Positions 1-64,000 of a stretch of DNA of 64,000 bases are shown here, in pieces. The translations under genes and the position numbers were made by a program. The stretch spans positions 1 to 64,000 of the forward strand of contig NZ_FWZT01000006.1 in the NCBI RefSeq assembly GCF_900177345.1, written 5' to 3'. The DNA is from Pseudobacteriovorax antillogorgiicola. Lineage in GTDB: Bacteria > Bdellovibrionota_B > Oligoflexia > Oligoflexales > Oligoflexaceae. The notes under the pieces were generated by a model. The model saw only the letters and a program-made list of their open reading frames with translations, was not told the origin of the DNA and made no database searches. Each line of letters starts with the position of its first letter. The stretch's first letter is position 1.

Positions 1-51
1 AAGAAGGAGTTTTTGGAAAGAGACTGCCCATGAGTGATATCAGGGCCTATC

Positions 52-444
52 TTAATTTTTGTCTTGATTTGTGACACCCTTGCTCGGACAGGACACATGG
101 CGGAACTTCCTTCTATTCTGGATTTTCCTGCCGCTGCGACTGGTAAAAGTCGCGTCGATTGCAAGAAAGATATCATCTTCAATTTTGATCTTGGAAATCC
201 TTCTCCGAATAGCTCGATTCAGGCAGAGCCTCGCAATTTGACGAGTTCTCGCACCTGACAGCATACGGCTATAGTTAGATTCATGGGTTCCAAAAATGCG
301 CGATGCCTTTCGTAGATCATGTCTAGTTGACTTAAGCATCAAAAACATTATGTACTGGGAAATAATTCCCTGAAGTCTCTTGGGAACGCAATTAAAATCA
401 TTTATGATACCGAGCAAATGCTTTAGCATTTTATGGCCTTTCAT
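52..444 (-). pseudogene. IS4-type DDE transposase, N-terminal fragment
   Basis: The 130-codon frame resembles the N-terminal part of DDE transposases that begin with a helical region (KSTRHDLRKASRIF) and reach the first catalytic strand, here LAIDATFTSRSG, where the Asp of IDAT would be the first DDE residue. After NRRKFRH the expected continuation is lost and the frame stops at 52. A different minus-strand frame stays open from about position 110 to the window edge, so a frameshift near 60-110 is likely, but I could not recognise the continuation. About 100 residues of homology are present against the 300-400 typical of the family. I therefore call it a broken insertion-sequence remnant. The family assignment comes from motif memory only; the rest of the element would lie left of the window. 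Confidence 0.55.
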
Positions 445-689
445 ATTCTGCTTGGATTTGGTTTGGCGACGAGATTAGAGCAGAATTAGGCCATTTTATC
501 TACCAATTCCAATAAGATATACTTTTTTTGCTTCTTGCATTTAGATGGATAGCCGAAGCCCTTTAGCATCAGGGGGTATGGCTAGCTGTCGGCCCTAAAT
601 TGTTGCCTTGGGCGGGATTGATGGAAGGCTGCTAAAATCCGCGCAAGCGGTCAGTAAGTAGGCAGCAAACTCAGAGAATACGCTTCTTA

Positions 690-1463
690 CTATGGATCAG
701 GGCTTGCTCCACCACCGCACCCCGGAATAGCAAGCAAAGCATCGCCTCCATTATTACCAACCCCCTGTACACACCAATTTCCGTTCACACGAATAATGTT
801 TGCAGGCCCTCGACTGGCTGCGGCTTGATTGTGTTGAACGTTACCGCTACAAGGCAGCACGTCCAGTATCTCAAATCCAGCCTGTCCATCGAGCTGCTGA
901 ATACACCATGATTGACCATCAAAGACCCCTAAAACATGGTTTGCAACAACAGTAGTCGAATCTGGTGCCATTGGGTCATTTTCAGGCAAAGGATCAAGCG
1001 GGGAATTTACTTTTGACAAAACTAACTTTTTCTCTTGTCGAGTATTTAGGTGTATATTGGTAAATGATGCTATAAAGCTGACTAGAGGCCTCGCATTTTG
1101 AATATCTTCCTCAGTGGGGTTTGACATTTGATACATGACTTGAAAAGTAGCTCCCTCAGTAGATTCCGATACCTGCACATTGATTTCCTGTAAAGACACT
1201 TCATAAGACCAAGATAGATCTTTAATATCTGTACCTAACTTAGCGGTCTGTTTGGGGTCTGTTGATGAAACTATTTTGCAAAAAGTGACGTCTTTTGGTT
1301 TGGCAACCGTGGCCTTCTCTTGAAACGAACAGGCTATAGCATAGCTTGGCATTCCTTCGGTTTCCTCTGATGGTCGATCACTTTTCCCCACTAAACTGCT
1401 CTGTGGCTTGCAGCTGCAAGCCAGAACAAAAAACCCTAGAAATAGTAAGTTTTTAGGCATCAA
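690..1463 (-). CDS. lipoprotein with C-terminal GCGGGA-S-PDP domain
   Basis: A 257-residue protein of unknown function. The N-terminus is a lipoprotein signal (basic MMPK, hydrophobic stretch, then LACSC), so it is probably exported and anchored by a lipidated Cys. The middle (about 50-160) is a polar, beta-rich region with no family I recognise. The last 75 residues form a Cys-rich module with two WC pairs and the tail GCGGGASPDP. The same module closes the lipoprotein at 3046-3585 on the opposite strand: 29 of the last 37 compared residues are identical, counted by eye. The start overlaps the end of the upstream gene by 11 bases, so the two are probably translationally coupled. Signal and paralogy are seen directly; surface location is inferred. 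Confidence 0.8.
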   Translation of the reverse strand: MMPKNLLFLGFFVLACSCKPQSSLVGKSDRPSEETEGMPSYAIACSFQEKATVAKPKDVTFCKIVSSTDPKQTAKLGTDIKDLSWSYEVSLQEINVQVSESTEGATFQVMYQMSNPTEEDIQNARPLVSFIASFTNIHLNTRQEKKLVLSKVNSPLDPLPENDPMAPDSTTVVANHVLGVFDGQSWCIQQLDGQAGFEILDVLPCSGNVQHNQAAASRGPANIIRVNGNWCVQGVGNNGGDALLAIPGCGGGASPDP

Positions 1464-2649
1464 GATCCCATGATTTACTTAGCAAGTCCTCTGCTAGTGA
1501 AAGAGTATCCCCCACTCGACCACCACTGAGGCGTAGGCTTAAAGATTTGTATTCAAAAAAAGCTGAATGAGCCAGGAATTTTTGATTCCTCCTTGTAAAC
1601 CACCTACAAGCGGCCATCCAAACCAACATTTCCTTATCAATGTTACGAAGCTGCTTAACTTTTTTCAAGATAGCACAAACCTTTCGCAGGCGAACAAGAA
1701 AGGGAACTTCTGAGTCATATGCACGTTCAAACTCAAAAGCAAATCGATAGAAAAGGTTTGTTCTATCAATATCAATACCCTTTCGCCTTGATAATGGTCG
1801 AATTTTGGGAAGGGTTTGCATCCACTTGGTTGAAGAACTCGATAAGGCCCAGAAAAAGCATTCAAATATATAACTTGGCAAAAAGTGGCTTCGTTTTTTC
1901 ATCACCAGATCCACAAGCGCCTGCAAATCACTACCTGCTAAGATTTGGCAACAAGCCTCTTCCCATACTAGCTCTCTTAGGAAAGAATCAGGTATATTTG
2001 ATAAGCTTCTGGTTGACTCAATTACTTTTTGAGCCGACTGCATATCGTGACTAAGCCTATGAGCTCGAGCCAATCCCAGCCTAACCTTAAAAAGAGTGTT
2101 TCCTGATACTCCCTCTTTCTCTGCAGTTGCGAAGGCAGCAATGGCTGATTGGGCGTTACCAAATTTGAGGGCTCGGATACCCAAGGATAGATAAAAAAGG
2201 CCCTTGCCTTCGGGATAGGACGAGCCAGAAGCCAGTAGCGCATATTGTTGTTCCCAGAGTGATTCCCAGGGACTTCCTTCCAACAAGTGGATCTGGCTCA
2301 TAAGAAGATACAGTTCTCCGTAAAGATAGGCATTCTTTGAAGCCTGAGGTTTCAACCCACTTACTTTTAGATGATTTTCTGCCAATTGAAACAGACCGTT
2401 CACTTCGGAAGGAGAAAGATTTCCATACTTTAAGTGATGATTAAGAGCTGACATCCCAAAAATAAAGGCCTTTAAGATATCATTTCCTCGGACGGAATCC
2501 CCAAAGTTCTGGAGGCGCTCCAAGATAAATTGGAACCTTTCATCAGGGGAAACATCCTTGCTTGCCTCTTCTATCTCTGATTTGACAGCTAGCTTTTGTT
2601 CTCGTATTTCGGCCGATGACCAAGTACGGCTTTTTCTATTCTTTGCCAA
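1453..2649 (-). CDS. helical repeat (TPR-like) protein, hypothetical
   Basis: A 398-residue soluble protein without a signal peptide. Much of it looks like alpha-helical tandem repeats of TPR type: blocks such as GLFYLSLGIRALKFGNAQSAIAAF and the following LGLARAHRL are spaced about 34-36 residues apart, which is typical of TPR solenoids. The start is probably a TTG at 2649, preceded by GAGGA at a five-base spacing; the nearby ATG is in another frame and closes quickly. TPR proteins usually mediate protein-protein contacts, so a scaffold or assembly role is possible. It is upstream of, and overlaps by 11 bases, the lipoprotein gene ending at 690, which suggests a two-gene operon. No enzyme motif is visible. 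Confidence 0.7.
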   Translation of the reverse strand: MAKNRKSRTWSSAEIREQKLAVKSEIEEASKDVSPDERFQFILERLQNFGDSVRGNDILKAFIFGMSALNHHLKYGNLSPSEVNGLFQLAENHLKVSGLKPQASKNAYLYGELYLLMSQIHLLEGSPWESLWEQQYALLASGSSYPEGKGLFYLSLGIRALKFGNAQSAIAAFATAEKEGVSGNTLFKVRLGLARAHRLSHDMQSAQKVIESTRSLSNIPDSFLRELVWEEACCQILAGSDLQALVDLVMKKRSHFLPSYIFECFFWALSSSSTKWMQTLPKIRPLSRRKGIDIDRTNLFYRFAFEFERAYDSEVPFLVRLRKVCAILKKVKQLRNIDKEMLVWMAACRWFTRRNQKFLAHSAFFEYKSLSLRLSGGRVGDTLSLAEDLLSKSWDLDA

Positions 2650-3045
2650 ACATATCCTCAGAACTATCCTGATTTCCCTTTAAGAATAGCATCGGGGTGA
2701 GGTAACACCCAAATCCCACGACAGCAGCAGCTTCTTAAACCTATGGAAAAACAGATAATATCAAAAACTTACAAAAGACCATGTCACTTCCAACCTCGTC
2801 AAGTCTACCGTCGGTTCAGTCAGCGAGCTTTTAAACCAACAATTCTAGCAAGCTACAAAACTTTCAAGACATCGGGTGTTCTAGGCTGCCGCATCTCGAG
2901 CCCCCTCCCAGAAATCTCGAAGTCTAATATAACCTCATATAATTTAATAATTACTTCACCATAGATATACCCACCCTTGTAAACCTAACTGGCCCAAAAA
3001 GTGAAAGAAGATGGAAAACTGAACGAATCGCTGAAGGAGAACATA
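2650..3045. other. intergenic region between divergent genes
   Basis: About 400 bases separating two divergently transcribed units. It must hold promoters for both directions, but I see no strong boxes. A 73-codon plus-strand frame (2743-2964) lacks a ribosome site and coding character and is not called. The ribosome site for the gene at 3046 (AAGGAG, 3034-3039) lies at its right end. Confidence 0.5.
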
Positions 3046-3585
3046 ATGCGTAGCCTAGAGATTTTATTGCTCATGATTTTCGTGGTTAACCAAGGTTGTG
3101 GAGACACAAGTGAGAATTCAAACCGAACTGCTCCTATAGGAGACAAACAGGTCTATGAAGTAGACACAGACAAGCAGAAAGCCCCTGTTGAAACAAGAGA
3201 CTCAACAGAGGCAATTAAGCCGGGTGAGCAAAATGAGGAGCTTGCTGTCGAGGATAGAAATAAGACCCCAGAAAAGGAGCCCAGTGAAAGCCCAGAACCA
3301 CGAGAAAGCCTGGAAATTCCCCCCTCAGGTAACCAATACACGGCGATCTATAGCAGTCAAAACTGGTGTATCCTTGCAGACAACGTTCCAGAAAATGCCA
3401 AAATTCTAGGGCTTCCCACTTGTTCAAAAGGCTCTCAACATGACGCTGAAGCAGCTAATAGAAACCCTGTTACCTTGATAAAGGTCAACGGCTTCTGGTG
3501 TGTCCAAGGGGAAGGTAATAATGGTGGTGACGCCCTGCTTTTTATACCTGGCTGCGGTGGTGGTGCTACACCAGACCCTAGTTGA
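3046..3585 (+). CDS. lipoprotein with C-terminal GCGGGA-T-PDP domain
   Basis: A 179-residue probable lipoprotein: MRSLEILLLMIFVVNQGC is a short signal with a lipidation Cys, although the lipobox (NQGC) is poor. I chose the ATG at 3046 because AAGGAG sits seven bases upstream; a GTG at 3001 has no such site and would bury the signal. Residues 20-105 are a low-complexity, Glu/Lys/Pro-rich linker typical of proteins that project a domain away from the membrane. The last 75 residues carry paired WC motifs (NWCI, FWCVQG), the GNNGGDALL core and the GCGGGATPDPS end, matching the minus-strand lipoprotein at 690-1463. This gives an anchored stalk with a small Cys-containing head. Its function is unknown; the closest evidence is its local paralog. 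Confidence 0.8.
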   Translation: MRSLEILLLMIFVVNQGCGDTSENSNRTAPIGDKQVYEVDTDKQKAPVETRDSTEAIKPGEQNEELAVEDRNKTPEKEPSESPEPRESLEIPPSGNQYTAIYSSQNWCILADNVPENAKILGLPTCSKGSQHDAEAANRNPVTLIKVNGFWCVQGEGNNGGDALLFIPGCGGGATPDPS

Positions 3586-3997
3586 TCCCGACCTACTCCC
3601 CCACTAGTTCAAAGATTATAGCGGGGGCCAACCTTTAGGTGACCTTCGGGCTATTTCAGACAGCCTTTACGTCTGACCCTTTTCGTTTATCCTAACAATT
3701 AGCACTGCGTCAATTGCGAAGAGCCTATCATCGCCCACCCATCATAGGATGCTCAACTGGAATGGAACAAAGGCTCGATAAGGCCAAATTCGTTTTTCGT
3801 GCTCTCAAAAATAAACATACTGTTTAGCGTGGTCATTTTCATGCGATATTACATGAAATAAGCCATCTGAATATATGTAATTGGCGATATTGGATATCTC
3901 TCGTGAATACATAATATCGACATTGCGCCAAAAAGGGATAGATAGGTGCAAACCTTAATCAAGAATGATCCTTTAAATAAAGGTGGAGCTGTAAAAT
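3586..3997. other. intergenic region with hairpin at 3598-3627
   Basis: About 410 bases without a credible gene. At 3598-3627 CCCCC-A-CTA can pair with TAG-C-GGGGG, a stem with one mismatch; no T-run follows, so it is a weak terminator. The same CCCCCACTAG arm occurs in the IS200/IS605-like end near 31852, so it could instead be transposon debris. The AT-rich right half probably holds the promoter for the peptide gene at 3998. Confidence 0.4.
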
Positions 3998-4120
3998 ATG
4001 AAATTTATAAACAAATCTATCGCGATTGCAACAATTGCGGCTGCTGGAGCCTCCCTCGACGCTTCGGCTAACACTTTTGTCCAGTTACAGGCAAATAAAG
4101 TGATTAACCGACAAAATTGA
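3998..4120 (+). CDS. small exported peptide, 40 residues
   Basis: A short gene preceded by GGTGGAG (3982-3988), with a GCT-GTAAAAT spacer before the ATG. It encodes a typical Sec signal (MKFINK, then IAIATIAAAGASLDASA), and a signal peptidase site after ASA would leave a 16-residue mature tail, NTFVQLQANKVINRQN. Ten bases after its stop, a lipoprotein start follows (4131), so both were probably in one transcript. It is not in any family I know. It could be a secreted peptide, a leader whose translation controls the next gene, or the front of a gene broken by a frameshift. The signal-like character and ribosome site make chance unlikely. Confidence 0.5.
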   Translation: MKFINKSIAIATIAAAGASLDASANTFVQLQANKVINRQN

Positions 4121-4130
4121 AGGAAACAAA

Positions 4131-4247
4131 ATGAAGCTAATTATTACAGTTCTAATGACACTCACATTGGTTTCTTGTGGAAGTGACTCAAAAACATGGA
4201 TTCTTTGTGGAAAGAAGCGGTTAGGCTCAGCAAAAACCATGCTGTAA
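4131..4247 (+). pseudogene. lipoprotein gene, 5' fragment cut by transposon debris
   Basis: The frame opens with AGGAAAC and then ATG, and encodes a clear lipoprotein signal (MKLIITVLMTLTLVSC). After about residue 20 (CGSDSKT) the DNA switches to sequence that in another frame encodes a TnpB fragment, and the lipoprotein frame ends by chance at 4247 after 38 codons. So only the first 60 or so bases are original. The missing body may be the Cys-containing frame at 5048-5650, which lacks its own 5' end and is joined directly to the other side of the insertion-sequence debris. That reconnection is inference from position and strand. Confidence 0.6.
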
Positions 4248-4453
4248 TAGCCATTGAAGACCTTAAGATTCGCAATATGAGTAGGAGTTCTAAAGGAACG
4301 ATAGATAATCCAGGTAAGATGGTGGCGCAGAAATCGGGCTTAAATAGAGCTATTCTTCGTGAAGGATGGTACGATTTCGAGAAAAAGCTTGAGTGGCAAG
4401 CTAAAAAACGTGGAGCTAGGGTCATATACTGTGATCCTAAATACAATGGGTAA
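4196..4453 (+). pseudogene. TnpB (IS200/IS605 OrfB) internal fragment
   Basis: Eighty-five residues match the central RuvC-like part of TnpB, the RNA-guided nuclease of IS200/IS605 elements: VIAIEDLKIRNM contains the second catalytic acidic residue (Glu of IEDL), followed by NPGKMVAQKSGLNRAILREGW and the K-G-A-RV strand. The N-terminal half and first catalytic Asp are absent, and the frame ends at DPKYNG exactly where the conserved TSQ and the zinc-finger CxxC should start. An in-frame stop lies four codons before 4196. This is therefore a remnant without activity. It is inserted in the lipoprotein gene that starts at 4131 and is followed by an IS481 remnant. Confidence 0.8.
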
Positions 4454-4469
4454 CAAGCACTACGATCTA

Positions 4470-5049
4470 ATTTGTAAAAATTTAGACCCGATCGGACACT
4501 AGCCCTGTTTTGACATTCCTATTTGATTGTCTGTTAGTTCAGATTCAGCTCGTCAACCTTTACCCTCCATTCCTGTCTCCCGTCAAGAAAAGTCTGCATT
4601 GGAGTCCGTCCACAGCACACTTTACCTTGGTGTGTTCGATTTACATTATAGTCTTCGACCCAGTCATCGAGGTCCTTTTGAAGCTCTTCCATGCTTCTGT
4701 AAAGGTTTTTCCTGAAGGTAACTTGTTAGAATTCGTTCAAAATAGTCTTATGGAACCTCTCGCAGATACCATTTGTTTGCGGATGCCTAGCTTTTGTTTT
4801 GGTATGATCAATGTCATTGACAGCCAGATATAGCTGAAAGTCATGTTGCTCAACCTTGCCGCAGTATTCGGTGCCACGATCTGTGAGAATCCTGAGTACA
4901 CCCATTCCATGATTCTCAAAAAGTGGTAAGACTCTATCATTAAGAAGATCAGCTGCGGTGATCGGGGTTTTCTGATTGTAGAGCTTGCAGCATGCTGCTT
5001 TCGAATAGGTATCAACAAATGTTTGCTGATAAATTCGGCCAATTCCCTT
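4470..5049 (-). mobile_element. IS481-family element, truncated copy
   Basis: The stretch contains the 3' two-thirds of an IS481-type transposase gene plus its downstream end. The outer end is probably near 4470-4515, where AATTTAGACCCGATCGGACAC stands outside any gene; exact terminal repeats cannot be fixed. The other end stops abruptly at 5049, inside the transposase frame, so the 5' part was deleted on joining the gene at 5048. Confidence 0.6.
4534..5049 (-). pseudogene. IS481-family transposase, 3' part with premature stop
   Basis: The integrase core is well conserved. From GIGRIYQQTFVDTYSK (first Asp) through RILTDRGTEYCG (second Asp) to QTNGICERFHKTI (Glu), all three DDE residues are present. 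A TAA at 4726-4728 follows LNEF, but the same frame continues as QVTFRKNLYRSMEELQKDLD, then the usual NRTHQGK-CCGRTP tail, to a stop at 4534. Family members have Tyr at the TAA position (EFYQVTFR), so one base change made the stop. The N-terminal helix-turn-helix region (about the first third) is missing because homology begins at 5049 next to foreign sequence. The copy is inactive for two independent reasons. Confidence 0.85.
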
Positions 5050-5650
5050 GAATAACGCCAAAGACAAAGTAGCAAAGGATGATCTTCCTCTGATCGAACA
5101 AAAGCTCAAGTCCTTGCATGAATATAGCATGGGGGCAGTTAGTGCATGCTCATATGATAGCTCTAGGCGGTGTCTTGAAGAATTGTCAGAGGATTTTCCT
5201 AGTTTTTTAGGTGGTGCAGAACCGTCCCTTACCATATTTGAGCATCTACTGCAAAGAGCCATCCATGATACGGAAGGCTATGCTAATAAGCTTGATATCA
5301 ATCAACCCTGGCCTTCTCCTTCCAACAGCAAGGGTCCTTCCTTTCGCGGTGTACTGGAACGAAAGCTAGCTTCCTACTTAAACAAACCGAGCAACAATGC
5401 TCTCCAAACCCTAGAAACAGCCATCAACATAGCCTTTATGCAGAACAATCGTCAGGGTGACGAGTTGTTCCTTGAGCTAAGTCATCGTGATGAACTTGGC
5501 GGTAGTAAGGCTCAAGGCTCAACAAGCGCTCAATACAACTATTATGGTAAGATTCGTAAGTCCTTCAAGAAAGATAGCTTTATCGTTCAGCAAGGAACTA
5601 CAACTGTTGCAATGAGAGCTTGTGTCGATAAATCCACCTGCACACTCTAG
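5048..5650 (+). pseudogene. exported-protein gene, 3' part lacking its start
   Basis: About 200 codons of good coding sequence with no natural start: a TTG at 5048 lies at the edge of the IS481 remnant, and there is no ribosome site or signal peptide. The protein is acidic, with CSYDSSRRC and a C-terminal CVDKSTCTL, suggesting disulfides and hence a once-exported protein. Its neighbours downstream are all exported. The lipoprotein signal left at 4131, on the same strand and on the other side of the debris, would supply the missing 5' end. Family unknown. Even if translated from an internal start it would remain cytoplasmic, so loss of function is likely. Confidence 0.6.
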
Positions 5651-5661
5651 ATTCTTAAAAA

Positions 5662-5690
5662 TGCGGAACCCATGGTTCCGCACTTCTTTT
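5662..5690 (+). terminator. Rho-independent terminator
   Basis: A perfect 9-bp stem, TGCGGAACC with GGTTCCGCA around a CAT loop, followed by CTTCTTTT. It ends the transcript of the broken gene at 5048-5650 and shows that the next gene starts downstream, at 5702, not inside the hairpin. Confidence 0.85.
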
Positions 5691-5701
5691 GGAGGCATAT
5701 T

Positions 5702-6271
5702 ATGAGAGGAACATGGGTCATGGCCCTACTTCTTATTCTTGGCGTTACATTGGGAGCGATATATTTTGTTGCTGCTAATAGCTCGACACCGAAATTTGAG
5801 TCAACACAATCGGAGCCTGCTCCCAACGAAGATGGATCTCAGCTTGATCAAAGGGTGGTAGAGGCTGAAGACGAAGAACAAGACAGATCGGCGGAAAAAA
5901 ACGGGAAAAAATCTGATGTACTCGTTCAGGATGAGGTTATTCCAAAGGGCGAACCTGAACGTATTAGGCAGGACATCGAATCTATAAGAAAGTACTTTCC
6001 TAAAGATTTGCAAGAACGAATTGTACAGTATGAAAACCAAGTTAGAGCCTTGAAGCCTAGACAAGACGAATACCAATCTCTAATGAAAGCTATTAACGAA
6101 GAGATCATCGCAAGTCAAGGTGATCCGTCTCCTGTGAAAAAGGAGCGAGCTGATGAGTTGAGAGAAGAGTTGATGATTGCTGCAAAGCGACTCGGAAGGG
6201 AAGCGAGAGAAATCAGTCAGCAAATAGCAGACGAAGTTCACACTATCAAAGAAAGGTATGATCGTGGCTAA
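5702..6271 (+). CDS. single-pass membrane protein with acidic linker and coiled coil
   Basis: A 189-residue protein, counted from the ATG at 5702, which has GGAGG eight bases upstream; an ATG at 5672 falls within the terminator hairpin. Residues 5-24 form one membrane segment (WVMALLLILGVTLGAIYFVAA) without a cleavage site, so it is an N-in, periplasm-facing anchor. Residues 25-75 are acidic and disordered, and residues 85-185 are highly charged helix (IRQDIESIRKYFPK, ELREELMIAAKRLGREAREI), likely coiled coil. No family is recognised. Its end overlaps the next gene by 14 bases, and three more exported proteins follow, so it is the first gene of an operon, perhaps an anchor or spacer for the others. 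Confidence 0.75.
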   Translation: MRGTWVMALLLILGVTLGAIYFVAANSSTPKFESTQSEPAPNEDGSQLDQRVVEAEDEEQDRSAEKNGKKSDVLVQDEVIPKGEPERIRQDIESIRKYFPKDLQERIVQYENQVRALKPRQDEYQSLMKAINEEIIASQGDPSPVKKERADELREELMIAAKRLGREAREISQQIADEVHTIKERYDRG

Positions 6272-7553
6272 CTTTCAAAGAAGCTTATTCGTTGCATCGC
6301 TTAGTTTGATGCCTCTTCAGTCCTGTCGCGCTATGGAAGCCAATAGTGCTAAAGTTGGTGGAAATGGCTCCACTGAGCTATGCTCGTCATCCACTGAAGA
6401 AGCATGTAAGCCGATCGATGAAGAAAATTGCTCTAGTGATTCTGAAACTGATTGTGACTCTGATCATGAGCTCGTAACGATCCTACAAGTAAAGGAGCTA
6501 GGTTCGATTCCCGACGGTGACCTGCCAAGTACTTCGCGGTGCCAGACCTTGCTGGATCATCTGGATTCTGAAGTGAAGCGAACCATATCAGAGGGCATAG
6601 TTTTAGAAAACATTGCCTTTGCTCAGCTCCTAAAAGACAACGATTTTATCATAGATGACAGCTACCGCTTTTTACCGTCAGAAGGACAGCAAATAATAGG
6701 TTTTGGAATCTTTGAAATCGATCGAAGCACCTGGGAAGCTGGTATAGTAGACGACCTTGGCGAAAGTAATCTGACAGATTACTGCTTGACTCCCGAAAGT
6801 TATGAACTTGAACGCTCCCACATCTCAATTGGCACTCCAAAGTTGCTTCAAAGCTGGAGGGATCAAAAAACCCAAGGGCGACAAGAAGAATGTTTAGAGA
6901 ATAGCTTCTGCTTTGGAAGTGACGGTTTAGCCTATGGAAGCCATTATAAAGGTGGTGTAAGATATGATCACGGGATCAATTGGGGAAGTCCAGGGATCAA
7001 TCAAAATTCATTCCGCCTGTTCTGGCACATTGAAAGCCCGGTCAACCTAAGTGTTGAAGGAGTTCCAAGTAGTGTGAGCGTGAGCCCTAGGCCAATCTCT
7101 ACAGGGAACTGCCAGGAAATCACCCTTCAAGTCTCCAACTCTGAAAACTTTACGAATAGTTCGATTCAGGTTATTAAGCCTCGAAACGAATGCTACGAGC
7201 GAGCTGCTCCCTTTCTGACAGAGCCCTTGGCTCTTAGTGAAGATTTGAGTGAGGACCAGATTGCAGCCATTCTCGATGCCTCGCATTTGAGCCCGAGACA
7301 GCTATGGAGACCTTTACCGGAGGTGCCGGTGAGCCCTTGTTTGTTGAAAGACATCCTAGGCCCTAACAGTTGTTTTCAACCCATTATAAAGAGCTTTGAC
7401 CCCTACCTGAGGGAGTTTCTAAAAGGACACGAAGACCTATATGTATTGATGCAGCTATCACATGACATTCGTGTTGTTGCAAAGTTGGATCGCCTGACAG
7501 GAGCAATAGACATCTTAGAATCACAATTTATAACTGAAGGAGGTGTCCCATGA
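6258..7553 (+). CDS. Cys-rich lipoprotein, hypothetical
   Basis: A 431-residue protein with a lipoprotein-like N-terminus (FVASLSLMPLQSC), then a low-complexity acidic and Cys-rich segment up to residue 75 (CSSSTEEAC, NCSSDSETDCDSD). Residues 160-330 contain several scattered Cys and a beta-rich stretch (SVEGVPSSVSVSPRPI) that looks like an extracellular sandwich domain; the C-terminal 130 residues are more helical. I recognise no family. It overlaps the upstream membrane protein by 14 bases and the downstream gene by four (ATGA), so all are translationally coupled. Likely an anchored surface or periplasmic component of the same complex. The start at 6258 gives the best signal; a GTG four codons later is possible. 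Confidence 0.75.
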   Translation: MIVANFQRSLFVASLSLMPLQSCRAMEANSAKVGGNGSTELCSSSTEEACKPIDEENCSSDSETDCDSDHELVTILQVKELGSIPDGDLPSTSRCQTLLDHLDSEVKRTISEGIVLENIAFAQLLKDNDFIIDDSYRFLPSEGQQIIGFGIFEIDRSTWEAGIVDDLGESNLTDYCLTPESYELERSHISIGTPKLLQSWRDQKTQGRQEECLENSFCFGSDGLAYGSHYKGGVRYDHGINWGSPGINQNSFRLFWHIESPVNLSVEGVPSSVSVSPRPISTGNCQEITLQVSNSENFTNSSIQVIKPRNECYERAAPFLTEPLALSEDLSEDQIAAILDASHLSPRQLWRPLPEVPVSPCLLKDILGPNSCFQPIIKSFDPYLREFLKGHEDLYVLMQLSHDIRVVAKLDRLTGAIDILESQFITEGGVP

Positions 7554-8446
7554 TTCGATCTCTGCTGATCGGCATATCCCTTTTAACCGCTAGCCAAAGC
7601 TATGGTAATGTCATTTTCGATGCTAGTCAGTCTTGTATCAAGGCTAGCTCAAATCCTGAAAGGTATCGCCCTCCTTGTCATTTCGAGCCAAGAAGCCTGA
7701 TGCCAAGCTTTATGGATCAAATTCCCGAAGATCTTCGGGCTGCCCCTTTTCAGTCCATTGCTAAATTAAGTTTTTCGTGTGAATCCTTGAGACCGTTTTC
7801 AGCAAATTATACGCTAAACGATGGCCAAGAGGTCGTTGGAGAAGGGCACCTCGCGGCAAGCCATGGGGCTACAACCCGACTCACGTTCTTGCATCAGTAT
7901 GGGCAGGCTGGCCTTAGAATCGCAGGTCTAAAAGGAACTCAAGGGTTTCAAGCTTTCAAGCCAGCCTGCCAGCTAGTGGTCGATCGCTTAGTAAGCCTAC
8001 CCGAACCCAAATACTTTCAACTCTTGGCTGAATCCTTGCTAAAGCTGGATCGAACTCTTGGGATGGTTTTTGCTATGGCTACTCCAGACCAAAGTTACGC
8101 GGAGGCTCTACAGGTACTTGATCAGGCTAGCTTGCTCCTTGAGTTTCTGCAATTTTCAGCAGATGAACTGACTTCCATGCAAATTGCACAAACTTTAATC
8201 GATTTAGGCGGTGCTAAGGAGGTATTGAATCAAGACTGTGGAGCTTCGAGTCAAGTAAGCCTACGCACAGCAGCTATTCGTGAGACCCGAGATCTAATTC
8301 AAAGCAAAGTAATGGAGGCCGATTCAGCTATGACGGAGCTTAAAGACTTTCTTGCCAGGCAGATTGATTGGCTAAAGGACCATGCCTCACAAATAGCAGA
8401 AAACGAAATTGGAAGTTTAGAGATGACTTTAGATCGTATTAAATAA
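7550..8446 (+). CDS. exported protein, hypothetical
   Basis: A 298-residue protein with a Sec signal (MIRSLLIGISLLTASQSYG, cleavage near SYG). The mature part begins with several Cys (SCIKASSNP, PPCHFEP), has a beta-rich region with CESLRPFSANYTLNDGQE, and ends in about 150 residues of helix (LADEL-type heptads, then KDFLARQIDWLKDHASQIAENE). No domain is recognised. It shares four bases (ATGA) with the end of the lipoprotein gene before it and is followed 31 bases later by the gene at 8478, so it is the third member of the operon that starts at 5702. Periplasmic location is inferred from the signal and the paired Cys. Confidence 0.75.
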   Translation: MIRSLLIGISLLTASQSYGNVIFDASQSCIKASSNPERYRPPCHFEPRSLMPSFMDQIPEDLRAAPFQSIAKLSFSCESLRPFSANYTLNDGQEVVGEGHLAASHGATTRLTFLHQYGQAGLRIAGLKGTQGFQAFKPACQLVVDRLVSLPEPKYFQLLAESLLKLDRTLGMVFAMATPDQSYAEALQVLDQASLLLEFLQFSADELTSMQIAQTLIDLGGAKEVLNQDCGASSQVSLRTAAIRETRDLIQSKVMEADSAMTELKDFLARQIDWLKDHASQIAENEIGSLEMTLDRIK

Positions 8447-8477
8447 TTTTCTACTGCATAAAAATGGAGATCAGACA

Positions 8478-9224
8478 ATGAACCGTGCATATCGATTTGC
8501 TTATCTACTTTTACCAACGATAATTATGACATCTAGTGTTGAAGCTAAGATCTTGTCGGAACGCAATGATCTAGAGCTAGAAAAAACATGGAATGAGGAA
8601 GACCCTCGCTTTGAATCCACAGCCTCGCTGCAGGCTAGAAAAGATCCGATATTTATTGCAGGTATCAAATATAGCTTTGATGAGCGAGATTTTGTAAATC
8701 GTTGGGGTCGTGAGTATGAACTTACGATTCCAGTTTCAGGTGATAGTGGTGAGAATCAACTCATATTCGATATTGAGGCTGCTGTGGAAGGCAATGGTTT
8801 CTATAACGACGGTTTTGAATGCCATAAATACTATCCGCAGCCTGGCGGTATGGTCTTGATTGGTAGCGGCTATCCACCTGACTGTCATCGGATGACCGTG
8901 AATCCTAGAAACCAATTTAAGTTTATAGTCAACATCGATGTCAAATGTAGCGGGATTCCTATTGGTAACGAATCCGACGATAAAAACTCCCTGCTTTCAA
9001 GCCAGGAGGTTCGTGAGATTAAAGAAACCATGGAGCGTTGGATCTCACAGGGGCGCTATATTTTTGATTCTGTTATAGATAGGCACCGCAGTATCAATCT
9101 TATTGTTGACAACGAACTCAATACAGGGGGAGATTGCGAAAGCTTAACAGTCAAAATTTCGGGAAGATCGGGAACGACTATCAGTAAGATTGATCTCGAT
9201 GTTACAATTTCAGAGCGCTTCTGA
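8478..9224 (+). CDS. exported protein with IPVSGD domain
   Basis: A 248-residue exported protein (signal MNRAYRFAYLLLPTIIMTSSVEA). From residue 60 on it has a domain shared with the protein at 14302: IxxxGxK, then DF, IPVSGD, FDI, VKCSG and GGDC with the same order and spacing, and an end of the type ITE/SERF. Four Cys in the domain suggest two disulfides; the Cys of VKCSG and of GGDC are in both proteins. I recognise no known family. It is last in the 5702 operon, 31 bases after the preceding gene and with GGAG before the ATG. In both loci such a gene sits next to genes for other exported proteins of unknown role, hinting at a secreted accessory factor. Confidence 0.75.
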   Translation: MNRAYRFAYLLLPTIIMTSSVEAKILSERNDLELEKTWNEEDPRFESTASLQARKDPIFIAGIKYSFDERDFVNRWGREYELTIPVSGDSGENQLIFDIEAAVEGNGFYNDGFECHKYYPQPGGMVLIGSGYPPDCHRMTVNPRNQFKFIVNIDVKCSGIPIGNESDDKNSLLSSQEVREIKETMERWISQGRYIFDSVIDRHRSINLIVDNELNTGGDCESLTVKISGRSGTTISKIDLDVTISERF

Positions 9225-9227
9225 TTG

Positions 9228-9244
9228 AGGGCGCTTTGCGCCCT
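9228..9244. terminator. hairpin between convergent genes
   Basis: A perfect 7-bp GC-rich stem (AGGGCGC, TTT loop, GCGCCCT) directly after the stop at 9222-9224. It overlaps the last codon of the minus-strand gene ending at 9243. No T-run follows on either strand, so it may only slow polymerase or protect mRNA ends. Confidence 0.5.
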
Positions 9245-12200
9245 ACCAGTATTGTGAACAGAACGAGGCCTCAGGCTCAAAAGATTCAAAGTTTCTCAGT
9301 AAATAGCGTTCGAGGCGCTGACAAATCTCACGAACTTGCGATTCCACATCAAGTTTAATCAGCTTAGCTCCCGTGGAACCATCCAGTAAAAAGCTATTGG
9401 CAAGTCTATCGACGACTGCCGATGAATCTCCAGACAAACGTATAATCAGAGATTCTTCTTCCCAAGGCCAGAGAAAGAGGCTTGCTCTAGAGCTAAAGAA
9501 TAGAGTCTTTCTCTGTTCTAAAACATCATGAATTGAAAAATCCCACGATTTAATTGGAGATGAAAATACCACCTTACCACTAACATCGGATAGATGAGGG
9601 CCGATAGATCCAGTAAATCCAAAGAGTCCTGAGGGATCTGCTAAGATCTCGGACTCAGAGCTAAATAGGAGCTTAGTTTCTTCTTCAGGTACTTCGTTAC
9701 ATGGTAGTTTGTTCTGACAAAGTAAGGGGTGACTGAGCCGATAGTAGTTGTAGCTCAAGGTTTCCCAGTCTTCGACGACAAGAACGGGTAGAGTGCCAAA
9801 GATATTCGTGTAGTACCCGCTTACCGATATAAGCTGAACAGGTGCATTCGATTCGTCAAACATCCAGATCTCTGTGGTTTCATTATCAGTATAACGCAAG
9901 AATTTCTGCTGAACGTACTCTCGATAAACGCAGCCTTGAGGATCTGGGGCCGCGAGTCGCTCAAGTCTTCCAGAGCGGAAGGTGAAATAGAACTTTTGAA
10001 ACTCTTTATTGACGCTAACAAAGCACGATGAGTCATAGTCACCAAAAACGAATTCCCTACCCAGCGATATTCTGGAATAGTCGTGCAGTCGATAGGCAAA
10101 AAACAAGTCCAGATTCTTATCGTAGGTTATGATGATCCCACTTTCTTCAAAGTACTCCTTAACCTGCCCTTGAAGGGGGAGAGTTTGGGACTCTCTATAG
10201 CTTAGATCCCAAACATTAATTGACAGCTCGCCAATAGTATAAAGAATCCCCGATGAGTCTACGGCAAATCCATCGTAGTCATAGGCGCCGGCACGGTCGA
10301 TCTTTTGAGATTTTCCATCTTCATCGATCAAGATGATATCGTTGGTAAGCGTATGAGCCACGAGAAAATCGTTGATGAATTCCAATTTATCGGCACTATC
10401 TGCCACAAATGAAAAGAGTTTCTTTTCCGAACTCTCTACAAAGCCATCAAACTGGTAGATGACCCCGCTGCTACCACCGACAAAAAGCCTGCGATCCCGC
10501 CAGGCCAATGAATAAGGTGTATCTTCGATCCCATGGACTGCTAGTCGAACGGGGGTTGGAGAAAGCTTCCATACTTCGATGTTGGCTTGATGTGTTGGCC
10601 TACTCACAGCAAAAGTTTCATCATCCAAAAAACTCCCTGTATTGTAGGTAAAACCATCAGATGAGGGGACCTCAATGACATTCCCTAATTCAAGGTCGAG
10701 CAATTTAAAGCCTTTCATGTAGCTTCTCAGGAGCAAGTAGCGACCTGAAGGTGAAATTTCGAAGCCTTGAAAAAAATCTTTGCTCTCGTACAGTAGGGGA
10801 GGACTATCGATTTGATCAAGATCGTAGATCGCATACATATTTATCCCCCCGATGACCAGTTTTCGGCTGTTTTGGGATACTTTTAAATACACATTGCGAA
10901 GCTCTTCGGGTAGTGGGATTTCTTGCCGCTCATTGGTGACGACGTGTAGCACATTAAGGGTGTTCTCTGTCATTCTAAATAAAAGCTGACGGTCCGGAGC
11001 GATGGCTAGGGCAGCACTACCACCTTCTTCAATGGAGTCGATCAACTGGATGGCCATGTCGTTGACTTCTAGAGTAGCTTTGAGGGCCTTAAAAAATAGC
11101 TCGTCCCGATCATAATCATTTTTTAGCTCTAAATATGCCTTACCAAGCCTTAGCGCATTGATCGATGCTGTGAGTCCGTTGGAAGGAACGCTTAAGTCAA
11201 AGAGCCCATGGTCTTGGCTCGCTCTCTTAATAGCTTCGACGGTGGACTGATTGCTTACGGAAAGCTCTTTCCAGCTAGCCCAGGCTGACTGATTCCCAAG
11301 TTCATCTTTGCCTCGGTAACTGACTAGATAGAAGCCTTCGTCAAACATCACGGGGGACAGTAGGTCCGTTCTTACGACACTAGGGCAATCGTTTAGAGAT
11401 TCCATAAAGGCCGAATGATCCTCAGGAGTCGGAGGAGCGTCGAGCTGCTGAAAGCAGACTTCCACAGACTGAGTGTCGTCGCTGCCTTGAAGATAAAGAC
11501 CAGAGGAATCCCAGATGACATGGGTTGTATCATGTATCTTATTTGGTACTGATCCTTGTAGGCTTAATATTGGAGGAGTTTGGTCCAGGGTATAGTTACA
11601 ACTAATCTCGGCGACGACCTCATTCGATCTCAGGTAGTCAAAAACCTGAAAGTGAAACTGGTATTCACCATCGCCCCACAAGCTGGGATTTGCGAGCTGT
11701 AAAGAATTCTGCCACAATCGACCACTATGAGACTCGTGCAGGCCATCGGCACCTTTTACCTCAAGACGATAGAAAATACCGTCTCGTAATTTTTCAGTTG
11801 TTGTTCCAACTAGCGGTAGTTCTATTCGTGACGGACTCATTTTGTTAGTTGGGCAGGATAGTTGATAGTTAGCTTCTTGAAAATCTTCAAGAATGATTTC
11901 GTGCCTTGTTTCAAGCTCATAAAGAGCTTTTACAAAGCCTTGCTTGATACCATCCCGTTCACCTCGGACAATCAATTGACTTCTTTTGTTGAAGCTTGAA
12001 AGTGTGTTTCGGCTAATACAGAAATCTTTCGTCAGGGTAATATCATGGGCCTCGTTATCTTCGAGAATCGAAGCTTTGATCCAACCTCCTTCACCCAGCC
12101 TAGTGTCAGCAAATAGCACACGCAGGTAGCTCTGCTCGGTGAACGCATCTTGCCCACAGAGGTGGCGATTTATATCTTTTTGACTTGGCCTATCGAGTTC

Positions 12201-12260
12201 ACCCTGGCACCCAAGACTGAGTAAAACCAGAAACCATAAGATTATTTGCTCTCTTAGCAT
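9243..12260 (-). CDS. large lipoprotein with beta-propeller repeats
   Basis: A 1005-residue lipoprotein. The start chosen is the ATG at 12260, because AAGGA lies just upstream and MLREQIILWFLVLLSLGC is then an N-terminal lipoprotein signal; a start 25 codons earlier would bury it. Residues 70-330 look like beta-sandwich modules (for example LDQTPPILSLQGS and the WASWKELSV edge typical of extracellular Ig/Fn-like repeats). Residues 400-950 contain a series of WD40/YVTN-like blades (RKLVIGGINMYAIYDLD, GRYLLLRSYMKGFKLLDLE, RRLFVGGSSGVIYQFD), consistent with one or two beta-propellers. Such proteins bind partners rather than catalyse. It stands alone on its strand, convergent with the 5702 operon. 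Function unknown. Confidence 0.8.
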   Translation of the reverse strand: MLREQIILWFLVLLSLGCQGELDRPSQKDINRHLCGQDAFTEQSYLRVLFADTRLGEGGWIKASILEDNEAHDITLTKDFCISRNTLSSFNKRSQLIVRGERDGIKQGFVKALYELETRHEIILEDFQEANYQLSCPTNKMSPSRIELPLVGTTTEKLRDGIFYRLEVKGADGLHESHSGRLWQNSLQLANPSLWGDGEYQFHFQVFDYLRSNEVVAEISCNYTLDQTPPILSLQGSVPNKIHDTTHVIWDSSGLYLQGSDDTQSVEVCFQQLDAPPTPEDHSAFMESLNDCPSVVRTDLLSPVMFDEGFYLVSYRGKDELGNQSAWASWKELSVSNQSTVEAIKRASQDHGLFDLSVPSNGLTASINALRLGKAYLELKNDYDRDELFFKALKATLEVNDMAIQLIDSIEEGGSAALAIAPDRQLLFRMTENTLNVLHVVTNERQEIPLPEELRNVYLKVSQNSRKLVIGGINMYAIYDLDQIDSPPLLYESKDFFQGFEISPSGRYLLLRSYMKGFKLLDLELGNVIEVPSSDGFTYNTGSFLDDETFAVSRPTHQANIEVWKLSPTPVRLAVHGIEDTPYSLAWRDRRLFVGGSSGVIYQFDGFVESSEKKLFSFVADSADKLEFINDFLVAHTLTNDIILIDEDGKSQKIDRAGAYDYDGFAVDSSGILYTIGELSINVWDLSYRESQTLPLQGQVKEYFEESGIIITYDKNLDLFFAYRLHDYSRISLGREFVFGDYDSSCFVSVNKEFQKFYFTFRSGRLERLAAPDPQGCVYREYVQQKFLRYTDNETTEIWMFDESNAPVQLISVSGYYTNIFGTLPVLVVEDWETLSYNYYRLSHPLLCQNKLPCNEVPEEETKLLFSSESEILADPSGLFGFTGSIGPHLSDVSGKVVFSSPIKSWDFSIHDVLEQRKTLFFSSRASLFLWPWEEESLIIRLSGDSSAVVDRLANSFLLDGSTGAKLIKLDVESQVREICQRLERYLLRNFESFEPEASFCSQYW

Positions 12261-12573
12261 ACATTTTCCTTGCCGTAACTCCCTGGATACCTTGCCCGCT
12301 GAGTCATGGATGAGACACTCCTCATTGCCGGACATTGCGGCAGGGCAATCAGGATAATGGAATGAAACCTGTCGCTTGCTTTTAAGTGTGAAGGATCGTA
12401 AATCGAACTTCTATCATGGCGACTTTTGTCAGAAACATATCAGCAATATGTTGGAAGCACAAACTGGAACTACAGGCTGGGCTTGCGGAAATTAGTGCCA
12501 AGTCATCCATTTTCTGCTAGAGAAGCTTCAGTTTTGAAATTCTGTTATGGGATAAGTAAAGTAGGGAGGGGTT
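12261..12573. other. intergenic region between divergent genes
   Basis: About 310 bases. A short 75-codon frame at 12426-12653 overlaps the caspase-like gene in another frame and has no ribosome site, so it is not called. A weak 6-bp hairpin (ATTGCC with GGCAAT) lies near 12325-12350. GGGAGGGG at 12563-12570 serves the ATG at 12574. Confidence 0.5.
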
Positions 12574-14214
12574 ATGAACAATCTACTGCATTTGAAGACA
12601 TGGATGCCCTATCTTCTCCTCTCTCTATTTTTTTCGATTCAAGTCAGAGCTGAGAGCCAGAGCAAGCGCCTTCTGCTGAGTGTTGGAATCAGTTCATTCG
12701 AAAGCGATCTGTTTCATCCTTTAAGATATTCAAAAAAGGATGCCGGAGATATTTCTAGCTTCTTTGAGAATACTGCCAGCCCAAAATTTGATCGTATTGA
12801 GCAGCTTAGCGGTGACCATGCTGCGAAAGTAAATCGCAACGAAGTTTTGAGAGCCTTTCAACGACTAGATGAGCAGAACCGCCTATCGACCGATATTGTC
12901 ATGATCTATCTATCCACCCATGGAACAGTTGGTTTGGATGATGCAGGTAAAGTCAAACGCTTTCTAGTGACTAGCGATACGGACCCCAATAACCTTCAGG
13001 AAACAGCTCTCGGCTATGATGAGATTGTCAATCGGTTTAGAAGCTTGAAGTCACGAAAGAAGGTTTTGATCCTTGATTTCTGTTACTCTGGTGTTGGCAA
13101 ATCGAGGCTAACCATGCCGATGTTAAAGAAGCTGGCAACTTTGAAATCAGATTACTTTTCTGGGATCGATGATGAGTCAGTGGAGGGCGAATACATTCTG
13201 ACTGCATCGGGACCTAGCCAACCCGCGCAGGAGTCATCAGTTTTGAAAAACGGGGTTTATACTCACTTCTTGATCGAAGGCTTTCGCCAAGATTTAAATG
13301 GCGATGGTGCTGTTAGCCTTGCTGAGGCGCATAACTACGCACGTAAGCAAACTTATGAATTCACAAAAGGCCAGCAAACGCCAACATTTCGAATCCGAAT
13401 TGAGGGCAGCGAACCAATTTTTGTAACAGGACATAAGCCATCTAAAAGCCTTTTTGCTTCCATATATTCTTTTTGGAAGGGTCATCGTAAATTCAAGCTG
13501 TTCGTAAACGGGGTGGATAAGGGCGCGCTGAGCCAGGGAGCGAAGTTAGCTCCAGGTAGGTCGCACATTCGCGTTATCAATACTGAGACGGGCAAAACTG
13601 AAGTTGATAAGTACTTCGACTTCTCACCGGACAAAGAATATCCGGCCATCATGCTATTTCAAAAATACTATTCATGGCAGTTCCAGGTCGGAACAGAGTT
13701 TAGTCGCTGGCTGTCTTCAGTAGATCCTGGCTACGGTGACAGCGTTGGGGTCTATGGCAAGCTCCGCAGAAAACATGTCTTGGGTGCCTGGAACCTGGGA
13801 TTCAAGTTCGGCTATGACCAAGCTCGGGACTCGCTTATGGAGTCTTATGCAGATGATTCAGGGTCTGTGAACTATAGTCAGAAAAGATCCACCTTTCGGG
13901 GGCAGGTCTTGGTGGGAAGCCATCGTAAATTTTCGCTAGGATCTCTTACTCAATCAAAAGCCGTTGGCACTGCCGTCCTTGAAGCAGGTCCTATTCTGGA
14001 ACATGCTGCCATCAATAATTCCAAATTTGAAATCAGCGACCAAGAAATAAGCTGGGGCCTTGGGATGAACGCTCAAACAGAGATCTTACTGCCTCTTTAT
14101 GGCTTTAACATCGGAGCAGGCTTGAAGCTTGACATAGTCAGGAATTACTTAGGTGACGGTCCGTTCATAGCTCGCAGGGGTGGATTTGAATTCTATATTG
14201 GGCAAAGTTTTTAG
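12574..14214 (+). CDS. caspase-like (C14) protease fused to outer-membrane-type barrel
   Basis: A 546-residue exported protein. After a signal (to about residue 26) comes a caspase-type peptidase fold: KRLLLSVGIS, then YLSTHG with catalytic His116 and LILDFCYSG with catalytic Cys170. Residues 240-251 (DLNGDGAVSLAE) are an EF-hand-like calcium loop. Residues 290-365 look like a PEGA-type small domain (FKLFVNGVDKGAL). From 370 to 546 alternating strands rich in aromatic residues (WQFQVGTEFSRWL, GAWNLGFKFGYD) end in YIGQSF, with the terminal Phe typical of outer-membrane barrels. Caspase-like proteases cleave after basic or acidic residues. The barrel is inference from the strand pattern and the C-terminal Phe. 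An exported-protein gene and an ECF sigma pair follow on the same strand. Confidence 0.8.
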   Translation: MNNLLHLKTWMPYLLLSLFFSIQVRAESQSKRLLLSVGISSFESDLFHPLRYSKKDAGDISSFFENTASPKFDRIEQLSGDHAAKVNRNEVLRAFQRLDEQNRLSTDIVMIYLSTHGTVGLDDAGKVKRFLVTSDTDPNNLQETALGYDEIVNRFRSLKSRKKVLILDFCYSGVGKSRLTMPMLKKLATLKSDYFSGIDDESVEGEYILTASGPSQPAQESSVLKNGVYTHFLIEGFRQDLNGDGAVSLAEAHNYARKQTYEFTKGQQTPTFRIRIEGSEPIFVTGHKPSKSLFASIYSFWKGHRKFKLFVNGVDKGALSQGAKLAPGRSHIRVINTETGKTEVDKYFDFSPDKEYPAIMLFQKYYSWQFQVGTEFSRWLSSVDPGYGDSVGVYGKLRRKHVLGAWNLGFKFGYDQARDSLMESYADDSGSVNYSQKRSTFRGQVLVGSHRKFSLGSLTQSKAVGTAVLEAGPILEHAAINNSKFEISDQEISWGLGMNAQTEILLPLYGFNIGAGLKLDIVRNYLGDGPFIARRGGFEFYIGQSF

Positions 14215-14301
14215 AGCCCGCAAAAAAAGATAGAAGATTTTTGCAGCGATCCCGCCTTTTCATCGTATTCCTTAGTGAAGCTACAATTCAAGGAGGTTAA
14301 T

Positions 14302-14847
14302 ATGATCCGAAGATTGAGATATTTATTGCTATCAGCTCCTTTCTGGTTTGCCAATCTTAGTTTGGCTCAAGAGCCTATCTATGTAAGCGGGGTGAAGCAT
14401 ACTCTGACCGAGGCGGATTTCGAAAAATCGACGTTCTACTGGGGTAATATTCTGAGAACAACCTACAAAGCTAAGATCCCCGTTTCTGGGGACTATGGTC
14501 AGGATATGTTCTTCGATATTGCCGGGACTCTGGAAGGTTATGGCGAGGTGCTAGATTTAACTTGTATCTGGATTGATGGTCGCAACTTTTGTCAATCTGA
14601 GCCCTTATATCACTTAAGATTTGGCGGAAACTTAGAGGTAAAGTGCTCTGGAGAGAGAGTGGGGCGAGACTGGGATCATACCTCACAGCCAAACTTACAT
14701 AAGCAAGATGTACTGCAGAAATCCCGTTTTGTAATCAACGAGCTTGTCAACTTAGGTGGTGATTGTAAAGAATTAGAACTCAATTTGATTAGCTACGTTC
14801 AGCAGGGCGAGTTGGACCTCAGTATTCTGATCACTGAACAGTTTTAG
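14302..14847 (+). CDS. exported protein with IPVSGD domain
   Basis: A 181-residue exported protein related to the C-terminal 190 residues of the gene at 8478: IYVSGVKH, DF, IPVSGD, FDI, EGYG, VKCSG, GGDC and a final ITEQF line up. I use the ATG at 14302 because AAGGAGG lies 5 bases upstream (14290-14296); a GTG at 14275 has no ribosome site. The signal is MIRRLRYLLLSAPFWFANLSLAQ, cleavage near LAQ. It follows the caspase-like gene by 87 bases on the same strand and precedes a probable terminator. It may be a substrate or partner of the protease, but only proximity suggests that. Family not recognised. Confidence 0.75.
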   Translation: MIRRLRYLLLSAPFWFANLSLAQEPIYVSGVKHTLTEADFEKSTFYWGNILRTTYKAKIPVSGDYGQDMFFDIAGTLEGYGEVLDLTCIWIDGRNFCQSEPLYHLRFGGNLEVKCSGERVGRDWDHTSQPNLHKQDVLQKSRFVINELVNLGGDCKELELNLISYVQQGELDLSILITEQF

Positions 14848-14968
14848 CGGGTTTCAAGTTACTGCAAGTTCCTACTAGGGTCCTGACTCGTGACAATACT
14901 AATATGGCATGAGTATATGTTCGGCTGTAAGGGAATGGATAAGTATTGACTTTTCTGCTGGTCTTGCT

Positions 14969-15008
14969 AACAGAGCTGTAGAGCACTTTATAAGAGCTCT
15001 GTTTTGTT
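14969..15008 (+). terminator. probable terminator
   Basis: AACAGAGCT (14969-14977) pairs with AGCTCTGTT (14995-15003), leaving a 17-base loop, and is followed by TTGTTC. It lies 120 bases after the stop at 14847 and before the sigma factor gene, so it probably separates the two transcripts. Confidence 0.5.
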
Positions 15009-15088
15009 CTAACTGGGCTGGATTTAGATGCCAAATCCATGTTGGCTTATACGACACCTTGCCCAAGCAAGTCAGGTAAACTTAATCC

Positions 15089-15601
15089 ATGGATCATTCG
15101 GATTTCCAAAAATACTATGCTGAAAATGTGGATTTTTTAGTTTTCATAGCCAAAAAACACCGCCTTTCCGACGAAGTGAGCGACGAGTTCGTTCAAGAAG
15201 CGTTTACTCTTCTTTTAAGTTATAAAAAAGAGATCGATCCAAGTAGGGTTCGAGGGTTTCTTGTAACAACTTTGAGAAATTTAATTATCGACCACTTTCG
15301 CTCCGCTAGTCAAAAATTGGAGCGAAAGTCCGACCCCTTGGACTCCGTTCCGGAAACTAGGTTCGGTGCTGCAACATCCATTCGCCCCGAAATTCCTATT
15401 ATCTCTGATCTCGTTCTTGAATACTCGTCGAAGAAAGGTGGTCAGGAATTTGGGCTATTTTATGGTGAGGGGATCTCGACTAGTGAGATTGCAAGAAGAC
15501 TGAACAAACCTGAGGGTAGCGTGCGAAGCCAAATTTCCAGATTTCGTCGGAGGTTTCAAAGAGCTATCCGTAAAGAACTTGAGGAAAGGTTATCCCTATG
15601 A
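15089..15601 (+). CDS. ECF-type RNA polymerase sigma factor
   Basis: A 170-residue sigma-70 of the extracytoplasmic-function group. Region 2 spans about residues 8-80: VDFLVFIAKKHRLSDEVSDEFVQEAF, then RGFLVTTLRNLIIDHFRS, the usual DNA-melting and -10-reading helices. Region 4 spans about 110-165 with GISTSEIARRLNKPEGSVRSQISRFRRRF as its helix-turn-helix for the -35 element. The length is standard for ECF factors, with no extra C-terminal domain. Its stop overlaps the start of the next gene (ATGA), which encodes a membrane protein that fits an anti-sigma factor. Targets are unknown; it may control the adjacent caspase-like and exported genes, but I found no matching promoter pair. Confidence 0.9.
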   Translation: MDHSDFQKYYAENVDFLVFIAKKHRLSDEVSDEFVQEAFTLLLSYKKEIDPSRVRGFLVTTLRNLIIDHFRSASQKLERKSDPLDSVPETRFGAATSIRPEIPIISDLVLEYSSKKGGQEFGLFYGEGISTSEIARRLNKPEGSVRSQISRFRRRFQRAIRKELEERLSL

Positions 15602-16176
15602 CAACAAAGGATCCTGCCACCGATGTTTTGGATGACGAGGTGTTTCTCGATACGATGGAAGCGCTGTACGCTTCGGAGCGAAGTCCGAAGATCGACGATG
15701 AGAGAAAAAAGCGAATTCTAGAAAATACTCTGCATTCGCAGAAACCCGAGGAAAAAAGATTTGATATCAACCGGTGGCTTCTACTGGCCGCTGGTCTTTG
15801 TCTTGGCTTGCCCTTCATCACAAGCTATATGTTTTCCTCTCAGCCAGAGACTATCTGGAAGGGTTATGAAGGTTCAGAATCTTCTCACCGACTGACCATG
15901 ACTTGGTCTGAAACTAACCGTGAGGTCAGTTTCTATACAAAGGAAGATGGCTTTGTTTTGCTGTACTTAAAAAAGACCGATGGCAGCTTTGAAGCTCTAG
16001 AGCTACTCGAAACAAAATCGGGTCATCATCAGATTCCATTGAGCATACCCGAAAATTCAGAGAGTCTTTGTGCTGAATTCGATAAAAACCAAGAGCTTTT
16101 GCAGGTGCTTTCTGAGCGGATTAGCTTGTTAGAGAAAGAAGCCACCTGTGTGCAGCTTCAGCTGGAACAACTCTAA
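15598..16176 (+). CDS. putative anti-sigma factor, single-pass membrane protein
   Basis: A 192-residue protein whose start overlaps the sigma gene stop by four bases. Residues 1-55 are cytoplasmic and acidic-basic (LDDEVFLDTMEAL, DDERKKRILENTL), where ECF-binding regions usually lie; residues 60-79 form one membrane span (WLLLAAGLCLGLPFITSYMF); residues 85-192 are extracytoplasmic, beta-rich first and then coiled coil (QELLQVLSERISLLEKEA). No zinc-binding HxxxCxxC motif is visible, so it is not a ZAS-type anti-sigma. The assignment rests on position, topology and the usual pairing of such genes with ECF factors. The outside domain includes a DUF4384-like FYTKEDGFVLLYLKK stretch, a feature sometimes found in sigma and caspase loci. 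Confidence 0.65.
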   Translation: MTTKDPATDVLDDEVFLDTMEALYASERSPKIDDERKKRILENTLHSQKPEEKRFDINRWLLLAAGLCLGLPFITSYMFSSQPETIWKGYEGSESSHRLTMTWSETNREVSFYTKEDGFVLLYLKKTDGSFEALELLETKSGHHQIPLSIPENSESLCAEFDKNQELLQVLSERISLLEKEATCVQLQLEQL

Positions 16177-16261
16177 CTCGTTTATCCAAAACGCAACAAG
16201 CATAAAGCCCCTCAAGGAAACAGTCTTCCGTTGAAGAGCATTTATGTCTTTCAGGTAACGA

Positions 16262-18067
16262 CTATTCGCTGGCTGTAAAACTCGCGCCAGATACTTGAAC
16301 AACACTCATTTCACCTGTCGTCGAATTAAAAGACTCGACAAAAAGTTCAGCATTGCTTAGTTGATCGGTAGACCCCCAGAAATCGACCTGATAGTTGCTG
16401 ATGCCTGAGGTGTCTGCCGTGGCATCAGGAGAGGTTGCCCATGCGCCACCGATCACCTGCTTGTAAAAGCTGTCGGAATACTGTTCCAATGTCGAAAGGT
16501 TCGAGCCAGATACAGCGATGTACATGTATGGAAGAAAATCAGAGAATCCAGACAAGGCTTGAATTTCAGACTCCGTCACCCCAGAAATTGTGACAGATAT
16601 TTCCTGAAACTCACCTGCGACACTGTCATCATAGAAGTACTCATCGCCGAAGCTACCATCACCACTGATCCAGTTTAGATTGCCAGAATCGCATTTGCCA
16701 TCGGCAGCGCGCCAGGCTTCGATTGATCCCGCAGCTGAAAATTGCTCTTCGTAACAGTGATATTGGGTGCTCGGAGCTGCTGTCAGGCTAGCCATGGTGA
16801 GTGCAGATGCCGTGACTGTCGGGTAAAAGGCCTCAGCCTCTGCTTCGCCCGAAGTTTCAGTGTATTCAGGCCAGGCCATCTCCATGATCACCAAACCTGT
16901 GGGATCACTGGGAAGTTGATTGAAGATATACACGGAGTCACCCGTGAGGCTGGATGCTGCAGGATAGCACCAGAACGAGCCGATCTGCTCGAAGAAAATA
17001 TTGTCACCAGTAAGCTCAGTTGCGGTCGTGCCAGACGGATAGAGGCCATAGTCGATGCCTTCAGTACATGCCGCAGATAAAGTCATCGCTGAAACTTCAT
17101 AGGTAGACCAGCCTGATTGTGTTCGAACAAATCCGCCGTTGTTATCAACATTGCCTTCGATACCTAGGCTCCATTTATTACCGTTAAATTCAGAACTGAT
17201 GGTACCTTTTAGAACAACTCCGTTCAAATCCAGCTTGTCGTCTAAGCTTTGGATGGTAAAGGCTTCTTCGCCCTGCTCAACAGTGTTGTCGTAACTGTAG
17301 GAAAAGGTGTTTCGGGCTTTGAAGGTGCCAGCATTGGAATCAAAAACAAAGGTTGATGTCCCCGAATAGTACGAACTTGACGACTCTTGGAGGCTAAAGG
17401 CTTCGCCTTCCATACTAAAATCATCACGGAAAGCATGAACCACCTTCACCTTATCCTTGGTCTCATTCCAGTACTGAGTGATGGAGTTATTATCGTCCAA
17501 TACCATTTCTGCCTGAAAATTGTAGCCTTCGTCATTGCTTGTGAGGGCCGTAAGGGTTACTGAACTGAAGCAATGCTCACTGCCAACCCAGCCTTCGAAA
17601 TGTGATAGGCCATCACCTTCAGTGGCAAAATGTTCCTCTCCGAGGGTTGCCTTGATATTATTAATAATTTGCTTAGTAATCGTCGCACAAGCATCTGTTG
17701 TGGTGCAAGAACCAGAATCGAGGGTTCCCCCACAGGAGCTGCTATAGACGTTGTCGAGAATCGCATTATTTAGAGTCAGCTCGGCTAATTGCAACTGAAT
17801 CCGCTGAACTTTGTCAGTTAGCTCCCAATAACCTTGAGATTGACTCGTTCCGGGCTCGCTATCCTGGGTAAGGCGTAAGCTACTGCCTTCTGAGGATGTT
17901 AGTGTTGTCGGCAGGGATACCGCCAGTGCTGTCGGGGTGAAGTCGTTGGTATCGATGGCTGTTTCGTCGTCAGAACTGCTGCTATCATCGCCCCCACCAC
18001 TGCTGCCGCAACCCTGAATAAGCGCAGCTGCAGCTAGTATGGCGAGTGACTGTTGTTTCAATCTCAT
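16262..18067 (-). CDS. large lipoprotein, hypothetical
   Basis: A 601-residue lipoprotein. I place the start at the ATG at 18067, with AGGA nine bases upstream, because MRLKQQSLAILAAAALIQGC is then a clean lipoprotein signal; upstream in-frame ATGs would bury it. After the Cys come GSSGGGDDSSSSDDE-type linker residues. The body is Ser/Thr/Tyr-rich with pairs of Cys (SSSCGGTLDSGSC, TTDAC) and beta-strand patterns, typical of surface-exposed beta-helix or sandwich proteins. I recognise no domain. A Fur-like sequence lies about 75 bases upstream, so iron control is possible. It is monocistronic, convergent with the anti-sigma gene. Confidence 0.75.
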   Translation of the reverse strand: MRLKQQSLAILAAAALIQGCGSSGGGDDSSSSDDETAIDTNDFTPTALAVSLPTTLTSSEGSSLRLTQDSEPGTSQSQGYWELTDKVQRIQLQLAELTLNNAILDNVYSSSCGGTLDSGSCTTTDACATITKQIINNIKATLGEEHFATEGDGLSHFEGWVGSEHCFSSVTLTALTSNDEGYNFQAEMVLDDNNSITQYWNETKDKVKVVHAFRDDFSMEGEAFSLQESSSSYYSGTSTFVFDSNAGTFKARNTFSYSYDNTVEQGEEAFTIQSLDDKLDLNGVVLKGTISSEFNGNKWSLGIEGNVDNNGGFVRTQSGWSTYEVSAMTLSAACTEGIDYGLYPSGTTATELTGDNIFFEQIGSFWCYPAASSLTGDSVYIFNQLPSDPTGLVIMEMAWPEYTETSGEAEAEAFYPTVTASALTMASLTAAPSTQYHCYEEQFSAAGSIEAWRAADGKCDSGNLNWISGDGSFGDEYFYDDSVAGEFQEISVTISGVTESEIQALSGFSDFLPYMYIAVSGSNLSTLEQYSDSFYKQVIGGAWATSPDATADTSGISNYQVDFWGSTDQLSNAELFVESFNSTTGEMSVVQVSGASFTASE

Positions 18068-18139
18068 GCGTCTATGTCCTATGAGTTCGTTCATCCGTGT
18101 TAGTTCTGAGTATCGCTTGTGGTCCTGATTTCTTGACGA

Positions 18140-18158
18140 TTTAATGATAATGAAAATT
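18140..18158 (-). promoter_or_regulatory. possible Fur box
   Basis: The 19 bases starting TTTAATGATAATG match the Fur consensus (GATAATGATAATCATTATC) at 13 positions, with ten in a row. They lie about 75 bases upstream of the lipoprotein start at 18067. A match of this quality also arises by chance in AT-rich DNA, so this is only a candidate. Confidence 0.3.
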
Positions 18159-18417
18159 AATCCTGACAAAACCTTTGTTTGCCAGGTCTGCGGTGGGAAT
18201 GAAAAATCTACCCATCGAATGATATGGGAGTGAGAGGTGGATTTTCGAATCTGTTGAATTTCTCAATTACTGGAATGACAGGTTTTGGTGATTCTTACTT
18301 GGGGGCAGAATTAGGTTTCTCGGTTAACTGAGCGGGGTGTAGTGGAAGGGAAATTCCGGTACCCTTTGCTAGCCAAGAGTTACAGCCATCATTCAGACTG
18401 CTAAAAATTGGAAAAGT
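18159..18417. other. intergenic region
   Basis: The 260 bases left of the Fur-like site hold no gene I can support. They include the stretch between the end of the YdjC gene and the upstream region of the lipoprotein. I see no hairpin with a T-run. Confidence 0.4.
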
Positions 18418-19215
18418 TCAGCTAAGACAATCATACCCAACAACGACCCAGCCATTGATATCAAGGTGCGACTTAAACTCTTGAGAAGCGATAAAATCCA
18501 ATTTGCTTTTTCCTAGCTCTCCTTCAATATGCACGCATAACTCCGTAAGATCTGGTGCTTCATCTAGCTGTCGTTTCAAGTAGCTGGGGTAAATCGAGTT
18601 GTCCCAGATGTCGTTTATAAATCTGTGCGGAGATTTTACTTGGTAAATGTCGCTTATTTTACGAACCTTTTTGCGATTCTGTAAAATCAGATCTTCTGGG
18701 ATTTTGTATCGATGGCAATTCTCCGCCATTCCATCAGCTGTCAGTCCTCTGAAGGGGTTTCTTAATGGAAGGGAATATTCAGACGCCAGCCTAAAAACCA
18801 CATCAAAAAGACGGTCGCAGAAATATATCTGCTCTTTGTGATTATCAATATGTGTCAAGTTAATCCCCAAATCTTTAATTCTAAGGATTTGGTTTTCAAA
18901 CTCCTCGTAAAGATCCCTAACAGCGATGTGGGATGTGCTAGTTAAATTCTTGTTAAGAAAAAAATGATCATCATCAACAAGACTGCTGTTACGCAGGAGA
19001 GTGGACTTACCAGAGGTATAGTTAAGGTGAATTCCCATTGGTATGCCTATATCTAGAGCAAAATCTGTGATTTTAGGGTTCCAATCAATGTTTATTATGG
19101 CTGATACGCTAGAAATAGTTTTGGCTTGATAGGCCTCGATTGCTCTAAGTGAAACCTCCTCTGATGGGCCAAAATCGTCGACATTGATGATAAGTCTTTT
19201 TCTATCTATCGACAT
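18418..19215 (-). CDS. YdjC/ChbG-family carbohydrate deacetylase
   Basis: A 265-residue cytoplasmic enzyme of the YdjC (ChbG) family, which removes acetyl groups from N-acetylated sugars such as chitooligosaccharides using a divalent metal. The typical motifs are present: LIINVDDFG with Asp13 and Asp14, MGIHLNYTSG with His63, and THIDNHKEQIYF with His122, Asp124 and His126. Length and order agree with the family. No PTS, chitinase or sugar kinase gene is near, so the substrate cannot be told from context; related enzymes also occur next to polysaccharide and lipid biosynthesis genes. It appears monocistronic, 100 bases downstream of the regulator gene's end at 19315 on the same strand. Confidence 0.85.
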   Translation of the reverse strand: MSIDRKRLIINVDDFGPSEEVSLRAIEAYQAKTISSVSAIINIDWNPKITDFALDIGIPMGIHLNYTSGKSTLLRNSSLVDDDHFFLNKNLTSTSHIAVRDLYEEFENQILRIKDLGINLTHIDNHKEQIYFCDRLFDVVFRLASEYSLPLRNPFRGLTADGMAENCHRYKIPEDLILQNRKKVRKISDIYQVKSPHRFINDIWDNSIYPSYLKRQLDEAPDLTELCVHIEGELGKSKLDFIASQEFKSHLDINGWVVVGYDCLS

Positions 19216-19314
19216 TTAGTGAATGTCTTCCTTCCTTCTATTGAACTTTCAGTAGTACTTGACTAAAGATCATCCCAAATCATATTTATTGCAAATACTG
19301 GAAGAACTTTAACT

Positions 19315-20253
19315 CTAATAAACGTTATGAAGCTTACACTTCCGCCAGAAGGTAGGCCGACTCATTCCCAATTGTTCGGCCGCCTTGCCCTTATTACCAT
19401 GATTATCTCTGAGAGCTTTTACAAGCAATTCCTTCTCAATATTCTCCAGAGCGGTCTCTTCTGGGGGCTGCTTGCCCTGCAACTCCGGGGTTAGGTCTTC
19501 AAGATGCAATGTGTCTCCAAGTCCGATGGCGAATGCATGTTCGATGTTGTTGCGAAGTTCTCGAATATTGCCAGGCCAAGGGTAGCTCATCATTGCGTCC
19601 CAGGCATCTTTCGAAACCTGCTCGATGGTGCGATAGCCAAGCTGATTGAACTCTTCGATGAATTTTTCGGTCAAAACCTGAATGTCTTCATTGCGATCGC
19701 TAAGCTTTGGCAGAAACAAGGGAATCACACGAAGGCGGTACATTAAATCCTCGCGAAAGGTGCCGTCGGCTACCATATTACGAAGGGAGGTATGAGTTGC
19801 AGAGATGAATCTGACGTTTACATGCTCGACTTTGGTGGAACCAACTCGATTGAAGGCCCGCTCTTGAAAAACTCGCAACAACTTCGCCTGGAGATTTAAG
19901 GGAATTTCTGCAATTTCATCTAGGAAAATTGAGCCCTCGTTAACCACATGAAATAGTCCGTCATGCTGGTGGGTAGCCCCAGTAAAGGCTCCTTTTACAT
20001 GACCGAAAAGCTCTGAACTCATCAGTTGCTCTGAAAGGGTCGCGCAATTCAAAGCCCTATAAGGTTTTGCGCGGCGGCGGCTGAGGTTGTGGATGGCTTG
20101 GGCAAACAATTCTTTACCAGTACCAGAGTCCCCTCTTAAAAGCACCGACGAATCTGTACGCGAGACCCGTTTGAGGGTCTCGAACAGTGATTTCATTTTA
20201 GCTGATGCTGTGATGATACCATGGAAGTTGACGATCTCAAGAGATCTGCTCAT
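19315..20253 (-). CDS. sigma-54-dependent activator without sensor domain
   Basis: A 312-residue bacterial enhancer-binding protein. The AAA+ domain covers residues 10-240 with Walker A GDSGTGKE (41-48), the sigma-54-contact loop GAFTGA (88-93), Walker B IFLDE (109-113) and RFISATH sensor I. The C-terminus is a Fis-type helix-turn-helix (NKGKAAEQLGMSRPTFWRK). No receiver, GAF or Cys-sensing domain precedes the ATPase; the gene overlaps the rhodanese stop by 17 bases, so nothing more can be encoded upstream. FisR-type activators turn on persulfide dioxygenase and sulfide-quinone reductase genes, and the neighbours here are sulfur genes, so the same role is likely; sensing would have to be done by another protein. 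Confidence 0.9.
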   Translation of the reverse strand: MSRSLEIVNFHGIITASAKMKSLFETLKRVSRTDSSVLLRGDSGTGKELFAQAIHNLSRRRAKPYRALNCATLSEQLMSSELFGHVKGAFTGATHQHDGLFHVVNEGSIFLDEIAEIPLNLQAKLLRVFQERAFNRVGSTKVEHVNVRFISATHTSLRNMVADGTFREDLMYRLRVIPLFLPKLSDRNEDIQVLTEKFIEEFNQLGYRTIEQVSKDAWDAMMSYPWPGNIRELRNNIEHAFAIGLGDTLHLEDLTPELQGKQPPEETALENIEKELLVKALRDNHGNKGKAAEQLGMSRPTFWRKCKLHNVY

Positions 20254-20593
20254 GGGGTGTGCTCCTTGTGGGGAGTCCTAGTTCTTGCCATTTCATCATA
20301 CCGCCTAATAGGTTATAGGTATTTTCAAAGCCTGCGTCGATGAACTTTTGGGCTGCACTTGCCGATCTGCGACCAGATCTGCAAATGAAGTAAAGAGATT
20401 GGTCGGATTCAGAGTTGAGGCCTAAGTCACTGAGTACCTTTTGCACATCCAAGGTGCTGAGAGGATAGTTCTTTGCACAGGGTGCCGATACTTCACCAAA
20501 TTCATCGGACTCACGAACGTCGATAAGAATCAATACTCCGGATTTTTCTTGGAGCTCTTGGAAGTAGCTTACTTCACATTCTTTCATTGGCAT
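20237..20593 (-). CDS. single-domain rhodanese (thiosulfate/polysulfide sulfurtransferase)
   Basis: A 118-residue rhodanese. The fold elements are VLILIDVRESDEF, the conserved substrate strand LYFICRSGRR with active Cys71 in the CRSGRR loop, SASAAQKFIDAGFENTYNLLGGMMKW, and the closing GG-M-W motif. The loop of this length with R residues is typical for sulfur carrying rhodaneses rather than Cdc25-type phosphatases. It accepts sulfane sulfur from thiosulfate, polysulfide or glutathione persulfide. It lies nine bases after the TauE-like gene and overlaps the regulator start by 17 bases, so the three form a tight operon. Its likely partner is the persulfide dioxygenase-like enzyme at 22515, transcribed the other way. 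Confidence 0.9.
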   Translation of the reverse strand: MPMKECEVSYFQELQEKSGVLILIDVRESDEFGEVSAPCAKNYPLSTLDVQKVLSDLGLNSESDQSLYFICRSGRRSASAAQKFIDAGFENTYNLLGGMMKWQELGLPTRSTPHEQIS

Positions 20594-20602
20594 TTGGAAC
20601 TC

Positions 20603-21403
20603 CTAACTTGCAAGTTGTTGTAAGATCATAAAAGTACCCATGATAAGCACAAATACTCCAAAACCTTTTTTTAGCTTTTCTCCTGGAATAAGTTTGGCAA
20701 TACGGCCGCCCACGATGATACCGAGCACTGAGATAGCTGAACTGCTCAGCAAAAAAGTCCAATCAATAGGAATTTGTCCTAGGTCACCAGTGAATCCAAG
20801 CAGTGATTTGATCGTGATGATCATCAATGATGTGGCTACGGCCTCTTTCATGGGTAGCTTGGCTAGGATCACAAGGGCTGGGATGATTAAGAATCCACCA
20901 CCTGCGCCAACGAAGCCTGTGACCCCACCGACGAGAAGTCCTTCAGCAACAATGAGAGGGTAGTTGAGGGGAGGCTTACTGTCGCCTTGTTGGATTCCTG
21001 GATCTTTTCGACCTCGAAGCATGGATACCGAGGCGAGTAGCATAATAATCGCGAAGACACTGAGTATCAGTTGGTCCTTGGTCAATTCAATAATAGCGAG
21101 ATCGACGGAATCAGGAATCGCAGGTACTACAAACCGCCTGACGAGAAAAACTCCTAAAAATGCTGGGGCCGCAAATGTTGCTCCCACACGGAAGTTAATG
21201 AGCCCTTCCTTGTAATATTGAAATGCTCCTACAGCAGCTGATAGTCCTACAATAAATAGAGAGTAGCTGGTGGATACGTCTGCCGCGAGCCCAAATAAGT
21301 ACACAAATATGGGGACTGTTAAAATGGAACCGCCACCACCAATGATAGAGAGAGTCATTCCGACTAGTAATAACGATAGATAAGCTAAGATTTCCATGGG
21401 CAC
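20603..21403 (-). CDS. TauE/SafE-type sulfite/sulfonate exporter
   Basis: A 266-residue polytopic membrane protein of the TauE/SafE family (DUF81). About eight hydrophobic segments and two family signatures are visible: an N-terminal GMTLSIIGGGGSILTVPIFVYL and the second-half repeat LLVGGVTGFVGAGGGFLIIPALV. Members export sulfite, sulfoacetate or thiosulfate or import sulfur anions. The ATG at 21403 has AAGGAGG six bases upstream. It heads an operon with rhodanese and a sigma-54 activator and diverges from YeeE/YedE genes. In this context it probably expels sulfite made by the persulfide dioxygenase. A possible sigma-54 promoter stands just upstream. Confidence 0.9.
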   Translation of the reverse strand: MPMEILAYLSLLLVGMTLSIIGGGGSILTVPIFVYLFGLAADVSTSYSLFIVGLSAAVGAFQYYKEGLINFRVGATFAAPAFLGVFLVRRFVVPAIPDSVDLAIIELTKDQLILSVFAIIMLLASVSMLRGRKDPGIQQGDSKPPLNYPLIVAEGLLVGGVTGFVGAGGGFLIIPALVILAKLPMKEAVATSLMIITIKSLLGFTGDLGQIPIDWTFLLSSSAISVLGIIVGGRIAKLIPGEKLKKGFGVFVLIMGTFMILQQLAS

Positions 21404-21426
21404 CTCCTTTCGTCTGCCTGATATAT

Positions 21427-21442
21427 TCCAAGATCAGTGCCA
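21427..21442 (-). promoter_or_regulatory. possible sigma-54 promoter for the TauE operon
   Basis: On the minus strand TGGCACT, four bases and TTGGA fit the -24/-12 consensus TGGCACG-N4-TTGC with a perfect -24 half and a C-to-G change in the -12 half. The start site would be near 21415, just before the ribosome site, so the leader would be very short. The neighbour is a sigma-54 activator. Confidence 0.4.
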
Positions 21443-21663
21443 TCTCTTAACCTGCTGAAAATACTGGGAATGGATTTTTAAGACAGCAATTATGTTTCAT
21501 AATAGATTAATAATATTATATCAGATATTAACATTCGCTCGGATAAAATTGGCTGACACTTTTGTAAGTAATTGAATTAAAATAGGTTTTATTTTCGCTA
21601 CTCGGTGGAACGAAACGTGAAATAACTCGCAATGTGGATGAGAATTTGGAAGGAGTTAAGAGC

Positions 21664-22074
21664 ATGAATGAATATCTAATGGCACTACTCGGAGGCGGCT
21701 TAATTGGCTTATCCGCCTCTCTGTTTCTTCTATTTAAGGGACGTGTTTTTGGAGTTTCTGGCATCCTAGCGGCCTGGGTTGCGCCCCAGAAGCATGACTT
21801 CGTATGGAAGTCAGTTGTGATTCTGGGCTTGATCGCTGGGGGAGTACTGGTCAGCTTTATTCTACCAGAAAGAATGCCTAACGAGTCGAGTCAAATCCCT
21901 ACGATGGCCAAGGTAGGGTTGGCTGGTATCCTAGTTGGCTTCGGAACCCAACTGGGCAGTGGTTGCACGAGCGGCCACGGGGTTTGCGGTATGAGTCGCT
22001 TTTCGATTCGCTCACTGATTGCAACGCTCTGTTTTATGGGTGCTGGCATCGTAACTGTGGCACTTGCCAACTAA
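21664..22074 (+). CDS. YeeE/YedE-type sulfur transporter, first half protein
   Basis: A 136-residue membrane protein of the YeeE/YedE family (DUF395/sulphur transport). The start at 21664 is chosen because AAGGAG lies ten bases upstream; an earlier ATG at 21634 has none. Four membrane segments are visible, and the signature [17 protein letters not shown] carries the conserved Cys used to pass thiosulfate or persulfide across the membrane in YeeE. It has about half the size of full-length YeeE; a second half protein follows after 12 bases, so the two probably form a heterodimer. Genes of this shape are often next to MBL-fold persulfide enzymes and rhodaneses, as here. Confidence 0.9.
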
Positions 22075-22086
22075 AGGAGGACGATC

Positions 22087-22518
22087 ATGAAGCTGCTCGT
22101 TGGTTTTGTATCTGCTGTGTTGTTTGCCTTAGGTTTAGGAGTTTCTGGAATGACACTTCCAGAAAACATTATCGGCTTTCTCGATATCTTCGGTGACTGG
22201 AAGCCCGCGTTGATGCTGGTCATGGTGGGCGCGATTATTGTTCACACAATCAGTTATCGCCTCATCATGCGTCGCGACAGCCCGGTTTTGGACAGTGAGT
22301 TTTATGTTCCAACTAAGAAGGATATCGATTCTAGGCTAATCGTTGGTTCCATAATATTCGGTGTCGGTTGGGGGTTGGGTGGCTTTTGTCCGGGCCCAGC
22401 GCTTGTCGCAATTCCATCTATGGGAAGTTCTGTTCTGCTTTTTGTGGTTTCTATGCTTGTGGGAATGGCCTTGTTTCACTACATTGCAAAACCAATTCTT
22501 GGGAGGTTTGAAAAATGA
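22087..22518 (+). CDS. YeeE/YedE-type sulfur transporter, second half protein (DUF6691)
   Basis: A 143-residue membrane protein with about four spans, of the DUF6691 group that pairs with half-size YeeE proteins. The GWGLGGFCPGPALVA motif contains the conserved Cys matching the GSGC of its partner. The ATG follows AAAGGAGG by six bases, and the stop overlaps the next ATG (ATGA), so it is translationally coupled to the MBL enzyme. Together with the gene at 21664 it should form a thiosulfate or persulfide import channel that feeds the enzymes encoded nearby. Family membership is clear from the Cys motif; substrate is inferred from family work on YeeE and from context. Confidence 0.88.
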   Translation: MKLLVGFVSAVLFALGLGVSGMTLPENIIGFLDIFGDWKPALMLVMVGAIIVHTISYRLIMRRDSPVLDSEFYVPTKKDIDSRLIVGSIIFGVGWGLGGFCPGPALVAIPSMGSSVLLFVVSMLVGMALFHYIAKPILGRFEK

Positions 22519-23378
22519 AAATTCAAGAATTCTATGATGAAGCAACTTATACTCTTACTTACGTCGTCTATGATGAACATTCAAAGGATGCCGTGATCAT
22601 CGATCCAGTCCTCGACTTCGATCCAGCCTCAGGGGTAGTCAGTTTTGAGTCTACGGAGATCTTGAGAAAGTTCATCGACAAACAAAGTTTGCAGGTGAAG
22701 ATGGTGCTTGAGACTCATGCTCATGCGGACCATCTATCGTCGTCACACTACCTTAAGGAGTTCTATCCGCAGGCAGTAGTTGCTATCGGGGAAAATATCA
22801 AGCTGGTGCAAAAAACATTCAAGCCGATCTTCTCTAAGCCAGTAGATTTTCCCGTGGATGGATCGCAATTCGATCGCCTACTCAAGGACGATGAGTTGGT
22901 GGAAGTGGGTACTCTGAAATTCCGAGTTATCTTTACTCCTGGTCACACCCCAGCATGTGCTAGCTACCTTTTCGAAGAAAAGGCGCTATTCACAGGCGAC
23001 GCTTTATTTATGCCAGACTATGGTACTGGCCGCTGTGATTTTCCAGCTGGATCTGCAAAAGATCTGTATAACTCAGTACATAACAAGATCTACACTCTGG
23101 ACGATAAGATCGAAATCTATGTCGGTCATGACTATCAACCAGGTGGTCGAGATCTAGCTTTCAAGACGACAGTTGGTGAGGAGAAGGCTAACAACATTCA
23201 ATTGAAAGCGAGTACTCCTGAAAATGAGTTTGTGACTATGCGAACGGAACGAGATAAAACTCTGAAGGCTCCTCGCCTCTTGTTACCGAGTGTCCAGGTA
23301 AACATTGATGCGGGCCAGATACCTGAGCAAGATGAAGGTAAAACTTATTTAAATCTGCCTGTTTCAGTGCGGCGTTAA
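22515..23378 (+). CDS. MBL-fold persulfide dioxygenase-like enzyme (ETHE1/Blh type)
   Basis: A 287-residue metallo-beta-lactamase-fold protein. ETHAHADHL gives the metal ligands His68, His70, Asp72 and His73; FTPGHTPACASYLF and FTGDALFMPDYGTGRCDFPAGS continue the metal site, and YVGHDYQPGG supplies the last His. The GRCDFPAGSA segment and single-iron-type ligand set resemble ETHE1-type persulfide dioxygenases, which oxidise glutathione persulfide to sulfite, and Blh from sulfide detox operons. It is the last gene of a three-gene operon with YeeE/YedE halves; a strong terminator follows. No sulfide-quinone reductase is present in the window, so sulfane sulfur probably enters by the transporter. 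Persulfide activity is inferred. Confidence 0.85.
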   Translation: MKIQEFYDEATYTLTYVVYDEHSKDAVIIDPVLDFDPASGVVSFESTEILRKFIDKQSLQVKMVLETHAHADHLSSSHYLKEFYPQAVVAIGENIKLVQKTFKPIFSKPVDFPVDGSQFDRLLKDDELVEVGTLKFRVIFTPGHTPACASYLFEEKALFTGDALFMPDYGTGRCDFPAGSAKDLYNSVHNKIYTLDDKIEIYVGHDYQPGGRDLAFKTTVGEEKANNIQLKASTPENEFVTMRTERDKTLKAPRLLLPSVQVNIDAGQIPEQDEGKTYLNLPVSVRR

Positions 23379-23382
23379 TATG

Positions 23383-23420
23383 AAAAAACGCTGGTGCTAT
23401 CACGCACCAGCGTTTTTTTT
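23383..23420. terminator. strong bidirectional terminator
   Basis: A perfect stem of A-run, ACGCTGGTGC, a TATCAC loop, GCACCAGCGT and a T-run (23404-23420). It lies between convergent genes ending at 23378 and 23435 and can stop transcription from both sides because the A-run is a T-run on the other strand. Confidence 0.95.
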
Positions 23421-23434
23421 CCCTTTGCTAGTCT

Positions 23435-24781
23435 CTACAGCTGGCGATTCAAGTAGAGCTTTCCATAGGATGACTGCAGCCCTTCAAATGTAATCTCCTG
23501 GGTTGAATTGAGATCCGCATCTAGATTTGCTCCATAGATGGTTCCTGCACCGTCAGTGCCTAAGCTGAAGCCAATATTATAGTTGGCTCCATCTGCTGTA
23601 AACGCGTCTGCATCCAGCCCATCTGCCGACTTGTTGCTACCTTTTATTATCGTCCAAGAGTTATCATCATCCGGCATAAAACCAGCTACCAGAGGTGTTC
23701 CAGAAGAGTCTTTGACGACGGTTAACCAACCAGCGACCGTTTGCACATTGCCCGAGTCTGCGCAGAGTCGATCAGCAGTGACGGTTCCTGAGCAAGCATC
23801 GGTCCACCATTGAAAGCCTCGAATATCTCCTGGAGATCCAACGAAGGCAAACACCGAATAGTCAAATACGGTGTTGAAAAAGAACGAGCGATCGCTGGGG
23901 ACACCAGGGTTAATCGATTGGGTAACATTCTGATTGTAAAAGCGAAGCATACGATTCGTGTCGATCACCATCGTCATTGTTGGCGAACTATCTGCAGACA
24001 CCGTGATTGATTCGGAGAGTGGGTACTTATAGGAGATGGTTTCGGTTTCGTCTTGAGTTAAATCACTACCAAGAGAGACTTGTAGGTTCATTTCCTGTGC
24101 CGTTACGTTCTCAAACTCGCTCGCGGATGCTGCCCCTTGAGTACTTTGAAAGGTATGAAGGGATTCCTGGGTGCAGTAAGTTCTTTCCCCCTGGGTATCG
24201 GCCCCTCCCGAGTCGCTCGTTGAAGAGAAGTTTCCTGTTACACATCCTGTGACTTTCGCTCGCTGGTAGTAGTCGATCGCTATGTAATCGTAGGTTCCCT
24301 CCGATGCTGGCGCGATACCTACGGCATCGGTACCCTCTCCTGGGCAGGTCCCATCCTCGTTATATTCGACCGGAGCATCATCGTCATCCAGACCACAGGG
24401 ACACTCTAAACCTTCTACAGGGATACCATCGTTACCAATACACTCATAAACTGTGAACAGCTGACTGATATCAACCTTACCAGAACTAACTTTAATACCC
24501 TTGCCTGCTTCGTCATAAAAAACTGTATAAGGAGATCCGGTGCTTCCTTGCTGAAGAGCGATCTTTTGGATATAGATCGTCATGCTATCGGGAGCACCAG
24601 AGGCTATAGATGAGTTCCGAAAGTCAGCAGCTGTACTGAGCAAGTTAAGAGAGCTACTGCTGGGCGTGCCAGTAGTCGTCATCGAAATCTTAATTGAGCC
24701 TGTGGCTTCCTCTTCCTCCTCCTCACCGCAAGACAGGGTAAGAAAGCAGGTGGCCAAGAAAAGGGCTATCAGTCGTGTCAT
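23435..24781 (-). CDS. lipoprotein, hypothetical
   Basis: A 448-residue lipoprotein: MTRLIALFLATCFLTLSC followed by the acidic run GEEEEEEATG. AGAGGA lies upstream of the ATG. The body contains a Cys-rich, Asp-rich region near 130-165 (PCGLDDDDAPVEYNEDGTC), which looks like a calcium-binding linker, then beta-rich sequence ending in a short helix. I recognise no domain. A strong terminator follows. It is transcribed alone. A surface or outer-membrane location is a guess from lipidation, Asp-rich motifs and lack of known periplasmic folds. The motif style resembles the lipoprotein at 27522-28331 only in general composition. Confidence 0.75.
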   Translation of the reverse strand: MTRLIALFLATCFLTLSCGEEEEEEATGSIKISMTTTGTPSSSSLNLLSTAADFRNSSIASGAPDSMTIYIQKIALQQGSTGSPYTVFYDEAGKGIKVSSGKVDISQLFTVYECIGNDGIPVEGLECPCGLDDDDAPVEYNEDGTCPGEGTDAVGIAPASEGTYDYIAIDYYQRAKVTGCVTGNFSSTSDSGGADTQGERTYCTQESLHTFQSTQGAASASEFENVTAQEMNLQVSLGSDLTQDETETISYKYPLSESITVSADSSPTMTMVIDTNRMLRFYNQNVTQSINPGVPSDRSFFFNTVFDYSVFAFVGSPGDIRGFQWWTDACSGTVTADRLCADSGNVQTVAGWLTVVKDSSGTPLVAGFMPDDDNSWTIIKGSNKSADGLDADAFTADGANYNIGFSLGTDGAGTIYGANLDADLNSTQEITFEGLQSSYGKLYLNRQL

Positions 24782-25025
24782 TAGAAAAATCCTCTAGTTT
24801 GAATCGTTTCCGTTCCATGGACGGTTTCGATTCATTGAGGGGCAAACTTGAAAAAAGACTTAGGTGAAAATATGAAAGATTGGAAAGATTTCTTGTACGT
24901 CGTTGAAAATTTACTGATATGCCACCATAAGGCTCAGTAATGATTGATATCCTAATTTTATACTTCCCATGTGCGCCGTTATGGGATATAAGTAGCGAGC
25001 CATTAAGGCATGCAAAGGAGAATTT

Positions 25026-25217
25026 GTGGAAAATCTAAATCATAACCTTCTGAAAACACAAGCTGTTAAGCTTTCAACCTCTCGTTTCCAGACGTATATG
25101 ACCAAAGAAAATGACAAGCCCTACGAACGTCATGCTGTCGATTCTCCCTATATTCGAAAAAATCGGAACATAATCGATCTTCTTCGGTCCTCTTCCAGCG
25201 AGGACACAGAAGACTGA
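25026..25217 (+). CDS. small basic-acidic protein, hypothetical
   Basis: A 63-residue protein starting at a GTG (25026) with AAAGGAG five bases upstream. It has no signal or membrane segment. The middle is Lys- and Arg-rich (RFQTYMTKENDKPYERH, YIRKNRN) and the end Ser/Asp/Glu-rich (LLRSSSSEDTED). No family is recognised. A terminator stands 26 bases after the stop, which together with the strong ribosome site argues that it is a real, separate gene. A role as a small regulator or nucleic-acid binder is possible but not shown. It stands between two minus-strand genes, the lipoprotein and the CBS protein. Confidence 0.6.
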   Translation: MENLNHNLLKTQAVKLSTSRFQTYMTKENDKPYERHAVDSPYIRKNRNIIDLLRSSSSEDTED

Positions 25218-25242
25218 TAGTGGATAAGTAAAAGCTTTTGAA

Positions 25243-25275
25243 GGGGAAGCCTGTTTTCAGGTTTCCTCTTTTTTT
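25243..25275 (+). terminator. Rho-independent terminator
   Basis: GGGGAAGCCTG pairs with CAGGTTTCCTC around a TTTT loop (stem of eleven with G-U pairs), followed by seven T. It ends the transcript of the small gene at 25026. Confidence 0.85.
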
Positions 25276-25290
25276 ACGTGTTGCTGTGGT

Positions 25291-25713
25291 TTAGTCGTCG
25301 TCGTCCGGCATCTCGAAGCCGAATGGAAAGCTTTGGAAGTGTTTATCCTCAATTTTTGACAAGAGTCTCAACAGGTCATAGGAGGTAACTAAGCCCTTGA
25401 TCTTGTCGCCTTCGACAACTGGTAGGCAGTCGATATGCTTATCGATCATCAGTTTGCACATCTCAGCAACAGTCGTTTTGGTGGATATGGTCACAGGATT
25501 TGCTGTCATGATATCATCAATGGTTTTGTGGGGCGTATGGAGTACCCCGTGCTCATCGACATCGGCGACCTGCATGATGTCTCGATCCGATATGACGCCT
25601 AGAAGCTTACCACCATCTGTCACAAGAAGGTGTCGAAAATTATTTTGCTTCATCAAGTTATGGGCATGGCTAATACTGTCATAAGGGCTAACTGTGAAGA
25701 CTTTAATTTTCAT
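25291..25713 (-). CDS. CBS-domain pair protein
   Basis: A 140-residue protein made of two CBS domains. The start at 25713 has AGGAG six bases upstream; the ATG at 25749 lacks one. The first CBS covers about residues 5-60 (MKQNNFRHLLVTDGGKLLGVISDRDIM), the second 70-125 (CKLMIDKHIDCLPVVEGDKIKGLVTSYDLL). Each has the GxxSDRD or xxTSYD end typical of AMP/ATP-binding sites, and a C-terminal acidic tail (EMPDDDD). Pairs of this kind sense adenylate energy state and usually regulate another protein, but no clear partner is adjacent. It is monocistronic and 76 bases from the hydroxylase gene on the same strand. Confidence 0.9.
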   Translation of the reverse strand: MKIKVFTVSPYDSISHAHNLMKQNNFRHLLVTDGGKLLGVISDRDIMQVADVDEHGVLHTPHKTIDDIMTANPVTISTKTTVAEMCKLMIDKHIDCLPVVEGDKIKGLVTSYDLLRLLSKIEDKHFQSFPFGFEMPDDDD

Positions 25714-25828
25714 GAATAACTCCTGCTGTGAATAATACTGCTGCTTCATGCAATTGTATCATACATGGTGTTTAGAGCTAGACCAACGTAAAGTAACGGA
25801 TTTTTTCCGAAAATTAATGTACCCATGC

Positions 25829-26308
25829 CTAATGGATGCGGTCCCGCTGCATTCGCTTTAGCTCATCTGGAGGCAACCTGAAATAAACGAATGGAGGTAA
25901 AAGCATGCCAAAATTAAATGAGCCATATTTGCCTTGGACCTGATGGTGATGGTGGTGGGCTAATCGAATCGCTTCGATATACGGTCCAGACATGTTAAAA
26001 AATTTCCAGCGCCGATGAATCACGACTTCGTGAATAATAAAATAGACGAGGCCATAGGCGGTCACGCCGTAGCCGGCACCCTGAAGATAATCAATTTGAT
26101 AAATGGTTCCAAATAAGATCGCAAAGAAACTCGGAACGGCAAAAAACAGGGCGAACGAATCGTTTTTTTGAATCTTTCGATCCTTCGGTGGTACATGATG
26201 ATCTTCGTGTAGGCTCCATAGAAATCCGTGCATCACATACTTATGAAGAAACCAAGCAACCCATTCCATGGCTGTGAAACAAAATAAGAAACTGATCCAC
26301 CACTCCAT
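25829..26308 (-). CDS. CrtZ-like beta-carotene hydroxylase / fatty-acid hydroxylase-superfamily
   Basis: A 159-residue membrane protein of the fatty-acid hydroxylase superfamily, nearest in style to CrtZ, the beta-carotene 3,3'-hydroxylase. The start at 26308 has AAGGGGG upstream. Di-iron His clusters are in place: HKYVMHG (His22 and His27), LHEDHH (His34, His37, His38), a IHE at 93 and IHRRW at 98, and AHHHHHQ at 118. About four membrane spans separate them. CrtZ uses O2 and electrons to make zeaxanthin. The family includes lipid and sterol hydroxylases, and no crt genes are in the window, so a carotenoid role is not proved. Monocistronic. Confidence 0.8.
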   Translation of the reverse strand: MEWWISFLFCFTAMEWVAWFLHKYVMHGFLWSLHEDHHVPPKDRKIQKNDSFALFFAVPSFFAILFGTIYQIDYLQGAGYGVTAYGLVYFIIHEVVIHRRWKFFNMSGPYIEAIRLAHHHHHQVQGKYGSFNFGMLLPPFVYFRLPPDELKRMQRDRIH

Positions 26309-26611
26309 TGTAACCCCCTTAAACAAGACTAGAAAAATCTATCAGCCCGATTAGGAGAATACAATAGGAGAAAGGCTCCGACGTCAAGATGTGGCAGCAG
26401 TTGCTGCAAGGTAAGATGCTGTATCGTTATCTTTTTGAAAAAAGTCGAATCCCATTTAAATTCGGGAGTTTGCTTTATTGAAGAGCAGCTTCAGATACGT
26501 GATCAAATATTCTCGATAGAATAGAATCGTTGCTGAACCCTAATGATCTTAAGGGTTATAACTCTGCTGCTTGAATAAGAGCTAGCTTCTGGCTAGCTCT
26601 TAGACATGAAA
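26309..26611. other. intergenic region with hairpin
   Basis: Separates two minus-strand genes. A perfect 11-bp stem, TAAGAGCTAGC around TTCTG with GCTAGCTCTTA, lies at 26576-26602. On the minus strand it follows the gene ending at 26612 by ten bases and is trailed by TTCAAGC, a weak T-stretch, so it may end that transcript. Confidence 0.5.
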
Positions 26612-27262
26612 TTAATCACCAGTCTCATAGCTTATTACTACGACATGACCAGCGTTGTCGACCAATAGGAGGTTCGTCTGTGCCCAATAGTAGAGCCCGT
26701 AATCGCCACCTGCGTTCGATACCATGGCTCTTAAAGAGCCATTATTTAGGGCATTTTCAAGTTTAGCCTGAATTGCTTGCTCGCGATCGTTGGAATTGAA
26801 AAAGGACTCAAGAGCATCAGAGCCTTCCAGGCTCAGACTTGGGTAATAGCCATCAGCAGCAAATCTAAGGTTCAGATCTGCCTGAATAGCGTAAGTCAGC
26901 TTATACGCCACTGAACAATCTAGAATGCTGTCAGCAACTTTACCGCTGAAGTGGTTTAATACGCCATCAGCTGATTTGTCCGCCTTAGCTAAAACAAGCT
27001 TAAGGTCTCCAAAACGATCTTCATCGGCAACAAAAGCCTTGATATCGTTTAGAAGGGAGGCATCGCCAGCTAGTGCAGTTGGCTCGTCAGCTTGCACGTT
27101 GACCCATAGACTGCGATACGCACTGTTGAAAGCCGCATCGTTGAAATCTACGTAGGTTCCCGTTGTTCCTTCATACCTGGAACAAGTGTCAGCATTCGCG
27201 TAGCTACCGATACCAGCAATACCCAGCCCCATGACTAAAGCGCAATTAAAAAGTTTCATCAT
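26612..27262 (-). CDS. exported protein, hypothetical
   Basis: A 216-residue protein with a Sec signal (MMKLFNCALVMGLGIAGIGSYANA, cleaved after ANA). GGAGAG lies upstream of two ATG codons; I use the first. The mature protein is small, Asp/Ala-rich and mostly helical in its middle (AFVADEDRFGDLKLVLAKADK), with two Cys (DTCSRY, LDCSVAYK) that could pair, and ends in beta strands LLLVDNAGHVVVISYETGD. I recognise no family. It is transcribed alone, upstream of a possible weak terminator at 26576. Periplasmic or secreted location is likely from the signal peptide; no binding or catalytic motif is visible. Confidence 0.75.
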   Translation of the reverse strand: MMKLFNCALVMGLGIAGIGSYANADTCSRYEGTTGTYVDFNDAAFNSAYRSLWVNVQADEPTALAGDASLLNDIKAFVADEDRFGDLKLVLAKADKSADGVLNHFSGKVADSILDCSVAYKLTYAIQADLNLRFAADGYYPSLSLEGSDALESFFNSNDREQAIQAKLENALNNGSLRAMVSNAGGDYGLYYWAQTNLLLVDNAGHVVVISYETGD

Positions 27263-27465
27263 CAACTCTCCTTCTTTAATAAGCTATAAGGTTCCTATTA
27301 ACGAGAAGCCTTATATTATTTGAGTTGGCCAAACTCAACTATTAATTTTAGATGGGAAATATAAGGAGATTATTGCTTAGGTTCGCATAATTTCAAATCA
27401 ATAGATATCATTTCGAATCGTTTATCATGACACGGTTGATTACAACGCAACGTAGACATAGTCAT

Positions 27466-27498
27466 AAAAAAAGCTCCCCCAGCAAAAACTAGGAGAAC
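27466..27498 (-). terminator. Rho-independent terminator
   Basis: On the minus strand GTTCTCC pairs with GGGGAGC around a loop of about eleven bases (two G-U pairs), followed by seven T. It lies just after the end of the lipoprotein gene at 27522. Confidence 0.7.
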
Positions 27499-27521
27499 GA
27501 AACTATTTTAAAGATCCTATT

Positions 27522-28331
27522 TTACTTACAGATCACAAGATCATCGATCGCTCCAGAGCCAGGAAACTTGATGATAAGTTTTTCGCCACGCATTCCAGCG
27601 AAGTCATCAACAATGGCAATATCCTTGTTGCCTGTGTGAGGAAGTTTGATTTTAGTTTCGCTATCCTCGTCACCTTTAATATAGCTAGATGAGTATAGAA
27701 TAGCCTTACCTTGGTCTTCGTTCTTATTGTTGTCATTATCGATCAACGTGAAACGCTTGACTTCGACAGCTTGGTCGAACTTGATTATAAATTTTCCACC
27801 GTCACGATTGTCATCTGGATCTTTCACCAAACCACTACCGTGAAGCTCTGGGTCTTCAGCAAGAATTAATATATTGCCGTTGAAATCATCTTTTCCAGAT
27901 TTGCCAACGTCGATCCCTAGGTCATCGTCACCACCGGTTGGGTTTGCTGAATCAAACGTGATGCCCCAGTCTTTGCTTTGGTTATAGACATCATATTCGA
28001 AGTGCACACCCCAAGCTTGGTACTGCGATTCAATACGTTCACCAACAGCTAGGGCATTGCCGTTGGGATCATAATCGAAATTGATAACGTGTTCTATACA
28101 GGAGCCCTTATCTTCGCCATCATCCCCCTTCGAGGGACCTTGCTCGTCTTCTATAAAGTCATCGTTGCTTTCAGTATTTTCAACGGGAGTTTGTTCTTGG
28201 ACAACATCGCTTGTCACAGGAACATCTGTGGATTCTGGATTTTCCTGGGGAGCTTCCGCGCCACTTCTCTTATCTTTATCACCAGCACAGGAAACAACGG
28301 ACAATAGGGCAGCAACGTACAATAACTTCAT
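27522..28331 (-). CDS. acidic, Asp-rich lipoprotein
   Basis: A 269-residue lipoprotein. The start at 28331 has GGAG five bases upstream and gives the signal MKLLYVAALLSVVSC; an ATG 33 codons earlier would hide it. Residues 17-75 are an acidic linker. Residues 80-265 form a beta-rich domain with many Asp/Asn loops (YDPNGNALAVGERI, GGDDDLGIDVGKSGKDDFNG, DNDNNKNEDQG), similar to calcium-stabilised extracellular beta-sandwich or lectin-like domains, and end with a Cys (LVICK) that could pair with SCIEHV near the domain start. No exact family is named. Terminator and own promoter region make it a single-gene unit. Confidence 0.75.
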   Translation of the reverse strand: MKLLYVAALLSVVSCAGDKDKRSGAEAPQENPESTDVPVTSDVVQEQTPVENTESNDDFIEDEQGPSKGDDGEDKGSCIEHVINFDYDPNGNALAVGERIESQYQAWGVHFEYDVYNQSKDWGITFDSANPTGGDDDLGIDVGKSGKDDFNGNILILAEDPELHGSGLVKDPDDNRDGGKFIIKFDQAVEVKRFTLIDNDNNKNEDQGKAILYSSSYIKGDEDSETKIKLPHTGNKDIAIVDDFAGMRGEKLIIKFPGSGAIDDLVICK

Positions 28332-28613
28332 AACAACTCCAAAATCAGATCGGGTAAGTACAGCTTGAGCAACATCAACAACTTGGTCCTTGTCGTTGCC
28401 AGAAGCATTGCAGCCTTTAGGCCAAGTCATAAGTTACTAGGATTCCGTTTCTGATCACCAAGAGCTTGGGCCAGGCTGTAGACAGGTGTTGTCAAATCGA
28501 TCAATTTTCTGGCAAATATTTTCAACAATTATGATATAAACGAAAGATTTAAATAGTTTAGCGAAGCCCTTCATTCTTACTGCCGATAAAGGCATAGTAT
28601 GAGGGAGGTTCGT

Positions 28614-29075
28614 ATGCTCGAAGTAATTTCAGGACAGCTGCGTATCGCTGTGATCGATGATGTGGAAATTCAAGCCCAATTTGTTCAAGCTCTGGTTAAG
28701 AGCTGCGCAAGCGATGAGACCGAAGTGGACTATTTTACCAATCCAAATATTGCTTTAGAAGCGATTTGCACCGGCCGGTACTATGCGGTGTTTACAGATG
28801 TTCATATGGAAGAGATGAAGGGTGACGATGTGGTCCGTCAGATCAATGCTCTCAACCTTGGGGTACAAACCTTTGTACTTACGGGGGATGATGGTTTTAT
28901 TTTGGCGCTAAATTGCTTTCGTTTAGGCTGTAGAAATATCTTTGTTAAACCACCGAAGACCGCTCTTATCCGAGAGGCGGTCGAAAAAGTCGAATCGGAT
29001 TTCTTCTCTTGGCGGAAAACTTTCGCCGATTTGAATCAACGAAAGAAGTCTAAGCTAGATAAAAAAGCTAGCTAG
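28614..29075 (+). CDS. receiver-domain response regulator
   Basis: A 153-residue single-domain CheY-type receiver with a short tail. The ATG at 28614 has GGGAGG five bases upstream. Elements: RIAVIDDVEIQ (acidic pocket), YAVFTDVHMEEMKGDDV with the phosphoacceptor Asp, FVLTGDD (Thr switch) and FVKPPKT (conserved Lys-Pro). The C-terminal FADLNQRKKSKLDKKAS tail is basic and short, with no output domain. Single receivers work as phosphate shuttles or bind a target. No kinase gene is adjacent; the nearest signalling gene is the double receiver at 29107, convergent. It is transcribed alone as far as visible. Confidence 0.88.
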   Translation: MLEVISGQLRIAVIDDVEIQAQFVQALVKSCASDETEVDYFTNPNIALEAICTGRYYAVFTDVHMEEMKGDDVVRQINALNLGVQTFVLTGDDGFILALNCFRLGCRNIFVKPPKTALIREAVEKVESDFFSWRKTFADLNQRKKSKLDKKAS

Positions 29076-29106
29076 TCGTAAAACTAGAAAGTTTCGTTTG
29101 AGTCGC

Positions 29107-29835
29107 CTAAGCTACCTTAGCGATGGTATCTAGAATCACTTCTATCTTGTAGGGCTTTGGTACCCAGGCTTTAATATTAGCCTTCTTCGGGTCTTTAACC
29201 TTCACGTTCAATTTAGCTGAAAGGACGATAACAGGAGGATTACCCCTTTCAAAAAGGAAACTCTCGGCAAGTTCTACACCATTCATTTCGGGCATCTCGT
29301 AGTCAGTAATAATCAAATTTATCTCTGAAAAACGTTGCGCCTTTTCCAGAGCATCTGATGGACAATTGGCTTCTATGACATCAAAACCATGTTTTTTAAG
29401 TGCATTAGAAAGAACGAATAAAGCAGCTCGTGAATCATCAACGATCAGAACGCGACGGCGATTGGATATCTTATCGATGGTGATAAGAGACGAGATAAGG
29501 CTTCTTAGTTCAGCCATGGCTACTGGTTTTTCGGAAACAAAGGTATGAGGGTCGAGAATGATAGCATCATCAATAGCATTAAGGTATCCTGTAACAACCA
29601 ACACCGTCGTAAAACTATCCAGCTCCCGGATCTTTTTCAGGAGTTCAAAGCCGTTCATGCCCGGCATCATAATATCTGTAATAATAAGTGAAAATACTTC
29701 CTTTTTAAAGCACTCCAAGGCCTGGGTAGGGTCCTTGAATGTCTTCAACTGAAACTCAGCATCGATTCCTGCAAAGCATTCTTTGTAGTAATCGATCATT
29801 TCTTCGCTATCATCTGCGATTAGAATTTTCTTCAT
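29107..29835 (-). CDS. double-receiver response regulator
   Basis: A 242-residue protein of two receiver domains in tandem and no output domain. The start at 29835 is preceded by GGGAG. Domain 1 (about 1-118): ILIADDSEEM, LIITDIMMPGMNGFELL (phospho-Asp), VLVVTGY and FVSEKPVAM (Lys-Pro). Domain 2 (about 126-242): VLIVDDSRAAL, LIITDYEMPEMNGVELA, PVIVLSAK and AWVPKPY. Both keep every catalytic residue, so both can be phosphorylated; such tandem receivers often act as relay or integration points. Convergent with the single receiver at 28614; a functional link is possible but not shown. Confidence 0.88.
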   Translation of the reverse strand: MKKILIADDSEEMIDYYKECFAGIDAEFQLKTFKDPTQALECFKKEVFSLIITDIMMPGMNGFELLKKIRELDSFTTVLVVTGYLNAIDDAIILDPHTFVSEKPVAMAELRSLISSLITIDKISNRRRVLIVDDSRAALFVLSNALKKHGFDVIEANCPSDALEKAQRFSEINLIITDYEMPEMNGVELAESFLFERGNPPVIVLSAKLNVKVKDPKKANIKAWVPKPYKIEVILDTIAKVA

Positions 29836-30176
29836 CTCTAATCTCCCTAAGCACTTCAAACTTCTATTATACGTATCGGCGAGTCATCGAATCAAATTAC
29901 CCCGCTTACTTTCCTATCGAGAGGTTTGTGAGTTGCTGCCAGTCTAGTTTACTAATTTGTAGTATTAATATTTTACTTGGCCTCTATAAATATCAGTTAA
30001 TATAGTTAGATAGAGTTTCAGTACTCAAAATTGAATAGTTTTATTAAAAAATCGGACATTTGTTTAAATAAAATGATAGTAATTACCGATAGGGAAGGGT
30101 GATAATGGGGCCCTTATTCAAATTGAACGATTGTTTAATTGAGGCTCCATCCTAACAAATTAGAGGTCTTACTGTC
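29836..30176. other. intergenic region, AT-rich
   Basis: About 340 bases between divergent genes. Very AT-rich, likely with promoters for both sides, but I see no clear -10/-35 pair or operator. An in-frame stretch at 29739-30005 lacks a ribosome site and is rejected. Confidence 0.5.
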
Positions 30177-30716
30177 GTGATTAGCTACTTTCTTCGTCAT
30201 TTACTTGTTGCCTTTCGTTCGGATCGCTCAAAAATCGAGAGCTTTAATCAAGAGTTCGAGCTTTCCCTTCACAGCTGGCCCACAGACTGTGATAGTAACA
30301 TCCATGTAAATACGGCTCGTTATTTCGTCTATATGGAACTTGCAAGGTTTGATATCAGCCTCCGGTCAGGGCTATTTAGCTACTGTCGGCGTAAGAAAAT
30401 CGCTCCTTTGGTCCTTGGGGCGAAAGTGACCTATCGCCGTGAAATCAAGCCTTTTCAGAAAGTAACCATCAAATCTAAGATCCTTGGCCACGACCATCGC
30501 TTTATCTATTTTGAGCAGCGAATCGTGTCTAACAAGGGGATTCATGCCAAAGGCTATCTGAGGGTAGCATTCTATAAGAATGGTTTTGTTGATCCCAAGG
30601 TTCTCAATGATGTTTGCCAGGTACCTTATGATAACCATCCCTTGCCTGCTGACGTAAAGCTTTGGATTGAGTCTGAAGACTTGATTCTCGCCGAGTTGAA
30701 TCAAGTTAAAGACTAA
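30177..30716 (+). CDS. 4HBT-like thioesterase-superfamily protein (THEM6/FadM type)
   Basis: A 179-residue hotdog-fold protein. WPTDCDSNIHVNTARYFVYMELARFD is the usual N-terminal helix-and-substrate signature (DxxxHVN), followed by strands LGAKVTYRREIKPFQKVTIKSKI and FIYFEQRIV. The Asp of DCDSN is the expected general-base site of 4-hydroxybenzoyl-CoA thioesterase-type enzymes. It has an N-terminal hydrophobic extension (MISYFLRHLLVAF), as in THEM6-like proteins. The start is a GTG (30177) with AGAGG about ten bases upstream; no better start is visible. It overlaps the mscS pseudogene by 11 bases, tail to tail. Acyl substrate unknown. Confidence 0.8.
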   Translation: MISYFLRHLLVAFRSDRSKIESFNQEFELSLHSWPTDCDSNIHVNTARYFVYMELARFDISLRSGLFSYCRRKKIAPLVLGAKVTYRREIKPFQKVTIKSKILGHDHRFIYFEQRIVSNKGIHAKGYLRVAFYKNGFVDPKVLNDVCQVPYDNHPLPADVKLWIESEDLILAELNQVKD

Positions 30717-31726
30717 GGGGTTGCCGGTCGCGCCATATCTGGTGCGATTGATATTCCGGCTGAGTGCTGATGAAGCGAATCATATGCTCTCGCACCAGGC
30801 AACGAAGATCCCAGCATCGAGGTGAGTTCTGCGAGCTAACCAATATGCGAATCGTGGCTGATCGCTCATCAGCTTCTGTAACTTGAACAACGTTAACGTT
30901 TCTATTCCATAGATCTGTGCTTTCCAAAAGACGATCTAGTTCCTGGCGAATTGCATCCACATCGATACTGAAGTCCACCTTTAGGTTAACCGTTCCAATG
31001 ACCTCGGCATTCTTTCTCGTCCAGTTTTGAAAAGGTTTATCAGTGAAGTAGGATATAGGCAAAACCAGGCGCCTCAGATCCCATATTCTGACAACGACGT
31101 AGGTGAGTGTGATCTCCTCAATCCAGCCCCATTCGTTCTCGACTACCACAGCATCGTCGATACGAATGGGCTGGGTAAACGCAATTTGGAATCCAGAGAT
31201 TAGGTTTTCCAAGGTACTTTTGTGCTGCCAAACCGATGATCACTGATAAGATTCCGGCCGATGTTAACAAGCTACGTCCAATTTCGTACCACTCGTCGAA
31301 GGTGAATAACACCGCAATAAATCCTAGAAAACCGATCCCTATATCAATGATACGTTCCACGAACAGCATCTGGGTGTGAATCTTGCGACTTTTTAGATTG
31401 TCTTATTTTGTTACGTCTAGTCTTAGGTAGATAGACTGAAAAATAATCTGAAAGAAAGACCAAGCAAACCAGACGCAAGCTGCGATCACAAGGACTCGAT
31501 AAAATGCAACCCAGTTGAACCAGGACTTCAATAGCTCACTAAAGCTAAAGTGAGCTGTGGTTGCTAATATCATAGCTACGGTGGGTGGTATAAACGAAAG
31601 GCGAAGCCAATAGCCTGCGCGGATGTAGTTTTTCTTGCGGGCTAAGATTTGAATGTAACCCAGAAGGTAGTAATTACAGATAAAGATTAAGGAGGCTACG
31701 GTTACGGCGATCAGAAGTTTGTTCAA
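30706..31726 (-). pseudogene. MscS-type mechanosensitive channel gene with two lesions
   Basis: Three adjacent minus-strand frames join into one MscS-family protein. Segment 1 (31726-31403) has N-terminal membrane spans and ends LRLDVTK at TAA. Segment 2 (to about 31210) continues in the same frame: DNLKSRKIHTQMLFVERI, the usual motif before TM3, then AGILSVIIGLAAQK, the pore-lining helix. At KYLGKPNLWIP homology jumps one frame to ENLISGFQIAFTQPIRIDD in segment 3 (30706 to about 31210), the classic MscS beta domain. So one in-frame nonsense codon and one single-base insertion (near 31210) separate the parts. Two independent defects make a natural pseudogene more likely than one read error, though both could be assembly errors. 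The channel would not be made as one protein. Confidence 0.85.
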
Positions 31727-31739
31727 AGCAGATCCTTTT

Positions 31740-31905
31740 GTCGTTAAATTACATCAGGGCAACGCCTGTGAAGCCTGTATGTCTAAGGAGCTGGTTGCCC
31801 TGTGCTGAACAGCTCCCGATTCGGGCGGGAATCGCTGTGGCTGAAGTGCTACAGGAATCCCCCACTAGAAACGCGCAAGCGATTTAGTGGCGGGAGGCCG
31901 TCAAA
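31740..31905 (+). mobile_element. IS200/IS605-like right-end remnant
   Basis: Non-coding DNA here has the style of an IS200/IS605 right end: AGGAATCCCCCACTA pairs with TAGTGGCGGGAGG in a subterminal hairpin (near 31852-31895), followed by the terminal GTCAA, as in elements cleaved at TCAA. The transposase gene and left end are absent. In intact elements this stretch also makes guide RNA for TnpB. It overlaps the last codon of the SBP gene. An outer stem, CAGGGCAAC with GTTGCCCTG (31755-31803), may belong to the same RNA structure. Confidence 0.6.
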
Positions 31906-32707
31906 AGTGCCTTTCCTGATTCTTTCGAGCCATGGTGTTGCAGATTTCTGCTCGCGCGTCGATCAAGGTATTAATCGTCGCAATAGTTTGCTGCGAACTT
32001 TCTGAGTGACACATGATGTGGCGGCTTGTAGCTTGTTTCAGATCTGGAAAAGAGAGGAAATCCAATGTTTTTGTGGGGCGCCCTTGCATGACTTGCTTGT
32101 GATAGAACTCCCACTCCGGGGGATTGACTAGGGCGTAATCCGCCCTACCGAGGCTAAGCATGGCAATCACTTGGCGGAAGTTTCCTGTGACGACTTCTTT
32201 ACTCTTTAGGTGGGTCATCCATCGATCGATGGCTGGTCCATAAGAAACACCTTTCGGAAATATCATTCGAAAATGTGGATCGCGAAGTAGGCTCTCAAAG
32301 CTTTCGTGCTTTGACTGGATTGAATTCTTCTTTTTACTGTGAACGATAACGGAGTATTGATTTTCATGCCAGATGGGTTCAGAGAATTTTGCAAACTGCG
32401 ACCTCTCTGGAGTTTGGAACCATCCGATGGAACAGGATCCGGGCTTCGACCGAACATCTTCAAGGATGCGGCTTACAGGAGAAATTGAAATTTGAGCTTG
32501 GTAGCCAGAGTCATCAAACAGACAGCGGGTGAAGTCGACAATCAGTCCTGTGACACCGTTCGGCCCCTTAAAGTAATAAGGAGGCTTAAGAGGCGCGCTC
32601 AGCTCGATAGTTTTGATCTGCTCTTGACCAAGCAGACCATAGCCCGACATGAACGTCATAAGTATCGTTACAATCTTACACACGGGAGTTCCTATCTTTG
32701 GCAACAT
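31901..32707 (-). CDS. extracellular solute-binding protein, family 3
   Basis: A 268-residue periplasmic binding protein of family 3 (amino-acid or polar-solute ABC or sensor type). A signal precedes IKTIELSAPLKPPYYFKGPNGVTGLIVDFTRCLF, the usual first lobe; PVSRILEDVRSKPGSCSIGWF, FRMIFPKGVSYG and MLSLGRADYALVNPPEWEF are family-like second-lobe elements. No permease or ATPase gene is near, so it may be a lone sensor-type binding protein. The last codons run into the IS200/IS605 right-end remnant and the TGA is read from its TCAA end, so the C-terminus has probably been slightly shortened or altered by the insertion. The start ATG has no clear ribosome site. Confidence 0.8.
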   Translation of the reverse strand: MLPKIGTPVCKIVTILMTFMSGYGLLGQEQIKTIELSAPLKPPYYFKGPNGVTGLIVDFTRCLFDDSGYQAQISISPVSRILEDVRSKPGSCSIGWFQTPERSQFAKFSEPIWHENQYSVIVHSKKKNSIQSKHESFESLLRDPHFRMIFPKGVSYGPAIDRWMTHLKSKEVVTGNFRQVIAMLSLGRADYALVNPPEWEFYHKQVMQGRPTKTLDFLSFPDLKQATSRHIMCHSESSQQTIATINTLIDARAEICNTMARKNQERHF

Positions 32708-32776
32708 CCAGTGCTTTGACAGTATCCCATTTAGCGAAACGTTCCCACAATTTGTTTAGCTCTTATGAGTAGGTAG

Positions 32777-32816
32777 GTGACCACGACGCGTAAACGATTG
32801 AGTGCGTCATGGTCAC
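32777..32816. terminator. hairpin after the DUF1552 operon
   Basis: GTGACCACGACGC (32777-32789) pairs with GCGTCATGGTCAC (32804-32816) in a 13-bp stem with one G-U pair, with TTTT following on the plus strand. It lies 16 bases after the end of the cytochrome operon (32832, minus strand) and may be its terminator. Confidence 0.45.
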
Positions 32817-32831
32817 TTTTGATCCAAGCCT

Positions 32832-34127
32832 TTAAGCCAATAGCTCCTCGATAGCACCTCGACCCAATTGTGGATCACCAAAATGATCCTGGTTGATGCC
32901 CATAGCTTGGACCATGGTTGTCAGAAGCTGGTTGTAAGACGTTTGCTTTTGGAGCAACTGGCCTTGACGAAGGGCACCGCCAGCTCCCCCTGCGATGAAG
33001 CAAGGGATATCCTTGAAGTCATGGAGGTTTGAGTCACCTAACTCCGTCGTTGCGAGAATTGCTATAGTGTCAAATAGGCTCTTATCGCCCACCTTGCGAG
33101 CTTTCAGCTTGGTAAACAGCTTGGCCATCTGTTCCTTATGCCAGCGCTGGGCCTTTTTAAACTGTTCAGCGATGGCCCCGTTTTCGTCTCCTCCGTAATG
33201 AGACATATCGTGATGCCCACGTGAGATGTCGGGACCGCCGGCAAAGTTAAACTGGGTGGGGCTTACTGGGTGAGACCACTGCAAAAATCCCGAGTTGGTG
33301 ACACCACAATGAAGAGCTTCCACCATAATATCAATCATCATCTCTGAAATCTTACCAAAGTGATCATTGATCTGATGCGTCGGTGGCCAGCTGGTTTCCC
33401 TATCAGGAAAATCGATCCCCCTGCTATCGAATGTGGGGCTGCAGGAAATGTTGCCTTGTTGATCAATCTGCCGTTCAAGCTCTCGCAGAGCGGTGAGGTG
33501 ATTATCTAGCTTTTCTTTTTCGATATTCCCTAGTCGCGTGTTTAGCTTTTTTAGTTGACTTAGTGAAAAATCAAGGATGCTTCGATCGGCACTTGTAGCC
33601 TTATCTTGATCTCCTGGGTCCATACCACCGGTGAAGATTCCATAGAATGCCTTCTTTGGGTGATCTTCGATCACAGCTCCAGCACTCGATTGCAGGTAGC
33701 TAATCCCCTTATCCACCCCATTTTGGAAGCCACTAGCGACCCCAAGGCGAAGGCATTTCACGGCCGGGTTGCCACCCAGACGATCGCCCAGGAACGTGTC
33801 TAGTGAATATCGCTCGGCAGCATTATTGGTTCCGGTGAAGCAAAACCGAGCACCTCCTTCGTGGGAACCACTGGTCTGATAAGACAAGCCTTTGATAAAG
33901 CTTATATCTGCCGCAAATGGCTGTAAAGGTGCCGTTATCACGGGAAATTTATCCATAGACTGGGGAAAGAAACTATTGGCAATGGAGCCATCAGGATAAT
34001 AGAGACAAAGGGCCCTCTTCTGCTGACCTTCTTGGCCGAAGGCTTGGGTTTCGTTGAAAACCCCAGCAAGGGGATATAATAAAGCACTCGCACTCACATT
34101 TTTAATGATTTTACGGCGGCTGATCAT
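32832..34127 (-). CDS. DUF1552 exported protein
   Basis: A 431-residue protein of the DUF1552 family, found mainly in Planctomycetes, Myxococcota and Bdellovibrio relatives next to DUF1592 haem proteins. MISRRKIIKNVSASALLYPLAG is a twin-arginine-like signal (SRRKIIK). The family markers ALCLYYPDGSIANSFFPQ, SFIKGLSYQTSGSHEGGARFCFTGTN and DTFLGDRLGG are present. AGGAGG lies six bases before the ATG. It lies three bases after the DUF1592 gene, which follows the cytochrome c gene with an ATGA overlap, so all three are one operon. Biochemical function is not known; export through Tat suggests a cofactor-bearing folded enzyme. Confidence 0.85.
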   Translation of the reverse strand: MISRRKIIKNVSASALLYPLAGVFNETQAFGQEGQQKRALCLYYPDGSIANSFFPQSMDKFPVITAPLQPFAADISFIKGLSYQTSGSHEGGARFCFTGTNNAAERYSLDTFLGDRLGGNPAVKCLRLGVASGFQNGVDKGISYLQSSAGAVIEDHPKKAFYGIFTGGMDPGDQDKATSADRSILDFSLSQLKKLNTRLGNIEKEKLDNHLTALRELERQIDQQGNISCSPTFDSRGIDFPDRETSWPPTHQINDHFGKISEMMIDIMVEALHCGVTNSGFLQWSHPVSPTQFNFAGGPDISRGHHDMSHYGGDENGAIAEQFKKAQRWHKEQMAKLFTKLKARKVGDKSLFDTIAILATTELGDSNLHDFKDIPCFIAGGAGGALRQGQLLQKQTSYNQLLTTMVQAMGINQDHFGDPQLGRGAIEELLA

Positions 34128-34130
34128 TGT

Positions 34131-35996
34131 CTACCTCCTATGCCTAAAGGCTTTATCCGACACGAGATCAAGCCATACGTTTTTAATATTGCCATGCTTA
34201 AGAAACTTAGACTGTAGGGTCTCTACCGCACACTTGTCTTGCTCTTCCTCATGGACCCCATAACTCTGGGTATACACTTTTTTGGCAAAGCATAGCTTGG
34301 CTTGCAAGCTGGAGGCTAGTTTGCCAGATAGCTCGTATAAGCCGTCATAGTTATGATCAACAGCATCGATCTTCACCACACCAGTGCTGTCAACTGTCTT
34401 GCCATTGTCTATGGTTTGGAATTGGCCGACGGCGTCGAAGTTCTCAAAGCCAAAACCAGCACCATCGATTTTCACGTGGCAGGCAGCACAAGCTGGATTG
34501 TCACTATGAGCGGCAAACCGTTCCCGAGTGGACGCGTTGGGATCGCGCGGTGGGGGTTGAATATCAAGAGAGTCAGGTGGAGATGGCATTTCTTCACAAA
34601 GGATCTTTTCAAGTAAGAAAACACCACGATGGATCGGGCCTGTTTCATCGAATGTCGAGTGGGCAGCTAAAACTGAACCATGCCCTAATAGTCCGCGACG
34701 CTCACCTTCTGGGTAATAAATTTTTTCCCCATCTTTGGTACCTTTATAAATGGTATTCGTGCGATCGGTGGCAATTGTGTAGGGTGAAAGAAATAGCCTT
34801 TCAAAATCTCCATCGGTTTCAAAGCTAACGTGGTTGAAGAAATCACGGGTCTCTAAATCGAGGTCGCGACGCATCTCCCAGTTGTAATTAGGCCAGCGAT
34901 TCATGTCTTTATTGGAGCTTAAAACCATGTCTGATTCTAGCCATGTAGCAACAAAATGACCCAATTGACTTTTAGCATCAGGGCTTTTCAAAAGACGTTC
35001 TGCTTGGGTGACAAGTGTCGCTTGGTCTAGTTTATCTTGTTTAGCAAGGCCTAGAAGCTCCCTGTCAGGACCTCGTCCCCAGATGAGAAACGAAAGTTCG
35101 CTTGCTAGCTCGAAGTTCGTAAGCTTGGCAATCCCATCCGACTCTTCACCGATTTCAGGTCGATAGAGAAATTCAGGAGCGAAGAACATAGCCGCCGCCA
35201 TAGCTTCAAAACCTTTTTCCCAGGTGCCTTGGGCGACTGTTTGCTGGCGATAAAGTTCGAGGAGGCTGTTGCGCTCTTCGGAGTTGAGAGTCTTTCTCCA
35301 AATGAGTTCCCCCCAGTTCGTGAGAAATTCATTCATACAAGCCTCACCACCCTGACATTTCAGAAAACGACTGTTTTGTTTGGTCATCTCCTCCGCAACG
35401 GTTTTAGCCATTGCTAAATAGGCTTTGGCGTGATCGTCAGTAACGACAAGGCTTGTGACTGAGTTATCCAAGCCATGATCCTTGCTTTCTGTCGGCAATA
35501 AATCCTGGATGGGAAAATTTCGGCCCATGATGCCATTAACTGATTTTTGCATCTCTCTCGCTGTCAAACGCCTCAGTACCCTTCGCCCTAAAGATTCTTC
35601 TTCTGAGTTGCAGGAAGGAGTAAAAACTCCTTTGCCGTCGGCAGTACAGACGAATACACGGATATCGTTCTGGCCAGCCATAAGGTCGAAGGTTTGCTGT
35701 TCCCCTGAGCAGTAGGTACTACTGGCAATTAAATCCTGGCCCTTTTTGAAGTCTAGCTGGAAGGCGTAGCTTCCTGGCTGTAATGTTACGTCTATCTCCG
35801 ACTCTTCCTTGGGAATATTGTCCCTTTGGAACACTGTCTGAGAATCCTGCTTGACGAGAATTCCGCTACTATCATAGTCAATGCCTCGTAGCCCATTAAG
35901 GGTAACTTGGGCTAGATCTGAGTTTTCAGGCTCATCAGGAGACAGGCTACAGCCTGCCATCCCGATGAGACCAAGAAATAATATTGGTCTGATCAT
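34131..35996 (-). CDS. lipoprotein with DUF1592/DUF1588 planctomycete-cytochrome-type domains
   Basis: A 621-residue lipoprotein counted from the ATG at 35996. After MIRPILFLGLIGMAGC it has a 110-residue Cys-containing module (about 15-125) also found in the next protein. The rest is in the typical PSD order: DUF1587-like RRLTAREMQ, DUF1595 (WRKTLNSEERNSLLELY), DUF1592 (LTNFELASELSFLIWG), DUF1588 with the haem c motif CAACH in NPACAACHVKIDGAGFGFENFDAVG, and a C-terminal DUF1585-like part. The haem site makes it a redox protein in the periplasm or on the surface. It overlaps the cytochrome c gene (ATGA) and is followed by DUF1552. In Bdellovibrionota the pair is common; its substrate is unknown. 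Confidence 0.88.
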   Translation of the reverse strand: MIRPILFLGLIGMAGCSLSPDEPENSDLAQVTLNGLRGIDYDSSGILVKQDSQTVFQRDNIPKEESEIDVTLQPGSYAFQLDFKKGQDLIASSTYCSGEQQTFDLMAGQNDIRVFVCTADGKGVFTPSCNSEEESLGRRVLRRLTAREMQKSVNGIMGRNFPIQDLLPTESKDHGLDNSVTSLVVTDDHAKAYLAMAKTVAEEMTKQNSRFLKCQGGEACMNEFLTNWGELIWRKTLNSEERNSLLELYRQQTVAQGTWEKGFEAMAAAMFFAPEFLYRPEIGEESDGIAKLTNFELASELSFLIWGRGPDRELLGLAKQDKLDQATLVTQAERLLKSPDAKSQLGHFVATWLESDMVLSSNKDMNRWPNYNWEMRRDLDLETRDFFNHVSFETDGDFERLFLSPYTIATDRTNTIYKGTKDGEKIYYPEGERRGLLGHGSVLAAHSTFDETGPIHRGVFLLEKILCEEMPSPPDSLDIQPPPRDPNASTRERFAAHSDNPACAACHVKIDGAGFGFENFDAVGQFQTIDNGKTVDSTGVVKIDAVDHNYDGLYELSGKLASSLQAKLCFAKKVYTQSYGVHEEEQDKCAVETLQSKFLKHGNIKNVWLDLVSDKAFRHRR

Positions 35997-36655
35997 GATT
36001 GCCCCCAAAGAAAGTCAGCAATAGATTCTGCACACTCTTGATCGCAAGAGGATGGATCTTGAATTGGCATCGTAGCTTCAATTTTTTGAATTAAGTTGTC
36101 TTTTGTATCACATACCCGACATTGTTCACCTTTCACCGGCCCGGCAACAGCTCCACCATTGCCATCAGCACCGTGACAGCCTGCGCATTGTGAGCTATAA
36201 AGTTGTGCTCCTTGAGCCGGCTCAGATGGGTTTTCATCATTTGGATCTTTGAGTACCGGCTCGATGGTAACATCAGCGGAAATTGGTTCACCGGCTGTTG
36301 TACAAACAACAACGCGAACTTCATTGCTTCCAGCTTGAAGGTTATGAGTTCGTGTTTTCTGATCGTCTTCGCTGCAGAATTTTGTGGCAGCAATTTCATC
36401 TGCACCCTTCAAATAGATTAAGTCGAATGTGTAAGTGCCAACAGCAAGAGATTCAGAAATAGAGTTCGCTTTACCATTGATCAATCGATTGATCACAGGA
36501 TTAGTTTCACCTCCTTTAACTGCTGTAAACTGGATTTTATCGTAATCGAGCTGCTGTAGTTGTTGAATCTTAACAGTTGCAGCATCATTCGATCTTGGTT
36601 TCAAGCCGCAAGCTGTCGGCAGTAAGAAACACATTACCAACAAAGTCTTTTTCAT
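35993..36655 (-). CDS. lipoprotein with shared N-module and c-type cytochrome domain
   Basis: A 220-residue lipoprotein. The ATG at 36655 has GAGG upstream; GTG six bases earlier overlaps the ribosome site. MKKTLLVMCFLLPTAC is the signal. Residues 17-125 form the same module as in the next gene: LDYD, L-GTY-F-L, KG-D-IA, FC, then LQAGSNEVRVVVCTTAG, with two conserved Cys that may pair. The C-terminal 70 residues are a cytochrome c (CAGCH haem site, ADGNGG, then METMP-type axial Met in ATMPIQD). A second Cys pair (CRVCD) and CDQECA sit after the haem motif. First gene of the operon; electrons could pass to the DUF1592 protein. Confidence 0.85.
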   Translation of the reverse strand: MKKTLLVMCFLLPTACGLKPRSNDAATVKIQQLQQLDYDKIQFTAVKGGETNPVINRLINGKANSISESLAVGTYTFDLIYLKGADEIAATKFCSEDDQKTRTHNLQAGSNEVRVVVCTTAGEPISADVTIEPVLKDPNDENPSEPAQGAQLYSSQCAGCHGADGNGGAVAGPVKGEQCRVCDTKDNLIQKIEATMPIQDPSSCDQECAESIADFLWGQS

Positions 36656-36731
36656 GGTCACCTCAATATGAATTCTTCAACATCAGATAAATAACAGTCC
36701 CAATAAGGGAGATGTTATTGGCCTCTATTAA

Positions 36732-36764
36732 AATCAATTCCATTGATTATTGTTTGAAACAATA
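36732..36764. promoter_or_regulatory. two adjacent palindromes upstream of the cytochrome operon
   Basis: AATCAAT-TCC-ATTGATT (36732-36748) and TATTGTTT-G-AAACAATA (36748-36764) are both perfect inverted repeats that share one base. They lie 77-109 bases upstream of the start at 36655, where an operator is expected. Two dimers of a repressor or activator could bind side by side. The binding protein is unknown. Confidence 0.5.
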
Positions 36765-37468
36765 GTGAAGGCACTGATTGAGCAATTATTGAGAGTGGAC
36801 TGTTTTTAGTATTTCTTATCTGAACGAAGCAAACCCACGTTAGGTAAAGGGATTTGATTGATTTATAGGAAGATCGCTACTTTTCAAATGTGACGCAAAT
36901 CTACAACATCAATTTCAGGTTCAGAATATACCAGCTCAAGTTCAGTTTCCTTAGTGCCACATCCGTGGACACCGAGGCGATCCTATTAAAGATCTAGGTG
37001 TCAGTATAGCGGTTTCTTATTTGATGAGTAGATACAGATAGATGAATACCTCTTCTAGGCTTTTTCAAGGGGGGAGGCGTCTAGATTTGAAATATAGAGC
37101 CGCAATATTGATGAAACTTACCGTTTAGAGTGTGTTTTTAACCGTATAGTTTAGAAGGCAGTACACACGCCTCTTAGACCTCACGAAATTTATGCCTGAA
37201 CGCGGCATTGCGTTCAATATGCCCGATATCGACCAAGGGATGACCAACAACTTTCATTAAAGAATTGAGCTTTAACAACATCAAAATATCTCGATGTTTC
37301 CGGGGGTCAATGGTATGTTTAGCGTTACCATCGATACCCCGTTGATGATCTGACTTATACCAGACAATTCGTAGTCTTCGAGAAAAAAGTCAAGAGTTAC
37401 AGGCAAGGCGACAAGCAAGAAGAAAAAAACAACTTGCTTCACTTCGTGCTTTCCCATGGGTCAAAAAA
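36765..37468. other. long intergenic region with possible gene remnant
   Basis: About 700 bases. The right part (about 37174-37385, minus strand) has 68 uninterrupted codons: WYKSDHQRGIDGN and VGHPLVDIGHIERNAAFRHKF look protein-like, but there is no start codon and another stop lies upstream, so it may be the end of a decayed gene. I recognise no family. The left part is AT-rich and shows nothing else I can support. Confidence 0.3.
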
Positions 37469-38791
37469 TTACAGAGTAAAGTTAATCCCTTCGACAAGCA
37501 ATCCCGGTAAATGCATCGAACGAAGGGACCGACTCTGGTAGGTGTCGGTACTCAGAAACACCTGGCGATCCTCGGTGATAGCTTCCAGTTGATGACCAAA
37601 GATATTAAATATGCTGTCGTCAAACCGCATGACATTAATCGGCGCAACTATCTCGCCGTTTTCTACCCAGAAACAAGCAAACCTTGTCATACCAGTAAGT
37701 CGTCCGGCGACCAGATCGGAGAAGTTTGTGTACCATAGGTTACTGATATAAAGCCCGGTATGCAACTTGGTTAAAATGTCTTTCTGTTGGAGGCTTCCGG
37801 CAGCCATCTCTAAGGAAACGGGATATTCAAAGGCATCAGATCCTGTACAGATGCTGCCGTATTCTTGAGCGGAACTTGGTGATACCAAAAGTTGGTCCGG
37901 AAGGCCGTCTTTGATCAGGCTTACTTTTCCAGATCGAGGAAATCCTAAGTTGTTAAATCGTGGCGTGAGTGAACTCTCGTAGTTTTCAAAGATTTGGACA
38001 TGCTTATGAAAACGATCTTGACCGCTATAGGCCTTGTGTAGGCAAGTTTGCTTGGTTTCTACAAACCTTTGCCCAAACCCCCTGTAGGCGACGATGGAAA
38101 TAATCTCGGCCAGGGCATCAGGCGCTAGATAGGCCCGGTAAGAGCCAGGTTGAATAGTCTTGGGGGCCTTAGCCAAGATTTTAATCTGATCGTTTGCGCT
38201 GTCTACCTTACTTTCAAAGGCATTTTTATCCCATGCAAGACCCGCATAGTTTTGCTTTACAGCTTTGTCTGTGTTTAGGTAGATAGACCAATCTAGATTG
38301 AAACTTGAGGCGCTACTCCAGAGGGATTGATTGAAAGAACTTTCTAAGCCATACCAATTGCGACCACTAGCAAGATAGCCTACAAAATCGTGCTTGTCGA
38401 TTACAGGTAAAATGTCGTCTAGAAACTGCTCTCGCGTTGGTAAGGCATCATCGGTAGTGCTTATATCTTGCTTAGCTTGCGTATAGATATTGAAATGTGG
38501 GTCATCAGGGATAAACATAAGGCTATGACGAAGCTTTTCGAGGGCTGCTTGAAGTATTTCTAGATCATTGTTCCTTAGTCCTGATAGCCCGACCTGCTGT
38601 TCACACTGTTTTTTGCCTTTGATCAAGCGAAGGGTTAGGTAGTTTTGCTTAACGATCCCGGGTTGCCTGATTTTTCCATGGTTGAATCGACAAAAATCAC
38701 TCTCTTCACCAGATAGATAGCAGGAAAACTCCTCCTGTGGCTTCAGTTTTTCAATCAAATATTTTTTTAATTCTTGAAAATATTCTTGCAT
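37469..38791 (-). CDS. TldE/PmbA-type subunit of the TldD-TldE metalloprotease
   Basis: A 440-residue protein of the PmbA/TldE family. The C-terminal half shows typical blocks: GSICTGSDAFEYPVSLEMAAGSL, LHTGLYISNLWYTNFSDLVAGRLTGMTRFACFWVENGE and PINVMRFDDSIFNIFG. TldE lacks the HExxxH zinc site, supplied by its partner TldD encoded directly before it. The heterodimer degrades unfolded peptides and, in other bacteria, trims ribosomally made peptides and handles DNA-gyrase toxin CcdA and microcin B17. Its ATG overlaps the TldD stop (TGATG), so the pair is translationally coupled. It is somewhat divergent from the E. coli form; no partner peptide gene is adjacent, though one at 41983 is a few kb away. 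Confidence 0.85.
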   Translation of the reverse strand: MQEYFQELKKYLIEKLKPQEEFSCYLSGEESDFCRFNHGKIRQPGIVKQNYLTLRLIKGKKQCEQQVGLSGLRNNDLEILQAALEKLRHSLMFIPDDPHFNIYTQAKQDISTTDDALPTREQFLDDILPVIDKHDFVGYLASGRNWYGLESSFNQSLWSSASSFNLDWSIYLNTDKAVKQNYAGLAWDKNAFESKVDSANDQIKILAKAPKTIQPGSYRAYLAPDALAEIISIVAYRGFGQRFVETKQTCLHKAYSGQDRFHKHVQIFENYESSLTPRFNNLGFPRSGKVSLIKDGLPDQLLVSPSSAQEYGSICTGSDAFEYPVSLEMAAGSLQQKDILTKLHTGLYISNLWYTNFSDLVAGRLTGMTRFACFWVENGEIVAPINVMRFDDSIFNIFGHQLEAITEDRQVFLSTDTYQSRSLRSMHLPGLLVEGINFTL

Positions 38792-40224
38792 CAGTCACCT
38801 CCAAAAACTTCGACATTAGAAAAGACACATGGGGGCGAAGCGTGCCCAACGTTTACCGATTGGTTGGGTTCGGCCTTGCCACAGTAAGGTGAGCCGTGAA
38901 CTTTGAATGTCGACGAGTCGCCTACTGCGGCAAGGTTTCTCCAAAACTGGGCAGAAATTCCACGGTAATTTGGTTTACGAACTAAAGTGGTTAATTTCCC
39001 ATCCTCAATGAGTTGCCCATACTCAGCTCCAAATTGAAACTTGTTTCGGGAATCATCGATGGACCAGGAGCAGTTTGTTCGCATGAGTATTCCTTTTTCA
39101 ATGCGAGACACCAGCTGTTCCATTGAGCTTTGGCCAGGTTCAAGGTTTATATTGGCCATACGATCAAGGGTTGGTCGGTTCCAGTCACTGGAACGGGATG
39201 CTGCGCTTCCGGGAAGGCCAGATCTAAGTTGAGATAATCGCCCTCCGATACCAGCCTGTAGGATACCTTCTTTGATAAGATAGACTTTTTCTGCAGGAGT
39301 CCCATCATCATCAAAGTTATAGGAAGCTGACTCTCCTTCGATGGTAGGATCGAAGCTAATATTGAGTAGGTCCGAACCATATCGATAGTTGCCAAACATT
39401 TCTGGGCGAACGAAGCTAGTGCCAGCATAATTCCTTTCGTCACCAAGAATTCGATCGAGTTCCAGAGGGTGACCTATAGACTCGTGAATGGTCAGTACCA
39501 TGAGATCAGTGTCGATCAAAAGATCCATGGACTCGCTCGGGCATATGGGAGCTTTTAAAAGTTCTAGAGCCTCCTGAGAGATTTGCCTCGCCTTGTCTCC
39601 AAGGTCGAAACCCATAAACTCGTCGACTCCCCCTTGGATAATGTAGGAATGGCGACCGACACTCCGGTTTTGAACTTCGCCCTTATCGAATACTGTCACT
39701 GACATGGTTGGGCATAGCTGCTCAACTCGTTTTTCTATTTCATCGCCATTAGACGATAGGTTCAATGTGTGGGACTTAGTAAACCAAAACCCGATTTCCT
39801 TGTTAATGGTCTTAGGGTGTTGTCCTAGGTTGTTGTCGATTGCATGAAGCAGTTCGATTTTATTGTCTAGTGGGTAATCGTGCATGGAATGAGTGCCGGG
39901 GCTGGAATAGCTGCCCTTTTTTCCTGGAAAAATGCTCGCATCAAACTTATAGATACTTTGCTTTGCTGAAAGCTCAGCCCATTCCTTGGCTTGTTTAAAG
40001 GCTGCGTGGAGCCCTTCTTCGCTCATGTCAGAGCTAGCAGCATATCCCTGGCCGCTCTGACTAAAAACGGTGATCATATAACCGGTATCGCTTTTGTACT
40101 GTGGGGGAGAAAGCTTACTGTTTCTAAGCTCTAGTAGCTCTTCTTCCTTAGTCTTGACTCTGAGGCTCCAATAGTCTGCGGTTGGAAGGCCTTTGGCCCA
40201 GTGCCTAATTTGCTCTTGATTCAT
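38791..40224 (-). CDS. TldD-type zinc metalloprotease subunit
   Basis: A 477-residue TldD-family protein, counted from the ATG at 40224, which has AGGTGG upstream; the GTG at 40233 overlaps that site. The zinc motif HESIGHPLELD (His247, His251 in this numbering) is followed by the conserved GDERNYAGTSFV. Other family blocks are FDDDGTPAEKVYLIKEGILQAG and the RTNCSWSIDDSRNKFQFGAEYGQLIEDGKL near the end. With TldE it forms a chamber protease that cleaves only unfolded peptides. Both genes are on one transcript, TldD first. It could process a small local peptide such as that at 41983, but only distance hints at that. Confidence 0.92.
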   Translation of the reverse strand: MNQEQIRHWAKGLPTADYWSLRVKTKEEELLELRNSKLSPPQYKSDTGYMITVFSQSGQGYAASSDMSEEGLHAAFKQAKEWAELSAKQSIYKFDASIFPGKKGSYSSPGTHSMHDYPLDNKIELLHAIDNNLGQHPKTINKEIGFWFTKSHTLNLSSNGDEIEKRVEQLCPTMSVTVFDKGEVQNRSVGRHSYIIQGGVDEFMGFDLGDKARQISQEALELLKAPICPSESMDLLIDTDLMVLTIHESIGHPLELDRILGDERNYAGTSFVRPEMFGNYRYGSDLLNISFDPTIEGESASYNFDDDGTPAEKVYLIKEGILQAGIGGRLSQLRSGLPGSAASRSSDWNRPTLDRMANINLEPGQSSMEQLVSRIEKGILMRTNCSWSIDDSRNKFQFGAEYGQLIEDGKLTTLVRKPNYRGISAQFWRNLAAVGDSSTFKVHGSPYCGKAEPNQSVNVGHASPPCVFSNVEVFGGD

Positions 40225-40473
40225 AGGTTCCACCTGATTCCGTTTGTAATTGAATGGCTAAATAGCCACTTCAGTATGAAACCAGATCAGGAAAATATTG
40301 CATGTAAATACCTAATTTATTTTAACACATCTATGTGGCGTGTTGATTTGTCTTCGATACCGACGATCTAGGCCCTCGTGAGCCTTGTGGAGCTTTTTGG
40401 GGAAGCCAATATGGTATCAATCGTGTCCGTACGGCAATCTCTATGAATTGCGATTCTAAAAAAGACATCCACC

Positions 40474-40701
40474 ATGAAAAATATTTCAGTAAGTATGCAA
40501 GAGTGGGGAGGCCCAACTCCAGTCATAGTCTGTGAGTTGAGTCAACTTTACGAAGATCTATGCAGACTCGACGAGAGAGTAGCTGAGTATGGAACAAAGA
40601 TTGAAAAACTTGCTAGCCAAGATGATCGATTCCATAGACTCATGGCACTGAAGGTTAACCCGTCTTGTTTTTGGGCTCGGTGCACTCCCGGTGCCCCCTG
40701 A
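40474..40701 (+). pseudogene. IS110-type transposase, internal fragment
   Basis: About 40 residues (CELSQLYEDLCRLDERVAEY, then KIEKLASQDDRFHRLMAL) resemble the coiled-coil linker of IS110 transposases just before the helix-hairpin-helix GVG motif, which is expected next but replaced by VNPSCFW. So the homology ends near 40660 and both catalytic halves are absent. The match is short and helical, so a chance likeness is possible. If correct, a small IS110 scar lies between tldD and the lipoprotein at 40711. Confidence 0.45.
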
Positions 40702-40710
40702 AGCTTATTC

Positions 40711-41628
40711 TCATTCAGCAAGGAATTGTGGGGCATCGAGGATAATCGAATAATTGCTTTCCAAGGTGATATTTTTAAACATGAATTCATCGAGGCGGCC
40801 ACTATCTGGTATGGCCTCAGACGAAACTCTTATAGCGAAGGTCCCGGGCTCTTGCAGGTCAAAGGAAAGAGTGTGGCTGCCATCTGAGTTAAATATCGTT
40901 TCAGCGAGTATCTGAGAGTTTTGGCCTTCGATAACCTGGAACAATCGAATTGAATCCAACCCATCAGTATTCACATCACAAGCTCCGACTAAGGTAATTA
41001 TCAGGGAGCCCGCTTGTTTTACAAGGATTCTAGTTTCTACCGCCCTGCCTTTGAAGAAGGTGCCTGAGGAAATTGAGTCTTCAACTCCGGTGACAGCGGC
41101 ACAGTCGTCGCCACCGATACTTGAGTTGTCACCCAAGTGCACAAAGTCTTCTCCAAGAAGGTTTATGTCAAATCTCAACGGTTCAAGTGGGTTTGGATGG
41201 ATCAAGGCTCTCATTGTTTGAACTTGACCTTCCAGCTCTACATCAATCTCAACTTTAGAAGCCGTATGCTCTCCTACGAGACTGAAGGACCAGCCATCTA
41301 GCGCTGCTAGAGATGGGGAGGAGTCCACAATAACATCATCTTCGTAAATCAGTCTTGCAGCCTTTATGTCAAAATCTATCGGATCTAGTAGCCGATCAGA
41401 CTCATCAGTCAAACGACAAGCGACTGTTTCGCTATCTTCAGATTCCGCAACCGATTGACAATAGAGGAACGCACCTGCGACTGGCACTGGCGGATTGACC
41501 AGAATGCTTTCAGGGATAGCGTCGGCCGAGTCTTGCTCGGTTTGCGAGTCGGAATCGCGATCGATCTGACTATCCATAGCTGATTCTTGGCAGCCCAAAA
41601 GAATCATGACTAGTAGTATGAGTCTCAT
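40711..41628 (-). CDS. lipoprotein, hypothetical
   Basis: A 305-residue lipoprotein: MRLILLVMILLGC is the signal, and GAGGAA lies before the ATG. After an acidic linker (QIDRDSDSQTEQDSAD) the body is beta-rich with three or four Cys (YCQSVAES, VACRLTDE, DDCAAV, GACDVNT) and motif SIRLFQVIEGQNSQILAETIF. The VGACDVNTDGLDS region resembles a DVN/calcium loop. The pattern fits extracellular sandwich domains such as the pre-peptidase C-terminal type (DGSHTLSFDLQEPGTFAIRV), which often tether enzymes to the surface, though that assignment is weak. Transcribed alone; its 3' end almost meets the IS110-like scar. Confidence 0.75.
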   Translation of the reverse strand: MRLILLVMILLGCQESAMDSQIDRDSDSQTEQDSADAIPESILVNPPVPVAGAFLYCQSVAESEDSETVACRLTDESDRLLDPIDFDIKAARLIYEDDVIVDSSPSLAALDGWSFSLVGEHTASKVEIDVELEGQVQTMRALIHPNPLEPLRFDINLLGEDFVHLGDNSSIGGDDCAAVTGVEDSISSGTFFKGRAVETRILVKQAGSLIITLVGACDVNTDGLDSIRLFQVIEGQNSQILAETIFNSDGSHTLSFDLQEPGTFAIRVSSEAIPDSGRLDEFMFKNITLESNYSIILDAPQFLAE

Positions 41629-41982
41629 AGTTCCTCGTGTTTAGGTCTTCTTAATTTTATATCGGTTGTAATCGAAGGCGAGCGTTAAATTTCCTATTTA
41701 GTAGATAATATTAGCTATTTATAAGAGGGATTAACCTTGTAGCTTGTTTCATCGCTAGCAGACTACAGTTGATGATATTCATCTTTTGAAGCTGCCCCTA
41801 ACCCTTTAGTTTTTGTACTCTAAGTTTTCCCCTTCTGTAAAAGTTTCGAGACAAAACTCTTAGTGCTCTCTCCTGGTGAACAAAAGATGGATGGAAACCT
41901 ATTTTAGACCTACCCATTCAAGCATCTAGCCGTCATACATGGGGTTAGAAATTTAAACATCTTTTTCATGGAGCATTTTGAA
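41629..41982. other. intergenic region upstream of the peptide cassette
   Basis: About 350 bases, AT-rich, holding the divergent promoters of the lipoprotein gene and the cassette that starts at 41983. I see no convincing operator or promoter pair. Confidence 0.5.
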
Positions 41983-42372
41983 ATGATCAAGGGAACATTG
42001 ATAATTGGTGCAGTAGTTATGATTGGCTTATCCACATATACGATCTCAGATTCAAATAAATTAAATTCACAGCAGTTTTCCCACTTGGAACTTCAAACAT
42101 CTGAAGCGATTCAGGCTTGGAATGAGCTGACGGATGAGCAGAAAAAATCTAGCTTTAACAATAAAGTAGCGTGGACACCAACTCTCGCCGCTGTAACAGA
42201 AGTCTTAGCAACAGGACTGGGTGCTCTTACAGAAGCTGCAGTTGCAAAAGGAATGGGAGTTCGGGATGGCCATGTAGAAACACACCCCCAAAGTACATGC
42301 CGGAGCATTATGCGGGAAGATCGATTTCTTCAAGCTGAATTGATCCCCGACCAGGACTTTGATTTTAACTGA
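41983..42372 (+). CDS. small exported protein, possible peptide precursor
   Basis: A 129-residue protein. The ATG at 41983 has GGAG nine bases upstream and opens a hydrophobic signal or anchor (MIKGTLIIGAVVMIGLSTYTIS); an ATG at 41968 would add five polar residues. Residues 33-55 are charged, then WTPTLAAVTEVLATGLGALTEAAVAKGMGV (about 57-88) is a hydrophobic, Ala/Gly-rich helix. The C-terminus is hydrophilic with one Cys (STCRSI). SdpC-type toxins also have an internal hydrophobic segment cut out by processing proteins. The gene is followed 59 bases later by a DUF5819-like and an HTTM-DCC gene, as in Sdp systems. Sequence identity to SdpC is not claimed; SdpC toxin has two Cys, this has one. 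Confidence 0.65.
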   Translation: MIKGTLIIGAVVMIGLSTYTISDSNKLNSQQFSHLELQTSEAIQAWNELTDEQKKSSFNNKVAWTPTLAAVTEVLATGLGALTEAAVAKGMGVRDGHVETHPQSTCRSIMREDRFLQAELIPDQDFDFN

Positions 42373-42431
42373 GAAATCGGTACTGCTACTTTTTGATTGT
42401 GGAGGGCATGGCCCCTCCTTGGAGTCTATAG

Positions 42432-43064
42432 ATGAAAATTCGTCGCTTGCTATTTGCGGGTCTAGCAACCCTTCTAATACATCATCTTCTGATGACGGCA
42501 TTGTTTCTCGGGCCAAGTAACCTAGTAAAACAAGCTTTAGCCTCCCATGTAGATGCTTACATGAATCCACTTTTCGTTCAGAATTGGCATCTGTTTTCTC
42601 CAAATCCCGGAATTCGCTCTGTAAACCTTTGGGTAAGATGTCGAGGGGCTGAAGATTGGAGTGATTGGCAAGATCCTTTTGCGAAGCTAAGGACACTCGC
42701 CCAGACAAACCCTATGTCTGGAGAAACCAAGCTATTATATGTTTACAGATATATCCCACAAAGCCTATTTAGACTGATTGAATCTGTTGTCGAACAATCG
42801 AAGGAAGCTAAAGAGGAGATTAGCTTTCAAGAGGCATTTGATCAAATATTAGCTACTCCTGACTATAAAAAGGCCGAAGATATGGTTCTAAGTCTTTGCT
42901 ACCCTCACGATAAAAATCGTCATGCTAAGCAGTTTGAGGCCCAATTTAAGATTCTCAAAATTGCGCCTCCTAAGTACTCAGAGAGAGACCTCCACAAACC
43001 GATTGGAGATGTATTTTCTTTAGAATCTCCAATTATTTATCAAGATATTGAAGGTGAATCATGA
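42432..43064 (+). CDS. DUF5819/SdpA-like membrane-anchored protein
   Basis: A 210-residue protein with a single N-terminal membrane span (LLFAGLATLLIHHLLMTALFLG) and a mostly extracytoplasmic body. FVQNWHLFSPNPGIRSVNLWVRC matches the DUF5819 signature (QxWxLFAPNP), and SdpA, needed for SDP toxin maturation, has a comparable short FxQ-x-W-x-FF stretch. The rest is helical. It ends ATGA, overlapping the next gene. DUF5819 genes are often found directly before HTTM membrane proteins in actinobacteria and myxobacteria. The role is therefore best read as helper of the HTTM partner in processing or exporting a peptide. Confidence 0.7.
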   Translation: MKIRRLLFAGLATLLIHHLLMTALFLGPSNLVKQALASHVDAYMNPLFVQNWHLFSPNPGIRSVNLWVRCRGAEDWSDWQDPFAKLRTLAQTNPMSGETKLLYVYRYIPQSLFRLIESVVEQSKEAKEEISFQEAFDQILATPDYKKAEDMVLSLCYPHDKNRHAKQFEAQFKILKIAPPKYSERDLHKPIGDVFSLESPIIYQDIEGES

Positions 43065-44338
43065 TTCCTATTCTCCAAGATTTTGGTAAGGCAAGGGTAA
43101 AATTGATGGATTTCATCGATCGAACCATGACAGTGGAATCCCACGCTCTGACCAAAAAAGTCTTTCGAATTGCTCTATACTCATGGCTTTTTTATCATAC
43201 TGCGGTTTTATTGCCTTATATGAACGAGATCTGGGGGCCAGACTCAGCCTTTTGGAGAGTTCCTTTTGTCGGCGGCTTTGACTGGCTGAATCGCATCATG
43301 CGTCTGCCTCTGGTTGAAAACTATTACCCCATCTTTCTATACAGCCAACTGGCACTTCTAATTCTAGGAATTCTAGGCTTCTGGCCTAGGTTGATAGCAG
43401 TTGTCATTTGGTATCTCACAATCAATATTAGTGAACATTCATTTCCCCTTCTTGATGGTGGGAATAATTTAACTCACTTGTTTCTCTTTTATCTTCTATT
43501 CATCAATACCTCTGGAAAACAACAAGAAAATCCTGCAGGAAATCACTTACACCAGCTAAAAGTAGGGCTATCAAATTTCGCATTTTTTCTAGCAAGAGTT
43601 CAACTTGTATTTGTTTATCTATGTGCCGGCTGGCTGAAGCTTAATGGACAACTATGGCAATCAGGAATGTCACTCTACTATATTTTCCAAAATCATGATT
43701 ACAGCCGACCCTGGTATCGAGATTTACTTACGAGCTACGAATATATTGCTGTCGCGGGAACCTATTTTGCTGTTCTTTTTCAGGTTTCAGTTCCATTTTT
43801 GATTTGGTTTCGCAAGACAAGGCCATATGTGATCTTGTGTGGATTGATTCTTCACCTTGGTATTGCATTTGGGATGGGGCTTTTTTCATTTGGTATGATA
43901 ATGTGCTTATCCTATATTCTGTTTATTCCAAACGAAGTTCTACAGCGTTTATTTGAAGGCTGGAAGACGGAACACAAGCTTGTCATAGGTTTTGATGATA
44001 GTTGTAGAATGTGTCTTAGGTTTTCAAGAATACTAGGCCTTATAGATACCAAAGGCCGTCTGATTCATGACAGTGCCAATACACCGTTTAATGAAGCTCT
44101 TCGAAAACGATCTCTACACGATAGGAAGACAGCAATGATTGCGTGGGACGACTACAAGCAAGAATATTATTCTGGCTTTCCAGCTATCGTCAGGATAGCA
44201 CGAAAAATACCTGCACTTTCCATATTCTGGCCGATTCTAGGGGCTATGTATTACCTTGGCCTTGGTGATATCTTGTATAACCTCTTCAAAAGGAAACATG
44301 AGATCTGCTCTGAGTATTCGTGTGAACTTGAAAGCTAG
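43061..44338 (+). CDS. HTTM-domain membrane protein with C-terminal DCC domain (SdpB-like)
   Basis: A 425-residue protein. Residues 20-300 carry about seven to eight membrane spans of the HTTM type (horizontally transferred transmembrane, related to vitamin-K-dependent gamma-carboxylase and SdpB): RVPFVGGFDWLNRI, NISEHSFPLLDGGNNLTHLFLFYLL and LARVQLVFVYLCAGWLKLNG. Residues 305-410 are a cytoplasmic DCC (DUF393) domain with FDDSCRMC, a CxxC redox pair as in thiol-disulfide oxidoreductase-like proteins, and SGFPAIVRIARKIP. The HTTM-DCC fusion occurs in other bacteria. SdpB works with SdpA to mature SdpC. Coupled by ATGA to the DUF5819 gene and ended by a terminator. Confidence 0.85.
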   Translation: MIPILQDFGKARVKLMDFIDRTMTVESHALTKKVFRIALYSWLFYHTAVLLPYMNEIWGPDSAFWRVPFVGGFDWLNRIMRLPLVENYYPIFLYSQLALLILGILGFWPRLIAVVIWYLTINISEHSFPLLDGGNNLTHLFLFYLLFINTSGKQQENPAGNHLHQLKVGLSNFAFFLARVQLVFVYLCAGWLKLNGQLWQSGMSLYYIFQNHDYSRPWYRDLLTSYEYIAVAGTYFAVLFQVSVPFLIWFRKTRPYVILCGLILHLGIAFGMGLFSFGMIMCLSYILFIPNEVLQRLFEGWKTEHKLVIGFDDSCRMCLRFSRILGLIDTKGRLIHDSANTPFNEALRKRSLHDRKTAMIAWDDYKQEYYSGFPAIVRIARKIPALSIFWPILGAMYYLGLGDILYNLFKRKHEICSEYSCELES

Positions 44339-44368
44339 ATATCCACCACATTTCTTCAGAAGAATCAC

Positions 44369-44405
44369 CACAGAGCTTCATTAATCTTGCTAATGGAGCT
44401 CTGTG
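44369..44405 (+). terminator. terminator after the peptide cassette
   Basis: CACAGAGCTTCATTA pairs with TAATGGAGCTCTGTG around ATCTTGC (15 bp with one G-U pair), 30 bases after the stop at 44338. A short TCCCTT tail follows. Confidence 0.6.
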
Positions 44406-44560
44406 TCCCTTGCAACATGCAAATTCCATTAATCATCATATAAATTGTAAAAGTAGTGGATTCCTGTAGCTCTACAGATGTTCAACACTTGCTTATCAAA
44501 TCTTCATACTGCCCTGATATGCCTGGATAAAACACTTACTAAATAGGCGAGGAACCTTCT

Positions 44561-45556
44561 ATGGATCGACGTACCTTGATAAAAGGAGTTGCTGGCATAA
44601 CGTCTGCGAGTTTAAGCTTGCCCGGCTCTCAGTTACTCGGAAACTCTGCTAAAGAGTTTTGTATTGGGCTCGGCTCTTGTCTCAATAACTCTCAAGACGG
44701 GGCTATTCTAGATGTTGTGCGGGCCTACGACCCGCAACTTTTTCTATGGCTCGGTGATAACATCTACGGTGATACTACTAATATGTCTCTGCTACAAAGA
44801 AAGTATCAAAGGTTAGCCGACAATCCTAGGTTTCAGAAGCTTCGAGATCACTGCCTGAACCTCTCGATTTGGGATGACCATGATTATGGCGCTAATAATG
44901 CGGGACAGGAGTATTCGAAAAAAAAGGCTTCCAGAGAGATCTTTTTGAATTTTTGGAATATTCCGGACGATGACCCTCGTTGGTCCCATCCTGGAATCTA
45001 TGGCTCCTACCTACTGGGTGACGAGGGACAAAGCGTTCATATCATCCTTCTTGATGGTCGAACGTTTCGATCGACTACTAAATGGAGCCCCACGGGAACC
45101 ATGCTTGGCCAGCTCCAGTGGGATTGGTTGGCAGACGCGCTCGAAGTCACTGCTGACGTCACAATCATCTGTTCGGGAATTCAAGTTCTTGCAGATGAGC
45201 ATGGCTATGAGGGATGGTATGAGTTTCCGAAGGAGCGTGAGCGCCTGTTCAGCTTAATTCGTAGGTCTGGTCGGTCGGGGGTGATATTTGTGAGTGGTGA
45301 TCAACATTGGTCAGAGCTAACCAGGGTGAACAACCGACTTGATTATCCTAGTTTTGATTTCACTGCTAGCTCGTTAGATCAATCCTGGCCTCTACCAAAA
45401 AATAGTAAGCGGGTGGGCAGTGCGTATGGCTCCCCCAATTTTGGAGGCATTCGCATCCAATGGGATGAAGATCCACAAATAGTATTTGAGATTATCGATC
45501 ACATGGGGCAAAGACGGATGCAGCATAGAGTTAGCTTGTCTAGTTTGCAGAGCTAG
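44561..45556 (+). CDS. PhoD-like alkaline phosphatase
   Basis: A 331-residue PhoD-type phosphatase or phosphodiesterase. MDRRTLIKGVAGITSASLSL is a Tat-like signal (RR at residues 3-4), as usual for PhoD, which folds with calcium and iron before export. The metal-site blocks are LFLWLGDNIYGD (Asp66, Asn67), LSIWDDHDYGANN and VSGDQHWSEL. The usual Cys near the start of the mature part is present (FCIGLGSC). It is shorter than B. subtilis PhoD (about 550), closer to the small proteobacterial form. It stands alone, 155 bases downstream of the cassette terminator; its convergent neighbour is the LysR gene. No Pho box was seen. Confidence 0.85.
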   Translation: MDRRTLIKGVAGITSASLSLPGSQLLGNSAKEFCIGLGSCLNNSQDGAILDVVRAYDPQLFLWLGDNIYGDTTNMSLLQRKYQRLADNPRFQKLRDHCLNLSIWDDHDYGANNAGQEYSKKKASREIFLNFWNIPDDDPRWSHPGIYGSYLLGDEGQSVHIILLDGRTFRSTTKWSPTGTMLGQLQWDWLADALEVTADVTIICSGIQVLADEHGYEGWYEFPKERERLFSLIRRSGRSGVIFVSGDQHWSELTRVNNRLDYPSFDFTASSLDQSWPLPKNSKRVGSAYGSPNFGGIRIQWDEDPQIVFEIIDHMGQRRMQHRVSLSSLQS

Positions 45557-45591
45557 GTCGCTCGGCTTTATAAACCTGATTCAAGAAGGTC

Positions 45592-46485
45592 TTAGTTTGA
45601 CCAAATGTGTTTCGCAAGGTTTATAAAGTCTCTGATGTATCCCACGCTCTCATCATCAGTGCGAAAGCCAATATGGTTTGTTTTGTATATCCCATCCCTT
45701 CCAATTCTGAGTGGACGGAGCATGGCCTTGCTCTGGTATTCTCGAACCAACCAATCAGGCAGCACAGCGATACCTCGCCCGGCAGATACCATTTGGACAA
45801 TCATCTCTGTGGTCTCGAAGGTCTTATAGCTTCCAGGGCTTATATCAGCGGGTAAAAGGAATTTGGTGAAAATATCGAGCCTCTCCTTCGGGATGGGGTA
45901 TGTGATCAGAGTTTCATCTCTGAGATCCTCAGGCTCAATAAACGCCTTCTCATCAAGGCTGTGATCGTGCCCAACGACGGCCACAAGCTCATAGGGAAAA
46001 ACAGCTTCATAACTCAAGCCTTCTCTGAAATACGGATCTGGTGTGATGATCATATCGATATCATGATCAATAAGCGCTCCTACGGCTCCAAACTTAAACT
46101 TTTGGCGAATATCCAGGTCCACCGTGGGCCAGTCTCGCAAAAACTGAGGTAGAAGGGATGATAGCCATTGATAGCAGGGGTAGCACTCCATCCCAATGCG
46201 TAGATAGCCCTTGATGCGTCCATCTCCTGATTGTTTAAGTTCAGCTTCAGCCTTCTGGAGCATAGGTAAGATCTTTTTCGCCATGCCGAGAATCATTTGC
46301 CCCTGATCCGTTAAGACAAGGCCGCGACCCTTTTTTCTCCAAATGGAGCACTCCAACTGGTCTTCGAGCTTGGCAATGGAGTGACTCAAGGCTGATTGTG
46401 AAAGTTTCAAGGCTCTCGCAACGCGGGTCAAGGTACCCAACTGGTTCAGGCTATGGATAATTTCAAGGTGAGTGCGTTCTATCAT
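45592..46485 (-). CDS. LysR-type regulator, MetR-like
   Basis: A 297-residue LysR-family regulator, counted from the ATG at 46485; in-frame ATGs upstream reach into the divergent promoter. The helix-turn-helix is TLTRVARALKLSQSALSHSIAKLEDQLECSIWRKKGRGLVLT. The remaining part is the usual effector-binding fold with GYLRIGMECYPCYQWLSSLL, as in MetR, which senses homocysteine. It faces metE across 117 bases that include a TGAA-N5-TTCA site. MetR activates metE in other bacteria, so the same role is inferred from sequence and the divergent arrangement. GC and codons look like the neighbours. Confidence 0.88.
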   Translation of the reverse strand: MIERTHLEIIHSLNQLGTLTRVARALKLSQSALSHSIAKLEDQLECSIWRKKGRGLVLTDQGQMILGMAKKILPMLQKAEAELKQSGDGRIKGYLRIGMECYPCYQWLSSLLPQFLRDWPTVDLDIRQKFKFGAVGALIDHDIDMIITPDPYFREGLSYEAVFPYELVAVVGHDHSLDEKAFIEPEDLRDETLITYPIPKERLDIFTKFLLPADISPGSYKTFETTEMIVQMVSAGRGIAVLPDWLVREYQSKAMLRPLRIGRDGIYKTNHIGFRTDDESVGYIRDFINLAKHIWSN

Positions 46486-46495
46486 TCTAAACCTA

Positions 46496-46508
46496 TGAAA
46501 TGAATTCA
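46496..46508. promoter_or_regulatory. MetR-type operator
   Basis: TGAA-ATGAA-TTCA fits the MetR half-site rule TGAA-N5-TTCA and lies between the divergent metR-like start (46485) and metE start (46603). The usual central T is G here. The inner ATGAATTCAT is also palindromic. Confidence 0.6.
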
Positions 46509-46602
46509 TAAAACTATGACTATATATCACTTTTACTCATGAAAATAAATGCTTAGTGTTTGCGTAGGATTCGAACCGATTAAATTTCTGAAGAGGTAAC
46601 TT

Positions 46603-48936
46603 ATGATTCAAACAGCGAACCTAGGCTTTCCCCGAATGGGTTTAGATCGAGAATTGAAAAAGGCAACTGAAAGATACTGGAAAGGTAAAATAAGTCGAGA
46701 AGACCTATTACTCCAAGCAAGTGAACTCCGGTCTCGACATTGGCAGCTGCAAAAAGAAGCTGGCATCGATATGATCCCTTCCAATGATTTTTCTCTCTAT
46801 GATCACGTTCTGGATACTGTCGCTATGGTGGGCGCAATACCCGACCGCTTTCATTCCCTCGCTGAAGGCGACAAGCTAGAACTCTATTTTGCGATGGCTC
46901 GTGGCAGTCAAAAGGATGGAGTTGATGTGGTTGCAATGGAAATGACCAAATGGTTCGACACCAACTATCACTATATTGTTCCAGAATTTAAGAAAACGAC
47001 AGCATTTTCACTCTCGTCGTTGAAGGTTGTCGAAGAGTTTAAGGAAGCCTTGAGCCTTGGTATCAAAACAAGGCCAGTATTGCTTTCTCCAGCTTCGTTT
47101 TTAATGTTAGGAAAAGCCTATGATGATCATGCACCGTTAGATCTTCTCGAAAAATTGCTACCGATCTACAAATCTGTTTTGGATATGCTAGCCGATGCGG
47201 GTGCTGAATGGGTGCAGTTAGATGAGCCTTGCTTAGGGCTCGACCTGGAGCCTGAAGAGATTGATGCCATCACGCGGGCTCAACAATACCTCGCTGCTCA
47301 TAGCTCGATCAAGATCATGCTGACTAGCTACTTCGCGCCTTTGAAAGAAAACCTATGTCAGGTATTTAGCTTGCCAGTAGCAGGCCTTCATTTTGATCTT
47401 ATCCGTGGTTACGAAGATTGGAAAAGCGTTATAGATACTCCATTTCATGGCAAAGTTGTGTCTTTGGGGTTGATCGATGGGAGGAATATTTGGCGGGCTG
47501 ATCTTGAAGATGTACTTTCAATTGTCCAACAAGCTGTGCAGAAATTCGGTCCCGAGAAAGTCGTCGTTGCTCCAAGCTGCTCCATGCTCCATTGTCCAAT
47601 GGACTTAGATAGTGAGCCTGAATTGGATCATGAGATCCGATCATGGCTCGCGTTCGCCAAGCAGAAGCTTGCTGAGCTTTCTTTGGTCGCTGCTATTGCT
47701 AATCATGGGAGGGAGCAGTATGCGGGGGCTCTGAGTGAGTTTGCTAGGATCGGTGAAAGTAGAAAGTCTTCGACACGGATTCATGACTTAAAAGTTAAGC
47801 AACGTGCAAATGCTGTTCAACAATTAGATTATCATCGCATCCCTTTCCGCGAGCGAGTTGTTTTACAAGAAGAGTCCTTGTCTCTGCCGCTTTTACCTAC
47901 AACAAGCATCGGCTCGTTTCCTCAGACATCTAGTATTCGTCAGATGCGCGCTCGCTATAAAAAAGGCGAACTCAGCAGGGAACGCTATGAAGAATTCTTA
48001 GCTGAAGAAACCAAGCAGGCGATTCGTTGGCAAGAAAGTGCTGGCATTGATGTCTTAGTCCACGGTGAGTTTGAACGCAATGATATGGTGGAATATTTTG
48101 GTGAGCAGCTCAATGGTTTTGCCTTCACAAAGAATGGCTGGGTTCAAAGCTACGGATCTCGCTGCGTGAAGCCTCCCATCATTTATGGTGATGTCTCCAG
48201 GCCACATAGTATGACAGTTCGGTGGTCGAGTTATGCCCAAGGCCTCACGGTAAAACCAGTAAAAGGCATGCTCACAGGCCCTGTGACCATTCTGCAGTGG
48301 TCTTTTGTTCGAAACGATCAAGAGCGAAAGGAAACTTGTAAGCAAATCGCTTTAGCGATTCGCGATGAAGTTAAAGATTTAGAGAACAATCACATTCAGG
48401 TTATCCAAATCGATGAACCGGCCTTTCGGGAGGGCCTGCCCCTACGTAAGGCAGAACACAAGGATTACCTTGATTGGGCGAGCCAGTGCTTCCGACTCTC
48501 GTCTTCAGGGGTGAAGAGCACTACCCAGATCCATACGCATATGTGTTATTCAGAGTTCAATGACATCATGGACGCAATTGCCAGCCTGGACGCCGATGTG
48601 ATCTCCATCGAAACCTCTCGTTCTGCGATGGAACTACTAGATGCATTCGTCAGTTTTCAGTACCCCAATCAGATTGGTCCTGGTGTCTATGATATCCACA
48701 GTCCCCGGATTCCCAGTCAGGCTGAAATGACCAAGCTGCTCAGCAAGGCTCTTGAGTATCTTGATCATCGGCAGGTTTGGGTGAACCCTGATTGTGGTCT
48801 TAAAACACGGAACTGGGATGAGGTGAAAGCTGCATTGACAAACATGGTGAGTTCCGCACGAGAACTTCGGCAGGCTCTATCAAGCCAAGCCAAAGGCCAA
48901 CCTTTAAAACAGGCTGAGCGAGTTCAAACTCATTAG
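46603..48936 (+). CDS. metE: cobalamin-independent methionine synthase
   Basis: A 777-residue MetE, the zinc enzyme that transfers the methyl group from methyl-tetrahydropteroyl-polyglutamate to homocysteine. The N-terminal domain opens NLGFPRMGLDRELKKATERYWKGKIS. The C-terminal catalytic domain has TTSIGSFPQTSSIR and the zinc ligands His646 and Cys648 (THMCYSEF) and Cys731 (NPDCGLKTR). The length matches the usual 750-780 residues. GAGGT precedes the ATG. Divergent from a MetR-like gene with an operator between. It needs no vitamin B12, while a B12-riboswitch stands a little downstream for another gene. No methionine-synthase metH or methylene-THF reductase gene is in the window. Confidence 0.97.
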   Translation: MIQTANLGFPRMGLDRELKKATERYWKGKISREDLLLQASELRSRHWQLQKEAGIDMIPSNDFSLYDHVLDTVAMVGAIPDRFHSLAEGDKLELYFAMARGSQKDGVDVVAMEMTKWFDTNYHYIVPEFKKTTAFSLSSLKVVEEFKEALSLGIKTRPVLLSPASFLMLGKAYDDHAPLDLLEKLLPIYKSVLDMLADAGAEWVQLDEPCLGLDLEPEEIDAITRAQQYLAAHSSIKIMLTSYFAPLKENLCQVFSLPVAGLHFDLIRGYEDWKSVIDTPFHGKVVSLGLIDGRNIWRADLEDVLSIVQQAVQKFGPEKVVVAPSCSMLHCPMDLDSEPELDHEIRSWLAFAKQKLAELSLVAAIANHGREQYAGALSEFARIGESRKSSTRIHDLKVKQRANAVQQLDYHRIPFRERVVLQEESLSLPLLPTTSIGSFPQTSSIRQMRARYKKGELSRERYEEFLAEETKQAIRWQESAGIDVLVHGEFERNDMVEYFGEQLNGFAFTKNGWVQSYGSRCVKPPIIYGDVSRPHSMTVRWSSYAQGLTVKPVKGMLTGPVTILQWSFVRNDQERKETCKQIALAIRDEVKDLENNHIQVIQIDEPAFREGLPLRKAEHKDYLDWASQCFRLSSSGVKSTTQIHTHMCYSEFNDIMDAIASLDADVISIETSRSAMELLDAFVSFQYPNQIGPGVYDIHSPRIPSQAEMTKLLSKALEYLDHRQVWVNPDCGLKTRNWDEVKAALTNMVSSARELRQALSSQAKGQPLKQAERVQTH

Positions 48937-48949
48937 CAGGCAGAGTAAA

Positions 48950-48976
48950 GGCACCTAAGCTCTGCGCTTGGGTGCC
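48950..48976. terminator. terminator between convergent metE and thioesterase genes
   Basis: GGCACCTAAGC pairs with GCTTGGGTGCC (one G-U pair) around TCTGC. The minus strand continues TTTAC, the plus strand AAAGT, so it can serve the minus-strand thioesterase gene best; it lies 14 bases after metE. Confidence 0.6.
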
Positions 48977-48984
48977 AAAGTCCG

Positions 48985-49377
48985 CTAACCTTCTATCTGC
49001 CGGGTAATAGCCGTTGGTTTGCCAAAATCATCCAGTGCCACCATTGAAAAGTGACCAGAAGTACAAAGCACCCGATCGCCAGTCCTTAAATCTTCACCAA
49101 TGAGATCTACGGATACTTTAAGTGACGTGTTTCCTACATCTTGCACTTGAGCTACAATTTCGACCAATTGGCCATTTTTGATTGGATTTTTAAAGTCTGT
49201 CTTATCGGAGGAAACCGTCACAATGTTCCGTCGCGCATAGCGGGATGCGACGATAAAGGCAGCTTTATCCATCAAAGATAAGGCTTCTCCACCGAACAAA
49301 GTGCCATAATGGTTTGTTTGTGAGGGAAACACCATCTCATACATGGTCAGGGTTCTAAGATTCTGCTCTGCTTTCAT
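48985..49377 (-). CDS. acyl-CoA thioesterase, hotdog fold (YciA-like)
   Basis: A 130-residue thioesterase. The start at 49377 is set by GGAGG five bases upstream; an upstream in-frame start would lie inside the riboswitch. The hotdog helix is NHYGTLFGGEALSLMDKAAFIVASRYA, with catalytic-type Asp near DKAAF, then VTVSSDKTDFKNPIKNGQLVEIVAQV. YciA-type enzymes cleave acyl-CoAs of medium to long chain, acetyl- and propionyl-CoA among others. It is preceded by a cobalamin riboswitch, so its expression is expected to fall when B12 is plentiful. A possible role is to relieve acyl-CoA build-up when B12-dependent mutase is idle. Enzyme class is clear; the role in B12 limitation is inference. Confidence 0.88.
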   Translation of the reverse strand: MKAEQNLRTLTMYEMVFPSQTNHYGTLFGGEALSLMDKAAFIVASRYARRNIVTVSSDKTDFKNPIKNGQLVEIVAQVQDVGNTSLKVSVDLIGEDLRTGDRVLCTSGHFSMVALDDFGKPTAITRQIEG

Positions 49378-49404
49378 AAATACCTCCTCGGGTGTAGATT
49401 GCTT

Positions 49405-49530
49405 TGACAAGGATCTGGCTTCACCAAACATTTGGCTTCACAGTTGCGGGACAGCACCGGATTCGCACCGGGTTTCACTTATCCAAAGCCATAAAAGTGC
49501 ATTCAGTGAATAGCACGGTGGGCAGATTAA
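49405..49530 (-). promoter_or_regulatory. cobalamin riboswitch
   Basis: On the minus strand the core reads GTGAAACCCGGTGCGAATCCG, then GTGCTGTCCCGCAACTGTGA, and GTGAAGCCAGATCC follows. CCGGTG-GAATCC-CTG-CCCGCAACTGT is the diagnostic B12-box core and GAAGCCAGA the usual 3' segment. It stands between the end of the FAD oxidase gene (49540) and the thioesterase start (49377), in the same direction, so it controls the thioesterase. The ribosome site GGAGG at 49383-49387 is at the end of the leader, as expected if it is sequestered when ligand binds. Confidence 0.92.
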
Positions 49531-49539
49531 GCAATAAAT

Positions 49540-50907
49540 TTAGAGAAGTTTGCCAGGATTTAAAATGCCTGTGGGATCAAGCATAGCCTTCAGGTCGAGA
49601 CTAAGTTTCTGGTGGAGGGGGCTTTGAAACATCTTTAGGTCTTGGCGCTTTAATAAGCCAATCCCATGCTCAGCACTGATGCTGCCTTTCAGCTCCCGAA
49701 CTCTCTGGAAAATCTTGTTCTTTATCGGAAGCGCGAGCTGGACCAACTCTGGAAAGGATGTAGTTTTGGGGCTTACATAATTGATGTGAAGGTTGCCATC
49801 GCCGATATGTCCGAATAACAAGATATCAAACTGGTTTTGTGACTTGGAAAGGGATTCAATCTGTTCGATGAAGTTACTTAGATCTTGAATCGGAACGGAG
49901 AGGTCATTTTTATAGACAGTGCCAGAAGTTTGTAGAGCTTCTGGGATCAGCTCCCGATAAGCCCAAAATTGCTGTTGCTGCTTCTGAGATTGAGCGATCA
50001 CCCCGTCCACGACGAGCTTCATATCGAATAAGCTGTTGAGCCATGGGGTCTCGTTAAGGTTTGAAGATTCCCATTCGAAGAGCAGGTAGTAAGGGTACTC
50101 TTCGTTAAAAGGGCTTTGTTTCTGGTGCTGCTGAAGAACTTTGGTGAGACAGGATTGAGTGAAAAATTCAAGGCCTAGCGCCCGCTCTCGGGATCGAAAT
50201 ATGGCAGTGATGAGAGGGTTCAGTTGCTTAACGTCCTCGAATGCAAAAAGTGCCACCTGGCTAGGTTTGGGAGCTGTAAGCAACTGCATGGTCGCCCTTG
50301 TAATGACTCCCAACGTGCCTTCGGTGCCGATAAAACATTGCTTAAGATCAAATCCTGTATTGTCCTTGCGGAGCTTGGAGTCTAAATCTAAGATCTGTCC
50401 ATCTGCGAGCACCACTTCCAAGCCTAGAACATGCTGGCGGGTACCTCCATACGCTACAAAACGAACACCGCCCGCATTGGTGGCAATGTTGCCGCCGAGC
50501 TGACAGCTACCTGCCGAGCCGAGATGGATCGGGTATTTAAGCCCTTGCTCCGCAGCAGCTTGTTCAAGATTGGCAAGCACAGCACCAGCCTGAGCTGTGA
50601 TCGTTCTTGAAACAGGGTCGAGGTCAAGAATCTGGTTCATTTTCTCTAAGCTTAGAACTAGCTCCCCTTGGCTAGCAACCGCGCCACCGGCAAGGCCGGT
50701 GCGACCGCCGCTTGGCACAATTGGAATGTTGTGGCTATGGCAGTGCTTCAGTATCCTACTGACTTCGTCGGTAGTCTTAGGAAACACCACAATCCCAGCC
50801 TGACCAGGGATTGAGGTCCAATCTTCACCATAAACAAGGCAACTTTCAGCATCATGACGGATCTGGTCTTCTTTTAGAAACTGGCGAAGCTCATCGTAAT
50901 TGATCAT
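49540..50907 (-). CDS. FAD-linked oxidase, GlcD/D-lactate dehydrogenase type
   Basis: A 455-residue FAD-linked oxidase of the GlcD/LldD-like family. The PP-loop FAD fold is near residue 40-180: IVPSGGRTGLAGGAV, GAVLANLEQAAAEQGLKYPIHLGSAGSCQLGGNIATNAGG, and FIGTEGTLGVITRATM. The C-terminal cap has LFGHIGDGNLHINYV and SISAEHGIGLLKR. Members oxidise D-lactate, glycolate or D-2-hydroxy acids with flavin. Substrate is not told by sequence; no GlcE/GlcF subunits follow, so it may act as a lone D-lactate or 2-hydroxyglutarate dehydrogenase. It is coupled to the upstream tRNA nucleotidyltransferase-like gene by an ATGA overlap. Confidence 0.88.
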   Translation of the reverse strand: MINYDELRQFLKEDQIRHDAESCLVYGEDWTSIPGQAGIVVFPKTTDEVSRILKHCHSHNIPIVPSGGRTGLAGGAVASQGELVLSLEKMNQILDLDPVSRTITAQAGAVLANLEQAAAEQGLKYPIHLGSAGSCQLGGNIATNAGGVRFVAYGGTRQHVLGLEVVLADGQILDLDSKLRKDNTGFDLKQCFIGTEGTLGVITRATMQLLTAPKPSQVALFAFEDVKQLNPLITAIFRSRERALGLEFFTQSCLTKVLQQHQKQSPFNEEYPYYLLFEWESSNLNETPWLNSLFDMKLVVDGVIAQSQKQQQQFWAYRELIPEALQTSGTVYKNDLSVPIQDLSNFIEQIESLSKSQNQFDILLFGHIGDGNLHINYVSPKTTSFPELVQLALPIKNKIFQRVRELKGSISAEHGIGLLKRQDLKMFQSPLHQKLSLDLKAMLDPTGILNPGKLL

Positions 50908-52154
50908 TCGGATATGTCCTGAATATGTTCTTCTAACCAGGCTAAGCCTTCATCGCGGGTATGCCAAGACTCGTTGCGAAAGCTTTCAATCAGCCGGTCC
51001 TTGACAGCTCCCAAGCGAGGGCCTGGAACAATATTAAATTTTACCATGATGTCTTTGGTATCGATGGGTAGTGGCGCTTTGCGAAGGTAGCGCTTGGTTT
51101 CTTCGGTAATGCGGGCCTTGTTGATGATTGATCGATGTTCTGGATACAGGCAGCTCCATGCCGGTAGTAAACCATCCAGAAAGAAGTCTTCTACCATGTC
51201 CTCGCACTGATCTGCTAATGCCATAAAGTTCGCTTGAGTGGCTGGAACTTGGGCAACAGCCTGACCCCAAATGTTGCAGGCTTCCAGCATGCGATGCTGT
51301 TTGCGACTGAGCTTCAGCTTATGACACAGTGCTTCCAGCTGTCTCGGATCGGTAACTTGCCTCAAGAGTACGCTAAGCCTGACAACCGCACGAAACTCAA
51401 TCTTGACCTTGGCACTGGCTGCAATTTCTTCTCTGCTTAAGGGTTGCGCGTCAGGCATAATCATGACCATGATCTGGCTTGAAAAGAGCTGGCTTAGCGG
51501 CTGTTCAATATCGCCTGCTTCAAGGAGGCCAATCAGTTCTTGGGTAATTCGTTCCTGGCTGATTTGTGCAAGTCCTGCGGCGAGTTCCTCCACTGCTTGG
51601 AGAGTTTGCTTATTTGGTGAGCAGTTATAGCGAGCCCAGAAGCGAAATAAGCGTAGAATCCTGAGGAAGTCTTCGCGAATCCGTTGGCGCGCATCCCCGA
51701 CAAAGTGCAGTTCTTTTTTTGAAAGATGCTCTTGCCCTTGGAAGTAGTCAAATACTTGGCCATGGCGATCTTCGAACATGGCGTTCATCGTGAAGTCGCG
51801 ACGTAGAGCGTCCTCCTCAAATGAGTTTCCGAAAACGACCTGAGCATGTCTGCCATCAGTGCTGACATCCTTGCGGAGGGTTGTGACTTCGTATGCGCCA
51901 AACTTAGCGACCACGGTGACCGTTCCATGATCAATTCCAGTGGGAACGACTTTCATGTTTTTTTGTCTAAATATTGTGCAGACCTCATCTGGCTTCGCCG
52001 TGCACGCGAGATCATAGTCTTTCGGAATGCGACCCAGAATACGATCGCGAACGCAGCCTCCGGCAAATCTGGCTTCGAAGCCATGTTGCTCTAAGGTTTC
52101 TAGAATTGTGCAAGCTTCACGATACAATCGATCACTTTTCAACTGACTTTCCAC
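50904..52154 (-). CDS. CCA-adding/poly(A) polymerase-type nucleotidyltransferase
   Basis: A 416-residue class II nucleotidyltransferase (tRNA CCA-adding or PcnB-like). The catalytic head is FAGGCVRDRILGRIPKDYDLA with GGCVRD at 32-37 and the metal-binding Asp47 and Asp49, then RRDFTMNAMFEDRHGQVFDYFQGQEHLSKKELHFVGDARQRIREDFLRILRLFRFWARY, a typical neck. The rest is helical RNA-binding body. Length suits CCA enzymes of the family without an HD domain. It starts with GTG (52154), with AGGA too close to be ideal; no better start is visible. Upstream of the FAD oxidase in the same direction, ATGA overlap. The two enzymes share no pathway. Confidence 0.9.
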   Translation of the reverse strand: MESQLKSDRLYREACTILETLEQHGFEARFAGGCVRDRILGRIPKDYDLACTAKPDEVCTIFRQKNMKVVPTGIDHGTVTVVAKFGAYEVTTLRKDVSTDGRHAQVVFGNSFEEDALRRDFTMNAMFEDRHGQVFDYFQGQEHLSKKELHFVGDARQRIREDFLRILRLFRFWARYNCSPNKQTLQAVEELAAGLAQISQERITQELIGLLEAGDIEQPLSQLFSSQIMVMIMPDAQPLSREEIAASAKVKIEFRAVVRLSVLLRQVTDPRQLEALCHKLKLSRKQHRMLEACNIWGQAVAQVPATQANFMALADQCEDMVEDFFLDGLLPAWSCLYPEHRSIINKARITEETKRYLRKAPLPIDTKDIMVKFNIVPGPRLGAVKDRLIESFRNESWHTRDEGLAWLEEHIQDISE

Positions 52155-52330
52155 TTCCTGTCCTTTTTTGCTTAATAATTAGGCATCATCTGGCTACTGC
52201 TACAGCGAGCGTCGATTCAATACAATTCATAATAGAATAACAGATTTTTGAATTCTTTCGAGGCTAGGAAGGAACTGCCAGCCTTTGTGCATATATATTC
52301 GTCACATTACGCAAAATAGCCTTTTTGTAT

Positions 52331-52405
52331 TTAGCAACAGTAGCAATATTGTTGCTGCTGAATACATAAAACAATAAAACAGCAATACTGCTGCTGTTGC
52401 TAAAT
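52331..52405. repeat. imperfect inverted repeat with GCAA/GCTG words
   Basis: Left arm 52331-52355 (TTTAGCAACAGTAGCA, then ATATTGTTG) and right arm 52381-52405 match as inverted repeats at 22 of 25 positions, around a 25-base AT-rich spacer. Two of the three differences would be G-U pairs in plus-strand RNA. It could be a long stem in an RNA or a transposon-like remnant. No T-run follows. Confidence 0.6.
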
Positions 52406-52669
52406 TAAATATGGCACGAAACAACCGTTTCCGACTATATTTTGGCCAAAAAGATCGATTTAGGTGATCATTAAACAGGTGTTTTTTGTCGATTTTTGAA
52501 TACTGATTAAACCTAATAATTACGGGTACTTATGCCAATATTAGGGGTTTAGTGATCACCCGAAAGCCTTGATTAGCGGGGGTTTTAGAGGGTGTGATCA
52601 AGCCATATTGATCTTGGAGAGTTTGTGCCTAAAAAATAAACAGAAAAACTAAGCCGCTCGGACAGACAG

Positions 52670-52699
52670 AAAAAAAGCGGAAAGCCATCAAGCTCTCCG
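52670..52699 (-). terminator. Rho-independent terminator
   Basis: On the minus strand CGGAGAGC, a short TTGAT loop and GGCTTTCCG form the stem (one mismatch), followed by CTTTTTTT. It ends the receiver gene at 52750. Confidence 0.85.
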
Positions 52700-52749
52700 T
52701 CAGAAGCTACTGGTTATAAAAACATCACAAAAACGAAGCTCAAAAAAGT

Positions 52750-53193
52750 CTAGGACATAATTGGATCTGGATTCACAAATTCTAATTGTCGAAGAGATTG
52801 AAATAAAATCGTATCAGGCTGTTCCCATTTACTCAGATAACCTTGGATGGAATCGATAGAAGGCTCCAAGGAACTACAGCCCATCAAATTTGCAAAGCTC
52901 GAACTGATAACGATAACAGGAATATTATATTTTTTGGCTGCCTCCTGCGTAATACTTAAGCAGTTTGACTCCCTAAGATTAAAATCCACCAGTGCAAAAT
53001 CGTAGTCATGCTGGTCAAGCTTGCGAAAAAAGCCGTCGGCGCGGGTTGCAAAGTCGCAGTCTGCATGAGCTTGAACTTGTTTTTTAAACAACACGCAATA
53101 AAGCTTGTCGTCGTCTAGAAGAATAATCTTTGGTCTACGATTCTGATTCGTATCTGTTTGATACATTGTTGTGATAGTTTGATTGGTTTCCAT
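52750..53193 (-). CDS. atypical receiver-domain protein (KW type)
   Basis: A 147-residue receiver with a 20-residue polar N-terminal extension; AGGAGG stands seven bases before the ATG. Blocks: KIILLDDDKLYC (acidic triad), DYDFALVDFNLRE (phospho-Asp), VIVISSS (switch Ser) and YLSKWEQPDTI, where the conserved Lys is followed by Trp instead of the usual Pro. The same pattern, ILLDDD-C-LxKK, LSKW-DPxxI, is in the divergent gene at 53660, so the two are paralogs. Absence of an output domain suggests phosphate relay or protein binding. No kinase is adjacent. The trailing terminator marks a single-gene unit. Confidence 0.8.
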   Translation of the reverse strand: METNQTITTMYQTDTNQNRRPKIILLDDDKLYCVLFKKQVQAHADCDFATRADGFFRKLDQHDYDFALVDFNLRESNCLSITQEAAKKYNIPVIVISSSFANLMGCSSLEPSIDSIQGYLSKWEQPDTILFQSLRQLEFVNPDPIMS

Positions 53194-53659
53194 AACTGTT
53201 TCCTCCTATGTGCAAGCCTGTAGTCGCACATTTGTCCAAAGACTTTGATAGAGAAGGCATAATATGGCCAATTACGCGAGCTTATACCCACCTCATATGG
53301 GTAAGGCTTATCAGTGACAAGCTACCTTGCAACCACATTTCGTGACTTGGCCAATCATTTCAGGGAATCAGCTTTAGAGATTGCTGTCTGGTAAGGTTTC
53401 ACAAAGTAGTTCATTTGGATTATTTGCAAAACCCGATTTTATCGATTCTTCCGAAGATAAATTTCGATAGACCATTGATGTCTAGTAGATAGCAACGCAA
53501 CTAAGGCTAAATTCCTCCAAGCCTTCTGAGGTCGGTGATTTGGAGGGTGGTAATAAACCCGTAAAACTTTGGCTATAAATAATTACTTGCGTATATTTTC
53601 CCGGTCGGGGCTACTGGCTGTCGATGTCTTTAGTGGAAGACGAATTATGGAGGATATAT
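53194..53659. other. divergent intergenic region of the receiver pair
   Basis: About 465 bases separating two divergent paralogs. A hairpin TACCCA-CCTCATA-TGGGTA lies near 53287-53305. The right end holds GGAGG for the gene at 53660. Promoters for both genes should be here, but no pair stands out. Confidence 0.5.
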
Positions 53660-54115
53660 ATGAAACTCGATAACATTAAAACAGCTCTTAAAAACCTTAC
53701 TAGCGAGCCAATGAAGGTGAAACCAAAGGAAGATATGAAAAAAGCCATCCTCTTAGACGACGATAGTATCTTCTGCAAACTTCTTAAAAAGGACGTTGAA
53801 GACAAAGGTAATCTGCAACTAGAGACAACTTGCAGCGTGGAAACCTTCTTATCCATGGTAAAGCTCAATAATTACGATGTCTGCCTGATTGATTATGACC
53901 TCTACGAAACGACTGGTGTGGATGTCATCCATCGTATGAGAGAGTTCTCCAATATCCCTGCACTACTGATCAGCTCTAGCCAATCAGTGATTCGAGTGGA
54001 TGGCAGCGAGTCCCACTTCGATGATTTTCTCAGTAAATGGTCAGATCCAGAAGAGATCGTGGAGCACTCCTTGGAGTTGTGCCGAGAAAATGGTGACGCT
54101 ATCGCAGTTTCCTAA
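53660..54115 (+). CDS. atypical receiver-domain protein, paralog of 52750
   Basis: A 151-residue receiver, counted from the ATG at 53660 with GGAGG at 53649-53653; the ATG at 53624 lacks a ribosome site. It has a 25-residue basic helix first (IKTALKNLTSEPMKVKPKED), then AILLDDDSIFCKLLKKDVED, NYDVCLIDYDLYETTGVDV (phospho-Asp in IDYD), ALLISSS and FLSKWSDPEEIVEHSL. Lys-Trp replaces Lys-Pro, as in the divergent gene at 52750. The pair shares the Cys after LLDDD and the ISSS and LSKW blocks. Likely a duplicated single-domain regulator; the two might form a heterodimer or bind the same kinase. Confidence 0.8.
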   Translation: MKLDNIKTALKNLTSEPMKVKPKEDMKKAILLDDDSIFCKLLKKDVEDKGNLQLETTCSVETFLSMVKLNNYDVCLIDYDLYETTGVDVIHRMREFSNIPALLISSSQSVIRVDGSESHFDDFLSKWSDPEEIVEHSLELCRENGDAIAVS

Positions 54116-54161
54116 AAATCTCTATTTATCGCACCGTCTAATATATGCTCTGAGTCAGTTA

Positions 54162-54578
54162 CTAACTCGCCTTCAAGTTGGGCAGCAGTGAAAGCATGAC
54201 TTTATGCACAAGTTTCTTGTGGTCAATCGGCTTTTCAAGCCAGAACACTTGAGACCAAGTTTCGACATCGTATCGTGACGAATGATAGGGAGTATCAGAG
54301 CTAATGATAAGGCAGGGTGTAGCCTGATTTGGGCCGTTGTGGTCGCGAATAGCAGAAACCAAATGAAGTCCATCAAACCGAGGCATATTCATATCCACTG
54401 TGATCAAGTCGTAGTCTTCTTCTTGAGCTTTGTTGAGAGCTTCCAAGCCATCAGCTGCTTGATCCACAACTAATTCTAATTGGTAATCGCTGAGAGCCCC
54501 GTCTTCTAAAATAAAGGCAATCAAATCACGGACATCGTCGTCATCCTCGACAACCATGACACGAAAACTCTTCTTCAT
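54162..54578 (-). CDS. receiver-domain response regulator (CheY-like)
   Basis: A 138-residue single receiver. GGAGG is upstream of the ATG. Blocks are VMVVEDDDDVRDLIAF, YDLITVDMNMPRFDGLHLV (phospho-Asp), CLIISSD and VFWLEKPIDHKKL, with the ordinary Lys-Pro, in contrast to the two neighbours. It converges with the receiver at 53660, leaving 46 bases between stops. The three stand-alone receivers in 2 kb suggest one signalling locus, though a kinase is not present. No output domain, so it relays phosphate or acts by binding. Confidence 0.88.
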   Translation of the reverse strand: MKKSFRVMVVEDDDDVRDLIAFILEDGALSDYQLELVVDQAADGLEALNKAQEEDYDLITVDMNMPRFDGLHLVSAIRDHNGPNQATPCLIISSDTPYHSSRYDVETWSQVFWLEKPIDHKKLVHKVMLSLLPNLKAS

Positions 54579-54955
54579 ATCGCCTCCTTTAATGCCCCTT
54601 GTTCCTCACTTTGAATATCGGTTAGCTGCAGGAAAAGATAAAAACTTCTTGAAGACTCATAAGTCAGAGCATTTTCGTTAGGATGCCTCAATTGGTGGCT
54701 AGGTAGGGGCCAGTTTAAAATGTATAGATTTTACTGGTTATTTTTTGGACTTTTCAGGGTAAAAGTGCGGCTGCCATGTAGAGACGCGCCCTAGATCCGA
54801 AAAGCTGAAACCATGAAAATCTGATATTCTATGGGCTGGCTGAACGTCCCCTGAGCAATGACTGAGGTTCGAGAAATCAAAGTAGGATCAGGTATTTTCG
54901 GCCAACTCTGGTCTTTAATCGCTCTATTCTCACGCTACTTGACGAAGGTGCTGCT
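54579..54955. other. intergenic region before the efflux operon
   Basis: About 377 bases between divergent genes. Must hold the promoter of the TolC-RND operon. I see no operator with good symmetry and no tetR/marR-like gene next to it. Confidence 0.4.
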
Positions 54956-56200
54956 GTGATCGTTTCAAAATTGCAGAGAATTTATCTGCTCTTTGTCCTG
55001 TTCTTAACTTTAATTGGACCCATCCCTGCCTACGGCCTTCAGATTGAAGAAGCTTACCGGGCTGCTCTCAAGTTTCGAGCCGAGATTCTTAATGCTGACT
55101 TAAACATTCGCCAAGCAGACTTGGAAAAAAGTTTGCTGCGAGTTGAATACTATCCCCAAATTAGCATCAATTCAGATGCGGGAATTGGGGGCGACTTTGA
55201 TGACGGTGAGCCCACAGACCAGCACCGAACCTCTATAGGCTTAACACAACCACTGTATCGAGGCGGCCTACTTTCTGCCGGCTTCGATTTGGCTGATAGC
55301 GTCGTAGAGTCGGCCAAGTTACAGCGCCAGCTGGCTGCGATTGAACTCTACCAGAATGTAGCTCAGCTTTTCTTTACTGTTCTTAGCTTCGAAAGCGAAG
55401 TGGACCATCTCAAGTCTCAACAAGATGCGTTAGAAAAACGGATTCGAGTGATTAAAACTCGCACAGAAATTGGTCGAAGTAAGGCCACGGACCTGATCGC
55501 TGCCCAAGCCCAGCTCGCCCGAGTACAAGCGCAGCTTTCTGAAAATCAAGGGCGATTGGCAGCAGCCCAGCTTCAATTAGCCAGTTTGATGGGTCAACGT
55601 ACCAGGCCCGAATCCCTATATTACCGCTATCGCGCGGAAGCCATCCCGAAAGCCTGGAGCAAACGCGTCATGAGCCAGCCACGAGTGGCGGCGCTTGAGA
55701 AAGCCCTCGAAGAAGCCAGGCTCGAAGAAGATGTTTTACGTTCAAGGTTCTGGCCTCAGGTCGATGCCAGTCTACAAGTTAGCCCGCTTAAATCCGAAAG
55801 CTCCTCTTATAACGATTGGGATGTAGGAATCTCAGCCACGTGGCTGCTCTATGATGGTGGTGTCCGGTCGGCACAAATGGCAAGCCAATCGATCGAAGCA
55901 CAGAAGCTCCAGCATCAGCTAGAAAATGCCAAGCTTGCTGTTCAAAACGAATTCCAAGAGCTCTCAGATCAAATTAGAGCTGTTAGGATTGAGGTGAAAA
56001 ACCTCAAGAAAGCAGTGAGGCTTGCAAAGCAGAACTACGACCTCCATCAGAAAGAATATGATGCTGGCTTAGTTTCAATCCTTGACGTTCTCCGAGTCTT
56101 TGACGACTACCTAATTCTACAGAGAAGCCTGAGTACCCGCCAATATTCCGAAGCGCTCTTGTTTCATCAACTCAAAGCTAAGGTAGGAGTCTTGCCATGA
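54956..56200 (+). CDS. TolC-family outer-membrane efflux protein
   Basis: A 414-residue outer-membrane factor. The signal MIVSKLQRIYLLFVLFLTLIGPIPAYG precedes LQIEEAYRAALKFRAEILNADLNI, the usual start of the TolC barrel-tunnel protomer. Two repeats of coiled coil follow (LEKRIRVIKTRTEIGRSKATDLIAAQAQLARVQAQ and the matching YDLHQKEYDAGLVSILDVLRVFDDYL). The protein starts with GTG (54956), with GAAGG upstream. It overlaps the RND gene by ATGA, so they are coupled. An RND pump needs a periplasmic adaptor between it and TolC, and none is encoded in this operon. It may also export a secreted product. Confidence 0.9.
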   Translation: MIVSKLQRIYLLFVLFLTLIGPIPAYGLQIEEAYRAALKFRAEILNADLNIRQADLEKSLLRVEYYPQISINSDAGIGGDFDDGEPTDQHRTSIGLTQPLYRGGLLSAGFDLADSVVESAKLQRQLAAIELYQNVAQLFFTVLSFESEVDHLKSQQDALEKRIRVIKTRTEIGRSKATDLIAAQAQLARVQAQLSENQGRLAAAQLQLASLMGQRTRPESLYYRYRAEAIPKAWSKRVMSQPRVAALEKALEEARLEEDVLRSRFWPQVDASLQVSPLKSESSSYNDWDVGISATWLLYDGGVRSAQMASQSIEAQKLQHQLENAKLAVQNEFQELSDQIRAVRIEVKNLKKAVRLAKQNYDLHQKEYDAGLVSILDVLRVFDDYLILQRSLSTRQYSEALLFHQLKAKVGVLP

Positions 56201-59200
56201 CACTTTCGAGTATCAGTATTAAAAGGCCGGTATTTGCCTGGGTTTTGATGTTTGGTCTGATATTTTTCGGAACGCTTTCGTTTTTCCAGATGGGTATTAA
56301 TGAAAATCCGGACGTAGATTATCCGACGGTTAGAATTAGCTACGCCTATGAGGGAGCCACACCAGCTGTGGTAGAAAAGGACATCATTGAAACGGTCGAG
56401 AGCTATCTCGTTAGTATTCAAGGAATTCGAAATATTAGCTCCACGGCTCAACGGGGAGTTGCCAACATCGACATTGAATTCGAGCTCAGTCGGGACATCG
56501 ACTTTGCCTTGCAGGAGGTGCAAACGGTTCTAGGTCGTGCCCAGCGTGGATTGCCAGACAACCTAGAGTCGCCGGTGGTTACCAAGTCTAATGCAGCTGA
56601 TGAGCCCATCCTTTACGCTTCGCTGTTCTCGGAATCTCTGAGTCAACGGGATCTGATGATCCTCTTTAGAGACCGGGTACGGGATCGCTTGAGCACCGTG
56701 GAGGGAGTCGCAGAGATTCGAGCTTTTGGCTATCATGAGCCCATCCTAAGGATTGACTTAGATGCCGAGAAGTTGCGCAAATACCAGCTGACTGCACAGG
56801 ATATCATCGACTCCATTCTTCGAGAGCATAGTGAGCTTCCTGCAGGTAAGTTTGAATTCAAGGAAGATGAGTTTCTAATCCGCATCATGGGCGAAGCCAA
56901 TCAAGTGGATGAGTTTCGCAATATGATTATATCTCGCCGCGGCGGCCAACCAAACTTCGCGCGCCTTCACCTCAAAGACGTTGCCGACGTATACGAAGGT
57001 ATCGAAAACCTAAGGCGTCTATCACGGATCAATGGCAAGAACGCGATGGGTATGGCGATCCAAAGGCAGAGCGGTGTCAACGCTGTCGATTTGTCTGATA
57101 AGGTGATGGCGAGAATTGCTGAGATTAATCAAGAGCTTCAGCCTGAAGCTGGTATGATGGTGAACTTTGATCGCACTCAGTTCGTGCGCGAAAGTGTGGA
57201 TGAGCTAGTTTATACCCTGATTCTGTCTGCGGTTCTTACATCGCTGGTGTGTTGGATATTTTTAGGCTCTTGGTCCGCGACGAGTAATATCTTGTTCGCC
57301 ATCCCCACATCGATCATTGGCACCTTCACAATTATCCATTTTCTGGGATTTACCCTCAACACGTTCTCGCTCTTGGGCTTAGCCTTGGCCATTGGGGTGG
57401 TCGTTGACGATGCCATCATCATGCTTGAGAATATTAGCCGCTATATGCAGATGGGCTACGATCGCGTGCAAGCTGCCTTCAAGGGTAGCCGGGAAATTAC
57501 CTTCGCTGTGATAGCCACAAGCCTGGCTCTGATTGCGATATTTATTCCCATCACATTCATGGATGGTATCGAGGGGCGATTTTTTTGGGAGTTTGCTGTC
57601 ACTATCTCGGTGGCTGTTGCCTTATCCTCTCTAGAGGCCTTGACACTCGCGCCGATGCGATGCTCCCAGTTTCTAAGGGTTGGCGGCAAGCGGATGCTCC
57701 TTGGTCGTATGTTTGAATCATTTCTCGACAGCTTAACCGCGCTCTACGAGAAAACATTAAAAACCGCACTGAGGTTTCGATGGCTCGTCTTAGTCGGTTC
57801 CATAGCAATTGTTAGTGGCGCGTTTCTTTCCGTTCGATCCTTACCAACTGAGTTTGCACCTGCCCAAGATCGGAGTGTGATTTTTACCATCTTTCTTGCA
57901 CCCGATGGTCGATCTATGGAATACACGAGCGAGAAAGTTGCTCAATTCGAGAAAATAGCCTTGGCCCACCCGGATGTCGATCGAACCTTCGTTGCGATTG
58001 GTGGCTTCGGTCAAGGTGGCCAAGGCAACCGTGGGAATGGCGTTATCATCTTAAAGCCTAGCAAAGATCGAAAAAAGAGCATTTCTGAGGTTAGTGACGA
58101 GCTTCGCAAATCCGCAGAGCAAGAGATCAAAGGTATGAATGTCATCCTAAGGGATCGCTTTGGAAGCGCCTTAGGTGGTAGGCGGGGTAGCCCCATTGAG
58201 TTTACGATCAATGGTCCCAATCCAGCCACCCAAAAGGAACTCTATTTTAAGATGCAAGATGAGATGGAAGCCTCGGGCTTGATGGTGGGTATCCGCTCCA
58301 ATGATGTTCGTGAGCTCCCTGAAGTGAGAATTGTCCCCAATAGAGAAAAGGCACTTGAACGCGGTGTTGAAATCTCTGAAATTTCGAGGATTGTCAATGC
58401 CACTCTTGGTGGGACAACAGTCGCCCAGTATACCGAGGGCTCGCGACGCTTCGATATTTTCCTCCAGCTCAAGGAATCTGATCGCCAGGGAATCGAGGAT
58501 CTGAAACCACTTCTAGTGCGCAACAACCGGGGGGAATTGATCCCCTTATCATCTGTAGTCGACGTTAAAAATGTCAACGGCCCCGAAAGTATTTTTAGGG
58601 AAGATCGCGTACGGGGCATTCGTGTCGATAGTTCTTTGGCGAAAGGGGCTACCCAAGGAAATGCAATCAAAGAGGTGCGAGCCATCGCAGAAAAAATCCT
58701 CCCTGAAGACTACTACATCCGCTTTTCGGATACACCCGATGACAAGCTATTCAGTATCGCTATCATCATGGGTCTCGGATTGATTATTGCCTATATGGTA
58801 CTTGCCAGTCAGTTCAATTCGTTTACCGATCCATTTATCGTCTATCTTGCGGTTCCATTTGGCTTGATCGGCTCGATCGCGGCGCTGTTTCTAGGTGGTC
58901 AGACCCTGAATATTTACAGCGTTATTGGTATGCTTTTGACCATGGGAATTGTGATGAAAAACTCGATTCTTCTGGTTGAATTCACCAATCAACTTAGAGA
59001 TGAAGGCGCTGACCTGGAAGAAGCGCTTGTTAAAGCCTGTCCCATTCGGCTACGGCCCATACTTATGACAACCACGGCCACCTTAGCTGCGGCCTTGCCA
59101 GCAGCGATGGCCTTTGGTCCTGGCAATGAAACCAGAATTCCTATGGCTCTGACTGTTATTGGGGGGACGAGCTTATCTACAGTTTTTACGCTTTTTGTGG

Positions 59201-59280
59201 TTCCCTGTGTCTTTCGTCTGATTAACCCCAAGCGTCGCAAGCCTTTTGAGGAGGAACCAGATCGCCCTGTGGCTGCTTAG
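56197..59280 (+). CDS. RND-family multidrug efflux permease (AcrB/MexB-like)
   Basis: A 1027-residue HAE1-type RND inner-membrane pump. It has the two-fold AcrB plan: membrane spans (SIKRPVFAWVLMFGLIFFG), large periplasmic loop, LLGLALAIGVVVDDAIIMLENISRYMQMG with the proton-relay Asp pair (VVDDA), and a second half with IGMLLTMGIVMKNSILLVEFTNQL and SIAALFLGGQTLNIYSVIG. Length is normal for the family. It uses proton motive force to move hydrophobic drugs or metabolites. It is coupled to TolC (ATGA). No adaptor (MFP) gene is found up to 63 kb, so it might borrow one. A perfect hairpin stands after its end. Confidence 0.93.
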   Translation: MTLSSISIKRPVFAWVLMFGLIFFGTLSFFQMGINENPDVDYPTVRISYAYEGATPAVVEKDIIETVESYLVSIQGIRNISSTAQRGVANIDIEFELSRDIDFALQEVQTVLGRAQRGLPDNLESPVVTKSNAADEPILYASLFSESLSQRDLMILFRDRVRDRLSTVEGVAEIRAFGYHEPILRIDLDAEKLRKYQLTAQDIIDSILREHSELPAGKFEFKEDEFLIRIMGEANQVDEFRNMIISRRGGQPNFARLHLKDVADVYEGIENLRRLSRINGKNAMGMAIQRQSGVNAVDLSDKVMARIAEINQELQPEAGMMVNFDRTQFVRESVDELVYTLILSAVLTSLVCWIFLGSWSATSNILFAIPTSIIGTFTIIHFLGFTLNTFSLLGLALAIGVVVDDAIIMLENISRYMQMGYDRVQAAFKGSREITFAVIATSLALIAIFIPITFMDGIEGRFFWEFAVTISVAVALSSLEALTLAPMRCSQFLRVGGKRMLLGRMFESFLDSLTALYEKTLKTALRFRWLVLVGSIAIVSGAFLSVRSLPTEFAPAQDRSVIFTIFLAPDGRSMEYTSEKVAQFEKIALAHPDVDRTFVAIGGFGQGGQGNRGNGVIILKPSKDRKKSISEVSDELRKSAEQEIKGMNVILRDRFGSALGGRRGSPIEFTINGPNPATQKELYFKMQDEMEASGLMVGIRSNDVRELPEVRIVPNREKALERGVEISEISRIVNATLGGTTVAQYTEGSRRFDIFLQLKESDRQGIEDLKPLLVRNNRGELIPLSSVVDVKNVNGPESIFREDRVRGIRVDSSLAKGATQGNAIKEVRAIAEKILPEDYYIRFSDTPDDKLFSIAIIMGLGLIIAYMVLASQFNSFTDPFIVYLAVPFGLIGSIAALFLGGQTLNIYSVIGMLLTMGIVMKNSILLVEFTNQLRDEGADLEEALVKACPIRLRPILMTTTATLAAALPAAMAFGPGNETRIPMALTVIGGTSLSTVFTLFVVPCVFRLINPKRRKPFEEEPDRPVAA

Positions 59281-59358
59281 GAGGGTAATCGTGACAGAAA
59301 CATTACAGCGATGATCGCTGATGATGGTTTTGGGGTATCTAGCTTAAAATCCTGACTT

Positions 59359-59386
59359 AATGCAAGAATCCTCAGATTCTTGCATT
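59359..59386. terminator. hairpin after the RND gene
   Basis: AATGCAAGAATC and GATTCTTGCATT form a perfect 12-bp stem around CTCA, 79 bases after the RND stop. Only a weak T content follows, so it may be a terminator or a stabilising 3' hairpin. Confidence 0.5.
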
Positions 59387-59574
59387 ACCATAAAACCATT
59401 CAGTATATTTAGTCCCATCAGATTATTCGGATGTTCAAAAATCACAAAGGTGTGATGATTCTGCCTCAAAATCCTTTTTGATTTTAGCCTGGAACATTGT
59501 AAGTGATAGAGGCTCGTGATCCCTCCGACAAGTCCATGACCAAAAGGTATTTTTTGTAGACGGAGGTTGTGAAA

Positions 59575-60702
59575 ATGGGTCGTGCTCGTCCAGTAGGCGT
59601 AGTAGTTCAAAACAGAAAGCATAGTCGTTGGGAGTGTGATGCTAATTTCCTTCCAACAGGTGCTAGCAAGCTACCCAATAAAGTCGAAGACAAAGTATAT
59701 TTTAGAGTTCATGAAGTTTCCAAAAGTGGGTTAACATTGCTTACTAGCCTGCGAAACGAAGAGGCCTTGCAACCTGGAATGAGGCTAGAGCTTCACCTCA
59801 ACATTCCCACTGTCTCCAATTTTAATTTGATTATTGAGGTTATTCACACCCGATCGATTCAGATTGATAATCGAGATCAGCTAAATGTTGGAGTAAAAAT
59901 CCTAAATAGCAGCAAGCGTCTCGAAAGGTCAATTGCTCAGTATCTTGTCCAATTTTCATCTGATGCAACATTAAAGGCATTGAAGGAAGAAAAGTTGATA
60001 CCAAAGTCAATTGCTGAAGCGGTAAACTACACCACTGTAAAGAGTGAGGGCGATTATCAAGAGGTCCTAAATGTGCGATGGCAAGCCTATAAGTCGGCTA
60101 ACAAAGTTGATGTAGGTGATCCAAACTCAATGAGATGCAAATATGATAAGTGGGACCGGATCATTATAGCTAAGCACCAGGGCAAGGTTGTGTCGTCATG
60201 TCTTCTGATATTTCCTGGACCGGGAGATCAGCTTGAGATCGAAGAGGACATGAATCGTAGTCTTGATGATTTCATTCCAGATAGAACTAAGATTTGTGAA
60301 TTTACAAGGCTTTCGGCGTTACCAGATTACAGAGGAAGTGACCTACTTCACGGAATGTTTAGAGAGGTAGCCAGAACTTGTCTGGCAGAAGGCCGAGATA
60401 TTACTTTCGGTAGCGCAGATGAAAGAATGGCCAAGGTCTACGAAGGAATTGGCTACCGAAAGACTGGAATTGAATTTTATATGGAGCGATACAAAGGTAT
60501 CAAACACTACTCTATGATCGGAAATATTCGGGAAAGTGTTCTCTCTGGTAAAAAGGTGAAAGCTCACTACTGGCCTTTCTTATGGAAGCCTCTAGCAAAA
60601 TACCTAGATCGAAACCATAGATCTGAGATCAGTTTTTCCAACAGGCTTCATCTTTGGGTCTATAAAGCTATTATGCCAATTTTAAAACGCCTACGATCGT
60701 AA
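59575..60702 (+). CDS. PilZ domain fused to FeeM-like N-acyl transferase
   Basis: A 375-residue protein. The ATG at 59575 has GGAGG nine bases upstream; a GTG at 59569 is too close. Residues 1-125 form a PilZ domain: RKHSR (Arg14, Arg18) as the c-di-GMP motif and EVSKSG at 47-52, standing for (D/N)xSxxG with Glu in place of Asp/Asn. Residues 150-345 resemble GNAT/FeeM N-acyl-amino-acid synthases: YQEVLNVRWQAYK, then IIAKHQGKVVSSCLLIFPGPGDQLEIEED, ICEFTRLSALPDYRGSDLLHGMF and ITFGSADERMAKVYEGIGYR. So a c-di-GMP-controlled acyl transferase is likely. It is followed 16 bases later by an unknown protein on the same transcript. The fusion is unusual. Confidence 0.8.
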   Translation: MGRARPVGVVVQNRKHSRWECDANFLPTGASKLPNKVEDKVYFRVHEVSKSGLTLLTSLRNEEALQPGMRLELHLNIPTVSNFNLIIEVIHTRSIQIDNRDQLNVGVKILNSSKRLERSIAQYLVQFSSDATLKALKEEKLIPKSIAEAVNYTTVKSEGDYQEVLNVRWQAYKSANKVDVGDPNSMRCKYDKWDRIIIAKHQGKVVSSCLLIFPGPGDQLEIEEDMNRSLDDFIPDRTKICEFTRLSALPDYRGSDLLHGMFREVARTCLAEGRDITFGSADERMAKVYEGIGYRKTGIEFYMERYKGIKHYSMIGNIRESVLSGKKVKAHYWPFLWKPLAKYLDRNHRSEISFSNRLHLWVYKAIMPILKRLRS

Positions 60703-60718
60703 TTGAGGGAGTGAAAAA

Positions 60719-61849
60719 TTGTCGCAGAGTACTCTACAGTTGTTGAACTCGACCCTTCAAACGATGTTTCAAGCCTATGACATCGGCGATTTTAGAAGGC
60801 AGATTGAGTCCACTTTCAAGTTGATGAAGCTTAGGAAAAACGATGGGAAGTGGTTCAAGGATGATCTGGCGTTTCTGGACCACTGTCTTCTTCGTGATGA
60901 AAGTGATACTTATAGACTCAAAAAATACGTAGAACAGATCTTAAAAGCGAATCGAAAAAATCCTTTCCTCATGGGCTTCCTTAAAGAGATCGAAGGCAAG
61001 AACTTTGGAACTATTGATAGAAAGTTAGCAGTTGAGGGGCCGCAGGTACTCTTTGAGGCGCTGGTCTATAGCTGGATCCTGGAACATATGACCCAAGTTT
61101 TAGTTGATAAGCCCGATTTGCTGAGTCTCCTTCACAGTCATTGGGTGATTGAACGAAGCAAAGTAAACTCACTTCCAAAGGGGATAAGGCTGTTTTTCAA
61201 GATTAAGCTGGTGAGCGTTGAAGGGCCAATTAAAAGAATCATCAATTTTCATAGAACCGGAAAAGTAAGACCAAGTTTTTTGAGAGTTATGCTTCCTTTA
61301 AACATCTATGAAGCATCCTTCACTGACTTGGTTCAAGGAAAACCTCACAATGCTTTTGCTGGGTTGATTCTAGCTATTTTTAGGCCTGGAAAAAGCCTTT
61401 TAGGTTTTGGAAGCGAGGTTGCAAGCTGGTCGGAAGATCGTAAACGAGTAGAAATCTCTTATCCTGGGCAGCTAGCTTGGAATGACCTCTATCAGGTTTG
61501 GAATATGGCGTTCATCACTCGCTATAGCTATTACCCATTAATCATTCAAAAGCTTTTGCAGCCTAGCCTTTCAGAGCATTTCAAAAACCCCAAATACTAT
61601 GTGTATCACAGAACCCTGTCACTATATGTTCATCTACACTTCGGCTTTTTCAACTATCTAAACAACGAGCAGAAGGGCTTAGAAAACTGGAATTGGCTTG
61701 ATGAAAGTTTCACAAAGTCTTGGGGGAAAGCGAATATGAAGTATTCTCTCCAGTACTTTCAGCATGTACTTGGCTTGAAAAAAGGTTCGCTTAGTCATTC
61801 TGAAGGCTCGAAAGCTAGTCTAGATCATTCTGTGCCAAAAAAACGCTGA
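60719..61849 (+). CDS. unknown protein, partner of the PilZ-acyltransferase
   Basis: A 376-residue protein starting at a TTG (60719) with GAGGGAG upstream at good spacing; the nearby GTG is in another frame. It has no signal or clear membrane segment. It is mostly helical (QIESTFKLMKLRKNDGKWFKDDLAFLDHC), with a basic, aromatic middle, KPHNAFAGLILAIFRPGKSLLGFGSEV, and a conserved-looking block NDLYQVWNMAFITRYSYYPLIIQKLL. I recognise no family. Translation lies 16 bases after the PilZ-acyltransferase gene, so they are probably co-expressed, and it may be a second enzyme in making an N-acylated product. Confidence in a real gene is high, in function low. Confidence 0.75.
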   Translation: MSQSTLQLLNSTLQTMFQAYDIGDFRRQIESTFKLMKLRKNDGKWFKDDLAFLDHCLLRDESDTYRLKKYVEQILKANRKNPFLMGFLKEIEGKNFGTIDRKLAVEGPQVLFEALVYSWILEHMTQVLVDKPDLLSLLHSHWVIERSKVNSLPKGIRLFFKIKLVSVEGPIKRIINFHRTGKVRPSFLRVMLPLNIYEASFTDLVQGKPHNAFAGLILAIFRPGKSLLGFGSEVASWSEDRKRVEISYPGQLAWNDLYQVWNMAFITRYSYYPLIIQKLLQPSLSEHFKNPKYYVYHRTLSLYVHLHFGFFNYLNNEQKGLENWNWLDESFTKSWGKANMKYSLQYFQHVLGLKKGSLSHSEGSKASLDHSVPKKR

Positions 61850-61887
61850 GAGTGTCAGTCATGTATGAGAATCTTGATATTGCCAGC

Positions 61888-63291
61888 TTACGATATAATT
61901 CTCAGGTTTTGAGGCAGAGAGTCTAGCAGCTGGTAGTAAAGGCACTTAACATCTTGATGGTCACGTACCTTAAATTTTTCTAGGGCATACTCCTTTAAAT
62001 TCTGCTGCACCTCTTCTTCCAGGCATTCCCATACCGTAGTTTCTATAATGATAACATGAGTGTTCGACACACTGAGGTGCTTTAGCAGTGGTTTCCTAGT
62101 GGACTCATATCGAGTTGCTTTAATAATCCCAGCTCCGTATAGATCGTAGGTTTTCAATCCAGAGGTTGGAAAATCTCCAACGACGCTACCAATACCAATT
62201 CCAATCGAGCAGTAAGCCTCCTGATCATCAAGAAACTCAACCGAACAACGATTGACGACCTCCACAAAGCGAAGCGCAAGCTCATAAGCCACCTGCTCTT
62301 TTTTACCTTCGCAGTGAAATGGAAAACCAACCGCACACAAAAAACCGTCTCCCATTTCCTTGATCATATATGCGTTTGCAGAAAGCGTATCAGGATCGTA
62401 GTTTTCCATCATAATTGTATGGCAGTCATGAATTACGGACTCAAAGAACTCGTGATTCTTGATGTGCCCAATGGCGGTCGATCCTTGAATGTCGAAGCTA
62501 ATGATGCAACTTTCAGCACTCCCCCGAGGCATGGTCGCTTCGAGACTTTCCTTCTTTTGCATGAGGTAAAGCTGATGGGGATAGACCAGCTTTTTCATCT
62601 GCTCATAGGCATGGTTGCGAGAACTATCAGACATCGATACCAGATAAAATTTTCCTTTAAAGGCAAGGATTAGTATCTGATTGACGAAAAAGCCTAGTGA
62701 GATGGATGTCAGGGCAGACATAGACACCTGTTGAAAGAGCGAGCCGTCAAAGTAGATGGGGACGTAAGCCAAAATCAGTGACAGGCCGATACAACGAATG
62801 GTGGCAGTAAAGTGACGGTGATCAAATGCAGTCGCCCAAAGTATGGTGAAGACACCACCTATAGAAGTGGACTGAAGGAGATTCGCGTTGTAGATCCCGT
62901 AGTAGACACAAATTCCTACAAACTCTAGAACACCTGCAGTCATCGCTGCTTCGAAAACGGTGACTGCTGGGATGCCTGATCTTACAAGCCGGGTATAGAA
63001 AGCTAGGATCGCACATGAGGGAACATGGGCAAAGATCATCAACGTCTGCCCAGTTTTATTGACGATTAAAACTGAAATGAGGGTCATGATACAGATCAGG
63101 CACGTTGGAAGCTTCCAGTGACCGAAAGCGGCTTCGAAGGCGCTATTTACCTCGCCGTAATAATCTTCCTGATGCTCTGCTGCATGGCGATTGATGCTCC
63201 TGATGATGTCGCTGGACTTCATAAGCCAATGAACTCTTTTTAATGACCAAGATAGATAATCGGATTCCTTTAATCCTTTCGGTCGTTCCAC
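61888..63291 (-). CDS. membrane-anchored class III nucleotidyl cyclase
   Basis: A 467-residue protein. Residues 60-215 contain about six membrane spans (WKLPTCLICIMTLISVLIV, AVTVFEAAMTAGVLEFVGICVYYGIY, SALTSISLGFFVNQILILAF), a sensing or anchoring domain. Residues 260-440 are a class III cyclase catalytic domain: SCIISFDIQGSTAIGH (Asp267, metal site), AYMIKEMGDGFLCAVGFPF (Lys311, Asp315), YCSIGIGIGSVVGDFPTSGLKTYDLYGAGIIKATRYE. It makes cAMP or cGMP; the substrate-specifying residue pair is Lys and a later Asp-or-Cys that I cannot assign. The start is a GTG at 63291 with no clear ribosome site. It converges with the PilZ operon, adding a second messenger next to c-di-GMP. Confidence 0.85.
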   Translation of the reverse strand: MERPKGLKESDYLSWSLKRVHWLMKSSDIIRSINRHAAEHQEDYYGEVNSAFEAAFGHWKLPTCLICIMTLISVLIVNKTGQTLMIFAHVPSCAILAFYTRLVRSGIPAVTVFEAAMTAGVLEFVGICVYYGIYNANLLQSTSIGGVFTILWATAFDHRHFTATIRCIGLSLILAYVPIYFDGSLFQQVSMSALTSISLGFFVNQILILAFKGKFYLVSMSDSSRNHAYEQMKKLVYPHQLYLMQKKESLEATMPRGSAESCIISFDIQGSTAIGHIKNHEFFESVIHDCHTIMMENYDPDTLSANAYMIKEMGDGFLCAVGFPFHCEGKKEQVAYELALRFVEVVNRCSVEFLDDQEAYCSIGIGIGSVVGDFPTSGLKTYDLYGAGIIKATRYESTRKPLLKHLSVSNTHVIIIETTVWECLEEEVQQNLKEYALEKFKVRDHQDVKCLYYQLLDSLPQNLRIIS

Positions 63292-63416
63292 TCAATTTAT
63301 GAAAAAACGAAAAAAGAAGACCCTCGTCCTTGAAAAGTTTTAAGGAGGAATTATATTGATGGTGGTTTCTATAAGCTTCTATTTTTGTTTGACTTATTCG
63401 AAAAGGAGGAGATGTT

Positions 63417-63563
63417 ATGCTACACAAGGCAGACATGAACTGGCTCGAAGAGTTACGCAAGAATCTTGCGTGTTATCAGCCAAAACCTGATGGCATTGCC
63501 GGCATTCGAAAGTTTTCGGCCTGGCAACCCAATGGCTCACAAGAAACCAAGAAGGAGGTTTGA
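63417..63563 (+). CDS. small 48-residue protein
   Basis: A short frame with AAAGGAGGA eight bases before the ATG: MLHKADMNWLEELRKNLACYQ, then PKPDGIAGIRKFSAWQPNGS and a charged end, ETKKEV. It has no signal or membrane segment and no known family. A perfect 17-base palindrome (ACGCAAGA-A-TCTTGCGT, 63455-63471) lies in the coding region. Its start is 125 bases from the divergent cyclase start. The excellent ribosome site and a well-formed end suggest it is real. A second ribosome site (GGAGG) stands at its stop and would start only a six-codon frame, so nothing follows. Confidence 0.55.
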   Translation: MLHKADMNWLEELRKNLACYQPKPDGIAGIRKFSAWQPNGSQETKKEV

Positions 63564-63657
63564 TGCGACGATTGGACCAATAGCTAAGATTCCACAGCAC
63601 TCACCTCGTGGGCCAAGGGCAAAGCTTGGCCTTCATTCTCTAGATGTCACGACCAAC

Positions 63658-63678
63658 GGAGGCCTCGTGTAGGCCTCC
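63658..63678. terminator. hairpin between convergent genes
   Basis: GGAGGCCT pairs perfectly with AGGCCTCC around CGTGT, between the small gene ending at 63563 and the pectate lyase gene ending at 63687. TCCCTT follows on the plus strand. It may be a weak two-way terminator. Confidence 0.5.
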
Positions 63679-63686
63679 TCCCTTAG

Positions 63687-64000
63687 TCATTGGCAGCTTT
63701 CCTCGTGCCATTTGTTGACACCAGCACAAGCCAATACCTTTGCCTTAACAAGCTCAACAGGATCGAGTTTGTAGTCGTAAGGAACAACGAGTTCCGTAGT
63801 CGATTCTCCATCAGGGCCTGCGACCATGTCTCCCCCTGATGGCTTAGACCATGAAATATCCTCAAATCTGTTGCCTTCCAAGTCCCAAAACCCAATGTCT
63901 TTGCTATAGAACGAGACAATGGGATTGGAAACCGCCTCGAAGTGATTCCCTTCAATAAGCAACTGGGCTCCCATTCGTGAGTTGATGGCAGAGCCTTGAA
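63687..64000 (-). CDS. pectate lyase (family 1), 3' part, runs off the window
   Basis: The C-terminal 104 residues of a pectate-lyase-type protein. SAINSRMGAQLLIEGNHFEAVSNPI is the family-1 signature (RMGAQxLxEGNxFE...P), found near the C-terminus of PelB/PelC-like parallel beta-helix enzymes, which cleave polygalacturonate by beta-elimination with calcium. It continues IVSFYSKDIGFWDLEGNRFEDI, a further beta-helix rung, and ends VLACAGVNKWHEESCQ with two Cys near the stop. The rest of the gene, including its catalytic Arg and Ca sites and signal, lies beyond 64000. Polygalacturonate use would be unusual for a predatory-style lineage, but an activity on other acidic glycans is possible. Partial only because of the window edge. 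Confidence 0.85.
   Translation of the reverse strand, partial: QGSAINSRMGAQLLIEGNHFEAVSNPIVSFYSKDIGFWDLEGNRFEDISWSKPSGGDMVAGPDGESTTELVVPYDYKLDPVELVKAKVLACAGVNKWHEESCQ

Follow-up and report, generated by a model that had tools for sequence, protein, structure and literature searches.

Closest described systems

Cobalamin riboswitches are known to control genes of B12 synthesis, B12 uptake and B12-independent isozymes, and repression is the general rule among those that have been characterised. MetE, MesD and NrdAB do the work of B12 enzymes without needing B12. The cobalamin categories of Sun et al. 2013 comprise synthesis, B12 transport, cobalt transport and isozymes, and the main text of that paper mentions neither a thioesterase nor a hydrolase (PMC3766115). 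Our search of the open-access literature turned up no paper that places a B12 riboswitch on a thioesterase; subscription papers and RegPrecise lay outside that search, and prior notice is not excluded.

We analysed a window of 64,000 nucleotides from Pseudobacteriovorax antillogorgiicola (positions 1 to 64,000 of contig NZ_FWZT01000006.1), in which a cobalamin riboswitch lies ahead of a gene for a hotdog acyl-CoA thioesterase (TE). The element shares the B12 box, the P3–P6 core, L5 and L13 with the Rfam cobalamin family (RF00174, RF01482 and RF01689), as well as the position in a 5′ leader and a Shine–Dalgarno (SD) sequence inside L13. It differs from that family in its target, which is a thioesterase rather than a synthesis, transport or isozyme gene, and in a score just under the curated cut-offs. 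Like the B12-independent isozymes MetE and NrdAB, TE is expected to be repressed by B12 and often belongs to a common operon with them, but it replaces no B12 enzyme and would only relieve a block. The riboswitch itself appears to be a plain member of its class, whereas its target and the breadth of the pairing appear to be new.

The riboswitch upstream of TE

The first-pass annotation had placed a cobalamin riboswitch ahead of the thioesterase gene without naming a strand; this was borne out, with both on the minus strand. The element, a short form of ~126 nt (49379..49504), is matched by RF01482 and RF00174. A cmscan run of 401 nt with permissive filters yielded a full-length match to the AdoCbl model RF01482 (E = 2.3e-8; 49.9 bits, with the gathering score set at 50), and a search of the whole 7.3-Mb genome with RF00174 gave 27.8 bits (gathering score 31.5, E = 1e-4). 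The Rfam scan of the window at default gathering scores listed no riboswitch, because 49.9 bits falls below the threshold of 50. The covariance search proposed in the annotation therefore detects the element under permissive settings and comes back empty under default ones. Its description as 'unmistakable' is slightly too strong given that the default scan lists nothing. Going by the E-value and the positional conservation, the match is well above chance. At the orthologous locus of another Pseudobacteriovorax genome (G001/L065), the RF00174 match upstream of TE reaches 32.2 bits and exceeds the cut-off.

The individual elements can be followed along the minus strand. In the closing stem, GGCUUUGGAU (49481..49490) is the 5′ strand and pairs with CAAAGC at 49401-49406. 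The P5/L5 hairpin CCCGGUGCGAAUCCGG (49457..49472) was assigned from the Rfam alignment, and GGTG, A and TCC within it are invariant in an alignment of eight related riboswitches. The B12 box core CCGCAACTGT (49440..49449), read directly from the sequence, is invariant in the same eight. It is followed by the P6 hairpin GCCAAAUGUUUGG (49424..49436) and the conserved J6/3 segment AGCCAGATCC (49411..49420), of which AGCCAGATC is again invariant in all eight. The P13/L13 element CACCCGAGGAGG (49383..49394) holds the SD sequence GAGGAGG (49383-49389); its CCCGAGGAGG is kept in seven of the eight. All three conserved segments are present: the B12 box CCGCAACTGT, J6/3 AGCCAGATCC and L5 GGTGCGAATCC. 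We checked the stems sequence by sequence because in the MAFFT alignment of the eight riboswitches the closing stem had its 5′ strand misplaced. In these per-sequence duplex folds, the closing stem re-forms from differing sequences in 11 riboswitches of related genomes, without a formal covariation test. The free-energy fold of the leader was no better than that of shuffled sequences (z = −0.06) and was uninformative.

Start site and proposed switch

The SD sequence GAGGAGG is found inside the L13 hairpin (CACC-CGAGGA-GGU), 5 nt ahead of the ATG at 49377, which is the likely start of TE. A longer open reading frame starting at 49431 was rejected: its ATG falls inside the P6 hairpin of the aptamer and is probably spurious. 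The placement of the SD within L13 suggests a translational OFF switch, with the ligand and the direction of control inferred from sequence. If cobalamin is abundant, the aptamer would fold and L5 would contact L13. Because the SD lies within L13, this ligand-bound kissing-loop contact, itself inferred, would hide it, and no terminator would be needed. The short riboswitch would thereby repress translation of the thioesterase, which would be produced once cobalamin becomes scarce. Whether AdoCbl or MeCbl is preferred, the sequence cannot tell. The pair of B12 riboswitches in Mycobacterium tuberculosis has been described as translational OFF switches (PMC11260477).

Other leaders vary this layout. 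In Obscuribacterales (L083-L101), the SD in L13 drives a short upstream open reading frame (uORF), and a terminator-like hairpin with a T-run follows ahead of TE; this arrangement resembles the uORF interplay described for the M. tuberculosis B12 riboswitches (PMC11260477). In the second Pseudobacteriovorax genome (G001/L065), the L13 SD starts a 24-codon ORF, the stop codon of which overlaps (ATGA) the start of a fused Cys_rich_CWC-thioesterase gene.

The thioesterase

TE (48985..49377, minus strand) encodes a single-hotdog protein of 130 residues that matches the 4HBT family (Pfam PF03061) at 63 bits, with Asp37 as the catalytic residue. Its AlphaFold model has a pLDDT of 93. The best structural match of this model is TTHB207 from Thermus thermophilus (PDB 2eis; E = 2.6e-13, 46% identity), followed by acyl-CoA hydrolases of Neisseria, Staphylococcus and Bacillus and then by ACOT7 and HI0827. 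Asp37 aligns on the active-site aspartate column of the C-terminal domain of ACOT7, and we take it to be the counterpart of Asp44 in HI0827. The latter residue has been named as catalytic (PMC2698920). Judged by the predicted model, the criteria for a 4HBT acyl-CoA thioesterase, a hotdog domain and an active-site aspartate, are met, with activity and substrate being inferred. TTHB207 (2EIS) is a structural-genomics entry, and the literature mention that we found refers to it only as an acyl-CoA thioesterase structure. The likeness to TE goes beyond the fold, as the TE loci of Thermus also carry a riboswitch and lie beside metE and nrdB.

TE shares the hotdog fold and the position of the active-site aspartate with YciA/HI0827 and ACOT7, but forms a separate subfamily. 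The earlier label 'YciA-like' is thus right by fold and does not extend to equivalence: against the YciA equivalog model NF007970, TE scores 50.3 bits and misses the cut-off of 162. A fully supported branch in a phylogenetic tree divides the TE subfamily from 14 YciA-like paralogues sampled in related genomes, and no riboswitch was present at the five loci of these paralogues that were scanned.

Two variations in domain structure were seen. The double-hotdog TE proteins of Sphingomonas and Brevundimonas keep the aspartate solely in the first domain. In a close relative (L065 3791-4390; L008), an in-frame fusion places a Cys_rich_CWC domain (PF14375) at the N-terminus of TE.

Distribution and operon context of the riboswitch–TE pairing

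Scanning 84,980 species genomes yielded 80 loci with TE relatives. A cobalamin riboswitch lies upstream on the same strand at 50 of these, in at least eight phyla, which include Bdellovibrionota, Myxococcota, Cyanobacteriota/Melainabacteria, Acidobacteriota, Deinococcota, Eremiobacterota, Pseudomonadota and Bacteroidota. Forty-five of the riboswitches exceed the Rfam cut-off; the remaining five (L120, L121, L135, L137 and L144) were assigned by the B12-box pattern alone. The riboswitch directly precedes TE at 23 loci, and no riboswitch was found downstream of TE or on the opposite strand at the TE-relative loci scanned. In the three Silvanigrella-group genomes G043, G045 and G049, a riboswitch of the RF01689 type immediately precedes a TE of ~45% identity. 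TE is an apparently new, conserved regulon member. One locus labelled 'Bipolaricaulota' (L140) looks like mis-binned Thermus DNA.

The pairing recurs in several operon arrangements. The order riboswitch-nrdA-nrdB-TE occurs in Nannocystis, Plesiocystis and Acidobacteriota, and is extended by metE in Eremiobacterota. Riboswitch-TE-metE is found at further loci, riboswitch-TE-metE-nrdB-nrdA in Thermus, riboswitch-metE-TE in Sphingomonas, Belliella and Sediminibacterium, and riboswitch-mesX-mesD-TE in Brevundimonas. Because metE, mesD and nrdAB are B12-independent, TE regularly belongs to the low-B12 regulon, and the mark of a backup regulon, a cobalamin riboswitch that recurs upstream across lineages, is present (50/80 loci). 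The acyl-CoA mutase itself was not identified as a neighbour at any riboswitch–TE locus examined.

Two Silvanigrella-group loci (L014 and L015) depart from this pattern: the riboswitch and TE are followed by nrdJ, which encodes the B12-dependent ribonucleotide reductase, and not by B12-independent nrdAB. This order counts against the backup-regulon explanation.

Within the window, metE (46603..48936, plus strand; TIGR01371, 1104 bits) is a convergent neighbour of TE, with 48 nt between the stop codons, and is not under the TE riboswitch. Divergent from metE lies a gene for a MetR-like LysR regulator (45592..46530, minus strand). MetR is its best NCBIfam model, at 191.6 bits and under the cut-off of 382. 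In the scan of the window, metE had no riboswitch of its own over the Rfam cut-off. The annotation had also described the neighbouring MetE as having its own MetR-type control, and this reading holds.

Possible link to propionyl-CoA and methylmalonyl-CoA

A mutase of the methylmalonyl-CoA mutase (MCM) family is encoded in each of the 39 distinct TE genomes tested (G056, a duplicate of G001, was left out). In the window's own class this co-occurrence is uninformative, because the mutase is near universal there (51/56 genomes). Since it is too common in that class to discriminate, a sample of Cyanobacteriota was tested instead. A TE homologue was present in 15 of 146 genomes, all 15 of them among the 18 with a mutase (naive Fisher p = 8e-18, uncorrected for phylogeny). 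Six of the 15 matches are weaker and may be other 4HBT proteins; the nine strong ones alone give p = 8e-10. The methylcitrate-cycle gene prpD is absent from 33 of 34 genomes with the riboswitch–TE pairing, whereas among the 11 TE genomes that lack the riboswitch, four show a match to prpD or a prpD-like gene (three of them below the model cut-off; naive p = 0.01, again without correction for phylogeny).

Within the window's class, cobalamin riboswitches also occur on genes tied to propionyl-CoA. In the Silvanigrella-group genome G044 (L146 1175-2644), one lies on the gene for 2-methylcitrate synthase (prpC), divergent from a PrpD-like gene; the TE of this genome has no riboswitch. In G006 (L145 2101-5823) and G005 (L153 4434-8319), a cobalamin riboswitch heads an operon of mmsA, an acyl-CoA dehydrogenase gene and mmsB. 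MmsA is methylmalonate-semialdehyde dehydrogenase, and both genomes lack MCM and TE. By analogy, the operon is reminiscent of a B12-independent route for propionate or valine.

TE-like genes were also found in prpB/C/D operons without a riboswitch, in Polaromonas (L123 3995-8359 and L130) and in one Eremiobacterota genome (L107 3956-7189). These relatives have Ser or Gly in place of the catalytic Asp and may therefore not be ordinary hydrolases; going by this substitution, they are possibly non-catalytic CoA-binding proteins.

Proposed function and competing explanations

The pairing of riboswitch and TE recurs, usually beside B12-free backup enzymes, and TE therefore probably frees CoA when a B12-dependent enzyme stalls. 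We consider it the probable explanation that a cobalamin riboswitch represses the thioesterase of a low-B12 backup regulon, which would relieve the cell of the CoA esters of a stalled acyl-CoA mutase. TE would then be the partner of MetE, the backup for MetH, and of NrdAB, the backup for NrdJ, and would serve the acyl-CoA mutase, the third of the large B12-dependent enzymes. Without its cofactor, this mutase would let CoA esters of the propionyl or methylmalonyl type accumulate, and TE would hydrolyse them, so that CoA is set free and the acid can be disposed of. That a member of this regulon hydrolyses propionyl- or methylmalonyl-CoA is an inference; there are no ligand or enzyme data. The idea of the first-pass annotation that TE acts as a relief valve, releasing these esters at low B12, fits the genomic data, and its support is indirect: the mutase is present in every TE genome tested, prpD is absent in 33 of 34 riboswitch–TE genomes, operons are shared with B12-independent isozymes, and in sister lineages prpC and mmsA operons carry cobalamin riboswitches. 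The substrate of TE remains inferred. A wider proposal, on which we find the case evenly balanced, is that many phyla have an unrecognised third low-B12 arm, a riboswitch-repressed TE acting as relief valve for stalled MCM, and that lineages without it use a riboswitch-controlled methylcitrate synthase or mmsA operon instead.

The most serious competitor, which we regard as unlikely without dismissing it, accepts that TE truly belongs to the low-B12 regulon and assigns it to the metE/nrdAB branch or to general acyl-CoA clean-up rather than to the mutase. Sharing of operons with nrdAB, metE and mesXD is indeed far commoner than with propionate genes, and YciA-type enzymes have a broad substrate range, HI0827 being titled a broad specificity thioesterase. 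However, at the 23 loci where the riboswitch directly precedes TE there is often no metE or nrdAB near, and the mutase is present in every TE genome tested, with prpD absent from nearly all that have the riboswitch. To our knowledge, moreover, neither the MetE nor the ribonucleotide reductase reaction has an acyl-CoA intermediate. The presence of a fused IcmF-type mutase in addition to MCM, in the window genome and in many other riboswitch–TE genomes, raises a less probable option: a functional riboswitch with a TE that recycles other B12-linked CoA esters, such as the branched C4-C5 esters of that mutase. The riboswitches of sister lineages point elsewhere, as methylcitrate synthase and MmsA are both linked to propionyl-CoA.

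The remaining objections concern the RNA. Scores just below both Rfam gathering cut-offs would fit a degenerate, non-functional riboswitch, but the element has an intact core, differing sequences maintain the closing stem in related riboswitches and the orthologue exceeds the cut-off; an ON switch would run counter to characterised cobalamin riboswitches, which generally repress, as in the translational OFF pair of M. tuberculosis (PMC11260477). We consider either alternative very improbable. The 48 nt between the convergent stop codons also raise the possibility that transcription past TE into the 3′ end of metE provides a B12-controlled antisense RNA gated by the riboswitch. This would give an OFF switch the wrong sign, with antisense to metE at low B12, and the convergent metE is not conserved, metE being co-directional in other genomes; we rejected antisense control of metE on both grounds and see next to no chance for it.

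If TE is a mutase-linked target of the riboswitch, its conservation would reveal how bacteria that have no methylcitrate cycle handle a methylmalonyl-CoA mutase deprived of cofactor, the equivalent in bacteria of methylmalonic aciduria. For a large group of proteins annotated as 'acyl-CoA thioesterase', TTHB207 included, this would point to a likely function and to the condition under which they are used. The proposed role is open to testing in culturable hosts.

Further cobalamin riboswitches were seen in Pseudobacteriovorax. On another contig of the window genome (C8, L148 2004-5258), one lies ~250 nt before the gene for a 967-residue 7TMR-DISM sensor histidine kinase, with an SD in L13 and no obvious ATG behind it. 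In G001 (L147 1185-11500), a cobalamin riboswitch lies ahead of lipoprotein-like and TonB-receptor-like genes; the genes for the two subunits of methylmalonyl-CoA mutase and a MeaB-like gene follow in the same direction.
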